Assembly: GCA_019310965.1 (NCBI GenBank)
Contig: JAFDDG010000017.1
Location: 1-64,000, forward strand
Reading direction: 5' to 3'
DNA: 64,000 nucleotides
Source: Deltaproteobacteria bacterium
GTDB lineage: Bacteria > Myxococcota_A > UBA9160 > SMWR01
The notes beneath the pieces are model-generated. The model searched no databases and was not told where the DNA came from. It worked only from the letters and a program-made list of their open reading frames with translations. How positions within the stretch are numbered: the first letter of the stretch is position 1; each line of letters begins with the position of its first letter. Positions 1-64,000 of the stretch are shown here, piece by piece. Both the position numbers and the translations under genes were made by a program.

Positions 1-930
1 GACGCGGCGACGCCGGAGCCTGGGCCGGGGCAGCTGCGTCTTGCCGTGTCTCACGCCGGCGTGGGGCTCCCGGACCTCCTCATGTGCCGCGACGCCTACA
101 TGCTGACGCCAGCACTCCCGTTCACACCGGGGCAGGAGGTGGTGGGCACCGTCACGGCAGCTGGCGAGGGCACGCGGCATGCCGTGGGCGATCGCGTGAT
201 GGCCGTCTCGGCGTTCTTCCTGCAACACGGGAGCTTCGCCGAGGCGTGTCTGGCCCTCGATGACTTCGCGCTGCCCGTTCCCGACACCATGCCCGGACCT
301 GTCGCCGCCGGCTTCGTGATTCCCGCGCACACCGCGTGGGTCGGGCTCGTGCAGCGCGGCGCGCTGCGCGCCGGCGAGACGCTCCTCGTACTCGGGGCCT
401 CCGGGGGCACCGGATCCGTCGCCGCGAGCCTCGGCAAGGCGCTCGGTGCGCGGGTCATTGCAACCGCCGGAGGTTCGGAAAAAGCCGCCTTCGTCGAGAG
501 CCTCGGTGTGGACGTCGTGATCGACCACCGGCGACAAGGCATCGCCGAGGCGGTGCGCGAGGCAACCGACGGCCGCGGCGTCGATATCGTCTACGACCCG
601 GTGGGCGGAGACGCTTTCACCGCGGCAACGCGCTGCATCGCCCGCGAGGGCCGCCTGCTGCTGATCGGATTTGCCAGCGGCCGCTGGGGCGAGCCACGCC
701 CGCCGCACATGGTGGAGCGCAACTACTCCGTAATCGGCGTCATGCCGAACGGATACGACCGAAAATTCAAAGAGGACGCCCACGCTGCGCTGCTCGAGCA
801 CTGGAGCGCCGGCCGCTTGCAGATTCCGATCCACGAGATCTTCCCCTTCGAGCGCGTGCCCGACGCCATTGGCGTGCTCGCAGAGCGCGGCGCGCAGGGC
901 AAGATCGTCGTCGAGGTCGCGCCTGCCTGA
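1..930 (+). CDS. NADPH:quinone oxidoreductase-type dehydrogenase (5' end outside window)
   Basis: Medium-chain dehydrogenase of the quinone oxidoreductase (zeta-crystallin) branch, expected to reduce quinones or enoyl compounds with NADPH in the cytosol. The frame is open from base 1 and already reads like the GroES-like N-terminus (PGPGQLRLAV, then GVGLPDLL), so the true start lies upstream; the GTG at 46 is internal. The Rossmann glycine motif VLGASGGTGS starts near base 391, and YDPVGGDAF, typical of this branch, near 592. No catalytic zinc CGxCGxD motif is present, as expected for QOR enzymes. The C-terminus (GAQGKIVVEV) is intact. The next dehydrogenase starts 38 bases downstream on the same strand. 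Exact substrate cannot be told. Confidence 0.9.
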   Translation, partial: DAATPEPGPGQLRLAVSHAGVGLPDLLMCRDAYMLTPALPFTPGQEVVGTVTAAGEGTRHAVGDRVMAVSAFFLQHGSFAEACLALDDFALPVPDTMPGPVAAGFVIPAHTAWVGLVQRGALRAGETLLVLGASGGTGSVAASLGKALGARVIATAGGSEKAAFVESLGVDVVIDHRRQGIAEAVREATDGRGVDIVYDPVGGDAFTAATRCIAREGRLLLIGFASGRWGEPRPPHMVERNYSVIGVMPNGYDRKFKEDAHAALLEHWSAGRLQIPIHEIFPFERVPDAIGVLAERGAQGKIVVEVAPA

Positions 931-968
931 GGCGGCTAGACTGGGGCGTGCCCCGGGAGGGAAGCTGC

Positions 969-1973
969 ATGCAACGAGTCGAGCTCTTCGGTCCGGATGA
1001 CGTGCGACTCGTCGAAGTGGGGGAGCCGAAGCCCGGACCGCGCGACGCCGTCGTCAAGGTGCACGCCTGCGGGATCTGCGGCAGCGACATCGGCTACATC
1101 AAGCTCGGTGGCATGGCGGGGCCCGGCGACAAGCCCATGCCCCTCGGCCACGAACTCGCGGGCACAGTCGAGGCGGTCGGAGAAGAAGTCGACGGTTTCG
1201 CGCCGGGCACAAGGGTGGTCGTGAATCCGTTGGCGAACGGCAACGCCATCGGCAACGGCGGGCCCCAGGGCGGCTTCGCACCCTATTTGCTGGTACCGAA
1301 CGCGGCGGCCGGCGGTGCGCTATTCGAGGTACCCGACGGGATGCCTCTCGACATCGCAGCGCTCGCGGAGCCCGTCGGCGTGGGCATGAACGCGGTCGAC
1401 CAGGTGGGAGCTCAGCCGGGCGACAAGGTGGTGGTATTCGGCGCCGGTCCGATCGGGCTCACTGCAGTGGCTTCGCTGCGGCATGGCGGCTTCGAGGACG
1501 TGATCGCCGTCGACCTCTCGGCTCGCCGCCTCGGGATCGCCGCCGAGCTCGGTGCTCGCGAAACGATCAATGCAACGCACGGCGACGTCTGGGAGCGGCT
1601 GCGCGAGCTGCACGGCACCGAAGCGCTCTATGGCATGTCCTGCACCGGGACCGATGCTTACGTCGAGGCCTCCGGCGCACAGCCGGTGATCCCCCAGATC
1701 CTCTCCAACGCGAAGCCCAACGCCCGTCTTTCGATCGTCGCGCTGCACCGCAGCGAAGTCCCCGTGAACTTCCTGCTCGTGATGATGAAGCAGCTGCACC
1801 TGGTGGGTGCGATGGAGTACCCGGACGACTACACCCGCACCCTCGAGCTTCTCAGCATCCGCGACATGCGCCCGCTGCTGACCCATCACTTCGCCCTGGA
1901 CTGCTTCGACGAAGCGCTCGCCGTCGCAAGAGATCCGGCGGCCGGCGGAAAAATCATGATCGAGGTGAGCTAG
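969..1973 (+). CDS. Zinc-binding alcohol/polyol dehydrogenase family protein
   Basis: Medium-chain dehydrogenase, 334 aa, likely an NAD(P)-dependent oxidation of an alcohol or polyol. The start is ATG 969, preceded by GGGAGGGA at 955-962. The catalytic zinc site is visible as CGICGSD (zinc Cys37) and GHE (His61, Glu62). The Rossmann motif VVFGAGPIGL lies near residue 155. The structural zinc lobe with its four cysteines is absent: the segment after VVVNPLANG contains no Cys. In the middle, CTGTDAYVEASG matches the threonine/sorbitol dehydrogenase branch. It follows the QOR-type gene by 38 bases and may be co-transcribed. Substrate is unknown; threonine 3-dehydrogenase or butanediol dehydrogenase-like activity are alternatives. 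Confidence 0.88.
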   Translation: MQRVELFGPDDVRLVEVGEPKPGPRDAVVKVHACGICGSDIGYIKLGGMAGPGDKPMPLGHELAGTVEAVGEEVDGFAPGTRVVVNPLANGNAIGNGGPQGGFAPYLLVPNAAAGGALFEVPDGMPLDIAALAEPVGVGMNAVDQVGAQPGDKVVVFGAGPIGLTAVASLRHGGFEDVIAVDLSARRLGIAAELGARETINATHGDVWERLRELHGTEALYGMSCTGTDAYVEASGAQPVIPQILSNAKPNARLSIVALHRSEVPVNFLLVMMKQLHLVGAMEYPDDYTRTLELLSIRDMRPLLTHHFALDCFDEALAVARDPAAGGKIMIEVS

Positions 1974-2137
1974 GCACCACTGCCGTCGAGCCCCACGGCA
2001 TGTCGGCCGGCGCCTCGCGGACGAGCGCCGGGTCGAGCCGCATCCGCCCTTTCACCAGATTGCGCGATGCCTGCGCCAGCTCGACGCCGGCGCCACGTGA
2101 TAGAGTGGCTCTTCACCAGCGAATGGCGGAGAGTTCA

Positions 2138-2545
2138 ATGAACGTCGCAGGCGGCTGCTACTGCGGAGCGGTACGTTACAAGGCGGAGGGCGAGGCGCTC
2201 TTCAAGGGCCAGTGCCACTGCCGCGAGTGCCAATACATCTCGGGAGGCTCGCCTGTCATCGTGATGGGCGTCGGAGGCGACGACTTCGCCTATACGCAGG
2301 GCGAGCCGAGAAGCTTCACGCGCAGCGATATCGAGAGCCCGGTGACGCGGGAGTTCTGCTCCAACTGTGGCACGCACATGACGACGAAGGTCCCGAGCAT
2401 GGGCGGCGCCGTGTTGCTGAAAGTCGGGACCCTCGACGATCCGAGCGTCTTCGGTGGGCCAGACATGGCGATCTACACCGCCGAGAAGCAGAGCTGGCAC
2501 TTGATCCCAGAAGGCATCCCGACGTTCGAGCACTTGCCCGGCTGA
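2138..2545 (+). CDS. GFA family (glutathione-dependent formaldehyde-activating-like) protein
   Basis: Small zinc protein of 135 aa with the Mss4-like fold of the GFA family (also called CENP-V/GFA). Cysteine ligands are visible in order as GGCYCGAVRY, QCHCRECQ and FCSNCGTH, followed by the usual C-terminal segment. The start is ATG 2138, because GGCGGAGAG lies just upstream at 2126-2134 and homology begins there; an in-frame ATG at 2123 is a weaker alternative, and the longer upstream extension has no protein-like character. Family members are annotated as S-hydroxymethylglutathione synthases, but most have no proven activity, so the role here is open. It stands between a dehydrogenase and a hydrolase on the same strand. 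Confidence 0.88.
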   Translation: MNVAGGCYCGAVRYKAEGEALFKGQCHCRECQYISGGSPVIVMGVGGDDFAYTQGEPRSFTRSDIESPVTREFCSNCGTHMTTKVPSMGGAVLLKVGTLDDPSVFGGPDMAIYTAEKQSWHLIPEGIPTFEHLPG

Positions 2546-2652
2546 GCCGGCGCGGGAGCGCCCCCGCGGGGCAACGATCTCTGTGGCTCGCCGCACCGCG
2601 TCGCGGCCTTGGTGTTGACCCGCAGCCCTTTCACCGCGAATCTCTGGGCCGC

Positions 2653-3837
2653 ATGCCGCTGCTCGGTCGTCTTCTCGCACTCCCCTTGCAGCAGCTCGAC
2701 GCCGTCATGGCCGAGACTTGGTCAGCATTTCGGGGCAGTTCGCGCTTCTCCGAGGTGCCGCCGCTGGAGCCGAGCTTCAGCCTGCTGGGCGAGGCGCTGC
2801 TGGACCGGACGTTCACCCTCACCACGTCCGTGATGACCGGGGTGCCACTCCCCGACGCAATGCGTCGCGCTCTCGACGAAGTGCTGGCCGCGAAATCCTT
2901 CTACGGGCAGAAGGGCTGGCTCGACGACCCGGCTTCCTACCACCGGACGCCACCGCCGCTCGAGGGTGGCGAGCTCTTCGACGAGACCACTCGACTCGGG
3001 GTGAGACGCACCCACTTCAAGCGCCTCGTCTTCGACAGCGGCTTCGAGCCCTATGAGGGCGAGCCGGGCCGGGAGCGCTGGCTCGAGCATCCGAAGAACC
3101 ACCGCGTGCACGCGTACGTGCTCGAACACGACGAGCCGCGGCCCTGGTTGATCGGCGTGCACGGCTTCGCCATGGGCGGCCCCCTCGCGAACTTCACGGC
3201 GTTCAACGCCCAGGCCTTGCACCAGGAGCTCGGCCTGAACGTCATCATGCCGGTGCTGCCCCTGCACGGCCCGCGCACCCTCGGACGCTTCAGCGGCGGC
3301 GAATTGCTCGAGCCCGACTACCTGCAGATGGTGCACCTCTTCGCCCAGGCCACCTGGGACGTGCGCCGGGTGATCTCCTGGGTGAAGAGCCGCAGCGATG
3401 TGCCGCCGGCGCTCTACGGCATCTCGCTCGGAGGCTACATCTCGGCGCTGGTGGCGTCGTTCGAAGCCGACCTCTCGTGCGTGATCGCCGGGATCCCCGC
3501 CGTCGACTTCCCGAATCTCGCGCGGGACAACGAGCCCTGGATCATGCAACGCTACGATGACGAGCTGCGCATCGACTGGGACACCGTGCGCGCCGCCACC
3601 CACGTCGTGTCACCACTGGCGCTCGAGCCCCAGGTTCCCCACGACCGACGCTTCATCTACGCGGGCATCGCCGATCGCGTGGTGCAGCCCGACCAACCCC
3701 GCGCGCTCTGGCGTCACTGGGGCCACCCGGAGATCCACTGGTTCTCGGGCGGCCACGTGCTGGGCGTGATGGATCGCAGCTGCACCGAGTTCGTCGCGCG
3801 CTGCCTCACACAGACCGGCCTCTCGCAGGCGGCCTAG
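2653..3837 (+). CDS. Alpha/beta hydrolase (Abhydrolase_18-like)
   Basis: Predicted cytosolic hydrolase of 394 aa. The oxyanion-hole region GVHGFAMGG, nucleophile elbow GISLGG (serine), acid YAGIADRVVQP and histidine FSGGHVLG occur in the order expected of the alpha/beta hydrolase fold. The N-terminal 150 residues are a helical extension ending in YGQKGWLDDP, as in the PF09752 type. The start is set at ATG 2653 (MPLLGRLL); an in-frame ATG at 2707 is possible, and neither has a clear ribosome binding site. The stop overlaps the stop of the convergent acyltransferase gene: both TAG codons lie within one CCTAGG at 3833-3838. Proximity to a WS/DGAT homologue suggests ester or lipid hydrolysis, but that is inference. 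Confidence 0.82.
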   Translation: MPLLGRLLALPLQQLDAVMAETWSAFRGSSRFSEVPPLEPSFSLLGEALLDRTFTLTTSVMTGVPLPDAMRRALDEVLAAKSFYGQKGWLDDPASYHRTPPPLEGGELFDETTRLGVRRTHFKRLVFDSGFEPYEGEPGRERWLEHPKNHRVHAYVLEHDEPRPWLIGVHGFAMGGPLANFTAFNAQALHQELGLNVIMPVLPLHGPRTLGRFSGGELLEPDYLQMVHLFAQATWDVRRVISWVKSRSDVPPALYGISLGGYISALVASFEADLSCVIAGIPAVDFPNLARDNEPWIMQRYDDELRIDWDTVRAATHVVSPLALEPQVPHDRRFIYAGIADRVVQPDQPRALWRHWGHPEIHWFSGGHVLGVMDRSCTEFVARCLTQTGLSQAA

Positions 3838-5252
3838 GAAACGCGCACCAGCGCCGGACGCTCGTCGGCGACGCGCTCGAGCTCGCGGAACGACCGGCGC
3901 AGCGCCTCGCTGAAGCGGGAGAGATCCGGCATGCGATCGTAATCCGCGTTCAGGCCCCAGCACAGCTCGCCCTCGTAGACGAAGACCGAGACGCCGAGTC
4001 CCGCACGCCCCGAGAGCGGAATGTGGCTGAAGCACTCTTCGAGCTTCGCACCGCGCAGGTAGAGCGGCTGGGGAGGCCCGGGCAACACGGCGATGCGCAC
4101 CGGCACCAGGGACGGCTCGGCCATGACGCGCGCCGCCGCCGCCGGCATGCCCGACTGGGCCAGGTCGTCGACGGGGAAGAGGTCGCGGGAGCGTGCGGCG
4201 GGCACACTCTCGTGCTCGGCGCGCAAGATCTCCCGCACCCGCTTGAAGCGCTTCGACGCGTCCGACTCCCAGATGGGCAGCTCGAAGACCCACTCGCCGA
4301 TGCTGCCGCCACTCGGATCGTCACTCAGCATGACCGGGGTCGAAACCCGGAACTCGAGGGTGGCCGGATTCACGTAGTGGTGCGAGAGATAGCGCCCCAC
4401 CGCACCGGCCAGGGTCGTCACGACCACGTCGAGTAGTGACCCGCCGAGCACCCGGCGCACGCGATCGGTGACTTCGAGCGGCAGCTTCACGTAGTCGACG
4501 ATCCGATGCGGCCCGGCGGGACCACTCATGGGCAGGTCGTGCCGGCTCGCCAACGTGTATCCGAGCAGACGGGCCGCTGCATCCAGGTGCTCGCGCAGCT
4601 GCCGCGGGCCCTCGCGGCTCGGCCGGAAAGCTTCGCGCAGCAGCTGCCACCCGCGGCGGGGAAGCCGGGCCTGAGAGACCACCTCGTCGTAGAAGAGCTC
4701 GAGCCCCGAGGGCGCCGGGCGCGCGCTGAAGGGCTCCGTGCTCTCGTAGGCGGCATCGGCGTCCGGCGTCAGCAGTAGCTGCAGCGCGTCCACGCCGGAA
4801 TCCTCGATCAGCGCAAAGTGGGTCTTGGTCAGCAGCGCGAAGCGGCCACCCTCGAGGCCCTCGACGATCCAGTACTCCCAGAGCGGCCGCGACCGATCCA
4901 ACCGCTGCGCCTGGATGCGGGCCGCGACCCTGCGCAGCTGCTGCAGCGAGCCGGGGCGCGGCAAGCTCGTGTGGCGCACGTGATAGTCGAGTCGGAACTC
5001 GTGATCGTCGACCCAGACCGGGTGATTCTCGAGCGGGACGCGGCGCAGCCTGCGGTGGTAGTCGGGCGCCAGGGCGATGCGGCTTGCGATCGCGCCACGC
5101 AGGGCTGCGAAGTCGACCCCGCCGTGGGAATAGGCCAGGGGACCCGCAGCGAAGATCAGCGCGGCGCCGGCGTGGCCCAGGCGTCGGGAGCTCTCATCGC
5201 CCAACAGCCTTGCTGCCGCCGGGCTCAGTCGGTCGTAGGTATACCGTGCCAT
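3834..5252 (-). CDS. WS/DGAT-like acyltransferase with degenerate HHxxxDG motif
   Basis: Homologue of wax ester synthase/acyl-CoA:diacylglycerol acyltransferases, 472 aa against a usual 450-480. Family landmarks are DRSRPLWEYW near residues 119-128 and LLDVVVTTLAGAVGRYL, which matches the ND motif region with N replaced by L. The active-site motif HHxxxDG reads HFALIED (residues 145-151): the second, catalytically more important His is Phe, and the DG is replaced. The protein may therefore be inactive, altered in mechanism, or regulatory. The start is ATG at 5252 (MARYTYDRL), where homology begins; no good ribosome binding site is visible. It converges on the hydrolase, with overlapping stops. 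Confidence 0.85.
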   Translation of the reverse strand: MARYTYDRLSPAAARLLGDESSRRLGHAGAALIFAAGPLAYSHGGVDFAALRGAIASRIALAPDYHRRLRRVPLENHPVWVDDHEFRLDYHVRHTSLPRPGSLQQLRRVAARIQAQRLDRSRPLWEYWIVEGLEGGRFALLTKTHFALIEDSGVDALQLLLTPDADAAYESTEPFSARPAPSGLELFYDEVVSQARLPRRGWQLLREAFRPSREGPRQLREHLDAAARLLGYTLASRHDLPMSGPAGPHRIVDYVKLPLEVTDRVRRVLGGSLLDVVVTTLAGAVGRYLSHHYVNPATLEFRVSTPVMLSDDPSGGSIGEWVFELPIWESDASKRFKRVREILRAEHESVPAARSRDLFPVDDLAQSGMPAAAARVMAEPSLVPVRIAVLPGPPQPLYLRGAKLEECFSHIPLSGRAGLGVSVFVYEGELCWGLNADYDRMPDLSRFSEALRRSFRELERVADERPALVRVS

Positions 5253-5363
5253 CGGTGGGGAGCTTAGCTCGCCCTGCGTCGTTGCCAGCGCGTTGCCAAC
5301 GGCTCGCTGCGCAACGTAAGATGCGGTTTCTGTGGCCCTCGGGGCCGCTCTGGAGGGAGTCCG

Positions 5364-6359
5364 ATGACCGGGGTTCACCGCATCTACGGAGCCGAGGTCT
5401 CGCCGTATTCGGTGAAGGTGCGTTCCTATTTCCGCTACAAGCAGATCCCTCACGAGTGGCTCGAGCGCGACGAGTCGCGGATGGAAGAGTTCCAGCGATA
5501 CGCCAAGCTACCTCTGATTCCATTGGTGGTGACGCCGGACGACACCGGCATGCAGGACTCCACGCCGATCATCGAAGCCCTGGAAGCCGAGTTTCCGGAG
5601 CCCACGATCCACAGCCCGGACCCGGTGATCGCTTTCCTCTCGGCGCTGATCGAGGAGTTCGCCGACGAGTGGGGCGTCAAGTGGATGTTCCACTACCGGT
5701 GGGCGCGAGAGATCGACCAGGTCTCCGCCTCGACGCGTATCGCGAAGTCGATGATGCCGGGGCTCGATGACGAGAAGCTCGCCGGAGTTGCCGACGGCAT
5801 CCGCCAGCGAATGCTGGGGCGGGTGGGGTTCGTGGGGTCCAGCGAGCAGACGGCGCCGCAGATCGAAGACTCCTTCCAGGAAGGAATCGGCCAGCTCGAG
5901 GCGCACCTCGCGACGCGGCCCTATCTCTTCGGAGCGCGCCCGTCATTCGGCGATTTCGGCCTGTGGAGTCAGATCTACAATGCCTGGACCGATCCGACGG
6001 CCGGCGCGCTGCTCCAAGAGAATACGCCGCACGTGGTGGCCTGGGCCAAGCGCATGCTCGCTCCTCGCAACGAGGGCAGCTTCGAAGCCTGGGATACGCT
6101 GAGTGCAACCCTGACACCCTTCCTCAGCCGCCAGGTCGGACGACTCTTCCTGCCGTGGTCGGACGCCAACGCCAGGGCCATCGCGGCCGCTGAGGAGGTG
6201 TTCAGCGTCGATCTCGACGGGCACACCTGGACCCAGAAGCCGCAGAAGTACCACGCGCGTTCCCTCGCCGCGCTGCGCGCGCGCTACCAGGCGGTGGGCG
6301 GCAACACGGCCCTCGACGAAATTCTCACGGCGACCGGCTGTCTCCCGTGGCTGAGGTGA
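5364..6359 (+). CDS. Glutathione S-transferase family protein, long form
   Basis: Cytosolic GST-like protein of 331 aa, clearly longer than the usual 200-230. The N-terminal thioredoxin-fold domain starts with IYGAEVSPYSVKVRSYFRYK and contains the cis-proline/glutathione region LPLIPLVV and STPIIEAL. The helical C-terminal domain carries RPYLFGARPSFGDFGLWSQI, the conserved hydrophobic core and N-capping segment. About 100 extra residues follow, ending in TGCLPWLR. ATG 5364 is preceded by GGAGGG with good spacing. Likely roles are glutathione conjugation or reductive dehalogenation of small electrophiles; nothing in the sequence fixes the substrate. Confidence 0.85.
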   Translation: MTGVHRIYGAEVSPYSVKVRSYFRYKQIPHEWLERDESRMEEFQRYAKLPLIPLVVTPDDTGMQDSTPIIEALEAEFPEPTIHSPDPVIAFLSALIEEFADEWGVKWMFHYRWAREIDQVSASTRIAKSMMPGLDDEKLAGVADGIRQRMLGRVGFVGSSEQTAPQIEDSFQEGIGQLEAHLATRPYLFGARPSFGDFGLWSQIYNAWTDPTAGALLQENTPHVVAWAKRMLAPRNEGSFEAWDTLSATLTPFLSRQVGRLFLPWSDANARAIAAAEEVFSVDLDGHTWTQKPQKYHARSLAALRARYQAVGGNTALDEILTATGCLPWLR

Positions 6360-6484
6360 AGCGACTCTTCCGCAGCGCGCAAGAGATCGAGCAACCCGCC
6401 GGGTGCAGTGATGAATTCTCGCAAGACGCACGCACTTCGCGGGATCGCCTAGACTGGAACGACCCGTCATCGAGAGGTCTCGCC

Positions 6485-7510
6485 GTGCGCACTTCCCGCC
6501 GCACGACCATCGGCAGCAACAGCATCGCCGCGACACTGTGCATCGCGGCGCTCGTGTCCGGCGCCGGCGTGGCCGAGGCGACCGGCGGCTTCAGCCAGTG
6601 GCTCGCCGAATTCCAGAGCGAGGCAATCCAGCGCGGCATCTCGGAGCCGACCGTGCGTGCGGCGCTCGCCAACATCGAGCCGATCCCGCGCGTACTCGAA
6701 CTCGATCGCACGCAGCCCGGCGCCAAGCCGAGCGATTTCTGCAAGTACATGCAAGGCCGCCTCACGCCCACCCGCATCGCGCGCGGCCAGCGCGTGCTCG
6801 CAGAAGAACGCGAGCTGCTGATGCAGCTGACGCACGAGTACGGCATTCCGGCGCGTTACCTGGTGGCGCTCTGGGGCCTCGAGACGAACTTCGGCGATTA
6901 CACCGGCGACTATCCCGTGCTCGCATCCCTCGCGACCCTCGCCCACGACACCCGCCGCCCCGACCTCTTTCGGCGCCAGCTTCTGGCGGCGCTTCGCATC
7001 GTCGACGAAGGCCATCAGACCGCAACCCGTTACAAGGGCTCCTGGGCCGGGGCCAGCGGCCACGTGCAGTTCATGCCGACGACCTTCCTCGAGTACGCCG
7101 TCGACCACGACGGAGACGGTCGCAAGGATCTGTGGGGCAGTCGCGCCGATTCACTGGCCTCGGCGGCGAACTACTTGCGTCGCTCGGGTTGGCGCCCGGG
7201 CGAGACATGGGGGCGACAGGTGTCGCTGCCCGCCACTCTGGGGCGCGAGACGGCCGCGCTCAGGAAGCGCCGTCCGCTGGCCGCGTGGAAGGACATGGGC
7301 GTGACACGCAGCAACGGACGCGCACTTCCCGACGCGAGCCTGCGCGGACGCATCGTTCAGCCGCTGCGCGGACCGGGCCCCGCCTTCCTCGCCTACGCCA
7401 ACTACGACACATTTCTCGCCTGGAACCATTCGACCTACTTCGCTGTCTCCGTCGGGACGTTCGCCGACGAGCTGGGCAACCGCAGCTCGTTGCGCGCCTG
7501 CGGCCTGTAG
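6485..7510 (+). CDS. Lytic murein transglycosylase, MltB family
   Basis: Periplasmic enzyme that cleaves peptidoglycan glycan strands with formation of 1,6-anhydro-muramyl ends. I take the GTG at 6485, with GAGAGG eight bases upstream, giving 341 aa and a signal peptide (basic TSRR, then a hydrophobic stretch ending VAEA). A longer in-frame start at 6347 would overlap the preceding GST gene and bury the signal peptide. The catalytic Glu133 sits in LWGLETNFG; ASGHVQFMPTTFLEYAVD and DGDGRKDLW match the substrate cleft of MltB/SltB proteins. The lipobox Cys of E. coli MltB is absent, so it is probably soluble or loosely anchored. Confidence 0.9.
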   Translation: MRTSRRTTIGSNSIAATLCIAALVSGAGVAEATGGFSQWLAEFQSEAIQRGISEPTVRAALANIEPIPRVLELDRTQPGAKPSDFCKYMQGRLTPTRIARGQRVLAEERELLMQLTHEYGIPARYLVALWGLETNFGDYTGDYPVLASLATLAHDTRRPDLFRRQLLAALRIVDEGHQTATRYKGSWAGASGHVQFMPTTFLEYAVDHDGDGRKDLWGSRADSLASAANYLRRSGWRPGETWGRQVSLPATLGRETAALRKRRPLAAWKDMGVTRSNGRALPDASLRGRIVQPLRGPGPAFLAYANYDTFLAWNHSTYFAVSVGTFADELGNRSSLRACGL

Positions 7511-7516
7511 TCGAAC

Positions 7517-8401
7517 TCAGCGAACGGCGTCTCGGAACTTCTCGAGCGCATCGATGTAGTCGGCCGGTCCCCGGTAGCCGACTTCCTCGAAGCCCACGGC
7601 AACGGCAGTGGTGTCCATTGCGCGCAGGCTGAGCTGCGTGCCTCCGAGCTCGCGCCACGTCTCGAGCTCGGCGCGCCAGACATCGGGACCCTGGCTGAAG
7701 TCGACGGCCGCCTCGAGCCCAAAGCTCTCGGCGTCGCGCCCCGCTTCTGCGAGCAGCTGCTTCTGGCGTTCGCAGAGCTCCGCCATCCGTGTCGGCGTGC
7801 TGCCGAACATCAGGCCATCACCGAGCTGCGCCGCGCGCCGCAGGGCCACTTCGCTGAAGCCACCGAACCAGATCGGGATGCGACCGGGCTGCGGCAGAAT
7901 GCCGGCGCGATCGATGCGATCGAATTCGCCGCCAAAATCGATCACGGGCTCGCGCCAGAGTCGGCGCAGCAGCTCCACCTGTTCCGAGAGCCGCCGGCCC
8001 CGCGACTCGAACGGCTGGCCCAGCGCGTCGTACTCGACCCAGTTCCAGCCAGTGCCCACGGCCAAGCGGAGTCGCCCGCCCGAGAGGATGTCGACCTCCG
8101 CCGCCTGCTTGGCGACCAGTGCCGTCTGGCGTTGGGGCAGGATCAGCACGCCGGTCGCCAGCTCGATGCGCTCGGTCACCGCGGCGAGATAGCCGAAGAG
8201 CACGAGCGGCTCGTGAAACGCGTCGCGCTCGGTGTAGGGGCCCGTGAGCGCCGGCTCGCGACCCGCGTGCACGGCGCCCAGCACGTGGTCGTAGGTGACG
8301 ATGCTGTCATAACCCAGCCCCTCGGCCGCCTGGGCCCAGTCGCGAATCACGGCGGGATCCGTGCCGATTTCAGGGGTGGGGAAAATGGCTCCGAGCTTCA
8401 T
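7517..8401 (-). CDS. Luciferase-like (LLM class) F420-dependent-type oxidoreductase
   Basis: Flavin or F420-dependent oxidoreductase with a TIM-barrel of the bacterial luciferase superfamily, 294 aa. The N-terminus MKLGAIFPTPEIGTDP, the central VGTGWNWVEYDALG and PIWFGGFSEVALRRAA are characteristic of the F420-type subgroup. Start ATG 8401 is preceded by AGGAGG. It converges on the transglycosylase gene, only six bases separating the stops. Which cofactor is used cannot be decided from the window, since no F420 biosynthesis gene is present here. Oxidation of small ketones, alcohols or lipids is plausible. Confidence 0.88.
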   Translation of the reverse strand: MKLGAIFPTPEIGTDPAVIRDWAQAAEGLGYDSIVTYDHVLGAVHAGREPALTGPYTERDAFHEPLVLFGYLAAVTERIELATGVLILPQRQTALVAKQAAEVDILSGGRLRLAVGTGWNWVEYDALGQPFESRGRRLSEQVELLRRLWREPVIDFGGEFDRIDRAGILPQPGRIPIWFGGFSEVALRRAAQLGDGLMFGSTPTRMAELCERQKQLLAEAGRDAESFGLEAAVDFSQGPDVWRAELETWRELGGTQLSLRAMDTTAVAVGFEEVGYRGPADYIDALEKFRDAVR

Positions 8402-8581
8402 GGCTCCTCCTCAGGCGGGTTGCCTTTCGGCCTTCGATAGCGTCCAAACACCGCGCCGCGCAAGTAGGATCGAGCGCAGCAGACGGCGCTCTGTGATACT
8501 CCCACTCGACCGGAGCCGGCGGGGGTAGCCGTCGGCCCGCGGGCGAGGGCGGGCAGTAGCCGTCCCGCGAAGGAGACGACC

Positions 8582-10552
8582 GTGATACAGGTGCATCTGC
8601 CGGACGGCAGCGCGCGAGAGCTGGAAGCGGGCTCGAGCGCCGCCGACCTCGCTTCACAGATCGGTCCCGGGCTCGCCCGGGCTGCGGTTGCCGCGGTGGT
8701 GGACGACGAAGTCTGCGACCTGTCACGTCCTCTATCGGACGGGGCTCAGGTGAGGCTGCTCACGAAGCGCGATCCCGAAGCCCTCGAAATCCTGCGCCAT
8801 TCGGCTGCGCACCTGTTGGCGGATGCCATCCTGCGCATCTTCCCCCAGGCACAACTCGCCATCGGCCCGGTGGTGGAAGACGGCTTCTACTACGACATCT
8901 ACATGCCCGATGGCAGCATCACGCCCGAGGCGTTTCCCCAGATCGAAGCGGAAATGAAGCGACTTGCGAAGGAGTCCCACGCCTTCGAGCGCTGCCAGGT
9001 GGCCGACAAGGATGCGGACGAGGCTTTCGCTCGCTATCGCGCCATCGATGGCGGCCACAACAAGTTCAAGCACGAGATCGTCCAGGACATCGAGGCACGC
9101 GGCGAGGAAATCACGCTCTACCGCCACGGAGAGTTCGTCGATCTCTGCCGCGGCCCGCACGTGCCCAACACCGGCTGGCTCAAGTTCGCAAAGCTCACCG
9201 CCGTCTCCGGCGCCTACTGGCGCGCCGATGCGGATCGCGAACAGCTCGTGCGCGTCTATGGCACGGCCTTCTTTGGCAAGGGGGAGCTCAAGGAGCATCT
9301 ACACCGGCTCGAGGAGGCACGCAAACGCGACCATCGGATGCTCGGCGAACAGCTCGACCTCTTTCATTTCGAAGAGGAGGCGCCGGGCTTCCCATTCTTC
9401 CACGCAAAGGGCGCCACCGTCTTCAACCTGCTGGTCGACACCATGCGCAACTTGTTGCGACGGCGCGGCTATTTCGAGCTGAAGACACCGCTGGTGCTGT
9501 CAGAAAAGCTCTGGCACGTCTCAGGGCACTACGACAACTACCTGGAAAACATGTTCTTCACGAAGCTCAAACTTCGCGACGAGAAGGACGCGGCGACGAT
9601 CCACGACAACGTCGAAGAACAGCGTCCCATGGCCCTCAAGCCGATGAATTGCCCCGGCCACGTGCTCGTCTACAAGGACCGCAACCACAGCCACAACGAG
9701 TTTCCGCTGCGTTTCTCGGAGATGGGGTTGGTGCACCGGCGCGAACTCTCCGGCGTGCGCCACGGCCTGTTTCGCGTGCAGGCTTTCACGCAGGATGACG
9801 CGCACCACTTCTGCACGCCGGAGCAGATTGGTGACGAGATCTGCATGCTGATCGACTTCTTCCGAGAGGTCTACGGCCTCTTCGGCCTCGACGACGTGCG
9901 CATCGAGCTCTCGACGCGTCCGGAAAAGAGTCTCGGCAGCGACGAGATCTGGGACCAGGCGGAGTCGGCGCTCCAGGGGGCCCTCGACGCTGGCGGCATC
10001 GAGTACCAGGTGAACGAGGGCGACGGCGCCTTCTACGGGCCGAAAATCGACTTCCACATTCGCGACGTGCTGAAGCGCTCCTGGCAGTGCGGCACGATCC
10101 AGCTCGACTTCTCGATGCCCGACCGTTTCGGTTGCACGTACGTCGGCGCAGACGGCGCCAAGCACACGCCGGTGATGATCCACCGCGCGTGCTATGGCAG
10201 CGTCGAACGCTTCCTCGGCATCCTGATCGAACACTTTGCCGGCCGGTTCCCGACCTGGCTCGCACCGGTGCAGGTACTGGTGATCCCGGTTTCGGCAAAG
10301 TTCATCGAGTACGCCCGCGAAGTCCACGAGCAGTTGCTCGACGCCGACGTGCGCACCGAGGTGAACCTCAAGGACGATCGTGTCGGCTACAAGATCCGCG
10401 AAGCCAGCCTGCAGAAGCTCCCGTACGTGATCGTCGTGGGCGAGCGCGAGACGGAGAATCGCACGGTCAGCCCGCGCAGCCGCGACCAAGGAGAACTCGA
10501 CGAGATGACCGTCGCTGCCTTCCTCGAGCGGCTGACCGAAGAGCGCGCATGA
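8582..10552 (+). CDS. thrS: Threonyl-tRNA synthetase
   Basis: Cytosolic class II aminoacyl-tRNA synthetase charging tRNA-Thr, 656 aa, full length. Domains in order: TGS domain (MIQVHLPDGSARELEAGSSA), the second editing domain with HSAAHLLADAI and the zinc-like HGEFVDLCRGPH, the catalytic core with KPMNCPGHVLVYK, motif 2 RFSEMGLVHRRELSG and motif 3 near MIHRACYGSVERFLGILIEH, and the C-terminal anticodon-binding domain. The start codon is GTG 8582 with AAGGAG at 8571-8576. infC and rplT, often downstream in other bacteria, are not found here; a ClC channel gene follows instead. Confidence 0.97.
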   Translation: MIQVHLPDGSARELEAGSSAADLASQIGPGLARAAVAAVVDDEVCDLSRPLSDGAQVRLLTKRDPEALEILRHSAAHLLADAILRIFPQAQLAIGPVVEDGFYYDIYMPDGSITPEAFPQIEAEMKRLAKESHAFERCQVADKDADEAFARYRAIDGGHNKFKHEIVQDIEARGEEITLYRHGEFVDLCRGPHVPNTGWLKFAKLTAVSGAYWRADADREQLVRVYGTAFFGKGELKEHLHRLEEARKRDHRMLGEQLDLFHFEEEAPGFPFFHAKGATVFNLLVDTMRNLLRRRGYFELKTPLVLSEKLWHVSGHYDNYLENMFFTKLKLRDEKDAATIHDNVEEQRPMALKPMNCPGHVLVYKDRNHSHNEFPLRFSEMGLVHRRELSGVRHGLFRVQAFTQDDAHHFCTPEQIGDEICMLIDFFREVYGLFGLDDVRIELSTRPEKSLGSDEIWDQAESALQGALDAGGIEYQVNEGDGAFYGPKIDFHIRDVLKRSWQCGTIQLDFSMPDRFGCTYVGADGAKHTPVMIHRACYGSVERFLGILIEHFAGRFPTWLAPVQVLVIPVSAKFIEYAREVHEQLLDADVRTEVNLKDDRVGYKIREASLQKLPYVIVVGERETENRTVSPRSRDQGELDEMTVAAFLERLTEERA

Positions 10553-10743
10553 CGACCATCCCACCCACGACAAGGGCATCGGGACCGACCTGCCGGCGGC
10601 GCAGTGCGCCTACCACGGAGAGGAGTGGCACAAGAAGCGCCGGAGCGAGGACACCTCGCTGACCGGTGAGTGGTGTTCCAGCTGGGAAGGGGAGGGCGGG
10701 CGCCACGAGCGAAAACGACCCGGATCGGGGAGATTCAGGACGC

Positions 10744-12870
10744 ATGCCGCCCGCCGAGCTTCGTGACACCGCCGCCCAGCTGGGGCAACGCTGGCGCCGC
10801 TTCGTGCTCACACAACACTCCGCCGCACGCTGGACCCGCACTCTCGGCCTCGCCTTCATCGTCGGCGTGGCAGCCGGGCTTGCGGCGTTCGCACTCGCCT
10901 GGGGTCTGCACTTCGGCTCCGAGCATCTGGTCGGGCGGGTCTCCGAGCCGGGCAGCGCCGCCGCGTGGCAGTTTCGCTGGGAGCTCCTGCTGCTGCCGGC
11001 CCTGGGCGCGGTGGTGGCCGGCCTGGCTGTGCGCCTCCTGGTCGGGCGCATCGGGGGACAGGGCACCGACGCGATGGTGCACGCCTTCCATCAGGAGAAC
11101 GGCGAGCTCGCGCTGTCGGGGCCCACGGTAAAGGCCGCGGCGTCCATCGCCACCATCGCAAGCGGCGGCTCCGCCGGGCCCGAGGGTCCGAGCGCTGCGC
11201 TGGGTGCTGCCATCGGCTCGAGCGCCGGCGGGCTCGTCGGCGTCACGCCCCGGGAGCGGCGCACGTTGCTCGTGGCCGGCTGTGCGGCGGCGGTGGGAGC
11301 CATCTTCGGCTGTCCATTGGGCGGCGCACTCTTCGCCGCCAGCGTGCAGTATCGCCGCCCGGAGTTCGAGGGCTCGTCACTCGTATCGGCGTTCGTCGCC
11401 TCCGCCGTCGGCTACACCACGTTCTCCCAGGTCTGGGGGCGTGCACCGCGGGTACTCGCCGAGGCGGGAGGGCTCGAGTTCGCGAGCCCAGGCGAGCTGC
11501 CTCTCTATGCACTGCTGGGAATCGTCTGCGGTCTGACCGCGATCTTCTTTTCCGTCTGCCTCAGGACCGGTGAGCGCATCTGTTCGCACTTGCGAGCGGT
11601 GCCAAGCGGTCTGCGCCCGGGCCTCGGCGGGCTCGTCACGGGTGCACTGGCCTGCGCACTGCCTCAGGTGATCGACGGCGAGTACCGCGTCGTGCAGGCC
11701 GCCTTCGACGGCAGCTTCTTCGGCGCGCCGCCGGAGGCCGGCGCCTGGTTGCCGTGGGCCGGCTTCCTGGCGCTGCTCGCCCTGGCCAAGTGCGTGGCTA
11801 CCGGCAGCACCGTCGGCAGCGGTGCACCCGGGGGTGTGCTCGGCCCGAGCCTCGCCATCGGCGCGTACGCCGGAGCGGCGTTCGGTGCCGGCGCGAGCGG
11901 CGTGGCACCGGGCTGGGTCGACGAGTCGCTGCGCCAGGCTCTGATTCCGGTCGGCATGGCGGGAGTTCTCGCCGCGGCCATGCGCACACCCATCGCGGCG
12001 ATGGCGATGGTGATGGAGATGACCGGGAGCTTTGGCCTGATCGTGCCACTGATGCTCTGCACGATGACGGCCTACGTGGTGGGCGGACGCTTCGGCGTGG
12101 TCTCGGCGCAGATGGAAACCTCGGCCGACTCGCCCGCACACGCCGGTGATGCACTGATCTCGCTGCTCGAGCGCCAACGCGTGGCGGAGGTGATGGAGAC
12201 GCGCTGGCCCTACACGGCGCGCCCGGCCACGCCCATCGGCGCGCTGCTGCGAGACCTGCGCCCGGGAGTGCACCCGACCGTGCCCGTGCTCGACGGCGAG
12301 CGCCTCGTCGGCACCGTCTCCATGGACGAGCTGCAGTTCATTCTCGATGAACCCGACGTGGGCGGCGCACTCATCGCCGCGGACGTCGTGGCCCAGCAGA
12401 GGACGCTGCTCGAGCCCGGCGATTCACTCTACGAGGCAATGCACCAGTTCGAGACCCAGGGCGCGGAAGCCCTGCCGGTGGTAAGCGACCGCGCGACAGG
12501 CACCTACCTCGGCATGCTGAGCCGGTCGGCTGTCTTCGAGCGCGTGCGGGATCACATGGACTCGCTGCAGAAAGGCTTTCGCCGCGAGCACGCCGCGCTG
12601 GTCGAATCGCGGGAAGTCACCCACCTGCTGGGCGTTGTCTCCGCAGCGGACAAGCGCTCATTGGACCACGTGCCGGTGGCTCACGACTGGGTCGGGCGCT
12701 CCTTGCGCGAACTCGACTTCCGCCGGGCCTTTGGCTCGCAGGTGCTGGCGGTGCAAACGGCGACGCGCGCGGTACTGCACCCGCCGGACCCGAGCCGTCC
12801 GCTCGAGGCTGGAGACGTGCTGCTAGTCGTGCGCGCGGAGCCCGATGCGGGCAGTGAGCTAGGAGCCTGA
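10744..12870 (+). CDS. ClC-type chloride channel/antiporter with CBS and TrkA-C domains
   Basis: Inner-membrane ClC protein of 708 aa with ten or more hydrophobic segments. The gating-glutamate motif GPEGPSAALG gives Glu147, equivalent to Glu148 of E. coli ClC, so a chloride/proton exchanger is possible. The pore motif GSGAPGGVLGPSLAIGAYAG is present; the first selectivity loop reads GGQGTD rather than GSGIPE. A CBS pair follows (about residues 490-615), then a TrkA-C/RCK-like domain (about 625-700), suggesting control by nucleotides or small ligands. An in-frame GTG at 10666 would add 26 low-complexity residues; ATG 10744 has better protein context. The stop lies inside the left arm of an inverted repeat. 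Confidence 0.9.
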   Translation: MPPAELRDTAAQLGQRWRRFVLTQHSAARWTRTLGLAFIVGVAAGLAAFALAWGLHFGSEHLVGRVSEPGSAAAWQFRWELLLLPALGAVVAGLAVRLLVGRIGGQGTDAMVHAFHQENGELALSGPTVKAAASIATIASGGSAGPEGPSAALGAAIGSSAGGLVGVTPRERRTLLVAGCAAAVGAIFGCPLGGALFAASVQYRRPEFEGSSLVSAFVASAVGYTTFSQVWGRAPRVLAEAGGLEFASPGELPLYALLGIVCGLTAIFFSVCLRTGERICSHLRAVPSGLRPGLGGLVTGALACALPQVIDGEYRVVQAAFDGSFFGAPPEAGAWLPWAGFLALLALAKCVATGSTVGSGAPGGVLGPSLAIGAYAGAAFGAGASGVAPGWVDESLRQALIPVGMAGVLAAAMRTPIAAMAMVMEMTGSFGLIVPLMLCTMTAYVVGGRFGVVSAQMETSADSPAHAGDALISLLERQRVAEVMETRWPYTARPATPIGALLRDLRPGVHPTVPVLDGERLVGTVSMDELQFILDEPDVGGALIAADVVAQQRTLLEPGDSLYEAMHQFETQGAEALPVVSDRATGTYLGMLSRSAVFERVRDHMDSLQKGFRREHAALVESREVTHLLGVVSAADKRSLDHVPVAHDWVGRSLRELDFRRAFGSQVLAVQTATRAVLHPPDPSRPLEAGDVLLVVRAEPDAGSELGA

Positions 12871-12971
12871 CCCAAGACTGGCGTGGGAAGCTCCAGGCGC
12901 CGAGGCGCAACGCAGCCAGCGGTGATGCGTCGGCGTCTGGGCGTCGCGCCAGTCTTGGGTCAGGCTCCTAG
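12859..12971. repeat. Perfect 25-bp inverted repeat enclosing 63 bp, between convergent genes
   Basis: The arms at 12859-12883 and 12947-12971 are exact reverse complements over 25 bases. The stop codons of the ClC gene (12868-12870) and of the convergent phosphotriesterase gene (12968-12970) both lie in the arms. The inner part is itself partly palindromic. Bases 12869-12908 recur with one mismatch at 21779-21818. It could act as a bidirectional terminator, but it has no T-tract, and the recurrence points to a REP-like or MITE-like mobile repeat. Confidence 0.85.
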
Positions 12972-13960
12972 GCGAGTGCCCGCAGCTTCTCTCCGGCAAA
13001 GAAGCGCCGCGGATTGTCGACAAGCAACGTCTCGATCTGTGCATCGGACACACCGGCGTCCTTCAACTGCGGCACGATGTGCTGGCTGAAGTGCGTCGGG
13101 CTCCACATTTCGCCCATCGCCGCCAGAACGGGCGGCGGAAAGGGCTCACCGCGCCAGCACCACACGGTGTCGTGGGACACCACGAGTCTATCGCCGGCGC
13201 CGACCTGGATCAGCTTCACCAGCGATGCGACGCGCTCGGCATCCGGATGCACGGATTCGAGCCCGAAGCGGTCGAAACCGAGATAGGAGCCCGCGCGCGC
13301 GATCTTCAGATGATAGGCATTGTCGGACGTGCCGCAGGAGTGCCCGATGATGACGCGATGGGCGGGCACGCCGGCTTCCGTGAAGATCTGCTGCTGCACG
13401 TCGCCCAGCGTGCCCTGGTCCGTGTGCGTCGTGATGGGCGCACCGGTCTCGACGGCGGCCTTGGCAGCAGCTTCGAGGATGGCGCGGTCGTAATCGCTCA
13501 GGGCGCCGGTTCCGGTCGCCACCTTGATGATGCCGGCCCGCACCCCGGTGTCGCCGACGCCTTCGGTCAGCTCGCGAACGAATAGCTCGGCCATGGCATC
13601 GACCTGAGGGCCGAAGTTCGAGCGGAAGTTCCAGTAGGGAGCGCCGCCTTCCGACTGCTTGTAGAGGCCCGTCGCGCATACGATCCGAAAGCCGGTCTTC
13701 TGCGCCACTCTTGCCATGAACTCGACGTCGCGACCGAGGTCGCTGGGACAGGGGTCGAGCATCGAGGTGATGCCCTGGCTCTTCATCTCCTCGATGCGAT
13801 CGACGCATATCGAGAAGCGCTCCGCCGCATTCGGCCCGGGGCGCAGGCTGTCGGCTTCCCAGCCGGGAAAACCGATCTGCAGGTGCTCGTGCATCAAGGT
13901 GGGGCCGAGCTCGTCGGGGGAGATCGGGCCGGTAACCGTCTGGAGGCTGGCTTGGCTCAT
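12968..13960 (-). CDS. Phosphotriesterase-family metal-dependent hydrolase
   Basis: Binuclear metal amidohydrolase-superfamily enzyme, 330 aa, the usual length of phosphotriesterase homology proteins and PTE-like lactonases. Metal ligands are all present: HxH in MHEH (His24, His26), bridging lysine in IIKVATG (Lys146), His179 in THTD, His207 in GHSCG and Asp264 in SHDTV. It therefore looks catalytically competent. Lactones, esters or phosphoesters are possible substrates; sequence alone does not separate them. Start ATG 13960 (MSQASLQTVTG) has only a weak ribosome binding site. It converges on the ClC gene across the inverted repeat. Confidence 0.9.
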   Translation of the reverse strand: MSQASLQTVTGPISPDELGPTLMHEHLQIGFPGWEADSLRPGPNAAERFSICVDRIEEMKSQGITSMLDPCPSDLGRDVEFMARVAQKTGFRIVCATGLYKQSEGGAPYWNFRSNFGPQVDAMAELFVRELTEGVGDTGVRAGIIKVATGTGALSDYDRAILEAAAKAAVETGAPITTHTDQGTLGDVQQQIFTEAGVPAHRVIIGHSCGTSDNAYHLKIARAGSYLGFDRFGLESVHPDAERVASLVKLIQVGAGDRLVVSHDTVWCWRGEPFPPPVLAAMGEMWSPTHFSQHIVPQLKDAGVSDAQIETLLVDNPRRFFAGEKLRALA

Positions 13961-14156
13961 GCCGGCATCCTAGACGAGACGACCCCATCCGCGGAGGGCC
14001 GACCGCTGCAACGCGCCACCCGCGCCGGCAGCGGTGCCGGAAGCAGGCGCGCCGACTGGGTTTTCGCCGCGCAGCAGCAGATCGAATAGGACCCGAGCGC
14101 CCGGCGTCGGAACCCACCAGACGAGTGCGGCGCGAGGTAGCCGCGGAGGAGCGAGG

Positions 14157-14582
14157 ATGCGCAAGGCAGCATTTCGATGGAAGCGATGGGGGCCCAGCGT
14201 GCCGGCTCTGGCGTTGGCGGCCTGCCTCAGCCTCCTGGGTGCGACGCCGGCTCGGGCGGGCAACGACCTGGCGAACGGCTTCGAGGACCAGATGGGGCGC
14301 CTGCTGGCCGTGGAGGCGTTCCAGTTCGGGCGCTTCCTCCTCTCCGGGGGTCTGCACGGCGGCCGCATGGCGCCGTACGCCACCGCGTGGCCCTCGTCCG
14401 CCGGTGTCCGCACCGAGCACAACCACGCCCTTGATCACGACGATCCGGTCGACTCGCGTCGGCGCTACCACGCCCGGCGCCATCGCGCGCGGCACGAGCG
14501 CTATGCGGATCACGGCTGCAATCACCACGAGCGCACCGAACGCTCCGAGCGACGCCCCAGCTGGGACGACTGGGACGACTAG
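14157..14582 (+). CDS. Small exported His/Arg/Asp-rich protein of unknown function
   Basis: Not recognised. Start ATG 14157 follows GGAGGAG with correct spacing, giving 141 aa. Residues 1-35 form a signal peptide (MRKAAFRWKR, hydrophobic core, cleavage around ARA-GND). The middle has a short hydrophobic, amphipathic part (LLAVEAFQFGRFLLSGG). The last 60 residues are hydrophilic with many His, Arg and Asp and end in SWDDWDD. The His-rich tail could bind metal, but no defined site is visible. It stands alone between a phosphotriesterase-type gene and a CoA-transferase gene. Confidence 0.7.
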   Translation: MRKAAFRWKRWGPSVPALALAACLSLLGATPARAGNDLANGFEDQMGRLLAVEAFQFGRFLLSGGLHGGRMAPYATAWPSSAGVRTEHNHALDHDDPVDSRRRYHARRHRARHERYADHGCNHHERTERSERRPSWDDWDD

Positions 14583-14743
14583 CGCCGGCCGCACTTCCGA
14601 GACGACGGGCACAGGCTGGATCCAGCGCAGCGCGACTGCACCTGAGCCGAGCCGAAGCCGAGCCCGGCGTCGAAGCGGTGACTTGGGCCAGCGAGTCCCC
14701 GCTTCCATTCCCCATCGCAGCACGGATCGTCCATACTGCGCGC

Positions 14744-17137
14744 ATGACGACACTCGGACCTCCGCCTCTCACTGGAACCCGCGTCCTCGACCTGAGCTCC
14801 GGCATTGCCGGGCCGTACTGCACGAAGCTGCTGGCCGACGCGGGAGCCGAGGTCATCAAGGTCGAGTCGCCGAGCGGCGATCACCTGCGCCGTTGGAGCG
14901 CCACGGGCGCGGATCTCGGCGACGAAGACGGCGCCTTCTTCCGCTTCTTGAACACTTCCAAGCGCAGCGTCGTCCTGTCGCTGGCAAGCGCCGCGGGGCG
15001 CGAAGCGTTGCTCGATCTCGCCGTCTCGGCGGACCTGGTCGTCGAGGACCTGCGACCCGGCAAGCTCGATGCAATGGGCCTGGGGCACGCGGCACTCAGC
15101 GAGCGCAACCCGGCGCTGTCTCTGGCCTCGATCACACCCTTCGGAGGCGGCGGTCCGTGGAGCCAGCGCGCCGCCAACGAGTTCACGCTCCAGGCATGGG
15201 CCGGCTCGACCCACACGCGCGGCCTTCCCAACGAGGAGCCCGTCTCCGTGTCCGGATGGCTCGGCGAATTCGTCGCCGGCGCATTCGGCGCACCGGCCGC
15301 ACTCGCGGCCATCGAGACGGCGCGTCGCAGCGGCCGGGGAAAGCACGTCGACGTCTCCATCTTCGAGACGATGCTGCTCTCCTTCCAGCAGTACCGGTTC
15401 ATTTTCGAGCGGTTCGAGCCGGGCTTTCCGTCGAACCGCGAAATCGACATCCCGTCCATCGAGCCGGCGAAGGACGGCATGGTGGGGTTCGCCGTCGTCA
15501 CGGGCCAGCAGTGGCAGGACTTCTGCCTGCTGATCGACCAGCCCGAGTTCGCGCAGGTCGAGGAGTCCCAGAGCGTCCAGAATCGCTTCGCGAAGCGCGA
15601 AGAGGTGTGGGAGATGATCCGCAGCTACACGCGCGAACGCAGCATGGCCGAGCTGCTCGAGCGCGCGGAAATGCTGCGAGTGCCCGCCGCCCCCGTGGTC
15701 GAGGGAGCACGCGTCCCCGCGCTCGACCATTTCAAGGCGCGTGGCGTCTACGTCGAAAACCCCGCGGGCTTCCAACAGCCGCGCGTGCCGTATCGACTCG
15801 AGCGCTGTATGTCGCGTCCCTTCGAGCCGGCGCCGGCGCTCGGCGCGGACTCGGCTGCGATCCTCGCGGAGCGGCACGAGCGCGAGCCCGCCATCGTGGC
15901 CGGCGGCGACGCGGAGGTCGCGCCCCTCCGGGGCCTGCGGGTCCTCGACCTGAGCGCATTCTGGGCGGGTCCGGTCGTCGGGAATTCGCTCTCGGCGCTC
16001 GGCGCCGATGTGATCAAGATCGAGTCGACGCGCCGCCCCGACATGATGCGCTTCTCGAGCGGCTTCGTTCGCGACACCCTATGGGAGTGGTCACCCATCT
16101 ATCACGGCGCCAACCCCAACAAGCGCTGCATCACCCTCGACCTGACCACGGACGCCGGCCGCGACATCCTCGGGCGCCTGGCCAAGGACGCCGACATCGT
16201 CATAGAGAACTTCTCGGCACGCGTGCTCGACAACCTTGGAATCGGCTGGGAGTGGCTTCACGCAATCAACCCGAAGGCGATCCTGATGCGGCTCCCGGCG
16301 TTCGGACTCGACGGCCCATGGCGCGATCGCACGGGCTTCGCGATGACGATCGAGCAGGTGAGCGGTCTCGCGTGGCGCACCGGGCACCCGGACGGTCCAC
16401 CGCTGATTCCTCGCGGTCCCTGCGACCCGATCGCCGGCGCCCACGGGCTCTTCACGATCCAGCTGGCGCTGCGCGACCGAGAGCGCACGGGTGAGGGACA
16501 GCTCATCGAGGTTCCCCTGGTGGAGGTCGGTCTCAACGCGGCTGCCGAGCAGGTAATCGAGTTCACCGCCTACGGTGGACGCATCGGCCGGCAGGGCAAC
16601 CGTGGCCGCAATGCAGCACCTCAGGGCATCTATCGCGCGTTGGGGGACGACGCGTGGGTGGCCATCTCCGTGGAGACCGATGCCCAGTGGGAAGGCCTGG
16701 TGCGCGCACTCGGTGATCCTGCCTGGGCCCGCGCCGCCGAGCTCGCGAGCGCACCGGGGCGACTCGCAGCGCACGATCTCCTCGACGAGAAGCTGTCACG
16801 CGCCATCGCCGAGCTGGAGCGCGACGTTGCGGTCGAGCGGCTGCTCGCCGCGGATGTGCCGGCGGCACCGATCATCAGCCCCAACTCCACCGGCGAGAAC
16901 CCTCAGGCGCGGGAGCGGGGCTTCTTTCAGGAGATCGAGCACCCGCTCACCGGCAAGACGCCCTACCCGAGTTTTCCGGCACGCTTCGATGGCAGCTTCA
17001 TCCACTGGCAGAAGCCGGCGCCGACGCTCGGGCAGCACAACGACGAGGTACTGTCGGAGCTGCTCGGACTCACCGAGCAGGAACTCGCCGAGCTGCGCGC
17101 AAGCGGCGTAATCGGCGAACGCCCGGCCTTCGTGTGA
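14744..17137 (+). CDS. Double CaiB/BaiF (family III) CoA-transferase, tandem fusion
   Basis: Two complete family III CoA-transferase units in one chain of 797 aa. Unit 1 (about residues 1-390) begins TGTRVLDLSSGIAGPYCTKL and contains GRGKHVDVSIFE. Unit 2 (about 400-797) begins RGLRVLDLSAFWAGPVVGNS and contains GEGQLIEVPLVE. These enzymes move CoA between acyl-CoAs and free carboxylates in the cytosol. The two units differ in the active-site strand (VDVS against IEVP), so one may be specialised or structural; single-chain pairs could replace the interlocked dimer of ordinary members. The start at ATG 14744 has no strong ribosome binding site. No other acyl-CoA gene adjoins it. Confidence 0.9.
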   Translation: MTTLGPPPLTGTRVLDLSSGIAGPYCTKLLADAGAEVIKVESPSGDHLRRWSATGADLGDEDGAFFRFLNTSKRSVVLSLASAAGREALLDLAVSADLVVEDLRPGKLDAMGLGHAALSERNPALSLASITPFGGGGPWSQRAANEFTLQAWAGSTHTRGLPNEEPVSVSGWLGEFVAGAFGAPAALAAIETARRSGRGKHVDVSIFETMLLSFQQYRFIFERFEPGFPSNREIDIPSIEPAKDGMVGFAVVTGQQWQDFCLLIDQPEFAQVEESQSVQNRFAKREEVWEMIRSYTRERSMAELLERAEMLRVPAAPVVEGARVPALDHFKARGVYVENPAGFQQPRVPYRLERCMSRPFEPAPALGADSAAILAERHEREPAIVAGGDAEVAPLRGLRVLDLSAFWAGPVVGNSLSALGADVIKIESTRRPDMMRFSSGFVRDTLWEWSPIYHGANPNKRCITLDLTTDAGRDILGRLAKDADIVIENFSARVLDNLGIGWEWLHAINPKAILMRLPAFGLDGPWRDRTGFAMTIEQVSGLAWRTGHPDGPPLIPRGPCDPIAGAHGLFTIQLALRDRERTGEGQLIEVPLVEVGLNAAAEQVIEFTAYGGRIGRQGNRGRNAAPQGIYRALGDDAWVAISVETDAQWEGLVRALGDPAWARAAELASAPGRLAAHDLLDEKLSRAIAELERDVAVERLLAADVPAAPIISPNSTGENPQARERGFFQEIEHPLTGKTPYPSFPARFDGSFIHWQKPAPTLGQHNDEVLSELLGLTEQELAELRASGVIGERPAFV

Positions 17138-17316
17138 CGGCCTGCCACCTCAGCTGCTGCCGAGCCACTCTTGAACCTCGTCGCGGGCCCCACCTCAGCC
17201 GTCCGTGAAATCGAAACGATACGCAGCGACCTTCGAGCCACATCCGACGGCGGCTTCGGCGAACGCGCTCGCACCCGGGACGCGCCCGCCCGCCGCACAT
17301 AGCCATGGAGGACGAC

Positions 17317-17709
17317 ATGACGACCCCGTTCTGGTGCCTCTTGTTTGCGGCGGTCTTTCCCTATGTGATCACCGGCCTCGGTGTGAAGTACCGCATCGAC
17401 CAGCTCGGCAGCGTGGACAAACACCACCCGCGCGAACAGGCAAAAGAGCTGCGTGACGTAGCGGCCCGTGCGGACGCCGCGCAACAAAATGCCTGGGAAG
17501 CGCTCGCGGTCTTCACGGCCGCCGTGACGGTGGCCCACCTGAGCAGTGCGGATCCCGACGCATCCGCCACGGCCTCACTCGTATTCGTGCTCGCGCGCAT
17601 CCTCCACCCGATCGCCTACATCGCCAATCAGCCGACTTTGCGCGCGCTGGCATTCTTGACCGGCCTCCTCAGCTGTCTGACCCTATTCGGACTGGCGATC
17701 GGGGCGTAG
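17317..17709 (+). CDS. MAPEG family membrane protein
   Basis: Inner-membrane protein of 130 aa with four hydrophobic segments, matching the MAPEG family (membrane-associated proteins in eicosanoid and glutathione metabolism). The signature region RADAAQQNAWEALAVF is visible near residues 50-65. I prefer ATG 17317 over ATG 17305, because the bases of the earlier start (ATGGAGGACGAC) supply GGAGG five bases before 17317. Bacterial members are usually of unknown substrate; some are glutathione transferases or peroxidases. A GDSL-type hydrolase gene follows 36 bases later. Confidence 0.85.
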   Translation: MTTPFWCLLFAAVFPYVITGLGVKYRIDQLGSVDKHHPREQAKELRDVAARADAAQQNAWEALAVFTAAVTVAHLSSADPDASATASLVFVLARILHPIAYIANQPTLRALAFLTGLLSCLTLFGLAIGA

Positions 17710-17745
17710 TGCGGCCCCGCGCCGGCACCGAGCTGGAGTGAACGA

Positions 17746-18462
17746 GTGAGACGCGTGGCAAGGATTGCGGGCCTGCTGCTCGGTGCTCTATTGCTGGTCG
17801 CCGCCTGGCCTGCCTGGCAACTCTGGGGCGAGATCCGCAAGGCGGCGAGCGAAGATCCGCGCGTCTGGGAAGAGGACATCGCGGCACTCGAAGCCACGAC
17901 GGCCACGCGCGCCTCGGGCAGTGGCACCGTCTTCGTCGGCAGCTCGAGCATTCGACTCTGGTCGACCCTCGAGCGCGACATGCAGCCGCTCTCCGTGATC
18001 CAGCACGGCTTTGGAGGCGCCAAGCTCGCAGACCTGGAGTTCTACGCGGAGCGACTGGTGAACGCCTACCAGCCACGCGCCGTCGTGGTTTTCGCCGGCA
18101 CCAACGACATCCATCCGGGAAACACCAAGCCGCCGTCGACGCTGCTCGCAACCTACCAGCGCTTCGTCGAGCGCCTGCGGGCCGATCTGCCCAACACACC
18201 GATCTACTACATCGGCATCACGCCGTCCCCCATGCGCTGGGAGGTCTGGACGATTGCTCGGGAGACCAATCGCCTGATTCGCGAATTCTGCGCGACGCGT
18301 TCCGCGCTGCACTTCATCGACACCGGCCCGGCGCTGCTCGGCGGCAACGGCGAGCCCGACCGCGACTACTACGTCTTCGACGGGCTGCATCTGAGCGAAG
18401 CCGGCTACGCTGTCTGGACGGAGATCATCCGCGGACGGTTGCTCGCCGACCTCGGCACCTGA
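17746..18462 (+). CDS. SGNH/GDSL-type hydrolase, membrane-anchored
   Basis: Predicted esterase/lipase of 238 aa with an N-terminal hydrophobic anchor or signal (ARIAGLLLGALLLVAAWP). SGNH blocks are visible: block I FVGSSSIRLW (nucleophile about Ser67, with GDS as GSS), block II Gly in HGFGGAK, block III FAGTNDI and block V DGLHLSEAGY with the catalytic Asp/His. The start is GTG 17746 with GGAG at 17734-17737. The active site faces the periplasm if the N-terminus is an uncleaved anchor. Substrate unknown; this GSSS type is common among acetylhydrolase-like exported esterases. Confidence 0.87.
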   Translation: MRRVARIAGLLLGALLLVAAWPAWQLWGEIRKAASEDPRVWEEDIAALEATTATRASGSGTVFVGSSSIRLWSTLERDMQPLSVIQHGFGGAKLADLEFYAERLVNAYQPRAVVVFAGTNDIHPGNTKPPSTLLATYQRFVERLRADLPNTPIYYIGITPSPMRWEVWTIARETNRLIREFCATRSALHFIDTGPALLGGNGEPDRDYYVFDGLHLSEAGYAVWTEIIRGRLLADLGT

Positions 18463-18508
18463 TGGCCTGGCGCAGGCTCCTGGCCGGGCGGCGGCGGGTG
18501 TCGGCCCG

Positions 18509-19153
18509 CTACTCCTCGGGTAACGGTGCGAGTGCATCTGCCAGAAAGCTCGCAGCAGACATCGCTTGTCGGCGAATCGGAAAATCGTCGACGTTGGCGA
18601 AGCTGAACATCAGCACGTAGTACGCTCCGAGAACCATCTCGGTGAGCGTCTCGGCATCGTGCCGACGCGTCACGTCCCCGGCGGCGAGACCCGCCTGGAT
18701 GATCGCGCCGAATGCATCGTGGAATTTGCGTGCGTGCTCGGACTTGTCCGCGGACTCGTGCACCGCATTGACCATATCCGTGAGCAGCTCGCGGTGCGTC
18801 GCGCGATCGGCCACGACCGCAAAGAAGCGCTCGAGCCGGTCGCGCGTCGTGCGCCCTTCCCTGCACGCCGTCTCGATCTCGAACAGCACCGACTCGAGGC
18901 CGAGCCCGGCGAGCTCGCGGAAGAGATCCTGCTTCGAGGGAAAGTGATTGAAGAAGGTCTTGTGCGCGACGTCTGCGCGCTCGCAGATGTCGGCTACCGT
19001 GGTTTCCAGGAATCCCTGCTCGTCGAAGAGAGCCAGGGCAGCATCGAGGATGCGCTGCCGCACCTCGAGCTTGCGGCGCTCGCGCCGGCCGGGTGCGGTG
19101 GGTTCAGGCGCGATGGGCTCGGTCACAGTGGAAAGACTATGGCGAACGTGCAC
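18509..19153 (-). CDS. TetR/AcrR family transcriptional regulator
   Basis: DNA-binding repressor-type protein, 214 aa. The N-terminal helix-turn-helix is clear: RILDAALALFDEQGFLETTV, then ADICERADVAHKTFFNHFPSKQDLF. The C-terminal ligand domain has no recognisable specificity. The start GTG 19153 is uncertain; an in-frame GTG at 19126 would give a shorter tail before the HTH, and neither has a good ribosome binding site. Neighbours on the same strand are an exported protein upstream (64 bases away) and, convergent, the SGNH hydrolase. Its target is not evident. Confidence 0.9.
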   Translation of the reverse strand: MHVRHSLSTVTEPIAPEPTAPGRRERRKLEVRQRILDAALALFDEQGFLETTVADICERADVAHKTFFNHFPSKQDLFRELAGLGLESVLFEIETACREGRTTRDRLERFFAVVADRATHRELLTDMVNAVHESADKSEHARKFHDAFGAIIQAGLAAGDVTRRHDAETLTEMVLGAYYVLMFSFANVDDFPIRRQAMSAASFLADALAPLPEE

Positions 19154-19217
19154 GCAGCTACAAGCACAACCTTGCGGCTGACGAACAGCGGCCTACCCCG
19201 AAATCAAAAGAAACCTG

Positions 19218-20066
19218 CTACTTCGAAGACATGAAGCCGTCGTCTGCCGCATCGAGGCGACGCACCTGACGGTGTCCGCGCACGATTCCCCACAGAGAGG
19301 CCGGGGGCGCACGGTCCCAAGCAATCCCCTGGCCGGCAATCGGCGCCGGCACGGTCGCCACCCATTCCAGCGTGTCGCCATGCGCCGGCACGCGCAGCGC
19401 ATGGAGCTCCGCCGCATCGTGCCCCGTGACGTAGAGCAGCCCGTCCGGCCCGAAACCCCCTCCGGAGCTGCTATGAGCGCCGAAGCGCTCCACCACCTCT
19501 CCGGGAAAGGCGAGGGCGCGCCCGGGGTTCCACCCCGCATCGTGCTGCACGACGCGCGAAGCTCCCGGTCCCTTGTCCGGCACACCGCCGCGCCCCTCGT
19601 AGTGCGCGAAGGCCAGCCACCAAGAACCCCCACGCCAGTCGAGCCAGGTGAGTGAGCCCGGCGCAAGCGGGAGCTCCCTCACATCCCGCAGTCGCAGGCT
19701 GGCTGCGTCGAAACGCAGAATGGAGCTGCGCATGGGAATGCCCGGATAGTTCGAGTGCGCGCAGAACAGAGTATCCCCCACCACGATGCCGCCGTTCAGG
19801 TGGATCACCCTGGGATCATCCCCCGCGTTCCAGGTGGCAACGAGCCCGCCGTTCGCGCGTGCATATTTCTCGATGCTGCGCGTGCCGATCGCGTAGAAGT
19901 GCTCCGCATCGACGGCCACGCCCTGGGTGGCCGCCGACGTGGCGAAACGCTCGACCTCGACGAAGCGTGTGGGAGGAGCGGCAGCGGACTTCGCCCCCGC
20001 GAGCCCCGCCAGACCGACCCAGAGGAGTAGACACCCGACGAGAGCTTGCCCCGTTCGCTCCATCAC
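19218..20066 (-). CDS. Exported protein, probable beta-propeller, function unknown
   Basis: Not assigned to a named family. It has 282 aa with a signal peptide (MMERTGQALVG, hydrophobic core, cleavage near AGA-KSA). The mature part shows repeating blade-like units such as VAVDAEHFYAIGTRSIEKY, GGIVVGDTLFCAHSN, SSILRFDAASLRLRDV and FGPDGLLYVTGHDAAELHAL, as in YVTN/NHL-type propellers. That fold suggests a periplasmic binding or scaffold role. Two adjacent Met codons compete for the start (20066 and 20063). It is divergent from the SDR pair, which starts 50 bases away. Confidence 0.75.
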   Translation of the reverse strand: MMERTGQALVGCLLLWVGLAGLAGAKSAAAPPTRFVEVERFATSAATQGVAVDAEHFYAIGTRSIEKYARANGGLVATWNAGDDPRVIHLNGGIVVGDTLFCAHSNYPGIPMRSSILRFDAASLRLRDVRELPLAPGSLTWLDWRGGSWWLAFAHYEGRGGVPDKGPGASRVVQHDAGWNPGRALAFPGEVVERFGAHSSSGGGFGPDGLLYVTGHDAAELHALRVPAHGDTLEWVATVPAPIAGQGIAWDRAPPASLWGIVRGHRQVRRLDAADDGFMSSK

Positions 20067-20116
20067 CGTGATACGCTGCCGCCCCCAATCGGAGTATGCA
20101 AGGGAGGTAGCGAGCA

Positions 20117-20974
20117 GTGGCCGAGAACGGGCGCCCGGCGGGCGGACTCGAAGGCAAGGCAGTCCTCGTCACGGGAGGCGGAACGGGCATCGGCCGCGCT
20201 TGCGCGGCGGCCTGCGCCGCCGACGGCGCAGCCGTCACCATCTGCGGCCGTACAGAGTCGAAGCTCGAGGACGCCGCAAAGAGAATTCGCCAGGACTCCG
20301 GCAACGGCGGCAGCGTGCAGATCATCGTCGCCGACGTGACGCAGGAGGACGACGTGAAGGCAGCTGTGGACACGGCGCTCGAGCCCACGGGCCGGCTGGA
20401 CGGCTGCGTCGCCAACGCGGGAGGCGGCGGCGGCATGGGCCCGTACCAGGTACTGGAGCAGACGGAGTTCCTGCGCGTACTACACCTGAACGTGCTCGGC
20501 ACCATGCTCTGCATCAAGCACACGGTGCCGCACATGGTCGAAGCGGGCGGAGGCTCCTTCGTCGGGATGTCGTCGATCGCCGGCCACCTGACCCACCCCT
20601 ACTTCGGTGCCTACTGTGCCGGTAAGGCGGGCATCGAGGCGATGATGCGCAACGCCGCAGACGAGTTCGGGGCCAGCAGGGTCCGTTTCAACGCCATCGC
20701 GCCCGGCTTCATTGCCACCGAGATCATGGAGGGAGTTCCGCGGGACAGCGAGACCTACCGCAGCTACATCGAGAACACGCCCATGGCCGACGTCGGCGAG
20801 CCGGAAGATGTGGGCGCTCTGGCGCGCTTTCTGATCGGGCCGGAGTCGCGCTGGATCACCGGCACCTGCATCGATATCGACGGTGGTCAGCATCTGCGTC
20901 GCGGTCCGGATTTCGGCCCGTTCATCGCGCCGACGCTCGGCCCCGATGTGATGCGCGGCAAGCTTCCGAGCTGA
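20117..20974 (+). CDS. Short-chain dehydrogenase/reductase (SDR)
   Basis: Classical SDR of 285 aa. The cofactor motif VTGGGTGIGRACA sits near residues 18-30, NAGGGGG near 100, the catalytic Tyr-Lys in YFGAYCAGKAG, and the C-terminal TGTCIDIDGGQHLRRG is typical. The start is GTG 20117 with GGGAGG at 20102-20107. It probably oxidises or reduces a hydroxyacyl or sterol-type substrate with NAD(P). It is followed by a second SDR after 12 bases, so the two are almost certainly co-transcribed. Confidence 0.92.
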   Translation: MAENGRPAGGLEGKAVLVTGGGTGIGRACAAACAADGAAVTICGRTESKLEDAAKRIRQDSGNGGSVQIIVADVTQEDDVKAAVDTALEPTGRLDGCVANAGGGGGMGPYQVLEQTEFLRVLHLNVLGTMLCIKHTVPHMVEAGGGSFVGMSSIAGHLTHPYFGAYCAGKAGIEAMMRNAADEFGASRVRFNAIAPGFIATEIMEGVPRDSETYRSYIENTPMADVGEPEDVGALARFLIGPESRWITGTCIDIDGGQHLRRGPDFGPFIAPTLGPDVMRGKLPS

Positions 20975-20986
20975 GGAGACAGAGGC

Positions 20987-21772
20987 ATGCTCGAGAATTT
21001 TCGCATCGACGACAAGGTCGCGATCGTCACAGCCGCGGGCCGCGGCATCGGAGCCGCCACGGCCAGAGCGTTGGCGGAGGCAGGCGCCGACGTGGTGATC
21101 GGCGCACGCACCGAGGCGCACCTGCGTGAGGTGGCGGCCGACGTAGCCAAGCTCGGCCGCCGGGCCGAGGTGGTGCCGGGCAGCCTGATTCGACGCGAGG
21201 GCATGGAGCAGCTGGTCGATCGCGCGCTCTCGGTCTTCGGCAAGATCGATATCGTCGTGAACAACGCTGGAGGCAGCGCCCCCGGCGCCTTCCTCGACAC
21301 CAGTGAGCGATCCTTCAACAAGGCTTTCGAGTGGAACGTCACCACCGCGTTCAACCTGAGCCAGCTCGCCACGCCGCACATCCTGAAGGCGGGCGGCGGT
21401 GCCATCATCAATATCGCCTCCGCGGCTGGGCGCTTCGCGGATCGTGGCTTTGCGGCCTACGGCACCGCCAAGGCCGCGCTGTGCCACCTGACACGCAACC
21501 TGGCGGCCGATCTTGCGCCGAAGATCCGCGTCAACGCGGTTGCGCCCGGTTCCATCGCGACGGACGCGCTCGAGAGTCTGCTCGATGACGAGCTGCGAAA
21601 GAAGATGGTGGACGGTACGCCGCTGCGGCGCCTGGGAAGGGTGGAGGACATTGCCGCCGCGGTGCTCTACCTCGCCTCACCCGCCGGCTCCTACGTGACG
21701 GGCCGCATCCTCGAAGTGGACGGCGGCCTGCAGCAATCGAGCCTGGACACGGACATTCCGGATCTCGACTAG
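20987..21772 (+). CDS. Short-chain dehydrogenase/reductase (SDR), second of pair
   Basis: Classical SDR of 261 aa. Cofactor motif TAAGRGIGAATA near residue 15, NNAGGSAPG near 90, catalytic IASAAG and YGTAKAA, and PGSIATDAL. It resembles the 7-alpha-hydroxysteroid dehydrogenase/glucose dehydrogenase-like branch more than FabG, though the substrate cannot be fixed. GAGGAG and AGAGG lie directly upstream of ATG 20987. Together with the preceding SDR it suggests two sequential redox steps on one substrate. The stop is followed within seven bases by a copy of the dispersed repeat. Confidence 0.92.
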   Translation: MLENFRIDDKVAIVTAAGRGIGAATARALAEAGADVVIGARTEAHLREVAADVAKLGRRAEVVPGSLIRREGMEQLVDRALSVFGKIDIVVNNAGGSAPGAFLDTSERSFNKAFEWNVTTAFNLSQLATPHILKAGGGAIINIASAAGRFADRGFAAYGTAKAALCHLTRNLAADLAPKIRVNAVAPGSIATDALESLLDDELRKKMVDGTPLRRLGRVEDIAAAVLYLASPAGSYVTGRILEVDGGLQQSSLDTDIPDLD

Positions 21773-21778
21773 AAGCCC

Positions 21779-21818
21779 GACCCAAGACTGGCGTGGGAAG
21801 CTCTAGGCGCCGAGGCGC
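21779..21818 (+). repeat. Second copy of dispersed repeat (one-sided)
   Basis: These 40 bases match 12869-12908 with a single difference (C to T). Only the left half of the palindromic element is present; the sequence after 21818 diverges and the matching right arm is missing. It lies between the SDR stop and the start of the receiver-phosphatase gene, so it could affect the 5' leader of the latter. Confidence 0.85.
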
Positions 21819-21871
21819 GCCGCTGGCAAGGCGCGCTCAGCTCTGCGCGTCGGATTGCCGAAATGCAGTGA

Positions 21872-23050
21872 GTGAAGATTCTCGTGGCCGACGATCAGAC
21901 CTTCTGGCGCCGAGCGCTGGAGGAGGCGTTGATCGAGCGCGGCCATGCCGTGGTGGCGGCGGCGAGCGGCGACAAGGCCTGGCAGTTGCTGGGGACCGAG
22001 CCGGACATCGACGTGCTCATCACCGACTGGGTGATGCCCGGCACCAGCGGCGTCGACCTCTGCCGGCGCATTCGCGAGCAGCCGCGGGAGCGTTACCTGC
22101 CCATCTTGCTGATGACCGCGCGCACGGATCCACAGGACCTCATTGCCGGCCTCGACGCTGGCGCGGACGCCTTCCTGCGCAAGCCCTTCGACGAGCCCGA
22201 ATTGCTGGCCCAGCTACGCGTGTCCGAGCGCATCCTCGCGCTGGAGAACCGCCTGGCGGCTCGCATCAACGATCTCGAGTTCGCGCAGGCGCGGCTGGCA
22301 CGTGACCTCTCTCACGCCGCCGAGGTACAACGCGCCTGCATGCCCTCAGTGGCGCCCGACGTGCAGGGGGCAAGCTTCGCCTGGTACGCAGAAACCTGCG
22401 CCCACCTGGGCGGCGATCTCTTCAACGTGCTCCCCATCAACGGCGATCACGTGGCGCTCTACGCTCTCGACGTTTCCGGCCACGGCACGCCGGCAGCGCT
22501 CTACTCCGTGAGCCTTTCCCACGTCCTGCACGCGGACCCGGATCGGGGCGGCTTGTTGCGACGCCCCGACGGCGCGCTCACACCGCCCGCCGAGCTCGCC
22601 GCAGAGCTCAACCGACGCTTTCCGCTGATGGAGCGCTCCGGGCACTATTTCTCGCTGCTCTACGGCGTGCTCGAGCTGTCGACACGCCGCTTCGAGTACG
22701 TGCGGGCCGGCCATCCGCATCCGATCGTACTGACTGGCACAGACGCACGTGTGCACCACAGCGGTGACGGCGGCATACCGATCGGCGCGACGCCGGACGC
22801 GCACTACCGGGATGAAACCCTGGTGCTCGGCTCCGATGAGAGCCTGCTGCTCCTCACCGACGGCGTCTTCGAGACGCGTGACGAATCGGACACGGAGTTC
22901 GGCATCGAGCGCACGCTGGCTTCACTCGCCGGAGGCGCCGCGGTAGACGCGCAGACATGCGTCGACGCTCTGCGCCAGGCGCTCGAGGAATTTCGCAAGA
23001 ACGAGCCCACCCGCGACGACATCACCTTCGTCTGCGCCCGACTCGACTGA
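21872..23050 (+). CDS. Response regulator with PP2C (SpoIIE/RsbU-type) phosphatase output
   Basis: Signalling protein of 392 aa. The receiver domain (residues 1-120) has the acidic pair in LVADDQ, phospho-acceptor Asp52 in ITDWVMPG and Lys104 in FLRKPF. A coiled-coil linker (about 115-155, ALENRLAARINDLEFAQARL) follows. The PP2C domain holds all metal-binding motifs: GGDLFNV, LDVSGHG, LLTDGVFE and TRDDITF. Such proteins dephosphorylate anti-sigma antagonists in partner-switching pathways; no anti-sigma or STAS gene is adjacent. The start is GTG 21872 without a clear ribosome binding site. The gene converges on the DUF456 gene. Confidence 0.93.
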   Translation: MKILVADDQTFWRRALEEALIERGHAVVAAASGDKAWQLLGTEPDIDVLITDWVMPGTSGVDLCRRIREQPRERYLPILLMTARTDPQDLIAGLDAGADAFLRKPFDEPELLAQLRVSERILALENRLAARINDLEFAQARLARDLSHAAEVQRACMPSVAPDVQGASFAWYAETCAHLGGDLFNVLPINGDHVALYALDVSGHGTPAALYSVSLSHVLHADPDRGGLLRRPDGALTPPAELAAELNRRFPLMERSGHYFSLLYGVLELSTRRFEYVRAGHPHPIVLTGTDARVHHSGDGGIPIGATPDAHYRDETLVLGSDESLLLLTDGVFETRDESDTEFGIERTLASLAGGAAVDAQTCVDALRQALEEFRKNEPTRDDITFVCARLD

Positions 23051-23069
23051 GCCGCGGGGCTGCCCGCCT

Positions 23070-23108
23070 GGAAGCGCATCGAGCGCGAATGCCCGGCCTC
23101 GCGCTTCC
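23070..23108. terminator. Candidate bidirectional hairpin between convergent genes
   Basis: An 8-bp inverted repeat (23070-23077 with 23101-23108) with a 23-base loop lies in the 136-base gap between the stops of the receiver-phosphatase and DUF456 genes. No T-tract follows, so this is only a possible terminator. Confidence 0.3.
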
Positions 23109-23186
23109 GTGCAAGACCTGCCCGACGCTGCATCCGCCCAGAGCGGCCTCCGGACGCCCAGGCTCCTCGCAGTGGAGTCCGTCCGC

Positions 23187-23675
23187 TCAGAAGAAGAGCG
23201 CAAGCACGAAGAGCGCAAGCATCGCGAAGACCAGCGCGAGCTTCGCAGCCAGCCCGACGGCCATTCCCAGCCACGTGCCGAAGCCCACGCGCCCCGCCTG
23301 CGAGAGATTTCGCTGCACCGTGTATTCGCCGATCACGGCGCCGACGAAGGGCCCCACGATGGCGCCAGCGATTCCCATGAAGAGACCCACCAGGCCGCCC
23401 AGAACGGCCCCGATCAGCGCGCGCCGGCTGGCTCCCACGCGCTGCGCACCGAGTGCGCCGGCGGCGAAATCGACGGCGTAGGTGAGAGCCGCAAGGAGCC
23501 CCAATACCACGAGCATCCCCGTGCCCACGTGCACGAAGCCATCGGTCCAGGCGGCCAACAGGAGCCCGGCGAAGACCATGAGCACCCCGGGCAGCGCCGG
23601 CAGGGCGGTGCCGAGGGTGCCGACCAGAACGAGAAGCCCGGCGAGCACGAAGAGCGCAATGCTGGTCCACTCCAT
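23187..23675 (-). CDS. DUF456 family membrane protein
   Basis: Small inner-membrane protein, 162 aa, with about five hydrophobic helices and the glycine-rich repeats typical of DUF456 (GTALPALPGVLMVFAGLLLA; LIGAVLGGLVGLFMGIAGAI; GPFVGAVIGEY). The repeated GxxxG-like pattern resembles tightly packed glycine-zipper proteins. Function is unknown in the family. It lies 33 bases downstream of the RND exporter gene on the same strand and is probably the last gene of that run. Confidence 0.88.
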   Translation of the reverse strand: MEWTSIALFVLAGLLVLVGTLGTALPALPGVLMVFAGLLLAAWTDGFVHVGTGMLVVLGLLAALTYAVDFAAGALGAQRVGASRRALIGAVLGGLVGLFMGIAGAIVGPFVGAVIGEYTVQRNLSQAGRVGFGTWLGMAVGLAAKLALVFAMLALFVLALFF

Positions 23676-23708
23676 CGGTTGTCTCCTCCTGCAATGGGAA
23701 ATTTCCGC

Positions 23709-26453
23709 CTAACGCACACGGGCCGTACTGCGCGCCATGCGATCCGCCAGTACGTGACTGATGTTGCGGTAGACCTGCGCACCGATGCGCGGATAGCGTT
23801 TCTGGAGACGCGCCAGGTTCTCCTGGGTGAGGCGCATGAGCATGCAGTCCTGCGTCACCTCGACGTCGGCGCTGCGCTCACCGTGGAAGAGCCCGATCTC
23901 GCCCACCACATCACCGCGACGCAGCGGCACTCGGTCGGCACCGTGCTTGCCCGGAACGATGGCGGTGAGCTCACCCTGCACCACCACGTACATCGAGTCG
24001 CCGGGGTCGGCGGCCTTCCAGAGCATCTCGCCGGCCGCGTGCTCCTGCATGCGGGTCATCAGCGCGGTGATCCGGGCCTGGCGCAGGGTGAGGCCCTCGA
24101 GCAGCGGAATGGTGTCGAGCGGATTTTCGCCGAGATCCAGCGTCAGCAGGTCCCACAGGGTCACAACCCGCATGCGCGCGGCGAGCGCCGGGGTAAATAG
24201 GACGTCTGCAAGCCACGCGACGCCGAGCGTGAAGGCCGCGAGATAGCCAAACTCCTTCTGGTTCTGGAGCGTGCTCGTCGCGATCGCCAGGAAGCCGAGA
24301 CACAGCGCAAGGCTCGTGTAGGTCACCGGCCGGCCCACCGTGAGCAGTGCCTCGACGACCCCCTTGGCCTCGCTCCCCAGACGCTTGGCAGCCGAGTTGA
24401 AGCGCGCCAGGAAGTGGATCGTGTCGTCGACGGCGATACCGAGCACCAGGCACGCCACCAGACCCGTCGTCGTGTTCAAGGTGACACCCGTCCAACCGAG
24501 CGCTCCGAAATACACCAGCACCGGCAGCATGTTCGGCACCAGTGCCAGCAGCCCCACCCGGAACGACGTGAAGAGCAGGCACAGCACCGCGTAGATCGCG
24601 ATGAAGGCCAGCGCCAGGCTCACCGCCTGGCCGAGAGCGACCTGATCGCTGGTCTGGTTGATCAGCACGTTGTTGCCGGTGACGCGGCCCTTCAAGTGGT
24701 CGGGCAGCCTCACCAGATATGCCTCGATGCGGTCCACGAGCTCGGTGACGTCGGCTGAATCGATGGCGCGCGAACGGGCCAGGATGCTCACGGTCTGCCA
24801 GCGAGAATCGACGAAGCTCTCCATCTCGTCGTTGCCGCCAAAGAACATCAGCTGGGCCACGAGCTCCTTCGACTCTGGGATCACCAGCTCGTCCGTGTCG
24901 CCCATGAAACCGCGGTGGATCAGCTTCACGTAGTCGACGACCGACGTGGTCCCTCCGATGTTCGGCTGCTCTTCGAGCCAGAGCTGCAGATGCTCGACCG
25001 ACGCGAGATTCTCCGGCTCCTTGAACGCATCGCGGTACGGCGCCTCTAACACCACGTAGACGGCATCTGAGCCCTCGAGATTGTCGTTCACCGCCTCGAA
25101 GTCGACGCGCACCCGGTGCTGCGGATGGAAGAGCTTGACGACGTCGGTGCTGACCACGATCTGCGTGACGCCGTAGGCCGAAAAAAGCCCGATAGCAGCC
25201 CCCGTGGACAGGATCGCGATACGCCGGCGTATCGCGAACTGCGCGGTGGCTCGTGCGAGGCGGTCGAATGCGGAGGCGGCGGCCTCTGGCACAGCCTGGC
25301 GCAACCGCCGGGGGGGCCGAAGCAGGCACAGCAGGGCAGGACCGAAGGTCAGAGACACCAACATCGTGATCACGACGCCCGCGGTGGTGAAGAGTCCGAA
25401 CTCGCGAATCGCGGTCAACGGACTGATCGCAAGCGAGAGGAAGCCGATGGCGGTGGTGAGTCCCGTCAAGGCCACCGGAAGCGCCACCAGGCCCAGCGCC
25501 TTCTCGACGGTCTCCCGGTGGGTCTTCTCCGCCTCGCCGGTGCGCAGAAGATCGTAGTACTCGGACACCACGTGGGCGGCGTAGGCGAAGCCGATCGCCA
25601 GGATCAGAGGCGGCAGCACCACCGTGATCACGTTCAGTGCGCGTCCGGTAGTCACCAGAATCGCCAGCGTCCAGAGCAGAGCGATCCCCACGGTGATGAG
25701 AGGCACCAGTGCACCGAAGAACGAGCGGAAGGAGAGAAACGCCACCAGCGTGATCGCGAGGGCCACCAGCGGAATCGTACGCAGCAGATCCGAGAGCAGC
25801 GCGCGGCTCATCTCGGCCTTCACGTAGGCCTGCCCGGTAACCCAGATCTGCGCGTCGCCCCGTTCTTCTTCCGCGATCCGCCGGATCTGCTCGTCGATGC
25901 CGCGCGCGAGCAGCTCCCGCTCGGTCATCTCCATCAGGTAGATCATCAGCGCCGCGGTCCTGCCATCGCGGGAGACGATATTGCCGGCGTAGATGGGGTT
26001 CGAGAGCGCCTGTCGGCGGATCTCCGCGAGCTCTGCCGGATCGTCCGGCACCTCCTCCACGAAGGGCTCGATCGCGAGCCCCGACTCGTCACCCCGAATG
26101 TTCAGCGCCGTCGACAGGCTGACGACGTGGTGGATGCCCTCGATCGCCTCGATGCGCTCGCCCATGCGCTGGATGCGGCGCAGATGCTCCGCGCTGAAGA
26201 TGTCCTCAGCACTCACCGCCACGAGGATCGTCTCGTCGCTGCCAAAGACCTTGCGCACATGGTCGTAGAAGAGCCGGCCCTCATCCCCCTCGGGCAGCAA
26301 GGCGTTGGTCGAAGGATCGAAGGAGATGTGGATCTCGCCCGTGCGAAAATCCACGATTCGCGACGCCGCGAAGAGGGAGATGGCGAGCACCGTGGTCAAC
26401 ACGGTGACCGGCTGGGCTGTCACGAAACGAAGCCAGCGACTCATGCGCCTCAC
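23709..26453 (-). CDS. RND (MMPL/HpnN-like) lipid exporter with C-terminal cyclic-nucleotide-binding-type domain
   Basis: Inner-membrane transporter of 914 aa. Two RND halves each have one N-terminal helix, a periplasmic loop and a five-helix bundle (about residues 1-380 and 400-760); AIGFAYAAHVVSEYYD and GIAVDDTIHFLARFN are the conserved helix-4 segments. Residues about 780-905 form a cNMP-binding-type domain with PGDSMYVVVQGE and the phosphate-binding cassette GEIGLFHGERSADV. Fusion of an RND pump to this domain is unusual and suggests gating by cAMP or a related ligand. The upstream LolA-like gene ends four bases before it. GTG 26453 or ATG 26444 may be the start. Confidence 0.93.
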   Translation of the reverse strand: MRRMSRWLRFVTAQPVTVLTTVLAISLFAASRIVDFRTGEIHISFDPSTNALLPEGDEGRLFYDHVRKVFGSDETILVAVSAEDIFSAEHLRRIQRMGERIEAIEGIHHVVSLSTALNIRGDESGLAIEPFVEEVPDDPAELAEIRRQALSNPIYAGNIVSRDGRTAALMIYLMEMTERELLARGIDEQIRRIAEEERGDAQIWVTGQAYVKAEMSRALLSDLLRTIPLVALAITLVAFLSFRSFFGALVPLITVGIALLWTLAILVTTGRALNVITVVLPPLILAIGFAYAAHVVSEYYDLLRTGEAEKTHRETVEKALGLVALPVALTGLTTAIGFLSLAISPLTAIREFGLFTTAGVVITMLVSLTFGPALLCLLRPPRRLRQAVPEAAASAFDRLARATAQFAIRRRIAILSTGAAIGLFSAYGVTQIVVSTDVVKLFHPQHRVRVDFEAVNDNLEGSDAVYVVLEAPYRDAFKEPENLASVEHLQLWLEEQPNIGGTTSVVDYVKLIHRGFMGDTDELVIPESKELVAQLMFFGGNDEMESFVDSRWQTVSILARSRAIDSADVTELVDRIEAYLVRLPDHLKGRVTGNNVLINQTSDQVALGQAVSLALAFIAIYAVLCLLFTSFRVGLLALVPNMLPVLVYFGALGWTGVTLNTTTGLVACLVLGIAVDDTIHFLARFNSAAKRLGSEAKGVVEALLTVGRPVTYTSLALCLGFLAIATSTLQNQKEFGYLAAFTLGVAWLADVLFTPALAARMRVVTLWDLLTLDLGENPLDTIPLLEGLTLRQARITALMTRMQEHAAGEMLWKAADPGDSMYVVVQGELTAIVPGKHGADRVPLRRGDVVGEIGLFHGERSADVEVTQDCMLMRLTQENLARLQKRYPRIGAQVYRNISHVLADRMARSTARVR

Positions 26454-26457
26454 GACC

Positions 26458-27261
26458 TCAACGGCCGCCCTGGTCGAGCTCCTTCTGCGAGAACAGCTTG
26501 CGGGGCACCTCGAGCCCGATCTCGAGCTCCTCCACCCGGAGCGTGGTATCCGTCTCGTCGCGACGATCGTGCATCACAATCTCCCGTGCCACCCAGACAT
26601 CAGCCTCTCGCGAGACGCGTTCGTACGGCGCCGTCATGATCTTGCGCGGTTGGTCGCCGCGCTCGTAGAACTCCGTCCGCAGCGCGACACAAGTCTGCTT
26701 GTCGATCCAGGTCTTGATGCGCTCGTAGCTCGACTCCTCTTCCGCGGCTGGAGTCGCCGAAGTCACGTACATCTCACGTCCGCCGATCTCGTCGTCCTCG
26801 AGACGTTCACTGACCCCATCCAGCTTCATACCCTGGATGCGCTCGAACTCCTCGTAACTGAAGTCGGTTCCGAACATCGACCCGGAGCTCATGTGCTTGC
26901 TGATCCGCTTGACGCGACGCAGCTCCGGGAGATACATGAACAGATCGTTGCGCTTCTTCTTCTCGATCATGAGCAGGCCCGCACCGCGCAGATCCGCCGG
27001 CTTCTCGAAGCGCATCATCACCTTCGATAGACCGTCGTCGAACTTCTTCCAGTACAGGGTCGCACGCGACGTGGTGACGGCGCCGATGCGGTCCTTGGCG
27101 CTCAGCGTCACCGTCTGCACAGCGGTCGAGTCGGGAAAATTGCTTTCGTAGCAGGCGTCGATCTCTTCAGCCGTGGTCAACTCAGCGGCCACCGACAGAG
27201 AAGCCTGCGCGAAACCAGTCATCAGAACGATCGTGAGGCGCCCTAACGTTTGGTTGAACAT
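26458..27261 (-). CDS. LolA-like outer-membrane lipoprotein-sorting protein (partner of RND exporter)
   Basis: Periplasmic lipid carrier of 267 aa with the LolA_like (PF17131-type) pattern. ATG 27261 follows a perfect AGGAGG and starts a signal peptide (MFNQTLGRLTIVLMTGFAQA, cleavage near VAA-ELT); the in-frame extension upstream is rejected. Diagnostic segments are FEKPADLRGAGLLMIEKKK, DLFMYLPELRRVKRIS and SSGSMFGTDFSYEEFE. In other bacteria these proteins are encoded next to MMPL-type RND pumps and are thought to ferry exported lipids across the periplasm. The stop lies four bases before the RND start codon, implying translational coupling. Confidence 0.9.
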   Translation of the reverse strand: MFNQTLGRLTIVLMTGFAQASLSVAAELTTAEEIDACYESNFPDSTAVQTVTLSAKDRIGAVTTSRATLYWKKFDDGLSKVMMRFEKPADLRGAGLLMIEKKKRNDLFMYLPELRRVKRISKHMSSGSMFGTDFSYEEFERIQGMKLDGVSERLEDDEIGGREMYVTSATPAAEEESSYERIKTWIDKQTCVALRTEFYERGDQPRKIMTAPYERVSREADVWVAREIVMHDRRDETDTTLRVEELEIGLEVPRKLFSQKELDQGGR

Positions 27262-27319
27262 CGATCCCCTCCTGCGGACAGCAGCCAGTGTAACCCGCGG
27301 AGCGACTCGAAAAGCAACT

Positions 27320-28936
27320 TCAGTCGCGGCGGAGGTACACCTCCAAATCCTCGATGCTGAAGGCCTTTTCGTAACCGTCCGCGAGCCAGGCCGACAGCTC
27401 TCCAAAGCTCCCGAGCTCCGTCGCGCTGTCTCGCAGACTTCCCGTGACGCCGGCACGCACGTCGTTTCTCAGCAGCACGACCGCCGCCGGAGGCTGCCCT
27501 TCGAGATCCTGCATCAGCTCGGCCCGCGCCCTTTCGCGGTGGCTCCACTCGAGCCGCTGGGGCACGTTGTAGATCCAGCGGCTGGCCGGTCGGCGCCCCG
27601 CCATCTCGTAGAGCATGGGCTCGAAGCCCCAGACATAGATTGGCGCATCCGGGTCGGTGCGCGTCGCCAACCAGTCCGCCACACGCCGATTCGCGCCGTA
27701 GTGCACATCGCCGGCGGTGTGCAGGAGGTTCACAGCGCGAGGATCGACGGCGCCTGCCAACATCCGGCCACGCAGTCCGACACGCTGCCAGAAGCCCGCC
27801 GCGCCGTAGCTTGGGATCTCTGGCGCGGGCCACGCCAGCAGCGCCAATGCGAGCAACCCTGCGGCGACGCCGAGTGGCGCCGGGCGCGCGCGCAGCCAGA
27901 CCTTCCACAGCCCCCAGCCCGCAGGCAGGGCCAGCAGCGTGAGACTCGCGGCAAAGTGGTAGGGGTAGAAGCGCCCCTGATAGGCGACCCCCAGTAGCTG
28001 CAGCACCAACACACCGCCGAGGTGACCGAGCGAGCGGCGCTCCCGCGTGCTCAGAGGAGGCAATAGGGCCAGCGCCAGCAGGCCGGCCGGCAGCAGCGCC
28101 GTGTAGCCAAACGCAGCGTCGAAGAACGCCCGCACCGCAAAAGTGGGCAGCCGCGCCAGCTCGAAGCGCAGCGCGTGATAGGCGGGCAGGAAGACCGCGA
28201 AGGTCTCGAGCGTCGCCGGACCGGCCCCGGCCGCCATGAGCCACGCGGCGCAGGCCAGAAGCCCCAGCACCGCACCGGCGCTGCACGCAAGCAAGGGCGC
28301 CCACGGCGAAGCTCCCCGGCGGCGAGCGGCGGAGCAAATGACCCAGGCGCTCACCGCCAAACCGACACCCAGGTGCGGCTTGAAGAGGCCCGCCGCCGCG
28401 TAGAGCAGCCCGGCCGCAAGACACGCCCGCAGCCGGACGGCCGCAGACGCCGCATCTTCCGCCCGCACCGCGCACACCAGGGCCCAGACGACCGCGGCGC
28501 CTGCGAAGCTCTCGGGCTGTGCCGTGTCCCAGTACTCGAGCTGAAGTTGTGCGTAGAATGCGACGAACGCGGCCAACACGCCCGGCCTCGGATCGCCCAG
28601 CCAGTGGCGGGAGAGCGACATGAACGCGGGCAGCTGCGAAGCGTAGACAGCCATCTCGAGCAGCCGCACTGCGCCCATGCCCGGGCCGAACACGCCGCGC
28701 GCCGCGGCATAGACGACGAAGATGCCGGGGGGTTTGAAATCCCAGGCGTCGAGATAGGGCGCTCCACCGCGTGCCATCGCCGCTGCGACGGTGGCGTAGA
28801 TTCCCTGATCGCGACCGTACTCGTAGCCGAACAACAACACGCAGCCGGCACAGGCGGCGACACCCAGCAACACGAAGAGCAACCGGTCGGCGCCGCTGCT
28901 CATGCGCTCGTGCTGTGCAGGCAACCCCGGGGCCAT
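27320..28936 (-). CDS. GT39/ArnT-like membrane glycosyltransferase
   Basis: Polytopic inner-membrane protein of 538 aa with about 11-12 hydrophobic segments. The first periplasmic loop has YEYGRDQGIYATVAAAMARG and YLDAWDFKPPG, matching the catalytic Asp loops of dolichyl/undecaprenyl-phosphate-sugar glycosyltransferases (GT39, GT83). The C-terminal 150 residues form a soluble periplasmic domain (DAPIYVWGFEPMLYEMAGRR). It probably moves a sugar from a polyprenyl carrier onto a lipid or protein. ATG 28936 has GGGAG nearby; ATG 28903 (MSSGADRLL) is the alternative. It begins 11 bases after the GDPD gene and precedes the LolA-like gene by 58 bases. Confidence 0.85.
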   Translation of the reverse strand: MAPGLPAQHERMSSGADRLLFVLLGVAACAGCVLLFGYEYGRDQGIYATVAAAMARGGAPYLDAWDFKPPGIFVVYAAARGVFGPGMGAVRLLEMAVYASQLPAFMSLSRHWLGDPRPGVLAAFVAFYAQLQLEYWDTAQPESFAGAAVVWALVCAVRAEDAASAAVRLRACLAAGLLYAAAGLFKPHLGVGLAVSAWVICSAARRRGASPWAPLLACSAGAVLGLLACAAWLMAAGAGPATLETFAVFLPAYHALRFELARLPTFAVRAFFDAAFGYTALLPAGLLALALLPPLSTRERRSLGHLGGVLVLQLLGVAYQGRFYPYHFAASLTLLALPAGWGLWKVWLRARPAPLGVAAGLLALALLAWPAPEIPSYGAAGFWQRVGLRGRMLAGAVDPRAVNLLHTAGDVHYGANRRVADWLATRTDPDAPIYVWGFEPMLYEMAGRRPASRWIYNVPQRLEWSHRERARAELMQDLEGQPPAAVVLLRNDVRAGVTGSLRDSATELGSFGELSAWLADGYEKAFSIEDLEVYLRRD

Positions 28937-28947
28937 GGCACTCCCAC

Positions 28948-29721
28948 TCAGAGCGTAGCCGCTCCCGGCCGCGGCAGCGGCGTCACGCCGAAGCGCTCGG
29001 CGACCCTCAGTCCCGCAACCACGTCGTCGACGAGGGGAAAATCCACACCGGCGGCCAAGAGCGCCGCCACGTCCGAGTCCGGCGCGCAGAAGAAGTTGAC
29101 ACCCAGCCCCGCGGCACGAGCCGCATCCATCTCCGCCCGACTCGGTTCACCTCGCAGGTGATGGAATTGCACGAAGCGGGCGCCACTGGCCGCCGCATGC
29201 GCCACGTACTCCAGGCGGCTGTGCTGCCGCGTGAGATCGCAGACCAACACGTCGGGGTGCGCGGCCCGAGCATCCCTGGCGGCGCCGCTGTCGCAGGCCA
29301 GAAACGCATGCTCCAGCCGGCCCGCGCGGACGAGCTGCAGCGCCACCTCTCCTGCAATCGGCTCGCCGTGCTTGATCTGCAGGTTCAGCCAGCGATCACG
29401 CGGAACCGCCTCGAGAAGCTCCTGGAGAGTCGGCACCTGCTCGCCGGCGAAGGACATAGCGAAGTGTGCGCCGGCATCGAGCCGGCGAAGCTGCTGGAGG
29501 GTGAGCTCTGCAACGGCACCGCTCGAGCCGGTGGTGCGCGCCACATCGATGTCGTGCATCACGACGATGGCGCCGTCGGCCGTGCGGCGCAGATCCACTT
29601 CGATCTGATGCGCGCCCAGACGCAGCGCTTCGCGCACCGCGACCAGAGTATTCTCCGGCGCATGGGCGGCGCCGGCCCGATGCGCTGCCACGCCGCGCTG
29701 AGGCAGGACGCAGGCGCTCAC
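28948..29721 (-). CDS. Glycerophosphodiester phosphodiesterase family protein
   Basis: TIM-barrel phosphodiesterase of 257 aa that would cleave glycerophosphodiesters to glycerol-3-phosphate and an alcohol. Catalytic landmarks are AHRAGAAHAPENTLVA (HRG as HRA, metal Glu in PEN), EVDLRRTADGAIVVMHD (Glu, Asp and His), and NLQIKHG. No signal peptide is obvious, so it is probably cytosolic. It heads the minus-strand run with the GT39-like, LolA-like and RND genes, which suggests use in envelope lipid turnover. Start ATG or near-cognate at 29721 is not supported by a strong ribosome binding site. Confidence 0.88.
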   Translation of the reverse strand: MSACVLPQRGVAAHRAGAAHAPENTLVAVREALRLGAHQIEVDLRRTADGAIVVMHDIDVARTTGSSGAVAELTLQQLRRLDAGAHFAMSFAGEQVPTLQELLEAVPRDRWLNLQIKHGEPIAGEVALQLVRAGRLEHAFLACDSGAARDARAAHPDVLVCDLTRQHSRLEYVAHAAASGARFVQFHHLRGEPSRAEMDAARAAGLGVNFFCAPDSDVAALLAAGVDFPLVDDVVAGLRVAERFGVTPLPRPGAATL

Positions 29722-29895
29722 CGGCCCATCCGAGAGAAGTGCGGCCAGACCGGCGCGTGGAGCAGCAGCAACGGCCGGGCTGCGCCGGGGCGCGAGTTTC
29801 CGGCATCAGAGCTCATCGTCGCAGCATAGCGGCGGGCCCGGAATGCCGAGCCGAGGTATGCTCGCGATACATCGAGCCTGAAGGGAGTCCGGACA

Positions 29896-30264
29896 ATGAG
29901 GCTGTGGATCCTTGCTGGGACACTCGCCGTCGCCCTCTGCGGTGCGGCGACTGCGGACGACATTGGGGCGGGCGAGGTGCCCATCCCGGCGCCGGAAGCC
30001 GCCGAGCCGGAGCTCGCAGTGACGCCGCCGGCCACAGCCGCACCGATACAGCCCTATACACCCCACGACGGTCGCTCCGCCATCGACGCGTGGGACGAAA
30101 TGCGCGACTACCGCTACGGCACCGACATGATCTTTCCGCTCACTCGCGGCATGGAAGAGGCGGGCATCAGCGGCTGGGCGCGCTGGCCCATGACCGCCCT
30201 GACCGTGCCCCTCGACCTGGTGATGTTGCCGACCGGCCTCATCGCGGGCCTGTACGGCAGCTGA
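29896..30264 (+). CDS. Small exported protein of unknown function
   Basis: Not recognised; 122 aa. It has a signal peptide (MRLWILAGTLAVALCGAATA, cleavage before DDI), then a Pro/Ala/Glu-rich linker (residues 25-55) and a conserved-looking C-terminal domain (DGRSAIDAWDEMRDYRYGTDMIFPLTRGM) ending in a hydrophobic helix (WPMTALTVPLDLVMLPTGLIAGLYG). That end could be a membrane or outer-membrane association segment. AGGGAG precedes ATG 29896. Its neighbours are divergent (GDPD) and a decayed gene remnant, so context says little. Confidence 0.72.
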   Translation: MRLWILAGTLAVALCGAATADDIGAGEVPIPAPEAAEPELAVTPPATAAPIQPYTPHDGRSAIDAWDEMRDYRYGTDMIFPLTRGMEEAGISGWARWPMTALTVPLDLVMLPTGLIAGLYGS

Positions 30265-30283
30265 CCTCGGCAGGACGCCGCGC

Positions 30284-30440
30284 TCAGGCCTCGGCCGTCG
30301 TCGCGTCCGCTGCCCAGCGGTAGTCCGCCTACCGCTCGGGCTACACGATCCAACCCATTTCATTTTCTGATCGCCCGGCAGAAGCACCCGCATCAGATCC
30401 TCCGACACGGGCAGGCGCCCCGCATCGGGTCGAACCCACC
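30284..30440 (-). pseudogene. Decayed, internally deleted 3' remnant of an acyl-CoA synthetase gene
   Basis: Read on the minus strand, this piece aligns with two separate parts of the intact acyl-CoA synthetase gene at 31124-32770. The part around 30346-30440 matches the segment encoding FQPAPGACVVSEDM and PPGDQEMGW. The part 30284-30345 matches the very 3' end (SPSGKADYRWA and the TGA stop). Nucleotide identity is high by eye, but the stretch between them, about 400 bases in the intact gene, is missing, and single-base shifts break the frame, one of them at the catalytic-lysine codon. Upstream of 30440 similarity fades. It is a relic of a second, neighbouring synthetase gene. Confidence 0.75.
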
Positions 30441-30545
30441 CGTCCGCATCTTTCCCGCCACATCCCGGACCTTCACCGCCATGGCCTCAGTGAAGACGAT
30501 GAGCGGTCGGCTACGCTCGGGGGGTTGGCGAGGAGGTCGAACACT

Positions 30546-30992
30546 GTGATGGGGTCGAGTGGAGCGCTTCGCGGGTCTGTCTTCGTCGTCTCGTTGGCGT
30601 TCGTCTGCCTGGGAGCCGGAGCGGCGTTGGCGGAGGAGTGGGACGTGAAGCGGGCGCTCGAGCTCGCGGTGGAGCTCGAGGACACCCTGGCCCAGGCGCT
30701 CGAGGCAGCGGAAGCGGCTCCGCAGCAGGAGACGGCAATGCAGGAACGCACGCGCGACGCTGCCGTGGTTCAGATGAGGTACACCCATCGGACGAGCCGC
30801 GAGCTCGTGACGAAGCTCCGCATCGGTGGCGAGCGTGATGCCACAGAGCCGTTCCTCATCCAGGTAGAAAGCGCCTACAGGAACGCCATCGAGACGGCGC
30901 GCAACGCCGTGCCGCAGGCGGCCGTCGCGCCGCTGCTGGAGAAGGCAGAGTCCCTGATCCTGTCGCTGCAGAAGCTCTACGCGCTGGAGTGA
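30546..30992 (+). CDS. Small exported helical protein of unknown function
   Basis: Not recognised; 148 aa. AGGAGG at 30531-30536 favours GTG 30546 or the directly following ATG 30549. A signal peptide (GALRGSVFVVSLAFVCLGAGAALA) precedes an almost entirely alpha-helical, charged domain: VKRALELAVELEDTLAQALE and VESAYRNAIETARNAVPQA. This resembles small periplasmic helical bundles such as cytochrome-b562-like folds, but no heme or metal ligands are evident. It separates the acyl-CoA synthetase relic from the intact synthetase gene. Confidence 0.72.
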   Translation: MMGSSGALRGSVFVVSLAFVCLGAGAALAEEWDVKRALELAVELEDTLAQALEAAEAAPQQETAMQERTRDAAVVQMRYTHRTSRELVTKLRIGGERDATEPFLIQVESAYRNAIETARNAVPQAAVAPLLEKAESLILSLQKLYALE

Positions 30993-31123
30993 GACCGCCG
31001 CGCAGACAGGGCCCCCGGACAGTCGATTCGAGCGCGCTGCGCCACGTCAGCTGCAGCGCCTTCTGAGAGCCTGCTCTGGCTCGCGTGACCACTTGAATCT
31101 TCCAGCATGGTGGCCTCACACCG

Positions 31124-32770
31124 TCAGGTTCGAGCCCCCGCCGTCGCCTGCTCCTTCGCCCAGCGATAGTCCGCCTTGCCGCTCGGACTGCGCTGGATGC
31201 GGTCGCGGAAGATGACGGCCTTGGGCAGCTTGTAGCGGGCCACGTGCTTGCCGGCCTCCGCGATCAGGTCGCCCTCGGTGGCAGTCGCTCCCTCGCGCAG
31301 CTGCACCACCGCCACCACCTCGTGACCCCAGCGCTCGCTGGGACGCCCGGCCACCACCGCATCGTAGACGTCCGGGTGCTGCTTCACGGCCGTCTCGACC
31401 TCTTCGGCGAAGATCTTCTCGCCGCCCGAGCTGATGGTGACCGAGTCGCGCCCGAGCACTTCGATCACACCGTCGTCCTTGTAGTGGGCACGATCGCCCG
31501 GCACGGAGTAGCGCACGCCATCGATCACCGGAAAGGTCTTGGCCGTCTTCTCGGCGTCGCCCAGGTAGCCGAGCGGCACGCGTCCTTGTTGCGCGAGCCA
31601 ACCCATCTCCTGATCCCCCGGCGGAAGCACGCGCGTCATATCCTCCGACACGACGCAGGCGCCCGGCGCCGGTTGGAACCTGCCGGAGGAGACACCGGTG
31701 TCCTTGTTGCTCGGATTGCTGGCCTGCACACCGGTTTCCGACGAACCGAGACCGTCCATCACGGTGATGTGGGGCAAGAGCTCGATCATCGCCGCCTTGC
31801 TCTTCTCCGACAGCGGCGCTCCGCCCGACGCGATGACGAAGAGCGACGAGAGATCGCGCCCGCCCTTGCGCAGCTCGTCGAGCAGCGGCTGAGCGAAGGC
31901 ATCGCCGACGATGGTGAGCGACAGCGCCTTCTCGCGTTCGATGAGATCGAGAGCCTGCGCAGCGTCGAAGCGCTTCACCTCGTTGGTGAACAAGAGCGTG
32001 CTTCCCATGCCCAGGTTGATGAACGCCCCCCACTGGGCGGCCCCGTGCATCAGCGGAGGTCCGACCAGCGCCTTGATCGCGAGGCCTCCCGCGGCATTCT
32101 CCGCCACGTCTTCGAGCGAGGCAGCCAGGTGGCCGTCGGCCCTGCGACCGCCCATGGCCGCCATGTAGATGTCGGCCGAACGCCAGAGCACGCCCTTCGG
32201 CATGCCCGTCGTGCCGCCGGTGTAGAGGATGTAGAGATCGTCCGGCGAATGGGCGACGTCCGGCAGCTCAGCCGCTTCGGCGGCCAGGGCATCCTCGTAG
32301 GCGAGCGCCCCCGGCAGCAAGGGGTTGTCCGAGTCGTCGTCCACCTGGATCAAGAGCTCGAGTTCCGGCAGACGCTCGCGCAGGGCTGCCACGCGCGGCG
32401 CGAATTCGGCGTGGTAGACGAGCACCTTCGCCCGGGAGTTCTGGAAGAGATAGAGGAGCTCCTCATCCACGTAGCGGTAGTTCACGTTGAGCGGTGCCAG
32501 CCGCCCCATGAACGCCCCGAGCATGCTCTCCAGGTACTCGTTGCCGTTGTGCAGGTAGAGGGCCAGATGCGCCTGGCCGGACTCGTGCCCCGCGAGCCCG
32601 CTGCGCTCGCCCACATCACCCAGGCCGTGCCGCAGCAGCACCTGCGCCAGCTGCCGGCTGCGATCCCGCAGCTGGGCATAGCTGAGACGCCGCTCCCGGA
32701 AGACCACGGCCTCGCGGTCGGGGATGGCAGCCGCGATGGCCTCGAACACCTGGGGGAAATGAAACTCCAT
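31124..32770 (-). CDS. Acyl-CoA synthetase (AMP-forming, FadD-like)
   Basis: ATP-dependent fatty-acid or steroid-acid CoA ligase of 548 aa, cytosolic. The AMP-binding motif YTGGTTGMPKGV (about residue 180), the LGSSETG motif, the YKDDGVIEVLGRDS hinge region and the C-terminal catalytic lysine in SPSGKADYRWAK are present, so it should be active. It resembles the actinobacterial FadD3/FadD19-like group in layout; chain specificity is not readable. ATG 32770 follows GGAGG; the slightly longer in-frame start at 32785 is less likely. It lies 55 bases downstream of a CoA-transferase gene, likely one operon. Confidence 0.92.
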   Translation of the reverse strand: MEFHFPQVFEAIAAAIPDREAVVFRERRLSYAQLRDRSRQLAQVLLRHGLGDVGERSGLAGHESGQAHLALYLHNGNEYLESMLGAFMGRLAPLNVNYRYVDEELLYLFQNSRAKVLVYHAEFAPRVAALRERLPELELLIQVDDDSDNPLLPGALAYEDALAAEAAELPDVAHSPDDLYILYTGGTTGMPKGVLWRSADIYMAAMGGRRADGHLAASLEDVAENAAGGLAIKALVGPPLMHGAAQWGAFINLGMGSTLLFTNEVKRFDAAQALDLIEREKALSLTIVGDAFAQPLLDELRKGGRDLSSLFVIASGGAPLSEKSKAAMIELLPHITVMDGLGSSETGVQASNPSNKDTGVSSGRFQPAPGACVVSEDMTRVLPPGDQEMGWLAQQGRVPLGYLGDAEKTAKTFPVIDGVRYSVPGDRAHYKDDGVIEVLGRDSVTISSGGEKIFAEEVETAVKQHPDVYDAVVAGRPSERWGHEVVAVVQLREGATATEGDLIAEAGKHVARYKLPKAVIFRDRIQRSPSGKADYRWAKEQATAGART

Positions 32771-32825
32771 CGCACGCACCTCCAACGGACGCCGGAGAAG
32801 CCGGACGCGGACCGGGGCGGCCGGC

Positions 32826-34061
32826 TCAGCCGAAGACGCCGCCTTCGCGCAGCTTCGCGATCGTCGCTGCGTCCTTGCCCAGAACCTTGCTCAGCACCTC
32901 TTCCGTGTGCTGACCGGCGGTCGGCGCCATGCTCGGCACCGGCAACGGCTGGTGGTTCACGAAGACCGGCAGCGGCAGCTGCTCGCAGCCCACGGCGTCG
33001 ATGGGCAGAAAGCCCATGCGCTCCTGGAACTGCGGATCGTCGGCGAGGCTCGCCCGCGTGTTGAAGGGCGCGATCGGCGTGTTGTGCTCGCTGCTGAAAG
33101 CGAGCCACTCCTTCACGCTGCGCGTGAGGAAGATCTGCTTCAGCTCGGCCTGCAGCTCGAGATTGTTGCGTGCGTGATCGGCGACTCTCGAGCCGGGCCA
33201 CTTCTCGAAGAAGTCCATGCGGCCGATTGCCTCGCAGAAGTTCTTCCAGAACACCTGCTCCGAAGCCATGAAGAGCACGTGGCCGTCCGTGGCCTCGTAG
33301 GCCTGGTAGCGCACGCCGCCCCACATGCCGGCGAGGCCGGCCGGCCGCCGTTCGTAGTTGTCGGATGGGTTGCCCGTAACCTCGTCCTCGGGCCGCAGAT
33401 ACGCCCGCTCGGATTCGATCCGATACCAATCCATGTACGCCGCGGCATCCGCCTGGGCAAACTCCATTTCACAGCCCTCACCGCTCTCGCGCGCCTTGAT
33501 GACACCCGACAGGATGGCGATCGCCGCCAACATCGGCCCCACATTGATGCCGACGTTCGGCATGTCCGGTGGAATCCGCGTGAAGCCCTCGTCGTCCTTG
33601 ATAGGCTGGACGATGCCCGACCAGGTGTCGAAGGCAATGCCGTGGCTCGGCATGTCCTTGTACGGGCCCGTCGCGCCGTAGCCGGAGAGCGTGGCGAATA
33701 CGATCTTCGGGTTGACCTTCTTCAACACTTCGAAGCCGAGCCCGAGCTTCGCGAGCGATCCGGGTCGCATGGCCTCGACCACCACGTCGGCCGTCGCCAC
33801 CAGCTCCTTGTAGAGCGCGAGGCCATCTTCGCTCTTCAAGTTCAGCGTGATGCTCTTCTTGCCGCGGTGCGTGTGCAGGTGGAGCAAGGACACGCCATTC
33901 ACGATCGGCCACGTCATCTGCCGGATGTAGTCGCCAGCCGGCGGTTCGACTTTGATGACGTCGGCCCCCATATCGGCAAAGAATGTCGCGACGAAGCCGG
34001 GGCCGAGCAGGCTCGACTCGATCACGCGAACGCCGGAGAGCAGAGAAGAATTGTCGGGCAT
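32826..34061 (-). CDS. CaiB/BaiF family III CoA-transferase
   Basis: CoA-transferase or acyl-CoA racemase-type enzyme, 411 aa, one unit of the fold. N-terminal GVRVIESSLLGPGFVATFFA and ADVIKVEPPAGDYIRQM form the CoA-binding Rossmann part; ESGEGCEMEFAQADAAAYMD carries the presumed catalytic Asp strand; the C-terminal GQHTEEVLSKVLG is typical. Start ATG 34061 has AAGGA upstream. Encoded just before the acyl-CoA synthetase, it likely hands CoA to, or isomerises, the same acid, as in carnitine, branched-chain or sterol side-chain degradation. Specific substrate unknown. Confidence 0.92.
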   Translation of the reverse strand: MPDNSSLLSGVRVIESSLLGPGFVATFFADMGADVIKVEPPAGDYIRQMTWPIVNGVSLLHLHTHRGKKSITLNLKSEDGLALYKELVATADVVVEAMRPGSLAKLGLGFEVLKKVNPKIVFATLSGYGATGPYKDMPSHGIAFDTWSGIVQPIKDDEGFTRIPPDMPNVGINVGPMLAAIAILSGVIKARESGEGCEMEFAQADAAAYMDWYRIESERAYLRPEDEVTGNPSDNYERRPAGLAGMWGGVRYQAYEATDGHVLFMASEQVFWKNFCEAIGRMDFFEKWPGSRVADHARNNLELQAELKQIFLTRSVKEWLAFSSEHNTPIAPFNTRASLADDPQFQERMGFLPIDAVGCEQLPLPVFVNHQPLPVPSMAPTAGQHTEEVLSKVLGKDAATIAKLREGGVFG

Positions 34062-34251
34062 GACGCTTTCGGTTCCTTTCGAGAGCTTAGAATTCGATCG
34101 CCACGAGGGAGCCCTCTAGCGCGACAGGTCGAGTCGCCGGGGACAGCGAGGCAGGGGTGGTCATGGTGGCGACTCCGATCGGGATCCGCGCCCGCCGGTG
34201 GCGGAAGCGGGAGGGCCATTGTGGAGGAAAACGCCTCCTCGCGCCGCCCCT

Positions 34252-36414
34252 CTACTTCACCTCGAACTCGGAGATGCCGTCCCAGTCCGGCCCGGGGGGG
34301 TGCAGCTCGGACTGGCGCGCCAGTCCGAGAAGGCGCTGCACCGAGAGATCGTCCGGCCGCAGCTCGCAGAGGCTCTCGAGGGCAGCGACCGCCGCGCGGA
34401 ACTCCCCCGCGGTGTACGCCTCGAGGGCGGCCTCGTAGGCGGCGGCGAATTCGCGCTGCGAATCGGACACCTCGGACTCGTTGCCGAGGAGCTCGAAGAT
34501 CTCGACTGGCTGCTGCTTACCCTTCACGCGCACGCTGTCGACCCGACGCCAGACCACGCCGGGGCCAGCCGCATCCCGGGTCGCGCGGGATGCGAGCGCC
34601 GAGACTCCGTAGAAACGGCCGAGCCCCTCCAGGCGGCTGGCGAGGTTCATGGTGTCCCCCATGCCCGTGTAGACGAGCCGGGAGCGTGCGCCGACGTTCC
34701 CGATCACCGCGGGGCCGCTGGCCAGGCCAAAGCGGGTGGGGAGTTCTGGCAGACCTCGGGCCTGCCAGAGCGCGGCCAGCTCCCCCAATCGGTTGCGACA
34801 GCGCAGAACGGCTTGCGTGGCATGCTGGGCGTGCGCGGCGTCGTCGATCGGAGCCCCCCAGAGCGCGATCAGTCCGTCGCCGTTCAGCTGCGTGACCGTA
34901 CCGAAGCCGTCGCCCTGGATGATGCCGAGAAGCTCCTCGAAGTATTCCGCCATGTGCGCGGTCAGCGCCTCCGGCGCGAGACGCTCCGCGATCGAGGTAA
35001 AGCTCCTCACGTCGGTGAAGAGCGCCGTCACACTGCGGCGCTCCCCGCCGATGCGAGCGGCCTCGCCCCGAGCCATCAGCTCGCGGACGATCTCCATGGG
35101 CACGTAGCGCGAGAACGAATCGAGGGTGACGCGCATGCGCTCCTGCTCCGTCGCGAGCTGCTGCAGCTCGCGCAGCCGCGTCTGCACCGGTGCGATCCCG
35201 CCGAGCTCGAGAGCGCCGATGCGTTGGCTGTTGCGCGCCAGAGCGGCGAGAGGCACTCCGTAGCGACGCGCGAGCCAGAACGCCATCGCGACCGCGACCG
35301 CGAAGCCCAACAGCGCCGCGCCGAGCAGGAAGAAGCGCTGCTGAGTGATGGCGCCGACCAGATCGCGCTCCGGCACCGCGACCACCATGCGAATCGACTG
35401 GTTGGCGCCGAGTTCGACGGTGCGCGTCTGGACCCAAAAAGTCTTGCCTTCGCTCTCGAAAGAGAACAGGGTCGGCAGCCGCTCGGGAAAGCGCTCTGCC
35501 AGCGCACGCCCCCCGTCGCGCAGCAGTTCGATGCCGATCTCACCCGGGCGCTGCAGGAGCGCACGCTCCCGTGCCGCATCGTTGCCCAGCTGCGCGAGGC
35601 CCGGCAGACCGAGAAGGCGCGCATCGGCATCCACCACGAAGCCGAAGCCGTTCTCGCTGACCTCCAGCCGCTGGGTGAACTCGGTCAAATCGCTCAGCAG
35701 CACGTCGAAGGCCAGCACCAGCTCGCGACCGGAAGCATCGGTCACGTGCACCGCGGCCGTCACACCCAACTGACCAGTCGTAAAGAACCGGTAGGGACGA
35801 GTCCAATAGATCTGGTCGGGAGCCGCCTCGCCCGGTGCGCGAGCGGCTTCGACCACCTGGTACCAGTCCCGCGTGCGCGGGTCGTAGCGCTCGTCTTCCG
35901 GCGGGTCATCGACGGTCCAGCGCGTCTCCGGGGCGTCGTCAGACCATTCGCGAAACTCGAGGCGATGGCCCCAGCGTTCGGTCCAGACCTGCCGGTTGCG
36001 CCAGCGATCCGGGAGGCGCAGCAGCAGAAAGCCGCGTCCCTCGGCATCCCCGATGTTCACGGCAGAGATCTGTGGGAGATTCTCGATCATCGGCACGAAG
36101 ACGCGGTTCAGGCCGTCGCCAGCGTCGATGTCCAGAACGCCATTCTCCAGGAGATCGCGGGAGAGGAGCAGACTGCGCTCCACTGGCATCAGGAAGCCCG
36201 CGACATCGGCCTCGACCTGGCCCATGGCCCGCTCGATCAGCGCCTCCGACATCGAGCTGCGGATCCGCTCTGCCGTGATGACGGTGGTGAGCAGGATCGC
36301 GCCCGTCAACACGATGATCAGCAGACAGAGGTTGCGAATCAGGCTTCGGCGAATCGTAATGCTGCGACGGGGAGCGCTGGATCCGGGTTCCGGTGAGGCT
36401 TCGCCGTCTGCCAT
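34252..36414 (-). CDS. Cache-domain class III nucleotidyl cyclase
   Basis: Membrane cyclase of 720 aa. TM1 is about residues 28-47, the periplasmic double-Cache-like sensor about 50-355 (DPRTRDWYQVVEAAR, ISAVNIGDAEGRGFL), TM2 about 360-382, then a HAMP-like linker and the cyclase domain about 455-650. Metal-binding Asp468 (LFTDVRSFTS) and Asp513 (NGDGLIALWGAP), and Asn590/Arg594 (MNLASRLEG) are present. The purine-selecting lysine before GDG is Gln (TQLNGDG), so ATP against GTP preference is unclear. ATG 36414 is assumed; a GTG about 20 bases upstream is possible. It is divergent from a methyltransferase gene. Confidence 0.92.
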   Translation of the reverse strand: MADGEASPEPGSSAPRRSITIRRSLIRNLCLLIIVLTGAILLTTVITAERIRSSMSEALIERAMGQVEADVAGFLMPVERSLLLSRDLLENGVLDIDAGDGLNRVFVPMIENLPQISAVNIGDAEGRGFLLLRLPDRWRNRQVWTERWGHRLEFREWSDDAPETRWTVDDPPEDERYDPRTRDWYQVVEAARAPGEAAPDQIYWTRPYRFFTTGQLGVTAAVHVTDASGRELVLAFDVLLSDLTEFTQRLEVSENGFGFVVDADARLLGLPGLAQLGNDAARERALLQRPGEIGIELLRDGGRALAERFPERLPTLFSFESEGKTFWVQTRTVELGANQSIRMVVAVPERDLVGAITQQRFFLLGAALLGFAVAVAMAFWLARRYGVPLAALARNSQRIGALELGGIAPVQTRLRELQQLATEQERMRVTLDSFSRYVPMEIVRELMARGEAARIGGERRSVTALFTDVRSFTSIAERLAPEALTAHMAEYFEELLGIIQGDGFGTVTQLNGDGLIALWGAPIDDAAHAQHATQAVLRCRNRLGELAALWQARGLPELPTRFGLASGPAVIGNVGARSRLVYTGMGDTMNLASRLEGLGRFYGVSALASRATRDAAGPGVVWRRVDSVRVKGKQQPVEIFELLGNESEVSDSQREFAAAYEAALEAYTAGEFRAAVAALESLCELRPDDLSVQRLLGLARQSELHPPGPDWDGISEFEVK

Positions 36415-36487
36415 CCCATCGAAGACTACCACTCCGCCGTCGCCCCGCCCTGATGCCGAGACCCCCCGGGCGCGCGACACTGGGTAG

Positions 36488-37333
36488 ATGGACACGGTCG
36501 TCCGCCGGGCACGCGCGTTGCCGCCGGGCCGCAGCCTCGAGAACGTGCGCAACCACTACGAGGTGGAACGCCGCATCGCAGCCAGACTGTTGGCGGCGCC
36601 GCGCGCCGAGCGCAGCCAGATCTACCGCACCATGTACGATGAGCTATTCGCCCTCGTCCCCGATCACCCGCGGCTCTTGCGACGCGACGACCCGGCCCGC
36701 ACCGCGCTTCACAACCGTTCGAAGCTCGACCTGCTGCGCGGCTTTCTCGAGCCGGCGCAGAGGGTCGCAGAGTTCGCACCGGGCGACTGCCTCTTTTGCC
36801 TCGAACTCTGCGGGCACGTCGCCTCGGTCACCGGCATCGACATTTCCGACCAACGCGGAAGCTGGAAAGACGAACCGGAGAAATTCCGCCTGCTGGTCTA
36901 CGACGGCTATGAGCTGGGGCTCTCCGATGGCTGTCTGGATCTGGTCTTCAGCGATCAACTCGTCGAACATCTGCACCCGGAAGACACGGAGCTGCACTTT
37001 CGCCTGGTACGGCGCATCCTGGCGCCCGGAGGCGTCTACTTCTTTCGCACGCCACACGCCCTCTGTGGGCCGCACGATGTATCCCGCTTCTTTTCGGATA
37101 CGCCGGAGGGTTTCCATCTCAAGGAATGGACCTACACGGAGCTGGGCCCGCTGCTGCGGTCGGCGGGTTTCACAGCGCTGCGCGCCTACTGGAACGCGCG
37201 CGGCGCGCGGGTGAGATTGCCTTGGCGCCTCGTCGTAGCGCTCGAAGCCGCGATGGGTGTGTTGCCAGCGCGGCTGCGTCGGCACGTGTCGCGGGGGTTC
37301 CTCCCGAACGTGACGATCGCCGCCGGCCGCTGA
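36488..37333 (+). CDS. SAM-dependent class I methyltransferase
   Basis: Methyltransferase of 281 aa. Motif I is degenerate (VAEFAPGDCLFCLELCG in place of the usual ExGxGxG), followed by VTGIDIS, the Asp-containing DLVFSDQLVEHLHPED and the strand-5 signature RILAPGGVYFFRTPH. HLKEWTYTELGPLLRSAGF is typical of Methyltransf_11/23 enzymes acting on lipids or sugars. Start ATG 36488 lacks a good ribosome binding site. It is followed by 304 bases without a gene. Substrate unknown; a glycosyltransferase and a sulfotransferase lie a few kilobases downstream, so glycolipid modification is possible. Confidence 0.85.
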   Translation: MDTVVRRARALPPGRSLENVRNHYEVERRIAARLLAAPRAERSQIYRTMYDELFALVPDHPRLLRRDDPARTALHNRSKLDLLRGFLEPAQRVAEFAPGDCLFCLELCGHVASVTGIDISDQRGSWKDEPEKFRLLVYDGYELGLSDGCLDLVFSDQLVEHLHPEDTELHFRLVRRILAPGGVYFFRTPHALCGPHDVSRFFSDTPEGFHLKEWTYTELGPLLRSAGFTALRAYWNARGARVRLPWRLVVALEAAMGVLPARLRRHVSRGFLPNVTIAAGR

Positions 37334-37637
37334 ACGCGCCGCGCGGGCCAACCTCCGCGGGGAGCGCGGCGCGAGCGCGGACGCCTCCCCTGTAACATGC
37401 CGAAATAGCTAAGCATTATCCAGTCTTCGAGATTGCTGATCCGCTTTCCGCCCGCCGCAGACCTATGGAGCATGGAACGACGACGCGACCCGCGACTCCG
37501 GCCTGCCGGGGGGGCTCTCGTGGCTGCCGGTGCCCGTGATCGAGCGACGGGCGCCCGGCCCCGAGCCTGCGTGGACCACGCCAGAACTCCGAAACCCGAG
37601 CTCGTTGCAGCTCGCGACTTCCGCAAAGGAGAACCTC
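37334..37637. other. Intergenic stretch without a recognised gene
   Basis: These 304 bases separate the methyltransferase stop from the DUF2330 start. No reading frame here looks protein-like, and I see no hairpin with a T-tract and no tRNA fold. The part at 37403-37445 is unusually AT-rich for this window and may hold the promoter of the downstream gene, whose ribosome binding site AAAGGAG is at 37625-37631. Confidence 0.5.
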
Positions 37638-38978
37638 ATGAAGACCCGAAACCGACGCAACGTCATCGCCACGGGCCTCGCCCTGGCACTCGCCTTCCTC
37701 CTGCACACCGACGCACGAGCATTCTGTGGTTTCTACGTTGCCAAGGCGGACACGAAGCTCTTCAACAAGGCGTCGCAGGTCGTGCTGGTGCGTGATGGCG
37801 ATCGCACGGTCATCACGATGTCGAACGATTTCCAGGGCGATCCGAAGGAGTTCGCGATGGTGATCCCGGTGCCAACGTTCGTAGAGCGCGAACAGATCCA
37901 CGTCGGCGAACGCGCCGTGATCGAGCACCTCGATGCCTACACCTCGCCTCGCCTGGTCGAGTACCACGACAGCGACCCGTGCTCCCCGGTCTACGAGCGC
38001 TCGATGGCACCCCGCACAGTGGCAAAATCCGACGCGGCAGAAGAGAGGCTGCGGGCGGCACGCGCGGAGGGCGTCAGCATCGAGGCATCCTACAGCGTCG
38101 GCGAGTACGACATCCTGATTCTGTCGGCGCAGCAGAGCGATGGCCTGGCACGCTGGCTGCGCCAGAGCGGCTACCGGCTTCCCGACGGCGCGGTGCCCGT
38201 GTTGTCGAGCTACCTGAAGCAGGGCATGCGCTTCTTCGTGGCCAAGGTGAACCTCGAAGCGCAGAGCAAGCTCGGATTCAGCTACCTGCGCCCGCTCCAG
38301 GTGGCCTACGAGTCGCCGAAGTTCATGCTGCCGATCCGCCTCGGGACACTCAACGCCAACGGAAGCCAGGAGCTCTTCGTCTACACACTGACGCGCAAGG
38401 GTCGTGTCGAGACGACGAACTACCGCACGGTGAAGCTGCCCACCGGCATCGAGGTGCCGACCTACCTGAAGGCCGATTTCGGCGACTTCTACACCTCGCT
38501 CTTCGACGAGCAGGTGCGCCGCGAGGACATGCGCGTGGTGTTCACGGAGTACGCCTGGGACATGGCCTGGTGTGACCCCTGCGCGGCGGACCCGCTGTCG
38601 CGGCAGGAGCTGCGCGACCTGGGCGTCTTCTGGGTGGAGCCCGGCGTTGGCCCCGCACTCGACGTATTCGTGACGCGCCTGCACCTGCGCTACGACGCCG
38701 AACGCTTTCCGGCGGACCTGGTCTTCCAGGAGACGGGCGACCGCAGCAATTTCCAGGGACGCTACGTACTGCGGCACCCCTTCGCGGGGCCGGCCACGTG
38801 CCCGGCGGCACAGCAGTACCGCGAGCAGCTGGCGCAGCGTCGGGAGCGCGAGGCACAGACCCTGGCGTCGCTCACCGGCTGGGACCTGGCAGAGATCCGC
38901 CGTCGCATCGGGCTCGGCGGCAACGGGCCGTCGTCCGGGGCGGCTCGGCGCTGGTGGCAGAGCCTCTGGCACGACTGA
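37638..38978 (+). CDS. DUF2330 family exported protein
   Basis: Large exported protein of unknown function, 446 aa. ATG 37638 follows AAAGGAG. The signal peptide ends around ARA-FCGF. The family hallmark FCGFYVAKADTKLFNKASQV is at the mature N-terminus, then VIPVPTFVEREQIHVGE, and VGEYDILILSAQQSDGLARW. Cysteines occur near the N-terminus, at DPCSP, in WCDPCAADP and in ATCPAAQQ, and could form disulfides. A C-terminal low-complexity segment (REQLAQRREREAQ) precedes a hydrophilic tail. Members of this family are mostly in Myxococcota, Planctomycetes and relatives; localisation is probably periplasmic or surface. Confidence 0.88.
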   Translation: MKTRNRRNVIATGLALALAFLLHTDARAFCGFYVAKADTKLFNKASQVVLVRDGDRTVITMSNDFQGDPKEFAMVIPVPTFVEREQIHVGERAVIEHLDAYTSPRLVEYHDSDPCSPVYERSMAPRTVAKSDAAEERLRAARAEGVSIEASYSVGEYDILILSAQQSDGLARWLRQSGYRLPDGAVPVLSSYLKQGMRFFVAKVNLEAQSKLGFSYLRPLQVAYESPKFMLPIRLGTLNANGSQELFVYTLTRKGRVETTNYRTVKLPTGIEVPTYLKADFGDFYTSLFDEQVRREDMRVVFTEYAWDMAWCDPCAADPLSRQELRDLGVFWVEPGVGPALDVFVTRLHLRYDAERFPADLVFQETGDRSNFQGRYVLRHPFAGPATCPAAQQYREQLAQRREREAQTLASLTGWDLAEIRRRIGLGGNGPSSGAARRWWQSLWHD

Positions 38979-39086
38979 TGGGGGCCGAGGAAGAGCCGGG
39001 GCCTGTGCTGGGCGGTGCGGGGGCACGAGGCCCTGCCGGGCCCCGGCTCGATCGCGCTGCAGTCGGGCTATCGTGAGCGGCGCAAC

Positions 39087-40238
39087 ATGGCCGCAGCCGC
39101 TTCGCGGATTCTGATCGACGCCACCATGGCCCGACGCGGCGGTGGGTTCACCTACCTGGTGAACCTCCTGCCGCGGCTGGCGGAGCTGGCGCCGGAGCGC
39201 CGCTTCCGCCTGCTGGCGCGCTCCGCCTCTCTTCGCCAAAGCCTGCCGAAGGCGCACAATCTCGAAGTCGTGGCTCTGCCGGACGCCGGCTTCGCGAGAC
39301 GTCTGGCTTTTAGCTGGTTGAGCGCTCCCCAGATGGCACGGCGCTGGCGCGCTGACGTCTACTTCGCGGCTGGCGATATCGCACCGCTGTTGGCGCCTTG
39401 CCCGGTGATTGCGAGCTTCCGCAACCCAAATGTGTTCACTTCGCTGGATCAGGGCTGGTACGCGTTTCAGGTATTCCGCCTCGGCGCATTGCGCCGGCTC
39501 GCACGGGTCACGGCGCGCTCGAGCGCCCGCATCCTCTTCGTGAGCCACGACTCGGCGCGCTGGATCGGGGAGTCGATCGGGCTGCCCCCAGCGAAGCGAG
39601 CCGTGATCCACCACGGCATCGATCCCGAGCGCTTCTCAGCCAGCCCGGCGCCCGCGCCCTACCCGCGTCCGTATCTGCTCTCGGTGAGCTCCATCTATCG
39701 CTACAAGAACTTCGTGCGCCTGATCGAAGCCTGGACGTTGCTGGCGCGGCGCCGTGCCGACACGCCGGATCTCGTCATCGTCGGCGACGACATGGATCCC
39801 GACTACTCGGCCCAGATGCGCAACGCCCGGGCCGCAGCTGGCTCCCTGCAGGAGCGCATCTGCATCGTAGGCGCGGTGCCCTACGCGGAAGTTCCGGCGT
39901 GGTACCGCGGAGCGCAGCTATTCGCGTTTCCGTCATACCTCGAGACGTTCGGGCACCCACTGCTCGAGGCCATGGCCTCCGACGTGCCGGTGGTCGCGGC
40001 GGACATCCCGGTATCGCGAGAGGTGGCGGGAGATTCGGCGCTCTACGCGCCCCACGACGACGTGGCAGCACTGGCCGACGCACTGGCGTGCGGCCTCGAC
40101 GATGCGGCCTTTCGCGAACGCGCACGTGCGCGCGGACGGGAACGCGTGGCCCACTTCACCTGGGACGCCTCCGCGCGCGCACACCTGGCGCTCTTCGACG
40201 AGTCGGTCGCCACGCCAGCAGCGACTCAGACCGGGTAG
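39087..40238 (+). CDS. Glycosyltransferase, GT4/GT-B type
   Basis: Retaining glycosyltransferase of 383 aa with two Rossmann-like domains. The N-terminal domain starts RILIDATMARRGGGFTYLVN; the C-terminal nucleotide-sugar site has SVSSIYRYKNFVRLIEAW, then FAFPSYLETFGHPLLEAMAS with the E(x7)E pattern and VPVVAADIPVSREVAGD. It acts in the cytosol on a lipid-linked or secreted sugar chain. ATG 39087 is chosen because homology begins there, with a poor ribosome binding site. Its 3' end overlaps the convergent sulfotransferase gene by 13 bases. Confidence 0.92.
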   Translation: MAAAASRILIDATMARRGGGFTYLVNLLPRLAELAPERRFRLLARSASLRQSLPKAHNLEVVALPDAGFARRLAFSWLSAPQMARRWRADVYFAAGDIAPLLAPCPVIASFRNPNVFTSLDQGWYAFQVFRLGALRRLARVTARSSARILFVSHDSARWIGESIGLPPAKRAVIHHGIDPERFSASPAPAPYPRPYLLSVSSIYRYKNFVRLIEAWTLLARRRADTPDLVIVGDDMDPDYSAQMRNARAAAGSLQERICIVGAVPYAEVPAWYRGAQLFAFPSYLETFGHPLLEAMASDVPVVAADIPVSREVAGDSALYAPHDDVAALADALACGLDDAAFRERARARGRERVAHFTWDASARAHLALFDESVATPAATQTG

Positions 40239-41122
40239 CCGAGGGCCTCGAGGCTCGGGGCCAGCGCCGTCCCAAGCCGGCGCTGCTCCTCGACACTCAG
40301 CGACTCGCGCCACTTCTCACCCACGGGGCGCACGCCTAGGGCTGCAATTCGCTCCGCCTGTCGCGGATCGGCTTCGAGGTCGCACCACTCGGTCAACTCG
40401 GCCAGCGCAGCCGCCGGGCCCTCCACGAACTCCTCGTAGCGCAACTCGCGGTAGCGGTCTCCGATCGTCGCACCGGCGGCGCGAATGTTCTCCACCAGCA
40501 ACTTCCACTGGATACCAGCAAGCACCGCGAACGAGCCGTCGCTGGCGCGCCACAGCTCCTCGTGCTCCTGCGATAGTGGCCCCCAGCGCCACTGGGAAGG
40601 TCCCCGCCAGCCCTCCCAGAAGCCCACCTGGAGCAGCGACGCCGCAACGGCGCGCCCGTCGCGAATCACGTGCAGGTAGCTGGCGTCGGGAAACGCGCAA
40701 TCCATGAAGCCGATGCGCGACCAGCCGGTGTATTTCGCGGTAAAACGTGGCTTGCGCTGAACGGCCAGGTGCCGCGCCACCAATCGCCGCATGCGTAGGC
40801 GACTCGCGTCCGAGCAATCGCGCGCATCGAGATCGCGGGCGGGCCGATTGAATCCGTCGAAGCAGTCCATCCAGGGCCGGTAGCCCTCGACGGGGCGCGG
40901 CCGCCAGCCGTGTTTGCCGAGCGCCCGCACACCCGGCGCATGACGCAGCTTCGCAAGCCGGAGCCAGAACGCAGCATCTCCAAAGCGATTCGACCAGTTC
41001 GAGATCCACGCCAGCGAGGGATGCTCCGCGAGCGCGTGAAACACCACGGTGGTGCCAGAGCGACCGCAGCCGATCACGAAGATCGGCCGCTCGACGCCGG
41101 GAGATCCGGAGGGCTGCGCCAT
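40226..41122 (-). CDS. PAPS-dependent sulfotransferase family protein
   Basis: Sulfotransferase-fold protein, 298 aa. The 5'-phosphosulfate loop VIGCGRSGTTVVFHAL and the 3'-phosphate motif HVIRDGRAVAASLLQ define PAPS binding. RYEEFVEGPAAALAELTEWC is the usual C-terminal helix. No transmembrane segment is evident. It presumably sulfates a sugar, lipid or protein, perhaps a product of the glycosyltransferase encoded on the opposite strand next to it. Start ATG 41122 is at the homology boundary. Confidence 0.88.
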   Translation of the reverse strand: MAQPSGSPGVERPIFVIGCGRSGTTVVFHALAEHPSLAWISNWSNRFGDAAFWLRLAKLRHAPGVRALGKHGWRPRPVEGYRPWMDCFDGFNRPARDLDARDCSDASRLRMRRLVARHLAVQRKPRFTAKYTGWSRIGFMDCAFPDASYLHVIRDGRAVAASLLQVGFWEGWRGPSQWRWGPLSQEHEELWRASDGSFAVLAGIQWKLLVENIRAAGATIGDRYRELRYEEFVEGPAAALAELTEWCDLEADPRQAERIAALGVRPVGEKWRESLSVEEQRRLGTALAPSLEALGYPV

Positions 41123-41294
41123 GCGCTCCGGAGTCTAGCCGCTGGGGTAAGATGCGCGCGCAACCCGACGGGAACGTGCATGATCTTCACCGGCAATCGC
41201 CGCGGCCACGAAGAGAGCTGTCGCGCGCGGACATCGCGAGCCCGACGCTGAAGGCGAGCGGGTGGAGCACCGACGGTCGCCGCGAGAGCAAGGT

Positions 41295-42266
41295 GTGAAA
41301 CGCGCCGGCATCGCGGTGGCACTGCTCTGGCTGGGCGCCTGCAGCCCGGACCCGGAAGCCGCACCAAGCGTCGCCGAACGACTCGACGCGCTCGGCTACG
41401 TCGGCTGGGCGCCGGTCACGACACAGGAGGCACGACGCAGCGGTGTCGTTCATCACGACACCGCTCTCGCACAGCCAGGGCTCAACCTGTTCAGCAGCCG
41501 CGCCGTCCCGGGCGCCCGGCTCGTGAATCTGAACGGCGACGTCGTGCACGAGTGGCACGCCATCGCGAAACCCGGCCGTGGCTGGAACCACGTGGAGCTG
41601 GCGCCGGGCGGGGACATCATCGCCCTCGAACGCGTCGCGGCGTATCTCACTCTGGGCGGACGCCGCACGCGCGTGCTCGGGGAGAACGTGCTGCGCTTGA
41701 CGGCGGAAGGTGAGGTGCGCTCCCGCACAGCGCTTCACGATCTGCTCGGCGAGCACTTGAGCGCCGAAGGGCTGGCCGCGGCGCGGCGTCGACGCCCGAT
41801 CCGCGTTCCGCCTGGCAACGCATGCGCGATGGGTGGCGCCCACCTCCCGCCGATCTATTCCACGCCAACTCGATCGAGATCCTGCCACGCGACGTGCCGG
41901 GACTGGGGCCCGCCGGCGCGGCACTGGTCTCGCTGCGCAATCTCGACCTCGTCGTGGTGCTGGACCTCGCGGAACCCGCCGTCGTCTGGAGCCTCGGTCC
42001 CGGTCGTCGAGATCGATCCCATCGGCCGCGAGGTCGTGTGGGAATACAGCGGCACGCCGGAACGCTCGTTGCGCTCGCGCTCCCAGGGTGGCGCCGAGGG
42101 CCTCGCCAACGGCAACGTGCTCGTCGTGGAGTCCGAGCGCGGTCGCGCCTTCGAGGTCACCCGCGATGGTGCGCTCGCCTGGGAGTTCCTGCACCCCCGA
42201 CTCGATGCTGCCCGGGGCGCGCGCGCAGCGATCTACCGGATGACGCGCACCGCAGCACCCCGCTAG
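41295..42266 (+). pseudogene. Arylsulfotransferase-like (ASST) lipoprotein gene with two compensating frameshifts
   Basis: The N-terminal part reads as a lipoprotein precursor (VKRAGIAVALLWLGAC, lipobox Cys) followed by ASST-like beta-propeller units such as ARLVNLNGDVVHEW and WNHVELAPGGDIIAL. From about 41790 to 42000 the family pattern continues in another frame (ADLFHANSIEILPRDVPG, ALVSLRNLDLVVVLDLAEP), while the original frame gives nonsense. From about 42001 the first frame resumes (VVEIDPIGREVVWEYSG, EGLANGNVLVVESERGRA). Two indels therefore flank a 200-base block. They may be genuine mutations or assembly errors. The gene stops one base before the convergent MaoC gene. Confidence 0.78.
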
Positions 42267-42267
42267 A

Positions 42268-43128
42268 TCAGCTCCGCACTCGAACCGCCGCGTTGCTGAT
42301 GATCGGTGCGTCGCGCTCCTTCGACTTCACCGACAGCACGATGTCGTCCCCCTCACGCCACCATGCAGTGAGGTACGTCTCGCCCGGGTAGGCGACCCCG
42401 CGGAAGCGTGCCTGGTAGCGCGCAACGCGGGTGGGATCACCGTCGAGCAGGTGATCCACCACGGCCTTGCAGACGAGGCCATACGAGCAAAGGCCGTGAA
42501 TGATCGGAACGTCGAAACCCGCCAACTTCGCGAACTCGGGATCCGCGTGCAGGGGATTCTTGTCGCCGCTCAACCGGTAGAGAAGTGCCTGCTGCGGGAA
42601 CGTCGTCGTCTCGATGACACCATCCGGCGCGCGATCCGGCGGCTCGTTGCCGGGCGCGGGTCCGGACGGGCCGCCGAAGCCACCCTCACCGCGGATGAAG
42701 GCCGCCATCCGCGTCGTGAAGACGAGCTCGCCGTCGGCATCCCGCGCCTCGTTCTCGAGAACCAGCACCGCCGCCTTGCCTTTGTCGTAGACGTCGGCCA
42801 CGCGGCTGCGGCTGGTGAGCGTCGCCTTCACCGGCAACGGCTTGTGGATCTCGACCTCCTGTTCGCCGTGCAGGAGCTGCGTCATGTTGAATTCGACGCC
42901 GGGAATGTTGAGGCCGCCACCGCTCGTCGGGCGACGCCCGCCGGCGACGATGGCGAAGCTCGGCAGCACCTTGAGCCCTTTCTCGTAGGTGTATCCGAGC
43001 TCATTGGGGTCGGTCGCCGGCACGCCCGCGCCCACGCCGAGGTGGTAGAGAATGACGTCATCCGCCACCCACGTGATCTCGCGTTCCCCCAGCTCCGCAC
43101 CCACGGCCTTGTCCCGATCGATCGGCAT
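42268..43128 (-). CDS. MaoC-type (R)-specific 2-enoyl-CoA hydratase, double hot-dog
   Basis: Hydratase 2 family enzyme of 286 aa with two hot-dog domains, as in eukaryotic MFE-2 hydratase and actinobacterial ChsH-like or HTD-type enzymes. The catalytic motif YRLSGDKNPLHADPEFAKLA (Asp and His) lies in the C-terminal half, followed by GFDVPIIHGLCSYG. The N-terminal half (VGAELGEREITWVADDVILY) is the inactive hot-dog. It hydrates trans-2-enoyl-CoA to (3R)-hydroxyacyl-CoA in beta-oxidation. ATG 43128 follows GGAGG. It diverges from the M48 protease gene across 88 bases. Confidence 0.92.
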   Translation of the reverse strand: MPIDRDKAVGAELGEREITWVADDVILYHLGVGAGVPATDPNELGYTYEKGLKVLPSFAIVAGGRRPTSGGGLNIPGVEFNMTQLLHGEQEVEIHKPLPVKATLTSRSRVADVYDKGKAAVLVLENEARDADGELVFTTRMAAFIRGEGGFGGPSGPAPGNEPPDRAPDGVIETTTFPQQALLYRLSGDKNPLHADPEFAKLAGFDVPIIHGLCSYGLVCKAVVDHLLDGDPTRVARYQARFRGVAYPGETYLTAWWREGDDIVLSVKSKERDAPIISNAAVRVRS

Positions 43129-43216
43129 CCCATCCTCCACTCGGCACACTGCCGGAAAAGTGCGGCCTTGCAGCAGGCCGAGCACACGCGCAGGATACAC
43201 GGCCGCGGAGGAGTGT

Positions 43217-44662
43217 ATGCAAATCACTTTCCAGTCGGCCCGGTGGCTCCTTCTCGCTGGCCTGCTCGCCCTCTCGGCGTGTACGCCGGCGTCGCGACCG
43301 CCGCCCCAAGAAAAGCAGGAGCCCGAGCCGGAAATCATTCTGCAGACCGAGGCCCACGACGAGCAGGCCGGCGCGCGCGCCGCCCGCGAAATCGCGGCGC
43401 AGGTCGGCATCGTCGACGATTCCATTCTCTCCTCCTACGTGGCGCACCTGGGCCGCCGGCTGGCGCGGCACGCACCGCAGACCGATTTTGCCTACCAGTT
43501 CCAGATCGTCGACGAGGATGCGCCCAACGCGTTCGCGCTGCCGGGCGGCTACATCTATATCTCGCGAGGGCTTTTGCTGCTGGCGAATTCGGAGGATGAA
43601 CTCGCCAACGTACTCAGCCACGAGATCGTGCACGTAGCCCGACGCCACGCTGCGGCGCGCCAGAGCCTGATACGCGGACTGCCCCCGATCTTCCAGTTTT
43701 TCTTCATGGGTCACGTGGCGAGCTACAGCCGCGACCAGGAGCGCGAAGCCGATTCTGTCGGACAGGGGATCGCAGGCCTCGCCGGCTACGACCCGGACGG
43801 CATGTCCCGCTTCCTGCGTAACCTCGAGTTCACCGAACGCTTGCGGCTCGGGTTCTCCCGCCCGCAGGGCTACTTCGATTCGCACCCGGCGACGGCGGAG
43901 CGGGTCGCCACAGCCGGCGCCCGCGGGCGCTCGATCCAGTGGACACAGCAGCCAGGGGTGCTGCCCAACCGCAGGGCCTACCTGCGTCAGCTCGACGGGC
44001 TGGTGGTCGGCATCGGAGCCGCCGAGGGGGTCGTCGAACGCAGCCGTTTTCTTCACGCCGACCTCGGCTTCAGCATGCGCTTTCCCGACGGCTGGGAAGT
44101 CGTCAATACGCACAGTGCCGTCGGCGCGATCTCGCCCCAACGCAAGGCACAGGTCGTGTTGCAGCTCCAGGGCGCAGGCGACGACGCTCAGCAGGCCAGT
44201 CTCGAGTACCAGGACGACCCCGAGCTCCACCGCTTGCGGATTGCCAGCCAGCAGCCCGTCCGGCTGGGCGACCTCGATGCCTACCGAATCGAGGGCAGCG
44301 CACAGACCGCCATGGGCGCCGTCGGAGTGCACCTCACATGGATCGCACGCGACGGCTCGATCTACCGGCTCACCGGAATTACACTCGGACAGAAGTCACG
44401 CAGCGGAATCTTCGCCAACGTGGCGCGCAGCTTCCGTCCGTTGACCTCCAGAGAGCGTCGCTCGATCCGCGAGACGCGCTTGCGGGTCGTACCGGCGTTG
44501 GCGAGCGAGAGCCTCGGCGAGCTCTCCTCACGCACCCGCAACGCCTGGAACCTGCAGCAGACGGCGGTCATGAACGCACTCTTCGCCGACGCCCAGCTCG
44601 AGGAGGGACAGCTGGTGAAGATCGCCGTATCCCAGGCCTACTCGGTAGCACCGAACGAATAG
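43217..44662 (+). CDS. M48 family zinc metalloprotease lipoprotein (BepA/LoiP-like)
   Basis: Periplasmic lipoprotein protease of 481 aa. ATG 43217 has GGAGGAG upstream; signal sequence MQITFQSARWLLLAGLLALS ends in lipobox SAC (Cys22). The zinc site is HEIVH (His135, Glu136, His139), and the third ligand Glu177 is in DQEREAD. FDSHPATAERV matches the conserved C-terminal loop of M48B/C proteins. The last 200 residues form a separate domain (GFSMRFPDGWEVVNT, AQVVLQLQGAG) instead of the TPRs of BepA. It probably takes part in outer-membrane protein or envelope quality control. Confidence 0.92.
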   Translation: MQITFQSARWLLLAGLLALSACTPASRPPPQEKQEPEPEIILQTEAHDEQAGARAAREIAAQVGIVDDSILSSYVAHLGRRLARHAPQTDFAYQFQIVDEDAPNAFALPGGYIYISRGLLLLANSEDELANVLSHEIVHVARRHAAARQSLIRGLPPIFQFFFMGHVASYSRDQEREADSVGQGIAGLAGYDPDGMSRFLRNLEFTERLRLGFSRPQGYFDSHPATAERVATAGARGRSIQWTQQPGVLPNRRAYLRQLDGLVVGIGAAEGVVERSRFLHADLGFSMRFPDGWEVVNTHSAVGAISPQRKAQVVLQLQGAGDDAQQASLEYQDDPELHRLRIASQQPVRLGDLDAYRIEGSAQTAMGAVGVHLTWIARDGSIYRLTGITLGQKSRSGIFANVARSFRPLTSRERRSIRETRLRVVPALASESLGELSSRTRNAWNLQQTAVMNALFADAQLEEGQLVKIAVSQAYSVAPNE

Positions 44663-44735
44663 CTGGAGGCGCTTTCTCGAGCTCGCCGCAAATCATCGGC
44701 AACACGCTCGGCCGCCGAGCGCGGGCTGCGAGCGC

Positions 44736-45251
44736 CTACGGCGCCGCATCGGCAGGAGCCGGGGCGCCTGCTGCTTTCACCTGCGCGTCCATGGGCAGAC
44801 TGGTCAATACTGCCATGCCGACCCCGGTGGCCGCATCTTCGCGGAAATGCAGGAGCACACGGCTACCCTGCCAGACGAACTCGACGGCGTTGCCCGCCAC
44901 GGCGGCACCAGGGCCGTAGGACTGCCGAAACCGTGCCAGCACGGCCTGGGTATTGCGCTGCCCGCTGGTGAAGATCGTCACGAAGTAGAGGCGCTCTCGA
45001 AAGAAGGCGTAGGTCACCCCGTCGAGTCGGGCATCGCCGAGCTCGAGCGATTCGTCCGGGCGAATGTAGAGCTGGGTTCCCGCGGCGCCGCTCTCGGTCA
45101 ACAGCTGTAGACCGTCCAGGGCGTCGAGGGTCGTGCCGAAACGCACGTTGCGGAAGCCGTTCTCCGTGTCCAGCGCCTTCACATCGCCGCCCCGAGCCAC
45201 CGCCGGCAGCAGCAACCAGAGCACTCCGAGCAGCGCGAAGGCACCCCTCAT
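44736..45251 (-). CDS. Small exported protein of unknown function
   Basis: Not recognised; 171 aa. ATG 45251 has GAGGAG 11 bases upstream. A signal peptide (MRGAFALLGVLWLLLPAVARG) is followed by a compact alpha/beta domain: NGFRNVRFGTTLDALDGLQL, DARLDGVTYAFFRERLYFVT, then TQAVLARFRQSYGPGA and VEFVWQGSRVLLHF. This alternation resembles small periplasmic domains in which residues near FRERLY lie on a strand. The C-terminus is Ala/Pro-rich. It lies between the M48 gene (convergent) and the EAL gene (same strand, upstream). Confidence 0.75.
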   Translation of the reverse strand: MRGAFALLGVLWLLLPAVARGGDVKALDTENGFRNVRFGTTLDALDGLQLLTESGAAGTQLYIRPDESLELGDARLDGVTYAFFRERLYFVTIFTSGQRNTQAVLARFRQSYGPGAAVAGNAVEFVWQGSRVLLHFREDAATGVGMAVLTSLPMDAQVKAAGAPAPADAAP

Positions 45252-45384
45252 CGGATCGGCGCTCCTCTGAGTTCGTCGGGCAGACCCTCGCCAGCGTGTC
45301 GGCGAGGCGAAATGCGGACTTGACGGCCGAAGCACGTCATTTGCGAGCTGCGGCTCGAGCCCAATGCGCTGCAGGTACGTCGCT

Positions 45385-46608
45385 TCAACTGGGATCTGCC
45401 CTCAGCGCCGCACCAAAGTAGAATCCCTGCCCATAACGAACGCCCAGCTCGCGCAGCGCGCACAGCTCGCCTTCGGTCTCGATGCCTTCGGCGATGACCT
45501 GGGCGCCGATACCAAGCGCCACCGAGTTGAGGGCGCGCACCACCTCCTGACGCGAACGGTCCTCGTCGATGCTGCGGACCAGCGTCATGTCCGCCTTGAT
45601 GAAGTCCGGCGCAATCTCCATGATCGACTCCAGGCTGGCGTAACCGGTGCCGGCGTCGTCGATCGCGATCCGGATGCCGAGTTCGCGGCACGAGTCGGCC
45701 ACCTCGCGGAATGCACCGAAATTCTCGATCGATTCGCTCTCCGAGATCTCGAGTACCAGGTCGCTGGGCTGCAGATCGAAGCTCTCGAGCAGCTTGCGCA
45801 GACCGTCGTCGCGCAGGTTTGGATCGCCGATGGCGGTCGGCAGACAGTTGAGAAAGAGAGTGCTGCCTGCCGGGATGCGATGCGCGCCCTCGAGTGCGGC
45901 CTTGCGACACAGGCAATCGAGCTCGAAGAGCAGCCCCGCATCCTCGGCCCGACGAAACAGCTCGCGGGGATTGCTGAGATCGCTGCCCTCCGGCCCGCGC
46001 GACAGGGCTTCGTAGCCGAGCGGCTGGGCGTTGTGGATGTCGACGATCGCCTCGTAACGCACGTTCAGATCGCCCGACAGGATCACGTTCCGAAGTTGGC
46101 GGCTGTGCTCTCGATCGCGCAGCTCTCGCTCGAGCAACGCGTCGCGACGCGCGTCCTCCATGGCCTGCAGAATCTGGCGCTCTGGCTTGACCGTCGGGTT
46201 GAGGAGCACGACGCAGCAGCCGACGGGCAGATCGATTTGATCCTTCAGGTACGGATACACCGCGCGGCGCGCCCGGAGCGTGAGCTCTCGGGACATGCGC
46301 CCGGTGAGCTCGTCGAGAGTGTTGGCGTAGAACGCATAGTCGCTGCGTGGGCAGAAGATGAAGGCAGCAATCGTCGCGCGGGAGCGTTCCTCGGTGACGA
46401 ATATCTCGATGCCGGAGACGACTTCCTCGCACAGCTCGGCCACCAGCCCCTGCAGGTTGTCCATGCTCGAGCGGTAGGCCTCGCCACCGTAGCGGCGTTC
46501 GATGCGCTCGAGGGGCTCTGCGTCGACCAACAACAGCGCGAGGGCACCCGCGCCCGAGAGACCGGCTGCGATGCGATCGAGTTCCTGATCGGGCTGCAAC
46601 GAGAGCAC
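45385..46608 (-). CDS. EAL-domain c-di-GMP phosphodiesterase with degenerate N-terminal GGDEF-like domain
   Basis: Signalling protein of 407 aa. Residues 1-150 look like a diverged GGDEF fold (ALALLLVDAEPLERIERRYGG, no GGDEF motif). Residues about 165-400 form an EAL domain with essential residues: LGYEALSRG (EAL), NCLPTAIGDP (Asn), EISESES (Glu), IDDAGTGYAS (DD), FIKAD (Lys), IAEGIETEGE (Glu) and YGQGFYFGA (Gln). It should hydrolyse c-di-GMP. GTG 46608 is preceded by GGAGGG. No sensor domain is present, so control may come from GTP binding to the N-terminal domain, as in other such proteins. It diverges from a lipoprotein gene. Confidence 0.9.
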   Translation of the reverse strand: MLSLQPDQELDRIAAGLSGAGALALLLVDAEPLERIERRYGGEAYRSSMDNLQGLVAELCEEVVSGIEIFVTEERSRATIAAFIFCPRSDYAFYANTLDELTGRMSRELTLRARRAVYPYLKDQIDLPVGCCVVLLNPTVKPERQILQAMEDARRDALLERELRDREHSRQLRNVILSGDLNVRYEAIVDIHNAQPLGYEALSRGPEGSDLSNPRELFRRAEDAGLLFELDCLCRKAALEGAHRIPAGSTLFLNCLPTAIGDPNLRDDGLRKLLESFDLQPSDLVLEISESESIENFGAFREVADSCRELGIRIAIDDAGTGYASLESIMEIAPDFIKADMTLVRSIDEDRSRQEVVRALNSVALGIGAQVIAEGIETEGELCALRELGVRYGQGFYFGAALRADPS

Positions 46609-46777
46609 ACCACCCTCCACGAGCGGCCTCCATCGCTGACGACCGCAGCCTGCGTATCGGCAGGCGGCCGCACGCAGCTTGAGGCCCCCGCGGGGCTGAT
46701 CCGGCGGCGGGCACCGAAACCCACAACACAGCGTTTCGCGGGCGTAGACTTCCCATTGGAGAACAGGAGGGCGGCCC

Positions 46778-47425
46778 ATGCGATGGCGGAACCCGAGCAC
46801 CTGGCTCCTGATCCCCTGGCTGGCGCTGGCATGCGGCCAGGCTACCCAGGAGCCGGAACCCTCCGCGGAGCCGGCCGTTCCGATCAGTGGGCTGTACAAG
46901 GTCACCGGCAAGACGGTGACCCTCGTCAACGGCGACACGCGCGAAATCGCAGGCACGGTCACCCTGAACGAGACCGAAGCCGGCTACACCGCCACGTTCA
47001 GCCTCAACACGACGGCCCCGGGCGCGGATCAAGCCATGCCAGCCGAGGTAATCGGCATCGGCCAGGGCCAGATCGAGGGCCGCACGCTCACCGGCACCGC
47101 GGAGACACAGTTGGTGATGTCGACCGTGCCGGGCATCGACCCGGGCTTCGCGTTCATCCCGCGCAGCGTGAGCACGAGGATCACTTCGACCTCCACCGCG
47201 ACAGTGGCGAACGACGGGAGCGTGACCATCAAGATCGAGAACGAGGGCATTGCGGGGCACGAGTATCTGCAGACGCGCACTTCGCTGCGCGGCCGTCGCA
47301 TCGCAGACGCCGCCATCGGCGGACCCGAGCCGCCGAACGTCCCGGCAGTCGCCTTCGATGATCTCGAGGACTACGACCCGTCGGACTACGTGGACGAAGA
47401 GCTACCCGAGGACGACGAGGAATAG
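46778..47425 (+). CDS. Lipoprotein of unknown function with acidic C-terminal tail
   Basis: Not recognised; 215 aa. AGGAGGG precedes ATG 46778. The signal (MRWRNPSTWLLIPWLALAC) ends in a lipobox with Cys19. The mature part is Thr/Gly-rich and predicted all-beta: SGLYKVTGKTVTLVNGDTRE, GTVTLNETEAGYTATFSLN, GQIEGRTLTGTAE. The last 30 residues are strongly acidic (FDDLEDYDPSDYVDEELPED) and could bind calcium or stay unstructured. It is probably outer-membrane anchored. Confidence 0.75.
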   Translation: MRWRNPSTWLLIPWLALACGQATQEPEPSAEPAVPISGLYKVTGKTVTLVNGDTREIAGTVTLNETEAGYTATFSLNTTAPGADQAMPAEVIGIGQGQIEGRTLTGTAETQLVMSTVPGIDPGFAFIPRSVSTRITSTSTATVANDGSVTIKIENEGIAGHEYLQTRTSLRGRRIADAAIGGPEPPNVPAVAFDDLEDYDPSDYVDEELPEDDEE

Positions 47426-47607
47426 GCTTTCCCGGACAGCGGCTCGTCATCGCTGCGGTCCTCGTGCCGCTCATCTCGGCCTAGTCGAAGCAGCCCGGCT
47501 CGAGCCGGCGCTCGACGAGGTGCGGCGACTGGGGCGGGCAGCACAGCGACTCCGTCTGGCCATGACCGGCGCATCCCACTCCGATCACCCTGCTAAAGTG
47601 CGATGGG

Positions 47608-48438
47608 ATGAGCAATGCCTACCCGGCGCTCGCCAAGGTCCTCACCAGTCTCGACCTCGAGACTCTGAATGCCGATCTCTTCCTCGGCCACCCCGGCAGA
47701 GGCAGGGGTCCGCTCTACGGCGGAATGGTGGCAGCCCAGAGCGTTGCCGCCGCGTGCCGAACAGTGCCACCGGAGCGGCGCATCCACTCGCTCCACTCGT
47801 ACTTCCTGCGCCCCGGCCGCCACGATGTGCCGATCCGCTTCGCCGTGGATCGCATTCGCGAAGGGCGCAGCTTCACGACCCGGCGCGTCAATGCACACCA
47901 GGCCGGCGAGACGATCTTCAGCCTATCGGCCAGCTACTGCAAACACGAGGATGGCATCGCGCACCAGGAGCCAATGCCCGACGCCCCGCACCCGGACACG
48001 CTCCCCGACTGGGACACCGAGCGCGCGAAGCTCGTCGACGGGCCGCCGCCGGGCCTCAACGCCGTCGAGATCCGCATGGTCGACCCGTGGTCAAACGAAA
48101 AGAGCGCGCCCCGGCAGCGCAGCTGGGTGCGCGTGCGCGGCCCGCTGCCAGACGATCCGATCGTGCGCGTGGCGATGCTGGTCTACCTGAGCGACCGCAC
48201 ACTGCTCGGTACCGCGGCGCGGCCCCACGGCATCCCGTGGCAGAAACGCACGAACTCGAGCCTCGACCACTCGGTGTGGTTTCACCACGAGGCGCGGCTC
48301 GACGATTGGCTGCTCTACGTCTGTGAGAGTCCCATCGCGCACTCGGCCCGCGGCCTCACCTTCGGCGGCCTGTTCACACCGGGCGGTGTCCGACTCGCCT
48401 CGGTCGCGCAGGAAGGCCTGATCCGCACTCGCCGCTAG
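47608..48438 (+). CDS. tesB: Acyl-CoA thioesterase II
   Basis: Double hot-dog thioesterase of 276 aa that hydrolyses acyl-CoA to free acid and CoA. N-terminal GPLYGGMVAAQSVAAACRTV and HSLHSYFLRPGRHDVPI match the first hot-dog; the second has SSLDHSVWFHHEARLDDW (catalytic Asp), ARGLTFGGLFTPGGVRLAS (Thr region) and AQEGLIR (catalytic Gln), so the Asp-Thr-Gln triad of E. coli TesB appears intact. Start ATG 47608 is at the family boundary. It fits the acyl-CoA chemistry of neighbouring genes. Confidence 0.93.
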   Translation: MSNAYPALAKVLTSLDLETLNADLFLGHPGRGRGPLYGGMVAAQSVAAACRTVPPERRIHSLHSYFLRPGRHDVPIRFAVDRIREGRSFTTRRVNAHQAGETIFSLSASYCKHEDGIAHQEPMPDAPHPDTLPDWDTERAKLVDGPPPGLNAVEIRMVDPWSNEKSAPRQRSWVRVRGPLPDDPIVRVAMLVYLSDRTLLGTAARPHGIPWQKRTNSSLDHSVWFHHEARLDDWLLYVCESPIAHSARGLTFGGLFTPGGVRLASVAQEGLIRTRR

Positions 48439-48572
48439 GCGTCGGCGACTCCCACGTCTCCGGAAGAACGGTAATTCCCGCTTCGAACAGCGCGGTGCGC
48501 CTTGCGCGCAACGACGCCCTACGCTCCTGTTATGCTGGTTCCGGATCACCAGCGATCGGCGGGAGGACTTTC

Positions 48573-49049
48573 ATGCTCTGTCGTTGCGGTCTGGCATTCG
48601 CCCATCCGGCGCGCAGCGCCGCGCTCGTGGGTTTCACCGCGGCCCTGCTCGTCGGCTGTGCAGGCCCCACGCCCACCTACCCGGGCCCGCGCAAGGCGCC
48701 TTCGGAGGTGGCGATCGTCAGCGGCGACGTCAAGGTCAAGATCATCAAGATCGACGGAACCAAGGTGAACGGCGGAGCCTTCGAGGTGCTTCCCGGCGAA
48801 CATCACGTCGATGTCAAGATCACCTTTCTCGGCGAGGAGATCTCCAGCTATCACAAGGGCAAGCGCAAGACCTGTTACGCCGACGCGAAGTTCATCGCAG
48901 ACCCCGGCCAGAAATACCGGGCCATGCGGAGTTCGAAACGAGGCAAGGGTGGGTACTTGTCCACTCAGAAGTATGACGCGTGGCTACAGAACATAACGAC
49001 GGGAGAGAGGCTGGATGATGCGATGTCGGAGATGAACTGCGGCGTGTAG
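48573..49049 (+). CDS. Small lipoprotein of unknown function
   Basis: Not recognised; 158 aa. GGGAGGA at 48561-48567 supports ATG 48573. The signal ends in LLVGC (lipobox Cys). The mature part has VAIVSGDVKVKIIKIDGTKV then EVLPGEHHVDVKITFLGEEI, a PEGA-like beta pattern seen in surface-anchored proteins, and a cysteine pair (TCYAD, MNCGV). It ends three bases before the stop of the convergent valS gene. Confidence 0.78.
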   Translation: MLCRCGLAFAHPARSAALVGFTAALLVGCAGPTPTYPGPRKAPSEVAIVSGDVKVKIIKIDGTKVNGGAFEVLPGEHHVDVKITFLGEEISSYHKGKRKTCYADAKFIADPGQKYRAMRSSKRGKGGYLSTQKYDAWLQNITTGERLDDAMSEMNCGV

Positions 49050-49052
49050 TTG

Positions 49053-51689
49053 CTAGGCGTCGCTGAAGACGGTGTCGCGCGCCTCAAAGGCGCCGTCTTC
49101 GAGCGCTTCGTCCTCCAGCAAGCTGTGCGCCTTGCAGCGCACCGCGCTCAGCACGTCCGCGAGGCCCGGCGCCAGGCGCGCGAGGGTGGCCGGGTTCGCC
49201 GCCAGCGTGAGGCTCTCGATTTCTCTGCCCATGGAGACGGCCGCCTCGCTCTTGGCCTTCATCACCGCGCGCCAGCCCTCGACGGCGACGTCGAGACTGG
49301 CGGCGTCCGCCGGTGCGGCGACCCCCGCGAAGTCGCGCTCGTCGGGCCAGGCCGCCGCGTGGATGCTCGGGCTGCCGGTCTCGTCGGCGAACGCCCACGA
49401 CCAGACTTCCTCTGTGATGTAGGGCAGCACCGGAGCGAAGAGACGCAGCAGAACGGAGAGGCCCAGGCGCAACGTCGCCACGGCCGAAGCCCGCCCCGCG
49501 GCATCGCTCTCATCGCGCGCGCGGTGTTTGAGCAGCTCGATGCCCGTGTCCGTGAAGCGTTGCCAGAAGAACGACTCGGTCTCCTGCAGCACCTTGCCAA
49601 ACTCGTAACGCTCGAAATCCGCCGTCGCTCGCTCGACCAATGCGCGCAGCTCCGCGATGAACGCGCGATCGATTTCTTGGCTGATGGCACCCGCGTCGGC
49701 CGTCTGGGCCAGCACGAATTTGCTGGCGTTGAAGAGCTTGGTGACCAACCGCTTGCCAACCTTGAAGACCTTTTCGTCGAAGGCGGTGTCGACGCCGAGC
49801 CGCGCGCTGGCGGCCCAGTAGCGCACGCCGTCGGATGTGTGCTGCTCGAGCAGGTGCAGCGGCGTCACCACATTGCCCTTGCTCTTGCTCATCTTCTTGC
49901 GATCCGGATCGAGGATCCAGCCGGAGATCAAGACGTTGCGCCAGGGCACAGAATCCTCGTGCAGCATGGACTTGGCAATCGTGTAGAACGCCCAGGTGCG
50001 GATGATCTCGTGACTCTGGGGTCTCACGTCGGCGGGAAATAGCTGCGCGTGGCGTGACGCATCGAGTGGCCAGCCCGAACCGATCTGCGGCGTGAGCGAG
50101 CTGGTGAACCAGGTGTCGAAGATATCGCTCTCGCCCTCGAAGCCGCCGGGCTTGCCCCGCTGGGCTGCGTCGAAGCCCTCCGGTGTGTCGGTCATCGGGT
50201 CGACGGGCAGACGCTCCGGCGACGCCACGATCGGATTGGCGTAGTCGCGCTCGCCCGAGTCGTCGAGGCGGTACCACACGGGGATGGGAACGCCGAAGTA
50301 CCGCTGACGACTGATGCACCAGTCGAGTCCGAGGTTCTCGGTCCAGTCCCGGTAGCGGTTCTGCATATGTGCCGGGTGCCACTGGATCGCCTCGCCCTTG
50401 GCCAGCAGCTCCTGCTTCTTGTCGAGCAGGCGCACGAACCACTGGCGGGTCGGCAGGAACTCGAGCGGACTGTCGCCGCGCTCGTAGAACTTGACGGCGT
50501 GTTCGATCGGGCGCGGCTCGCGCTGCAGGGGCGCGCCGCCACCGGTGGCGCTGCCGGCGGGATCGGCCAATAGCTCAACGATCTTCTTGCGCGCCTTCGG
50601 CACCGGGAGTCCAGTCAGCTCGGCGTAGTAGTCGTTGGCCGCCGCCGCGTCCAGGCTCTCGAAGCCCTCTTCACCGAACGTCACGGGCACGAGCCGCCCA
50701 TTGCGTCCGACCAGCTGGCGCAGCGCCAGCCCTTCGCTGCGCCACCACTCGATGTCTGTCTGATCACCGAAGGTGCAGACCATCAGAACACCCGTGCCCT
50801 TCTCCGGGTCGGCCTTGTCGCTGGGAAAGATCGGCACCGGCACGCGGAACAGCGGTGTGATCGCGCGCTTGCCGAAGAGCGGCTTGTAGCGTTCGTCTTC
50901 CGGGTGGGCGGTCACGCCAACGCACGCGGCCAAGAGCTCGGGCCGGGTCGTCGAGATGACGAAACCACGGTCTTCGCCCTCCACGGCGAACTCGATGTCG
51001 TGGTAGGCGCCCCGAAGCTCGCGGTCCTCGACCTCGGCCTGGGCCACGGCCATCTGGTAATCGACGTCCCACATGAAGGGAGCGTCGTTCTGATAGACAT
51101 GACTCTTCTGGAAGAGATCCCAGAACGAGTACTGCGCCAGCTGCCGGCAGCGCGCGTCGATGGTCGCGTACTCGGTCGTCCAGTCGACCGAGAGGCCCAC
51201 GCGCCGCCACATCTCTAGAAAGGCCTTCTCGTCTTCGGCTGTCACACGGGCGCACAGATCGATGAAGTCCGGGCGCGAGATCACGCGGTGCCGCCCCTTG
51301 CGCAGCTTCGCGGTCGCGGGCTCGAGTTCGAGAGCCGGATCTCGCGGCAGCGTCGGATCACAGCGCACGTGGAAGAGGTTCTGCACCCGACGCTCGGTGG
51401 GCACGCCGTTGTCGTCCCAGCCGATCGGGTAGAAGATGTTCTTGCCGCGCATGCGCTGGAAGCGCACCACCACGTCGGTGTGCGTGTAGCTGAACACGTG
51501 CCCCACGTGCAGCTCGCCGGAGGCCGTCGGCGGCGGCGTGTCCACCACGAAGGTCTCCTGCCGCGGGCGCGAGGGATCCCAGCGGTAGACGCCACTCTTC
51601 TCCCACGCTGCATCCCAGCGCACCTCGGCGGCGGCCGCGTCGAAGTGCTTCGGCAGCGCGGCCACATCGATGCTGCGCACGGAGGCCAT
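49053..51689 (-). CDS. valS: Valyl-tRNA synthetase, archaeal-like type
   Basis: Class I synthetase charging tRNA-Val, 878 aa. HIGH is HVGH (residues 61-64), KMSKS is KKMSKSKGN, and the CP1 editing domain is present (FVISTTRPELLAACVGV). The segment GWDDNGVPTERRVQNLF marks the archaeal-like ValRS lineage also seen in Rickettsia and some actinobacteria. The long C-terminal coiled-coil arm of ordinary bacterial ValRS is missing; the protein ends soon after the anticodon domain, as in that lineage. Start ATG 51689 is taken at the homology boundary. It diverges from the ribosomal protein cassette. Confidence 0.94.
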   Translation of the reverse strand: MASVRSIDVAALPKHFDAAAAEVRWDAAWEKSGVYRWDPSRPRQETFVVDTPPPTASGELHVGHVFSYTHTDVVVRFQRMRGKNIFYPIGWDDNGVPTERRVQNLFHVRCDPTLPRDPALELEPATAKLRKGRHRVISRPDFIDLCARVTAEDEKAFLEMWRRVGLSVDWTTEYATIDARCRQLAQYSFWDLFQKSHVYQNDAPFMWDVDYQMAVAQAEVEDRELRGAYHDIEFAVEGEDRGFVISTTRPELLAACVGVTAHPEDERYKPLFGKRAITPLFRVPVPIFPSDKADPEKGTGVLMVCTFGDQTDIEWWRSEGLALRQLVGRNGRLVPVTFGEEGFESLDAAAANDYYAELTGLPVPKARKKIVELLADPAGSATGGGAPLQREPRPIEHAVKFYERGDSPLEFLPTRQWFVRLLDKKQELLAKGEAIQWHPAHMQNRYRDWTENLGLDWCISRQRYFGVPIPVWYRLDDSGERDYANPIVASPERLPVDPMTDTPEGFDAAQRGKPGGFEGESDIFDTWFTSSLTPQIGSGWPLDASRHAQLFPADVRPQSHEIIRTWAFYTIAKSMLHEDSVPWRNVLISGWILDPDRKKMSKSKGNVVTPLHLLEQHTSDGVRYWAASARLGVDTAFDEKVFKVGKRLVTKLFNASKFVLAQTADAGAISQEIDRAFIAELRALVERATADFERYEFGKVLQETESFFWQRFTDTGIELLKHRARDESDAAGRASAVATLRLGLSVLLRLFAPVLPYITEEVWSWAFADETGSPSIHAAAWPDERDFAGVAAPADAASLDVAVEGWRAVMKAKSEAAVSMGREIESLTLAANPATLARLAPGLADVLSAVRCKAHSLLEDEALEDGAFEARDTVFSDA

Positions 51690-51864
51690 GGCCCAAGGGG
51701 ATTAGCACAGCCGATGAAGCGAGAATCGAGGTTCTCGGTCGATCTTGCGGGAGCGACAGTCGCGCCCGCGGCGCCGCGCAACGCGGCCCGCGGCCACGCG
51801 GCCACCCGAGGAGCAGCGCTCGAACGCCGGAGTCCTTCTCCCCTCGGGGTTTTCTGCCGAACGC

Positions 51865-51896
51865 TTGCCCGTGCCGGGGGTTCGGGATAATGTCCC
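51865..51896 (+). promoter_or_regulatory. Candidate promoter/operator upstream of rpsN
   Basis: In the 234-base valS-rpsN gap, TTGCCC at 51865 and GATAAT at 51886 could be -35 and -10 boxes, though the 15-base spacer is short. An imperfect palindrome (GGGATAATGTCCC, 51884-51896) covers the -10 box and is a possible operator, for example for a zinc regulator; it does not match the usual Zur box well. Confidence 0.3.
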
Positions 51897-51923
51897 TCGT
51901 TCTCAGCCCCCGAGAGGACTCCG

Positions 51924-52229
51924 ATGGCAAAATCATCCCAGATCAACCGCGACAACCGGCGCAAGGCACTCATCGCCAAGTACGCCGAAAGACGCGCCGA
52001 GCTACGCAAGACGCTGAAGGACCAGAACGCTTCGATCGACGAGAAGCTCGAGGCCCAGGAGCAGTTCGCGAAGCTGCCGCGCAACTCCTGCCCGACTCGT
52101 CTCAACCGGCGCTGCGCGATCTCGGGGCGCTCGCGCAGCTACTACCGCAAGTTCGACATCTCGCGCATCGCCCTGCGCGACCTGGCGCTGGCCGGCATGC
52201 TGCCGGGCATGCGCAAATCGAGCTGGTAG
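51924..52229 (+). CDS. rpsN: 30S ribosomal protein S14, zinc-independent form
   Basis: Small-subunit protein of 101 aa. The long form without the CxxC...CxxC zinc ribbon (RNSCPTRLNRRCAISGRS; C-terminal MRKSSW) is the zinc-free type. ATG 51924 has GAGAGGA upstream. It is the first of three genes for ribosomal proteins in zinc-free versions (S14, L31 type B, L28), spaced 10 and 2 bases apart, so one transcript. In other bacteria such cassettes are induced under zinc limitation by Zur; whether that applies here is inference. Confidence 0.96.
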   Translation: MAKSSQINRDNRRKALIAKYAERRAELRKTLKDQNASIDEKLEAQEQFAKLPRNSCPTRLNRRCAISGRSRSYYRKFDISRIALRDLALAGMLPGMRKSSW

Positions 52230-52239
52230 GAGCACTCGC

Positions 52240-52494
52240 GTGAAGCAAGGCATCCACCCCGACTACGGCAAGGTCCTCTTCATCGACTCGGCAACGGGCG
52301 AAGAGTGGATCACCCGCTCGACGATGAAGTCGAAGGAAACCCGTGAGGTGGATGGCGAGGAACTGCCCGTCGTGCGGCTCGAGATCTCATCGGCGAGCCA
52401 CCCGTTCTGGACCGGCAAGCTCCGCGAGCTCGACGCCGACGGCAAGATCGATCGTTTCCGACGGCGCTTCGGCGGCGGCAAGAAGAAGGACTAG
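52240..52494 (+). CDS. rpmE2: 50S ribosomal protein L31 type B
   Basis: Large-subunit protein of 84 aa, type B, recognised by MKQGIHPDYGKVLFIDSATG and SHPFWTGK. No Cys is present, so it is the zinc-free paralogue type. The start is GTG 52240 with AGGAG at 52228-52232. Encoded between rpsN and rpmB. Confidence 0.95.
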   Translation: MKQGIHPDYGKVLFIDSATGEEWITRSTMKSKETREVDGEELPVVRLEISSASHPFWTGKLRELDADGKIDRFRRRFGGGKKKD

Positions 52495-52496
52495 TC

Positions 52497-52799
52497 GTGG
52501 CCCGCCGTTGTCAGCTTACCGGAACCGAGCCGCAGTTCGGTCACAACGTCTCGCACTCGAACGCCAAGACGAACCGCCGCTTCGAGCCGAACCTCCAGAG
52601 GGTGACGCTCCAGAGCGATGCGCTGCACCGCAAGGTCTCGCTGCGCATCACCACGCGCGCGCTGCGCAGCGTCTCCCGAGCGGGTGGCCTCGACGCCTTC
52701 CTACTCGGCGCCAACGACAACAAGTTGGCACCCCACGGCCTGCGCCTGAAGCACCAGCTGAAGAAGGCGCTCGCCGGCAAGAGCGCCAAGTCCAACTAG
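52497..52799 (+). CDS. rpmB: 50S ribosomal protein L28
   Basis: Large-subunit protein of 100 aa. The family start MARRCQLTGTEPQFGHNVSH and TNRRFEPNLQRV are clear. Only one Cys is present, so it is the form without a zinc ribbon. It is longer at the C-terminus than E. coli L28 (78 aa), with a basic tail (KKALAGKSAKSN). The start is GTG 52497, two bases after the L31 stop, suggesting coupled translation. Confidence 0.94.
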   Translation: MARRCQLTGTEPQFGHNVSHSNAKTNRRFEPNLQRVTLQSDALHRKVSLRITTRALRSVSRAGGLDAFLLGANDNKLAPHGLRLKHQLKKALAGKSAKSN

Positions 52800-52802
52800 G
52801 AG

Positions 52803-52818
52803 AGCCTGACCCCAGGCT
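52803..52818. terminator. Hairpin after rpmB; degenerate third copy of the dispersed repeat
   Basis: A six-base inverted repeat, AGCCTG (52803-52808) with CAGGCT (52813-52818) and a four-base loop, lies three bases after the rpmB stop and before the convergent regulator stop. The surrounding GCCTGACCCCAGGCTGG resembles the arm of the repeat at 12859 (GCCTGACCCAAGACTGG). It can serve as a terminator for both genes; no T-tract is present. Confidence 0.4.
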
Positions 52819-52839
52819 GGAGCGCCACCCACCGGCGCA

Positions 52840-54210
52840 TCACGTCTCCACCGCGCGTCGGCGTTCCGCCCGTCGGTAGAGCGTCTTGCGGTCGATGCCG
52901 AGGATCTTGGCGGCACGCAGCTTGTTGCCGCCGGTGCGCTGGAGAATCATATCCGTGTAGCGCTCCTCGAGCTCGCGCAGGGTAAGACCCGCATCGGCGG
53001 CTTCGCGAACCCCGGCGTCGAGAGAAGCCGCTGCCGGCGGTGCCTCGTGCTCTCCGACGTGCAGGTCCGCAAGGCCGATTTGCGGCGAATCACTGAGCGC
53101 CAACGCGCGCTCGATGTAGTTCTCGAGCTCACGCGCGTTGCCACGCCAGGGCTGCGCCGCCAGGTGCCGCACGGCCTCCGGCGAGATGCCGCGTCCCTCC
53201 CCATCCGCGTGGCGACGCAAGAACACCTTCACCAGTGTGGGAATATCCTCGGGCCGTTCACGCAGCGGTGGAATGTGGATCGGGATCACGTTGAGTCGGT
53301 AGTAGAGATCCTCGCGGAAGCGTCCGGCCTCCATCTCCTTGTCGAGTTCCTTGTTGGTCGCCGCGACGATGCGTACATCGACCTTGACCGAGGAGTTGCC
53401 GCCCACCGGGCGGATCTCGCGATCCTGCAGTACGCGCAGCAACTTGCCCTGTAGCGCGGGGCCCATGTCGCCGATCTCGTCGAGGAATAGCGTGCCCCCG
53501 TTGGCCTTCTCGAACAGACCCCGTTTCGAGGTATGCGCGCCGGTGAACGCACCGCGCACGTGACCGAAGAGTTCGCTCTCGAGCAGGCCCTCGGGCAGCG
53601 CCGTACAGTTAATCGGCACGAACGGGGCATCCTTCCGCGCACCCTGATAGTGAAGCGTGCGCGCCACCACCTCTTTGCCGGTGCCGCTCTCGCCGGTGAT
53701 CAACACACTGCTGCTGCCGCCGGCCACCTTCTTGATCATCGCGACGATCTCTGCGAGCGCCGGACTCTCGCCCCGCAGGTCGCCGAGAGAGGTGGAGGTC
53801 GCCACCGCACGACGCAGCCGCCGGTTCTCCTCCTCCAGCTCGCGGTGCTCGAGCGCCCGCTCGAGCGTCACCATTACGGCCTCCGGCTCGAACGGCTTGG
53901 TGATGTAATCGAAGGCACCGGCGCGCATCGCATCCACGGCCGCATCGACGCTGCCGAATGCCGTCATCAGCACCACGGGAACCCCCGGGCGAAAGCGACG
54001 CAGCTCGCCCACCAGCTCCACGCCACTGCGGCCGGGCATGCGCACGTCGCTGAGGACGGCGTCGAATTCGACTTCCCGGGCCCGTTCCAGAGCCTCGTCC
54101 GCGGAGGCCGCCTCCTCCACCGGGTAGCCCTTCTCGCGGAAGAGCGAGGCCAGCATCTCGCGCATGGCAGTGTCGTCGTCGACGACTAGGAGAGAGTGGG
54201 GTTGGGCCAT
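52840..54210 (-). CDS. NtrC-family sigma54-dependent response regulator
   Basis: Two-component activator of 456 aa. Receiver: VVDDDT acidic triad, phospho-acceptor Asp55 in LSDVRMPG, Lys in YITKPF. The AAA+ domain has Walker A GESGTGKE, the sigma54-contact loop GAFTGA, Walker B TLFLDEIGDM and NARELENYIERAL. A Fis-type HTH ends the protein (GGNKLRAAKILGIDRKTLYR). It is encoded 114 bases downstream of the protoglobin kinase gene on the same strand and should be its partner, activating RpoN promoters. No convincing -24/-12 promoter was found in the neighbourhood. Confidence 0.94.
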   Translation of the reverse strand: MAQPHSLLVVDDDTAMREMLASLFREKGYPVEEAASADEALERAREVEFDAVLSDVRMPGRSGVELVGELRRFRPGVPVVLMTAFGSVDAAVDAMRAGAFDYITKPFEPEAVMVTLERALEHRELEEENRRLRRAVATSTSLGDLRGESPALAEIVAMIKKVAGGSSSVLITGESGTGKEVVARTLHYQGARKDAPFVPINCTALPEGLLESELFGHVRGAFTGAHTSKRGLFEKANGGTLFLDEIGDMGPALQGKLLRVLQDREIRPVGGNSSVKVDVRIVAATNKELDKEMEAGRFREDLYYRLNVIPIHIPPLRERPEDIPTLVKVFLRRHADGEGRGISPEAVRHLAAQPWRGNARELENYIERALALSDSPQIGLADLHVGEHEAPPAAASLDAGVREAADAGLTLRELEERYTDMILQRTGGNKLRAAKILGIDRKTLYRRAERRRAVET

Positions 54211-54324
54211 AATGGAACAGTTCTAGAGCACGTGGCGTGCCAGTCTGGGTGCGCTCCGGTCGCGTCTCAACGGCCGGGGTGAGTCAGTATGCCACATTCG
54301 AGATCAAAAGTGCAGGATATGGCC

Positions 54325-55605
54325 TCAGACGGGCGCTGAGGCCCCGGCACTGCCGGCAGCGCCGGCAAAAGGAAGTCGCAGCACGAACTCGGCCCCCACC
54401 TCCCGGTCGTCCGAGAGCTCGATGCTGCCCCCGTGATCCACCACGATGCCATGGGCCACCATCAGGCCCAGGCCGTTGCCCTCACCGGCGGCCTTGGTGG
54501 TGTAGAACGGCTCGAAGATCCGTTCCCGCACCTCCTCGGGAATGCCGGCGCCGTTGTCGGCGACGCGCACCTCCACCGAGCCATCCGACGCATCCGTCAG
54601 CGACACCTGGAGCTCACCGCCCTCCTGCATGGCGTCCGCCGCGTTGAGAAAGAGGTTCAGGAACAGCTGCTGCAACCGCTCCGGATCGCCGACGATGCTC
54701 GGCGCGTGGTCGAAGTGGGTCTCCACGCGGATGCTGCGACGGCGCAGCTTCTCCTGGAGAAACGACAGGGACGACTCGATCAACGGCACGAGTTCCACGG
54801 GCAGCCGCGGGGAGCGCCTCGGTCGCGCCATATTGAGCAGCGTCTGGATGATTCTCGAGATGCGGCCGATCTGCTCCTGAATGGTGCGCAGCCGCCACCG
54901 CGCGGACTCGTCGGCGACGGCGTTCTCCAGCAGCTTCGCGTGCCCCTGGATCACGCTCATGGGCGTTCCGATCTCGTGGGCAAGCCCGGCTACGAGTGCG
55001 CCGACGGAGGCGAGCTCCTCGGCGGCACGCGCCCGCGACTCCGTCGTGCGCAGCGCCGCGGCCTGATCCTCGAAGTCACGCTCGAGCCGGCGCCCCTCGT
55101 TGGCGAGCTCCTCGGTCAGGTACTCGAGTTCGCGATGGTGACGCGCAATGTACCCATCCATGGCGATCTGGGCGTCGAGAAACAGCAACTTCTGGATCGC
55201 CATCACGGTGCACTCCGCCTCGTGGCGATCGTGCTCCAGGGCCTTGAAGATGAGCGGCATCAGCAGCGACAGATAGAGCGCGTAGGCCCCCAGATACCAG
55301 CGCGGCTCGAGACCGACGCGGTCGTGGGTCTCGCCGATCTGTCGCCGTTCGTCGAAGTACTGCGCATCGAGGCTGGGGCTGGCCAGGCTGAGCAGGTAGC
55401 GCCGCTGCACGCTGATCAGCCGATCCTTGACCACGGGGTCGCGCAACAGTCGCCGGGTCTCGGGAAAGGCCAGCAGGTGTCGATAGAACGCAGCCACCAG
55501 TTCGTCGGAGTGCTTCTCCAGCACCGGAGCCAGCACCGCGAGTCGCTCGCGATCCTCGGAGCCGAAGTTCAGGAAGGCGAGGCGATCGTCCGTTTCCGAG
55601 ACCAT
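54325..55605 (-). CDS. Protoglobin (globin-coupled) sensor histidine kinase
   Basis: Cytosolic sensor kinase of 426 aa. Residues about 10-160 match the protoglobin/globin-coupled sensor fold: RRQIGETHDRVGLEPRWYLG carries the proximal heme His94, followed by the helical AYALYLSLLMPLIFKALE. A coiled coil (160-195) connects to the kinase: HisKA with phospho-acceptor His210 (LAHEIGTPMSVIQG), N box (LNLFLNAADAM), G1 (DNGAGIPEE), F box (FEPFYTTK) and G2 (GNGLGL). It should sense O2, NO or CO through heme and phosphorylate the adjacent NtrC-type regulator. ATG 55605 lies just before the fold. No transmembrane segments. Confidence 0.92.
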   Translation of the reverse strand: MVSETDDRLAFLNFGSEDRERLAVLAPVLEKHSDELVAAFYRHLLAFPETRRLLRDPVVKDRLISVQRRYLLSLASPSLDAQYFDERRQIGETHDRVGLEPRWYLGAYALYLSLLMPLIFKALEHDRHEAECTVMAIQKLLFLDAQIAMDGYIARHHRELEYLTEELANEGRRLERDFEDQAAALRTTESRARAAEELASVGALVAGLAHEIGTPMSVIQGHAKLLENAVADESARWRLRTIQEQIGRISRIIQTLLNMARPRRSPRLPVELVPLIESSLSFLQEKLRRRSIRVETHFDHAPSIVGDPERLQQLFLNLFLNAADAMQEGGELQVSLTDASDGSVEVRVADNGAGIPEEVRERIFEPFYTTKAAGEGNGLGLMVAHGIVVDHGGSIELSDDREVGAEFVLRLPFAGAAGSAGASAPV

Positions 55606-55740
55606 GGCTGGAGCATCCTCCGTTGGCGCGCCGCGTCAAGCCGCCGGCACGGGAGTCACGGCTCCACGCCTTCACCGGCTCGGCACAGCGCTCCCGCCAC
55701 GTCCCGCACCGGGCAATCGAGCGATTCGTACACGGCGACC

Positions 55741-56478
55741 TCAGTGCGACAGCGCGCTTTTCAGCCTGCGGTAGCCCCGACGCAGCTCCTCAGCGAGATC
55801 CTCCGCAACGTCGCGAACCTCTTGCAGCGGCTCTCGAGCTTCCTCCCTGAGCGTCGTGGCTCGGCGCTCGAGCTCCTCCCATTTGTGCTCCAGCTCGTGC
55901 CAGAGATCCTGCGCATCCGCCTTGCCCAGGTGGATCTGCACGCGCAGCTCATCTCGCGCCCGCCGCAGCACGTCCAGGTCGTCCCGGAAGCGAGCCGAAA
56001 CCGGTCGAATGCTGCGCCGCGCAGTGTCCGGAGACGCGCTGGAGGGCCCATCGGAGCGCTCCAGGTAGGCGGCGCGCACCAGGTCGGTCTCGGTTACGAG
56101 CCCCAACAGATTCGTATCGCGATCCACGACCGGAACACAGCCGATCTTCTGCTCGCACATGAGCTCGGCAGCCGTGGCCAGAGACGTATCCGGCATCACG
56201 GTCAGCGGATCGCGGGTCATCACCTCATCCGCGCTCACCGAACGCAGAAAGGTGCGCCGCTGTGTCGGCTCGAAGTCCATGGCCTGGCTGAGCGATGCGG
56301 CCAACAAGTCCCGCACCGAGACGATGCCGACCAGCCGCTTGCCCTCGACCACTGGCATGTGACGGATGCGTCCCACGTGCATGATGTCTTCCGCGAGATC
56401 GAGCTTCTCGCCCGTCTCCAGAGTGGCGAGATCCGTGGCCATCACGTCGGCCACCACGCGCTCGTCCGAACCGCTCAT
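55741..56478 (-). CDS. CBS-pair protein with C-terminal coiled coil
   Basis: Protein of 245 aa. Two CBS domains span residues about 5-60 (VADVMATDLATLETGEKLDL; HMPVVEGKRLVGIVSVRDLL) and 85-140 (ADEVMTRDPLTVMPDTSLAT; GCVPVVDRDTNLLGLVTETD). These bind adenosine nucleotides in many proteins. The remaining 90 residues are a charged helical coiled coil (AQDLWHELEHKWEELERRAT). ATG 56478 follows GGAGGAAA. It lies directly downstream of a universal stress protein gene, a pairing common in hypoxia or dormancy loci. Confidence 0.9.
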   Translation of the reverse strand: MSGSDERVVADVMATDLATLETGEKLDLAEDIMHVGRIRHMPVVEGKRLVGIVSVRDLLAASLSQAMDFEPTQRRTFLRSVSADEVMTRDPLTVMPDTSLATAAELMCEQKIGCVPVVDRDTNLLGLVTETDLVRAAYLERSDGPSSASPDTARRSIRPVSARFRDDLDVLRRARDELRVQIHLGKADAQDLWHELEHKWEELERRATTLREEAREPLQEVRDVAEDLAEELRRGYRRLKSALSH

Positions 56479-56598
56479 GCCGTTTCCTCCATCGCCCCGA
56501 CGCCGAGCATCGGAGCAGCCCGCTGTCATCTCCGCCCGGTCCGGGTGCGGCGCGGCACGGCCCGGTGGGGCACCGCGCCCCGGCCACCGCCCGAGTCG

Positions 56599-57048
56599 TC
56601 ACTCCGCATCGGGGGCCTTCACCGTCAGCACCGGACACGTCGCCGTGCGCACGGTGCGCTCCGCGACACTGCCCAGCAGCACGTGCTGGATGCCCGAGAG
56701 CCCGCGCGTGCCCATCACGATCAGATCGGCCCCGAGCTCCTTCACGCAGCTGGCAATGCCCAGCGACGGCGCGACCGACATCAGGCGGGTCTGCACCGTC
56801 ACGCCGTCGCCGGCGGCCTTCTCGCGCCACCCGTCGAGCTGGCTCAGCGCCGCGTCGCGAAGCTCCTGGTCGATCTTCTCCGGCAGCACGATGCCGTACG
56901 GCGAGATGCCGCCCGGATTGATCTGGTAGCAGTGCAGCAGCGTGATCTCGGCTCCCAGCAACCCTGCGAGGTCGGTGGCCACCTCGTAGGCGTGGGCCGC
57001 GTCGGCCGAGAAGTCCGTGGGGACGACGATCCTTCGGATCTTGAGCAT
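56599..57048 (-). CDS. Universal stress protein (UspA family)
   Basis: Single-domain USP of 149 aa. The start MLKIRRIVVPTDFSADAAHA and the ATP-binding signature MGTRGLSGIQHVLLGSVAE (G-x2-G-x9-GS) show the ATP-binding subgroup. ATG 57048 is preceded by GGAGGAGG. It is a cytosolic stress-survival factor, usually induced by growth arrest or hypoxia. It is transcribed towards the CBS-protein gene (gap 120 bases) and diverges from a hemerythrin-type gene. Confidence 0.94.
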   Translation of the reverse strand: MLKIRRIVVPTDFSADAAHAYEVATDLAGLLGAEITLLHCYQINPGGISPYGIVLPEKIDQELRDAALSQLDGWREKAAGDGVTVQTRLMSVAPSLGIASCVKELGADLIVMGTRGLSGIQHVLLGSVAERTVRTATCPVLTVKAPDAE

Positions 57049-57217
57049 GACCTCCTCCTGACAGCCATTTCGAAAGCATGCGGCGTGCCAACGCGAGCCT
57101 GCCCCAAGGGCCGGGCCCACACGGCGGAACCCCGCCTGTGGCACAATACCGCAAACGAGAGCGCCAGCACTTCGGCCCGTCACTTGCATGTGTATGCGGG
57201 AAGGAGAGGTGCCAACG

Positions 57218-57667
57218 ATGCGTCCCGAAGAGATCCGGACCGAAGTCCTGCAGCAACACGGCGCGATCCGCGACCTCCTGGCCCGCACCGAACTCGCCGC
57301 CAGGCCCATCGCATCCGGTGATCGCCGCAACCTCGGCCCCTTGCGCGCCCGCTGCGAGCAGCTCCGCGAACGCGTGGTGCGCCACATCGACTGGGAGGAC
57401 CGACACCTCCGCGACGCGCTGCTGACCGCCAATGGCTGGGGCAAAGGCCTGGCCCGCAAGCTCGAACACGACCACGGCGAGCAGCTGCGCGTGCTCGAAG
57501 AGATCGCGGGCATCTGCCGTCGAGACCGGTTCCCGACCTTCGTGGCGGCGCGGGTTCTCGAATGGGCGCAGGAGCTGCGCCGCGAGATGCAGCGCGAGGA
57601 ATCTGCGATTCGCGATCGCCGCGCGTTTCCGGCCAGCATCGAGCCCACGTCGACGACGACCGGTTGA
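57218..57667 (+). CDS. Hemerythrin HHE-type protein
   Basis: Four-helix protein of 149 aa of the hemerythrin HHE cation-binding family. Candidate iron ligands are in LQQHGAIRDLL, VVRHIDWEDRHL, KLEHDHGEQL and the Glu-rich REMQREESAI. AAGGAGAGG with 8-base spacing favours ATG 57218 over the ATG at 57188. It may bind a di-iron site for O2, NO or redox sensing, or act as an anti-oxidant. It is divergent from the universal stress protein gene (169 bases) and convergent with the second HHE gene. Confidence 0.85.
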   Translation: MRPEEIRTEVLQQHGAIRDLLARTELAARPIASGDRRNLGPLRARCEQLRERVVRHIDWEDRHLRDALLTANGWGKGLARKLEHDHGEQLRVLEEIAGICRRDRFPTFVAARVLEWAQELRREMQREESAIRDRRAFPASIEPTSTTTG

Positions 57668-57809
57668 AGCGCTCGGCGCAGATCCCAACGAGCCCCGGTG
57701 GCCGCGCGATCAGGGGCAATGGGCCACACCGTGCGCCCGTCACCTGTCGCGCGACTCGAAGCTGCTGGCACCCATCCTGCAGTCGAAGCCATCGATGGAA
57801 ACGCGACGC

Positions 57810-58790
57810 TCAGTCCGGCTGCCGAGCCTCGTCCGGCTGGCGGGCCTCGGAGTAGACAGCCGTCTCTTCGCGGGCCTCGTGCAGCGACAGCGAACGGCGC
57901 AGCTCGTAGAAGGCCGCCCTCCAATCGGCTGTCCCAACCTCGTCGACAGTGTCGGCCAGTCGCCGCAGCTCGGTGAAGAGCATCACGTGTTCGTGCAGCA
58001 TGGTCTCGATCACCTTGCCATTGCGCGGGTCGATACCGTGGAGGGCAGGAAAAACGATGTCCTCTTCGAGCGCGAAGTGAGCGCCCAGGGCGTCGCAATA
58101 GTGGGCCACCGAATCGGCGGCGCTGGCAGTGTCGCCGCACGCCAGCGCGTCGTTGATCTCGCCGACGATCTCGCGCAGCTGATCGTGTTGCGCCGCGATC
58201 TCGCGGGCGGCACGGCGCATTCGCAGCCGCAGGCCCCGGCGATCGGCCGGGCTCACAGCCCCCGAGGCGGCCGAGACACCCGCTACCCAGGCCGCGGCAC
58301 CCGCGCGGTGGATGCGATCGACCAGACCCCGCAGGTCGTGCACCGTGCGAACACCGTGGGATGCGCCGAACGCCAGCACGCGCAGACCACCGGCCGCCAA
58401 CAGCGACAGGTAGCCACGCCGGACCAGCCGCGAAAATGGCGCAGCCACCCGGAGCTCGACTCCCTCGCCCGGATCCACGTCGACCACGAGATGGAAGAGT
58501 CGAACGGCGATGTCGCCGATGTCACCGGAGGCATGCGACAAGTTCTCAACGCTCTTGGGCGTGAAGCGGAAGATCAGGTCCGGGTCTCGCGCCGCTCCGG
58601 ACCGCAGCAACGTCTCGCCACCTCGGCGCTCGAGATGCCACACCGCATCCGGCTGCGACGTAAAGAGGAGGTCGCTGCTGGCGCCCTCTTCGAGATAACG
58701 CGCTGCGTCACACCAGGCCGGGTGCCGGCGGAACAGCTCGGCGAGAAGATCGAGCGGGGAGTCGTGTTCGCGGGATCCAGTCTCGGGCAC
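57810..58790 (-). CDS. SCP2-like/hemerythrin HHE fusion protein
   Basis: Protein of 326 aa in two halves. Residues about 10-140 resemble an SCP2-type sterol/lipid-binding domain (AVWHLERRGGETLLRSG, RDPDLIFRFTPKSVENLSH, ELRVAAPFSRLVRRG). Residues about 190-310 are a hemerythrin HHE domain with AAQHDQLREIVGEIN, GAHFALEEDIVFPAL, MLHEHVMLFTELRRL and SLHEAREETAVY, covering the expected His/Glu ligands. The C-terminus carries a short duplicated EARQPD. I know of no characterised protein with this fusion. No signal peptide is evident. It diverges from the CxxCH protein gene. Confidence 0.78.
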   Translation of the reverse strand: MPETGSREHDSPLDLLAELFRRHPAWCDAARYLEEGASSDLLFTSQPDAVWHLERRGGETLLRSGAARDPDLIFRFTPKSVENLSHASGDIGDIAVRLFHLVVDVDPGEGVELRVAAPFSRLVRRGYLSLLAAGGLRVLAFGASHGVRTVHDLRGLVDRIHRAGAAAWVAGVSAASGAVSPADRRGLRLRMRRAAREIAAQHDQLREIVGEINDALACGDTASAADSVAHYCDALGAHFALEEDIVFPALHGIDPRNGKVIETMLHEHVMLFTELRRLADTVDEVGTADWRAAFYELRRSLSLHEAREETAVYSEARQPDEARQPD

Positions 58791-58993
58791 GTCGCGGAAT
58801 CAATGCATGGCGCATGCCGACGCGCAGCCTTCGCGTCGGAAACCAAAGGCGCGGTTGCGAAAACAAGAGCTGGAAGGCCCCAAGGCGCCCCGCACCGAGG
58901 CACGCTGGGACGCTCCCCGACGTGCGCAACGCATCGGCACCGGTAACGTTCCGGGCACTTTCAACCCGCGGCGCGGCCGCAAGGAGGAATCGC

Positions 58994-60166
58994 ATGAGGC
59001 TCCAGCTGGTCCTGCTGCTCGCAATGCTGGTATCGACCGGCGCCACCTTCGCCCAGGCAGCAGACGAGACGACTCGCGCCGCGATGAGCCGCATGGTGGA
59101 CGCGCTTCACAGCGTGCTGCCTCTGAGCCTCGACAACCGCACTTTCTCGGCCACGGAGAATCGCGCGGCGATCCAGGCGGCGCTCGAAGCCCTCGCCCGC
59201 AGCGGTCGAGAGCTTCCCGATCACGCCTCGCCCACCGACGCCGGCTTTGTCTTTCTCAGCCGTTCGCTGGCGCGAGACACCGAGGCCATCCAGGCGCGCT
59301 TCGAGGCCGGCCGCTGGCAACAGGCGCGCTTCCTGCTGCATGAGGTCACGGAGAACTGCGTCGCCTGTCACTCGCGGCGGCCCGACCCGCTGACGCGACC
59401 GCTCGGGCGCCGCCTGGTCGACGCCCAGGCGCTGGCGGAGCTGCCACTCACCGAGCGCGTACGCCTCGAGATCGCGACGCGCCAGTTCGACCGCGCACTG
59501 GAGAGCTACACCGAGCTCCTCGCCTCCCCCGACTTCTCACCGGCGGATCTCGACCTGATGGGCCACCTCGACGGCTACCTCGAGTTGTGCCTGCGCGTCC
59601 GGGTCGAGGCCTGCCAGCCCGCGCCGGTCCTCGCCCGGCTGGCGGCACGCGACAACGTGCTGCCCGTGTTGCGTCGCAACCTGGAAGCTTGGCAGGGCTC
59701 CTTGCGCCGGCTCGAGCGTCGCAGACCCCTGCAGCCGGATCTGGCCGAGGTGCGCAGGCTCGTCGCGGAGGCCGGCGACCGCGACGAATTTCCCGACGAT
59801 CGCAGCGGACTGGTGCTCTACTTCACCGCGTCGGGTCTCGGCAGTCGCTACCTCGATGAGGGCGAGCCGGGGCTGAAGGAGCTGAGCGAGGCCTACTACT
59901 GGCTCGGCTTCGTCGAGACCCGAGTCGGCCGCGCCTTCTGGCCGTCCGAGGGGGAGTATTATCTCGAGGCCGCCATTCGCGTGGCTCCCGGCAGCGACAC
60001 CGCCGAGCAGGCGTACGACCTGCTCGAGGAAGTGGTCGCCATCGGCTATTCGGGATCCGAGGGCACGCCGCCGCCGGAAGACGTGCGCGTGCGGCTCGCC
60101 GAGCTGCGGCGACTGAACGTCGAAGCGGGCCGGCTCGTGCCACCGGCTGAGCCCGCGGTCCGATGA
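58994..60166 (+). CDS. Exported CxxCH (c-type heme motif) protein with helical repeats
   Basis: Protein of 390 aa. AAGGAGG precedes ATG 58994. Signal peptide MRLQLVLLLAMLVSTGATFA, cleavage near AQA-ADE. A helical domain (residues 25-110) ends with NCVACHSRR, one c-type heme attachment motif, as in short cytochromes of the cytochrome-c-prime-like helical type. The rest has TPR-like helical pairs (FDRALESYTELLASPDFS, AYYWLGFVETRVGRAF). It is presumably a periplasmic monoheme protein. Its stop overlaps the start of the TreT-like gene (ATGA), so the two are translationally coupled. Confidence 0.82.
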   Translation: MRLQLVLLLAMLVSTGATFAQAADETTRAAMSRMVDALHSVLPLSLDNRTFSATENRAAIQAALEALARSGRELPDHASPTDAGFVFLSRSLARDTEAIQARFEAGRWQQARFLLHEVTENCVACHSRRPDPLTRPLGRRLVDAQALAELPLTERVRLEIATRQFDRALESYTELLASPDFSPADLDLMGHLDGYLELCLRVRVEACQPAPVLARLAARDNVLPVLRRNLEAWQGSLRRLERRRPLQPDLAEVRRLVAEAGDRDEFPDDRSGLVLYFTASGLGSRYLDEGEPGLKELSEAYYWLGFVETRVGRAFWPSEGEYYLEAAIRVAPGSDTAEQAYDLLEEVVAIGYSGSEGTPPPEDVRVRLAELRRLNVEAGRLVPPAEPAVR

Positions 60167-61620
60167 GCCCTGGCCTCCAGACCGTCGACCTCCCCCCGCT
60201 TTCGCTCGAATCGTTCGCGCCGCTGGTCGGCGCAACGGCGCTGCAGGAATTGCACGGGCGGGCCGAGGCGGTGCGCAGGCTGCTGCGCGGCCGGGTGTGC
60301 TGGAACATCAACTCGACCGCTGTCGGCGGCGGCGTGGTCGAAATGCTGCAGCCACTGCTGCGTTACACCCGCGGCGCGGGCATCGACACGCGCTGGGCCG
60401 TGATCCAGGGCAGCCCCGAGTTCTTCCGCATCACCAAGCGTCTGCACCACGCGCTGCACGGCTCGAAGGGGGACGGCTCCGAGCTCGACGCTGCGGCACG
60501 ACGCAGCTACGAGGGCACGCTCGAGGCCAACGCGCGCGAGCTGTGCCGAGTCGTGCAGCCACGGGACATCGTCATCCTGCACGATCCGCAGACGGCGGGC
60601 CTGGCCGCGGCCCTGCTGCAAATCGGGGCACGGGTGATCTGGCGCTGCCACATCGGCTGCGACGACCGCAACGACGAGACCGAACGCGGTTGGCGCTTTC
60701 TCGCACCCTTCCTCGCAAACGTCGACTGCTGCGTCTTCTCGCGCGCGGCCTATGTGCCGTCTTCACTCGCGACATGGCCGCATCGCGTGATTCAGCCCAG
60801 CATCGACCCCTTCTCGGCCAAGAACCGCGAGCTGGAGGAGGCGGTGATTCACACGCTGCTGGTGCAGAGTGGGATCGTCGAGGGTCCACCGCCGGATCCG
60901 GCCCGCGCCGACTTCCTGCGTGCGGACGGCAGCGCGGGTCGGCTGGAACATCAGGCGGACGTCGTACGCATGGGACGAGCACCCGCCTGGGACACGCCGC
61001 TCGTCGTGCAGGTCTCCCGCTGGGATCCGCTCAAGGATCCCAGCGGCGTGATGCGCGGCTTCGCGCAGCTCGTCAACGGGCACGCGCCATCGAACGCGGA
61101 GCTGGTGCTGGCAGGGCCCAACGTCAGCGCGGTGCGCGACGATCCAGAAGGCGCCGAAACCTGGGAGAGCACCATCCGGGCCTGGCGTGCGCTGCCGCAC
61201 ACCGTGCGCAACCGCATCCATCTCGTCTGCTTGCCAATGGCCGACATCGAAGAGAACGCAATTCTCGTGAACGCGCTTCAGCGGCACGCCCGCGTGGTCG
61301 TGCAGAAGAGTCTGCGCGAAGGCTTCGGGCTCACCGTTTCCGAGGCCATGTGGAAGGCGCGGCCGGTGCTGGCCAGCCGCGTCGGCGGCATCCAGGACCA
61401 GATCGAAGACGGGAAGAACGGGGTGTTGCTGCGCGACCCGAAAGACCCGGACGAATTCGCCGGGCGCCTGCGCGTCCTGCTGGGCGACTCGGCCACCCGC
61501 ACGCGCCTGGGCGCAGCCGCTCGGGAACGCGTCGCCGAGCGTTTTCTCAGTATCCGACATCTGAACGAGTACTCTCGACTCGTCACCGAGATCGATGCGG
61601 TGGCGGAGCACGCACGATGA
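60163..61620 (+). CDS. Trehalose glycosyltransferring synthase-like (TreT-type) glycosyltransferase
   Basis: GT4-type glycosyltransferase of 485 aa close to TreT, which joins an NDP-glucose and glucose to trehalose. Supporting segments: VCWNINSTAVGGGVVEMLQ, LHDPQTAGLAAAL, WRCHIGCDDRNDET, VVQVSRWDPLKDPSGVM and the donor-site SLREGFGLTVSEAMWKARPV. Start ATG 60163 overlaps the upstream stop, and its own stop overlaps the start of the metallo-beta-lactamase gene (both ATGA). It would make a compatible solute useful under stress; synthase activity is inferred from the family, and related trehalose phosphorylases are an alternative. Confidence 0.86.
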   Translation: MSPGLQTVDLPPLSLESFAPLVGATALQELHGRAEAVRRLLRGRVCWNINSTAVGGGVVEMLQPLLRYTRGAGIDTRWAVIQGSPEFFRITKRLHHALHGSKGDGSELDAAARRSYEGTLEANARELCRVVQPRDIVILHDPQTAGLAAALLQIGARVIWRCHIGCDDRNDETERGWRFLAPFLANVDCCVFSRAAYVPSSLATWPHRVIQPSIDPFSAKNRELEEAVIHTLLVQSGIVEGPPPDPARADFLRADGSAGRLEHQADVVRMGRAPAWDTPLVVQVSRWDPLKDPSGVMRGFAQLVNGHAPSNAELVLAGPNVSAVRDDPEGAETWESTIRAWRALPHTVRNRIHLVCLPMADIEENAILVNALQRHARVVVQKSLREGFGLTVSEAMWKARPVLASRVGGIQDQIEDGKNGVLLRDPKDPDEFAGRLRVLLGDSATRTRLGAAARERVAERFLSIRHLNEYSRLVTEIDAVAEHAR

Positions 61621-63029
61621 CGCGACACGACGCGTCCAGCGGAACCATCCTGCGTTTCCTGGGCGGAGCCGGCACGGTCACCGGCAGCCGTTTCCTGGTC
61701 GACACCGGACGCGCGCGGGTACTCGTCGATTGCGGGCTCTACCAGGGCGCGAAGGCACTGCGCGAACGCAACTGGGCGCCCTTCGAGGAGGACCCGGCCT
61801 CCATCGACGCGGTGCTGCTGACCCACGCACACGTGGATCACTCGGGCTACCTGCCGCGACTCCACCAGCTCGGCTTTCACGGCCCGGTCTACACGTCTCG
61901 CAGCAGCGAGCAGCTGTGCAACGTGCTGTTGCGCGACAGCGCACGCCTGCAGGAGGAAGCCGCCCGCTACGCCAATCTCAAGGGCTTCTCGAAACACGAC
62001 CCCGCGCTGCCGCTCTACACGGAGGCCGATGCCGAGGCCGTGCTGAAGCGTTTCCGAGCGGTCGAATTCGGCGATCCGCTGGACGTCGCCGAGGGCGTGA
62101 ATGCGAGCTTCGCCCGGGCGGGTCACATCCTCGGCTCCGCGACGCTCTGCCTGGCCGTCGAGGCTGGCCCGCGCATCGGCTTCAGCGGAGATCTGGGGCG
62201 CGAGGCGCACCCCTTGTTGCTGCCGCCCGAGCCGCCGGCCGACGTCGATGTGATGCTGGTCGAATCGACCTACGGAAACCGCACGCATCGAGAAGATCAC
62301 GCCGTGAACAGGCTCGCGCTGGCAATCGGACGCACCGCGGCGCGCGGTGGCGTGACTGTAATCCCGGCCTTCGCCGTCGATCGCACGGAAATCGTGCTGC
62401 TCACCCTGGGGCGCTTGATGGACACCCAGCGCATCCCGCGACTACCGATCTACGTCGACAGCCCGATGGCGCTGGCGGCACTCGCCATCTACCGGCGCGA
62501 GATCCAGAGTGGCTCCCAGGAGATTCGCCCGGAGATGCGGGGCCAGGGCAATCCCTTCGACCCGGGCACGCTCGTCGAAACCCCCTCGGTGCAGGAGTCG
62601 CGCGAGATCAATGACATCACGGAACCGGCGATCATCATCTCGGCATCGGGCATGGCGACCGGCGGCCGGATTCTTCACCACCTCGCACGCCGGCTGCCGG
62701 ATCATCGCAACAGCGTCGTGCTGGTCGGCTACCAGGCCATCGGCACCCGCGGCCACCGGCTGCTCTCCGGCGAGAAGACGCTCAAGATGCTCGGACGCTA
62801 CATTCCGGTGCGCGCCGAGATCGTCGACATCTCGGAGTTCTCGGTGCACGCAGATCGCGACGAACTCGTCGCCTGGTTGCGCCGGGCGCCTTCACCGCCG
62901 GCGCTGAGCTTCGTCGTCCACGGCGAAGCGGACGCCGCCGCCGGTCTGCAACGTGCGATCTCCGACTCGCTCGGATGGTTCGCCGTGGTGCCGAAGCTCG
63001 GCGAGCGCGTCCGCGTCGGGCCGCGCTGA
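61617..63029 (+). CDS. Metallo-beta-lactamase/beta-CASP RNA-processing-type hydrolase
   Basis: Zinc hydrolase of 470 aa, bacterial YSH1/CPSF73-like. The MBL motif THAHVDHSGYLP gives His70, His72, Asp74, His75; RAGHILGSATL and GFSGDLGRE supply further ligands. The beta-CASP part includes VIPAFAVDRTEIVL, SPMALAALAIY and ISASGMATGGRILHHL, and RMMBL-like EFSVHADRDELVAWLR closes the site. Such proteins are typically RNases. It is translationally coupled to the TreT-like gene and, like it, occurs in stress-related clusters elsewhere. Confidence 0.92.
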   Translation: MTRHDASSGTILRFLGGAGTVTGSRFLVDTGRARVLVDCGLYQGAKALRERNWAPFEEDPASIDAVLLTHAHVDHSGYLPRLHQLGFHGPVYTSRSSEQLCNVLLRDSARLQEEAARYANLKGFSKHDPALPLYTEADAEAVLKRFRAVEFGDPLDVAEGVNASFARAGHILGSATLCLAVEAGPRIGFSGDLGREAHPLLLPPEPPADVDVMLVESTYGNRTHREDHAVNRLALAIGRTAARGGVTVIPAFAVDRTEIVLLTLGRLMDTQRIPRLPIYVDSPMALAALAIYRREIQSGSQEIRPEMRGQGNPFDPGTLVETPSVQESREINDITEPAIIISASGMATGGRILHHLARRLPDHRNSVVLVGYQAIGTRGHRLLSGEKTLKMLGRYIPVRAEIVDISEFSVHADRDELVAWLRRAPSPPALSFVVHGEADAAAGLQRAISDSLGWFAVVPKLGERVRVGPR

Positions 63030-63168
63030 GGGCAGCCGCGGCACCCATGGGTCGGACCGCTCCATCCCGAGGCATTGCGCCCGACGCGCGCGGACCGGCC
63101 ATCCCGAACGCAAACGGTTCCGAGACGAGGCACGTCGGATACATTTGAATTCTGCAGGAGGGCGCCCC

Positions 63169-63720
63169 ATGACATCCGCCGAGACTCCCGTCCACGTTTC
63201 ATTCCCGCGACGCATCGGCGGCGCATTGGGGCTCGCTCCCGAGGTCTTCCGCGACATCGAGCGCGATCCGCGAGCCCTGGTCCAGGCGGCCGCGGTGGTG
63301 GTCGCGGCCGGCGCGGCGCGGGGCATCGGTGCCTTCTCCGACGAGGGCAGGGCCGGCCTCGTTGGGAGCGCCGTGGTGGCGGTCGCCACCTGGCTCCTCG
63401 CGGGCACGCTGATCTGGCTCGTCGGAGTGAAGCGTTTTGCATGTCGCTCGGAGCTGCCCGAAGTGCTGCGCACTCTGGGCTTTGCCGCCGCCCCGCTGTT
63501 GCTGCTGGCGCTCGGCGCGCTGCCCCTCGGGCCCGCCCACCCGTGGCTGTGGGTGGGCGCACACGTCTGGGCGACGCTGGCACTCGCCGTCGCCACACGG
63601 GAGGCTCTCGACGTCGGCGTCCACCGAGCGCTCGCGGTCTGCGTGCTGGCGCTCGCCGTGGGCTTCGCCTTACTCGCACTGATGGGCGTGCTCGTCGCGA
63701 AGTGGGGCGCCTTTGATTGA
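63169..63720 (+). CDS. Yip1-like multi-pass membrane protein
   Basis: Inner-membrane protein of 183 aa. AGGAGGG precedes ATG 63169. Hydrophobic helices are at about 38-55, 65-87, 105-125, 128-146 and 150-178; FRDIERDPRALVQAAAVVV and LRTLGFAAAPLLLLALGALP match the Yip1 domain pattern. Function unknown; such proteins are often membrane organisers. The stop overlaps the presumed TTG start of the next gene. Confidence 0.78.
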   Translation: MTSAETPVHVSFPRRIGGALGLAPEVFRDIERDPRALVQAAAVVVAAGAARGIGAFSDEGRAGLVGSAVVAVATWLLAGTLIWLVGVKRFACRSELPEVLRTLGFAAAPLLLLALGALPLGPAHPWLWVGAHVWATLALAVATREALDVGVHRALAVCVLALAVGFALLALMGVLVAKWGAFD

Positions 63721-64000
63721 ACGCTGGCGACTGCCGTACAGGAGCACGCTCTCACTTCTCGGCGCCGCGTTCGCGCTCGAGTTCGCGATACTGGCCATTG
63801 CACCGGTCTCCCGGGGCGTCTGGCTGGCGGAGAACCTGCTGGTCTTCGCACTCGCAGCGGCCCTCCTCTCGAGCTATCGCAGGTTCCGCTTCTCGCGCGT
63901 CTCCTACACGCTGATGTTCGTATTCTTGGGCCTGCATCAAATCGGCGCGCACTACACCTACTCGCTGGTGCCCTACGACGCCTGGACGCGGAACGCGTTC
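63713..64000 (+). CDS. YjdF/DUF2238-like inner-membrane protein (3' end outside window)
   Basis: First 96 codons of a membrane protein running off the window. Hydrophobic segments start at about residues 12-33 (LSLLGAAFALEFAILAIAPV) and 42-56. The motif MFVFLGLHQIGAHYTYSLVP is the hallmark of DUF2238/YjdF proteins (His-x-x-Gly-x-His-Tyr-Thr-Tyr). The start appears to be TTG 63713, overlapping the upstream stop; there is no ATG or GTG in this frame before it. Function of the family is unknown. Confidence 0.85.
   Translation, partial: MIERWRLPYRSTLSLLGAAFALEFAILAIAPVSRGVWLAENLLVFALAAALLSSYRRFRFSRVSYTLMFVFLGLHQIGAHYTYSLVPYDAWTRNAF

Follow-up and report, generated by a model that had tools for sequence, protein, structure and literature searches.

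An HAE3-like RND permease with a C-terminal cyclic-nucleotide-binding domain, encoded beside a LolA-like carrier in Myxococcota and Pseudomonadota

The window, by which we mean the whole 64,000-nucleotide stretch of myxococcotal DNA analysed here, encodes on its minus strand a two-half RND permease that ends in a cyclic-nucleotide-binding domain (CNBD), denoted RND::CNBD. A gene for a LolA-like periplasmic protein lies directly upstream of it, and a class III nucleotide cyclase gene is found further upstream. The features of the locus are as follows:

23709..26453, minus strand: RND::CNBD gene, 914 aa, an open frame with two MMPL matches and PF00027 (Pfam) and with full-length relatives of the same architecture
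24174..26453, minus strand: RND permease part, residues 1-760, two MMPL halves (PF03176, PF12349, PF02460; AlphaFold/Foldseek)
24423..24428, minus strand: D676-D677 (motif DDTIH) in the second membrane half, candidate proton-relay acids (conservation)
23715..24086, minus strand: C-terminal CNBD, residues 790-913, with helix A, beta-roll and helices B and C (PF00027; AlphaFold model)
23856..23915, minus strand: phosphate-binding cassette GDVVGEIGLFHGERSADVEV with E852, R860 and S861 (conservation in 76 + 29 members)
26458..27261, minus strand: gene for a LolA-like periplasmic lipid/lipoprotein carrier (PF17131, E 4.2e-44), ATG at 27261 behind AGGAGGGG
34252..36552, minus strand: class III nucleotide cyclase with a weak dCache-type sensor match (PF00211, E 4e-11)

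The RND::CNBD frame starts with GTG at 26453, an in-frame ATG at 26444 being the alternative start. Pfam matches MMPL (PF03176) twice on the 914-aa protein (E 4.8e-42), as well as the Sterol-sensing (PF12349) and Patched (PF02460) families. The full-length AlphaFold model (mean pLDDT 86.7, from an input alignment of 37 members) likewise has two homologous MMPL halves, each bearing large periplasmic loops, and its best PDB matches in Foldseek are MmpL4/5, MmpL3, NPC1/NPC1L1 and HpnN. The hopanoid transporter HpnN and mycobacterial MmpL3/4/5 share the RND fold with this protein and have lipid-type substrates, but do not carry a CNBD. Among NCBIfam models the top match is the HAE3 model TIGR00921 (259.5 bits, E 5.4e-77), which lies under the curated cut-off of 351.9, and 'HAE3-like' is therefore the careful name; scores against the NCBIfam HpnN and actII models fall far under their cut-offs. 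D676, D677 and H680 are invariant among the 37 aligned members, and by analogy with MmpL3-type RND proteins D676-D677 are candidate proton-relay acids.

A chimeric contig or frameshift artefact can be ruled out, as the same open frame is found in many independent genomes. A minus-strand frame at 22804-23694 was considered as a downstream gene, but it has no Pfam match and runs partly antisense to 21872-23050, and it is regarded as a shadow. The gene at 21872-23050 (plus strand) encodes a response regulator-SpoIIE phosphatase fusion and converges on RND::CNBD from downstream.

Behind the permease, PF00027 (cNMP_binding) matches residues 804-886 with an E-value of 1.2e-13, its score of 51.2 bits exceeding the cut-off of 27.5. 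When residues 764-914 are modelled separately (AlphaFold, pLDDT 87.6), a beta-roll with B and C helices is predicted, and the best PDB matches are Thermus CAP (E 1.2e-10), Mycobacterium tuberculosis (Mtb) CRP and CRP-family proteins, GlxR with cAMP, SthK, CNG and HCN, with E-values of ~1e-10 to 1e-8. By its predicted fold, the C-terminus is a genuine CAP/CRP-type CNBD; a chance or degenerate match is ruled out by the PF00027 score, the PDB fold matches and the conservation of the cassette. A preliminary description of this DNA had proposed two full RND halves followed by a CAP/FNR-type domain at residues 780-905, and suggested structure prediction and PF00027 as checks of the tail; both halves of that proposal, and the range, are borne out by the Pfam, AlphaFold and PDB matches, and the tail does not lack the beta-roll fold. 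The tail resembles the CRP/FNR receptors (CAP, GlxR, Mtb CRP) in its CNBD fold and in the Glu, Arg and Ser/Thr of its cassette, but differs from them in having no DNA-binding domain and a shorter cassette.

The same description called for a survey of the tail in other MMPL proteins, and full-length fusions were found in Myxococcota, Nevskiales and other Pseudomonadota. In the window's own order of Myxococcota, 31 of 80 genomes have a match running through the CNBD (39-60% identical), and among 379 genomes of the phylum matches reaching through the CNBD are confined to the window's class. A second copy, 46% identical, is found in the same genome (C6:11878-14634). Scanning named genomes returned Myxococcota MAGs and Gammaproteobacteria, including Sinimarinibacterium sp. 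CAU 1509 and Polycyclovorans, and the order of Sinimarinibacterium we take to be Nevskiales. Among 85 Nevskiales genomes, 62 have a match at E < 1e-80, which in nearly every case extends as far as residue ~910, and 21 genomes match in a sample of 369 from the class to which Nevskiales belongs. A second group of fused proteins, clade B, comes from other Pseudomonadota (~20 of 398 sampled genomes of the phylum) and its members are mostly 47-60% identical to one of their number, L209; the window protein belongs to clade A. On a plasmid of Thalassospira marina, a full-length relative is annotated only as 'MMPL family transporter' and sits behind an 'outer membrane lipoprotein-sorting protein'.

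In a tree of 105 RND domains, built by a quick method, the fused proteins split into groups A and B, which are kept apart by unfused relatives, and one unfused protein (L119) is nested within group A. Well-supported branches force at least three changes of fusion state, which speaks against a single, simple origin and would fit either two gains (plus a loss) or an old gain with repeated losses. The differing cassette lengths of the two clades lead us to favour two separate gains of the CNBD. Since close relatives without a CNBD exist (L117-L119 and L121), transport as such does not depend on the domain.

The cassette of the window protein spans R846 through E852, R860 and S861 (GDVVGEIGLFHGERSADV). 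Glu852, Arg860 and Ser861, the residues expected for ribose and phosphate contacts, are all retained; the Glu and Arg had been picked out in the preliminary description, and they are also widely kept in both clades. Within clade A (n=76), Glu is kept by 70 members, Arg by 70, both by 65, and Ser or Thr by 68, while all 29 clade-B members keep Glu and Arg, so that the pair occurs in 94 of 105 members. Such retention across two clades exceeds a purely structural need, and it argues against the CNBD having a structural or oligomerising role that needs no ligand, as in KCNH channels, with its C-helix holding RND protomers together and its pocket residues kept for folding. A role of this kind would fit the members that keep the domain despite the loss of Glu or Arg, the shortened clade-A cassette, and the comparatively low confidence of the cassette in the full-length model (residues 851-860, pLDDT ~62); we regard it as unlikely, the cyclase operons of Nevskiales described below also speaking against it.

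The Glu-to-Arg spacing is 8 residues in the window protein and in 74 of the 76 clade-A members, below the usual minimum of 9. This one-residue-shorter cassette, together with a conserved A-D/N-V after the Arg in clade A, could mean an altered choice of ligand. Domains of the CAP/FNR fold are known to accept other ligands, and the CRP-like pocket might take a different nucleotide, a lipid headgroup or a metabolite, with the neighbouring cyclases acting elsewhere. This appears distinctly improbable, however, given the canonical cassettes of clade B (e.g. GEIALVAKIPRTADV), in which the spacing is 9 in most members, as is also typical of CNBDs, and 10 in three, and given that cyclase operons occur within clade A itself.

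Six clade-A members have His in place of the cassette Arg, and in five of these the protein continues at its C-terminus for another ~170-220 residues. Ten Myxococcota members in all (L087, L088, L089, L096, L100, L104, L105, L108, L109 and L114) have a conserved 170-220 aa beyond the CNBD with the motif AWADG..ER, and the replacement of Arg by His is seen in five of these ten. A TerB domain was suspected in this extension by eye (A-W-A-D-G...E-R), but there was no Pfam match in the two members tested.

The stop codon of the lolA-like gene lies 4 bp ahead of the RND::CNBD start, and the N-terminus of its product (MFNQTLGRLTIVLMTGFAQASLSVAA) resembles a signal peptide by eye, so that predicted export accompanies the model match. 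The pairing recurs, with a lolA-like gene directly upstream of RND::CNBD in 20 of 20 Nevskiales loci and neighbouring it in 25 of ~41 Myxococcota loci; several of the latter are cut by contig ends, and most loci that extend far enough have it. In clade B the genes form an operon, pqiA-pqiB-pqiC-lolA-like-RND::CNBD. Of the 30 loci examined, 13 have all of these genes on the same strand, and three more have Pqi genes nearby in another orientation. The genes pqiA, pqiB and pqiC are likewise found upstream at one locus of Nevskiales (L202), whereas they are absent from the window and from the Myxococcota neighbourhoods examined. Clade B thus shares one operon with the PqiABC/MCE system of intermembrane lipid transport (PMC10897342), although the classical PqiA, PqiB and PqiC system, in the portion of that paper considered here, is without an RND protein, a LolA-like protein or a CNBD. 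Together, the lolA-like partner and the Pqi operons tie the RND::CNBD family to envelope lipid transport.

Two further CNBD fusions were met beside these loci. In L072:4210-6873 (G000:C6), L101 and L102, the gene next to RND::CNBD encodes a patatin-like phospholipase that bears a CNBD of its own (PF01734 + PF00027, the combination known from NTE/PNPLA6-type proteins). This gene is convergent with the RND::CNBD paralog in G000; in L101 and L102 it has the same orientation as RND::CNBD and lies directly upstream. At L210:5023-6231, just upstream of a clade-B RND::CNBD gene, a CNBD is fused to a CAAX-protease-like (Rce1) domain.

The AmeABCD system of Castellaniella defragrans (PMC6394551) is similar in that a two-half MMPL/HAE3 RND protein is co-encoded with a LolA-superfamily periplasmic protein. 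AmeD is shorter, however, at 787 aa with no C-terminal sensor domain described, and the Ame system has in addition a DUF1329 protein, a second periplasmic protein and an outer-membrane protein (PMC6394551). Monoterpene tolerance and dye efflux have been linked to HAE3 transporters that, like AmeD, have a LolA-superfamily partner (PMC6394551). Whatever its CNBD does, RND::CNBD could likewise be an ordinary efflux pump that expels hydrophobic toxins and does not transport envelope lipids. This we consider doubtful, since the fold neighbours are lipid transporters (MmpL, NPC1, HpnN), the clade-B operons carry pqiABC, an MCE lipid-transport system, and paralog loci adjoin the gene for the CNBD-patatin phospholipase. 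The term 'lipid exporter', used in the preliminary description, is a reasonable one in view of the LolA-like partner and the clade-B Pqi operons, with both substrate and direction of transport being putative.

The preliminary description had also drawn attention to a class III cyclase gene about 8 kb away. The gene is present, and its product keeps the metal-binding Asp pair and the transition-state N..R pair in alignment (motifs FTD, NGDG and MNLASR). Several genes separate it from RND::CNBD, to which it is ~8 kb upstream in the same orientation, and it is outside the RND::CNBD operon. As an argument for gating it is weak: the genome has 8 PF00211 genes, which by our own arithmetic gives a ~3% chance of one lying within 8 kb on either side, and its placement is not conserved, with a cyclase of any kind in just 3 of ~40 Myxococcota neighbourhoods. 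No cyclase was found within the RND::CNBD operon at the Myxococcota loci, the window included.

In Nevskiales, a class III cyclase gene is found directly upstream of the lolA-like-RND::CNBD pair, on the same strand, in 20 of the 62 genomes with RND::CNBD. The gap between cyclase and RND gene is 850-1000 bp in most cases, which leaves room for the lolA-like gene alone, and 1.6-2.7 kb in three; two genomes have two cyclases in tandem at the locus. With ~6 cyclase candidates per genome of ~4 Mb, we estimate that chance alone would give ~0.2 such placements over the 71 RND genes. The operon cyclases have PF00211, AAA_16 and zinc ribbon domains, and eight that were aligned keep both metal-binding Asp residues and the active-site Arg. 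Several, however, have G or H instead of the transition-state Asn, and for this reason their activity is not certain. A cyclase is immediately upstream in one clade-B member (L211) too.

In at least six genomes (G000:C22 (L128), G008:C4, G009:C46, G019:C286, G073:C22 and G074:C274), a class III cyclase gene shares a contig with a different, unfused RND gene, 32-36% identical to that of the window, and lies ~3-5.5 kb from it.

Fusion of a C-terminal cytoplasmic CNBD to a transporter or channel has precedents in MFS-CNBD proteins, Na+/H+ exchanger-CNBD proteins and SthK-type channels, although these, like cyclic-nucleotide-gated channels at large, belong to other transporter superfamilies. The window's own genome has 11 CNBD genes, several of them on large membrane proteins, and Na+/H+ exchanger-CNBD, MFS-CNBD and MFS/HEAT-CNBD proteins are among its products (loci L073:1628-4291, L074:1620-4820 and L075:4426-7551). 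Pannonibacter (L162) has a Na+/H+ exchanger-CNBD as well, and a 581-aa protein of Rhodovibrionaceae (L161:1017-2759) combines a weak match to FeeM (N-acyl amino acid synthase) with a C-terminal CNBD. CNBD fusions to MFS transporters are mentioned in a review of transporter modulation, which in the part considered here gives small proteins as the known modulators of RND pumps and does not name an RND-CNBD fusion (PMC10710835). In the open literature searched, subscription papers being outside its scope, no description of RND/MMPL-CNBD fusions was found, including under HAE3 with cyclic nucleotide. The architecture may be undescribed, absence from open-access text being no proof of novelty. A transporter of this kind had been called unusual in the preliminary description; this holds in so far as the open papers searched do not describe it, but the architecture recurs in more than 100 genomes.

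We propose that RND::CNBD is an HAE3/MMPL-type, proton-driven permease which moves lipid together with the LolA-like carrier, and which is adjusted by a cyclic nucleotide on its cytoplasmic CNBD; from the domains and gene neighbourhoods we put the probability of this reading at roughly 0.58. The C-terminus of RND proteins is cytoplasmic, where cNMPs are made. A class III cyclase would make the cyclic nucleotide, most likely cAMP, which would bind in the beta-roll pocket via Glu852, Arg860 and Ser861. Helices B and C behind the pocket may then shift and alter coupling to TM12 or the packing of protomers, and the release of substrate to the LolA-like carrier, or its pick-up from it, would be switched up or down. 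The pump is thus probably switched by a second messenger. Direct gating by cNMP is plausible, and it gains strong, independent backing from the cyclase-lolA-like-RND::CNBD arrangement in 20 of 62 Nevskiales genomes; points against the proposal include a clade-A cassette one residue short, the few members without Glu or Arg, the close relatives that have no CNBD, the want of an operon cyclase in Myxococcota, and the missing transition-state Asn of several operon cyclases.

A broader and more tentative reading, to which we give somewhat less than even odds, is that a second messenger directly gates RND/LolA(/Pqi) lipid traffic, with cyclase, lolA-like gene and RND::CNBD forming a closed post-translational module. 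The large ATPase-type region of the operon cyclase would be regulatory in such a module, and control of this kind would have been built at least twice by separate CNBD fusions.

How RND transporters and envelope lipid traffic are controlled after translation is poorly understood. RND::CNBD is a concrete candidate target for the class III cyclases found in cultured Nevskiales, and, if the proposal is true, second-messenger signalling would be linked directly to outer-membrane lipid homeostasis.
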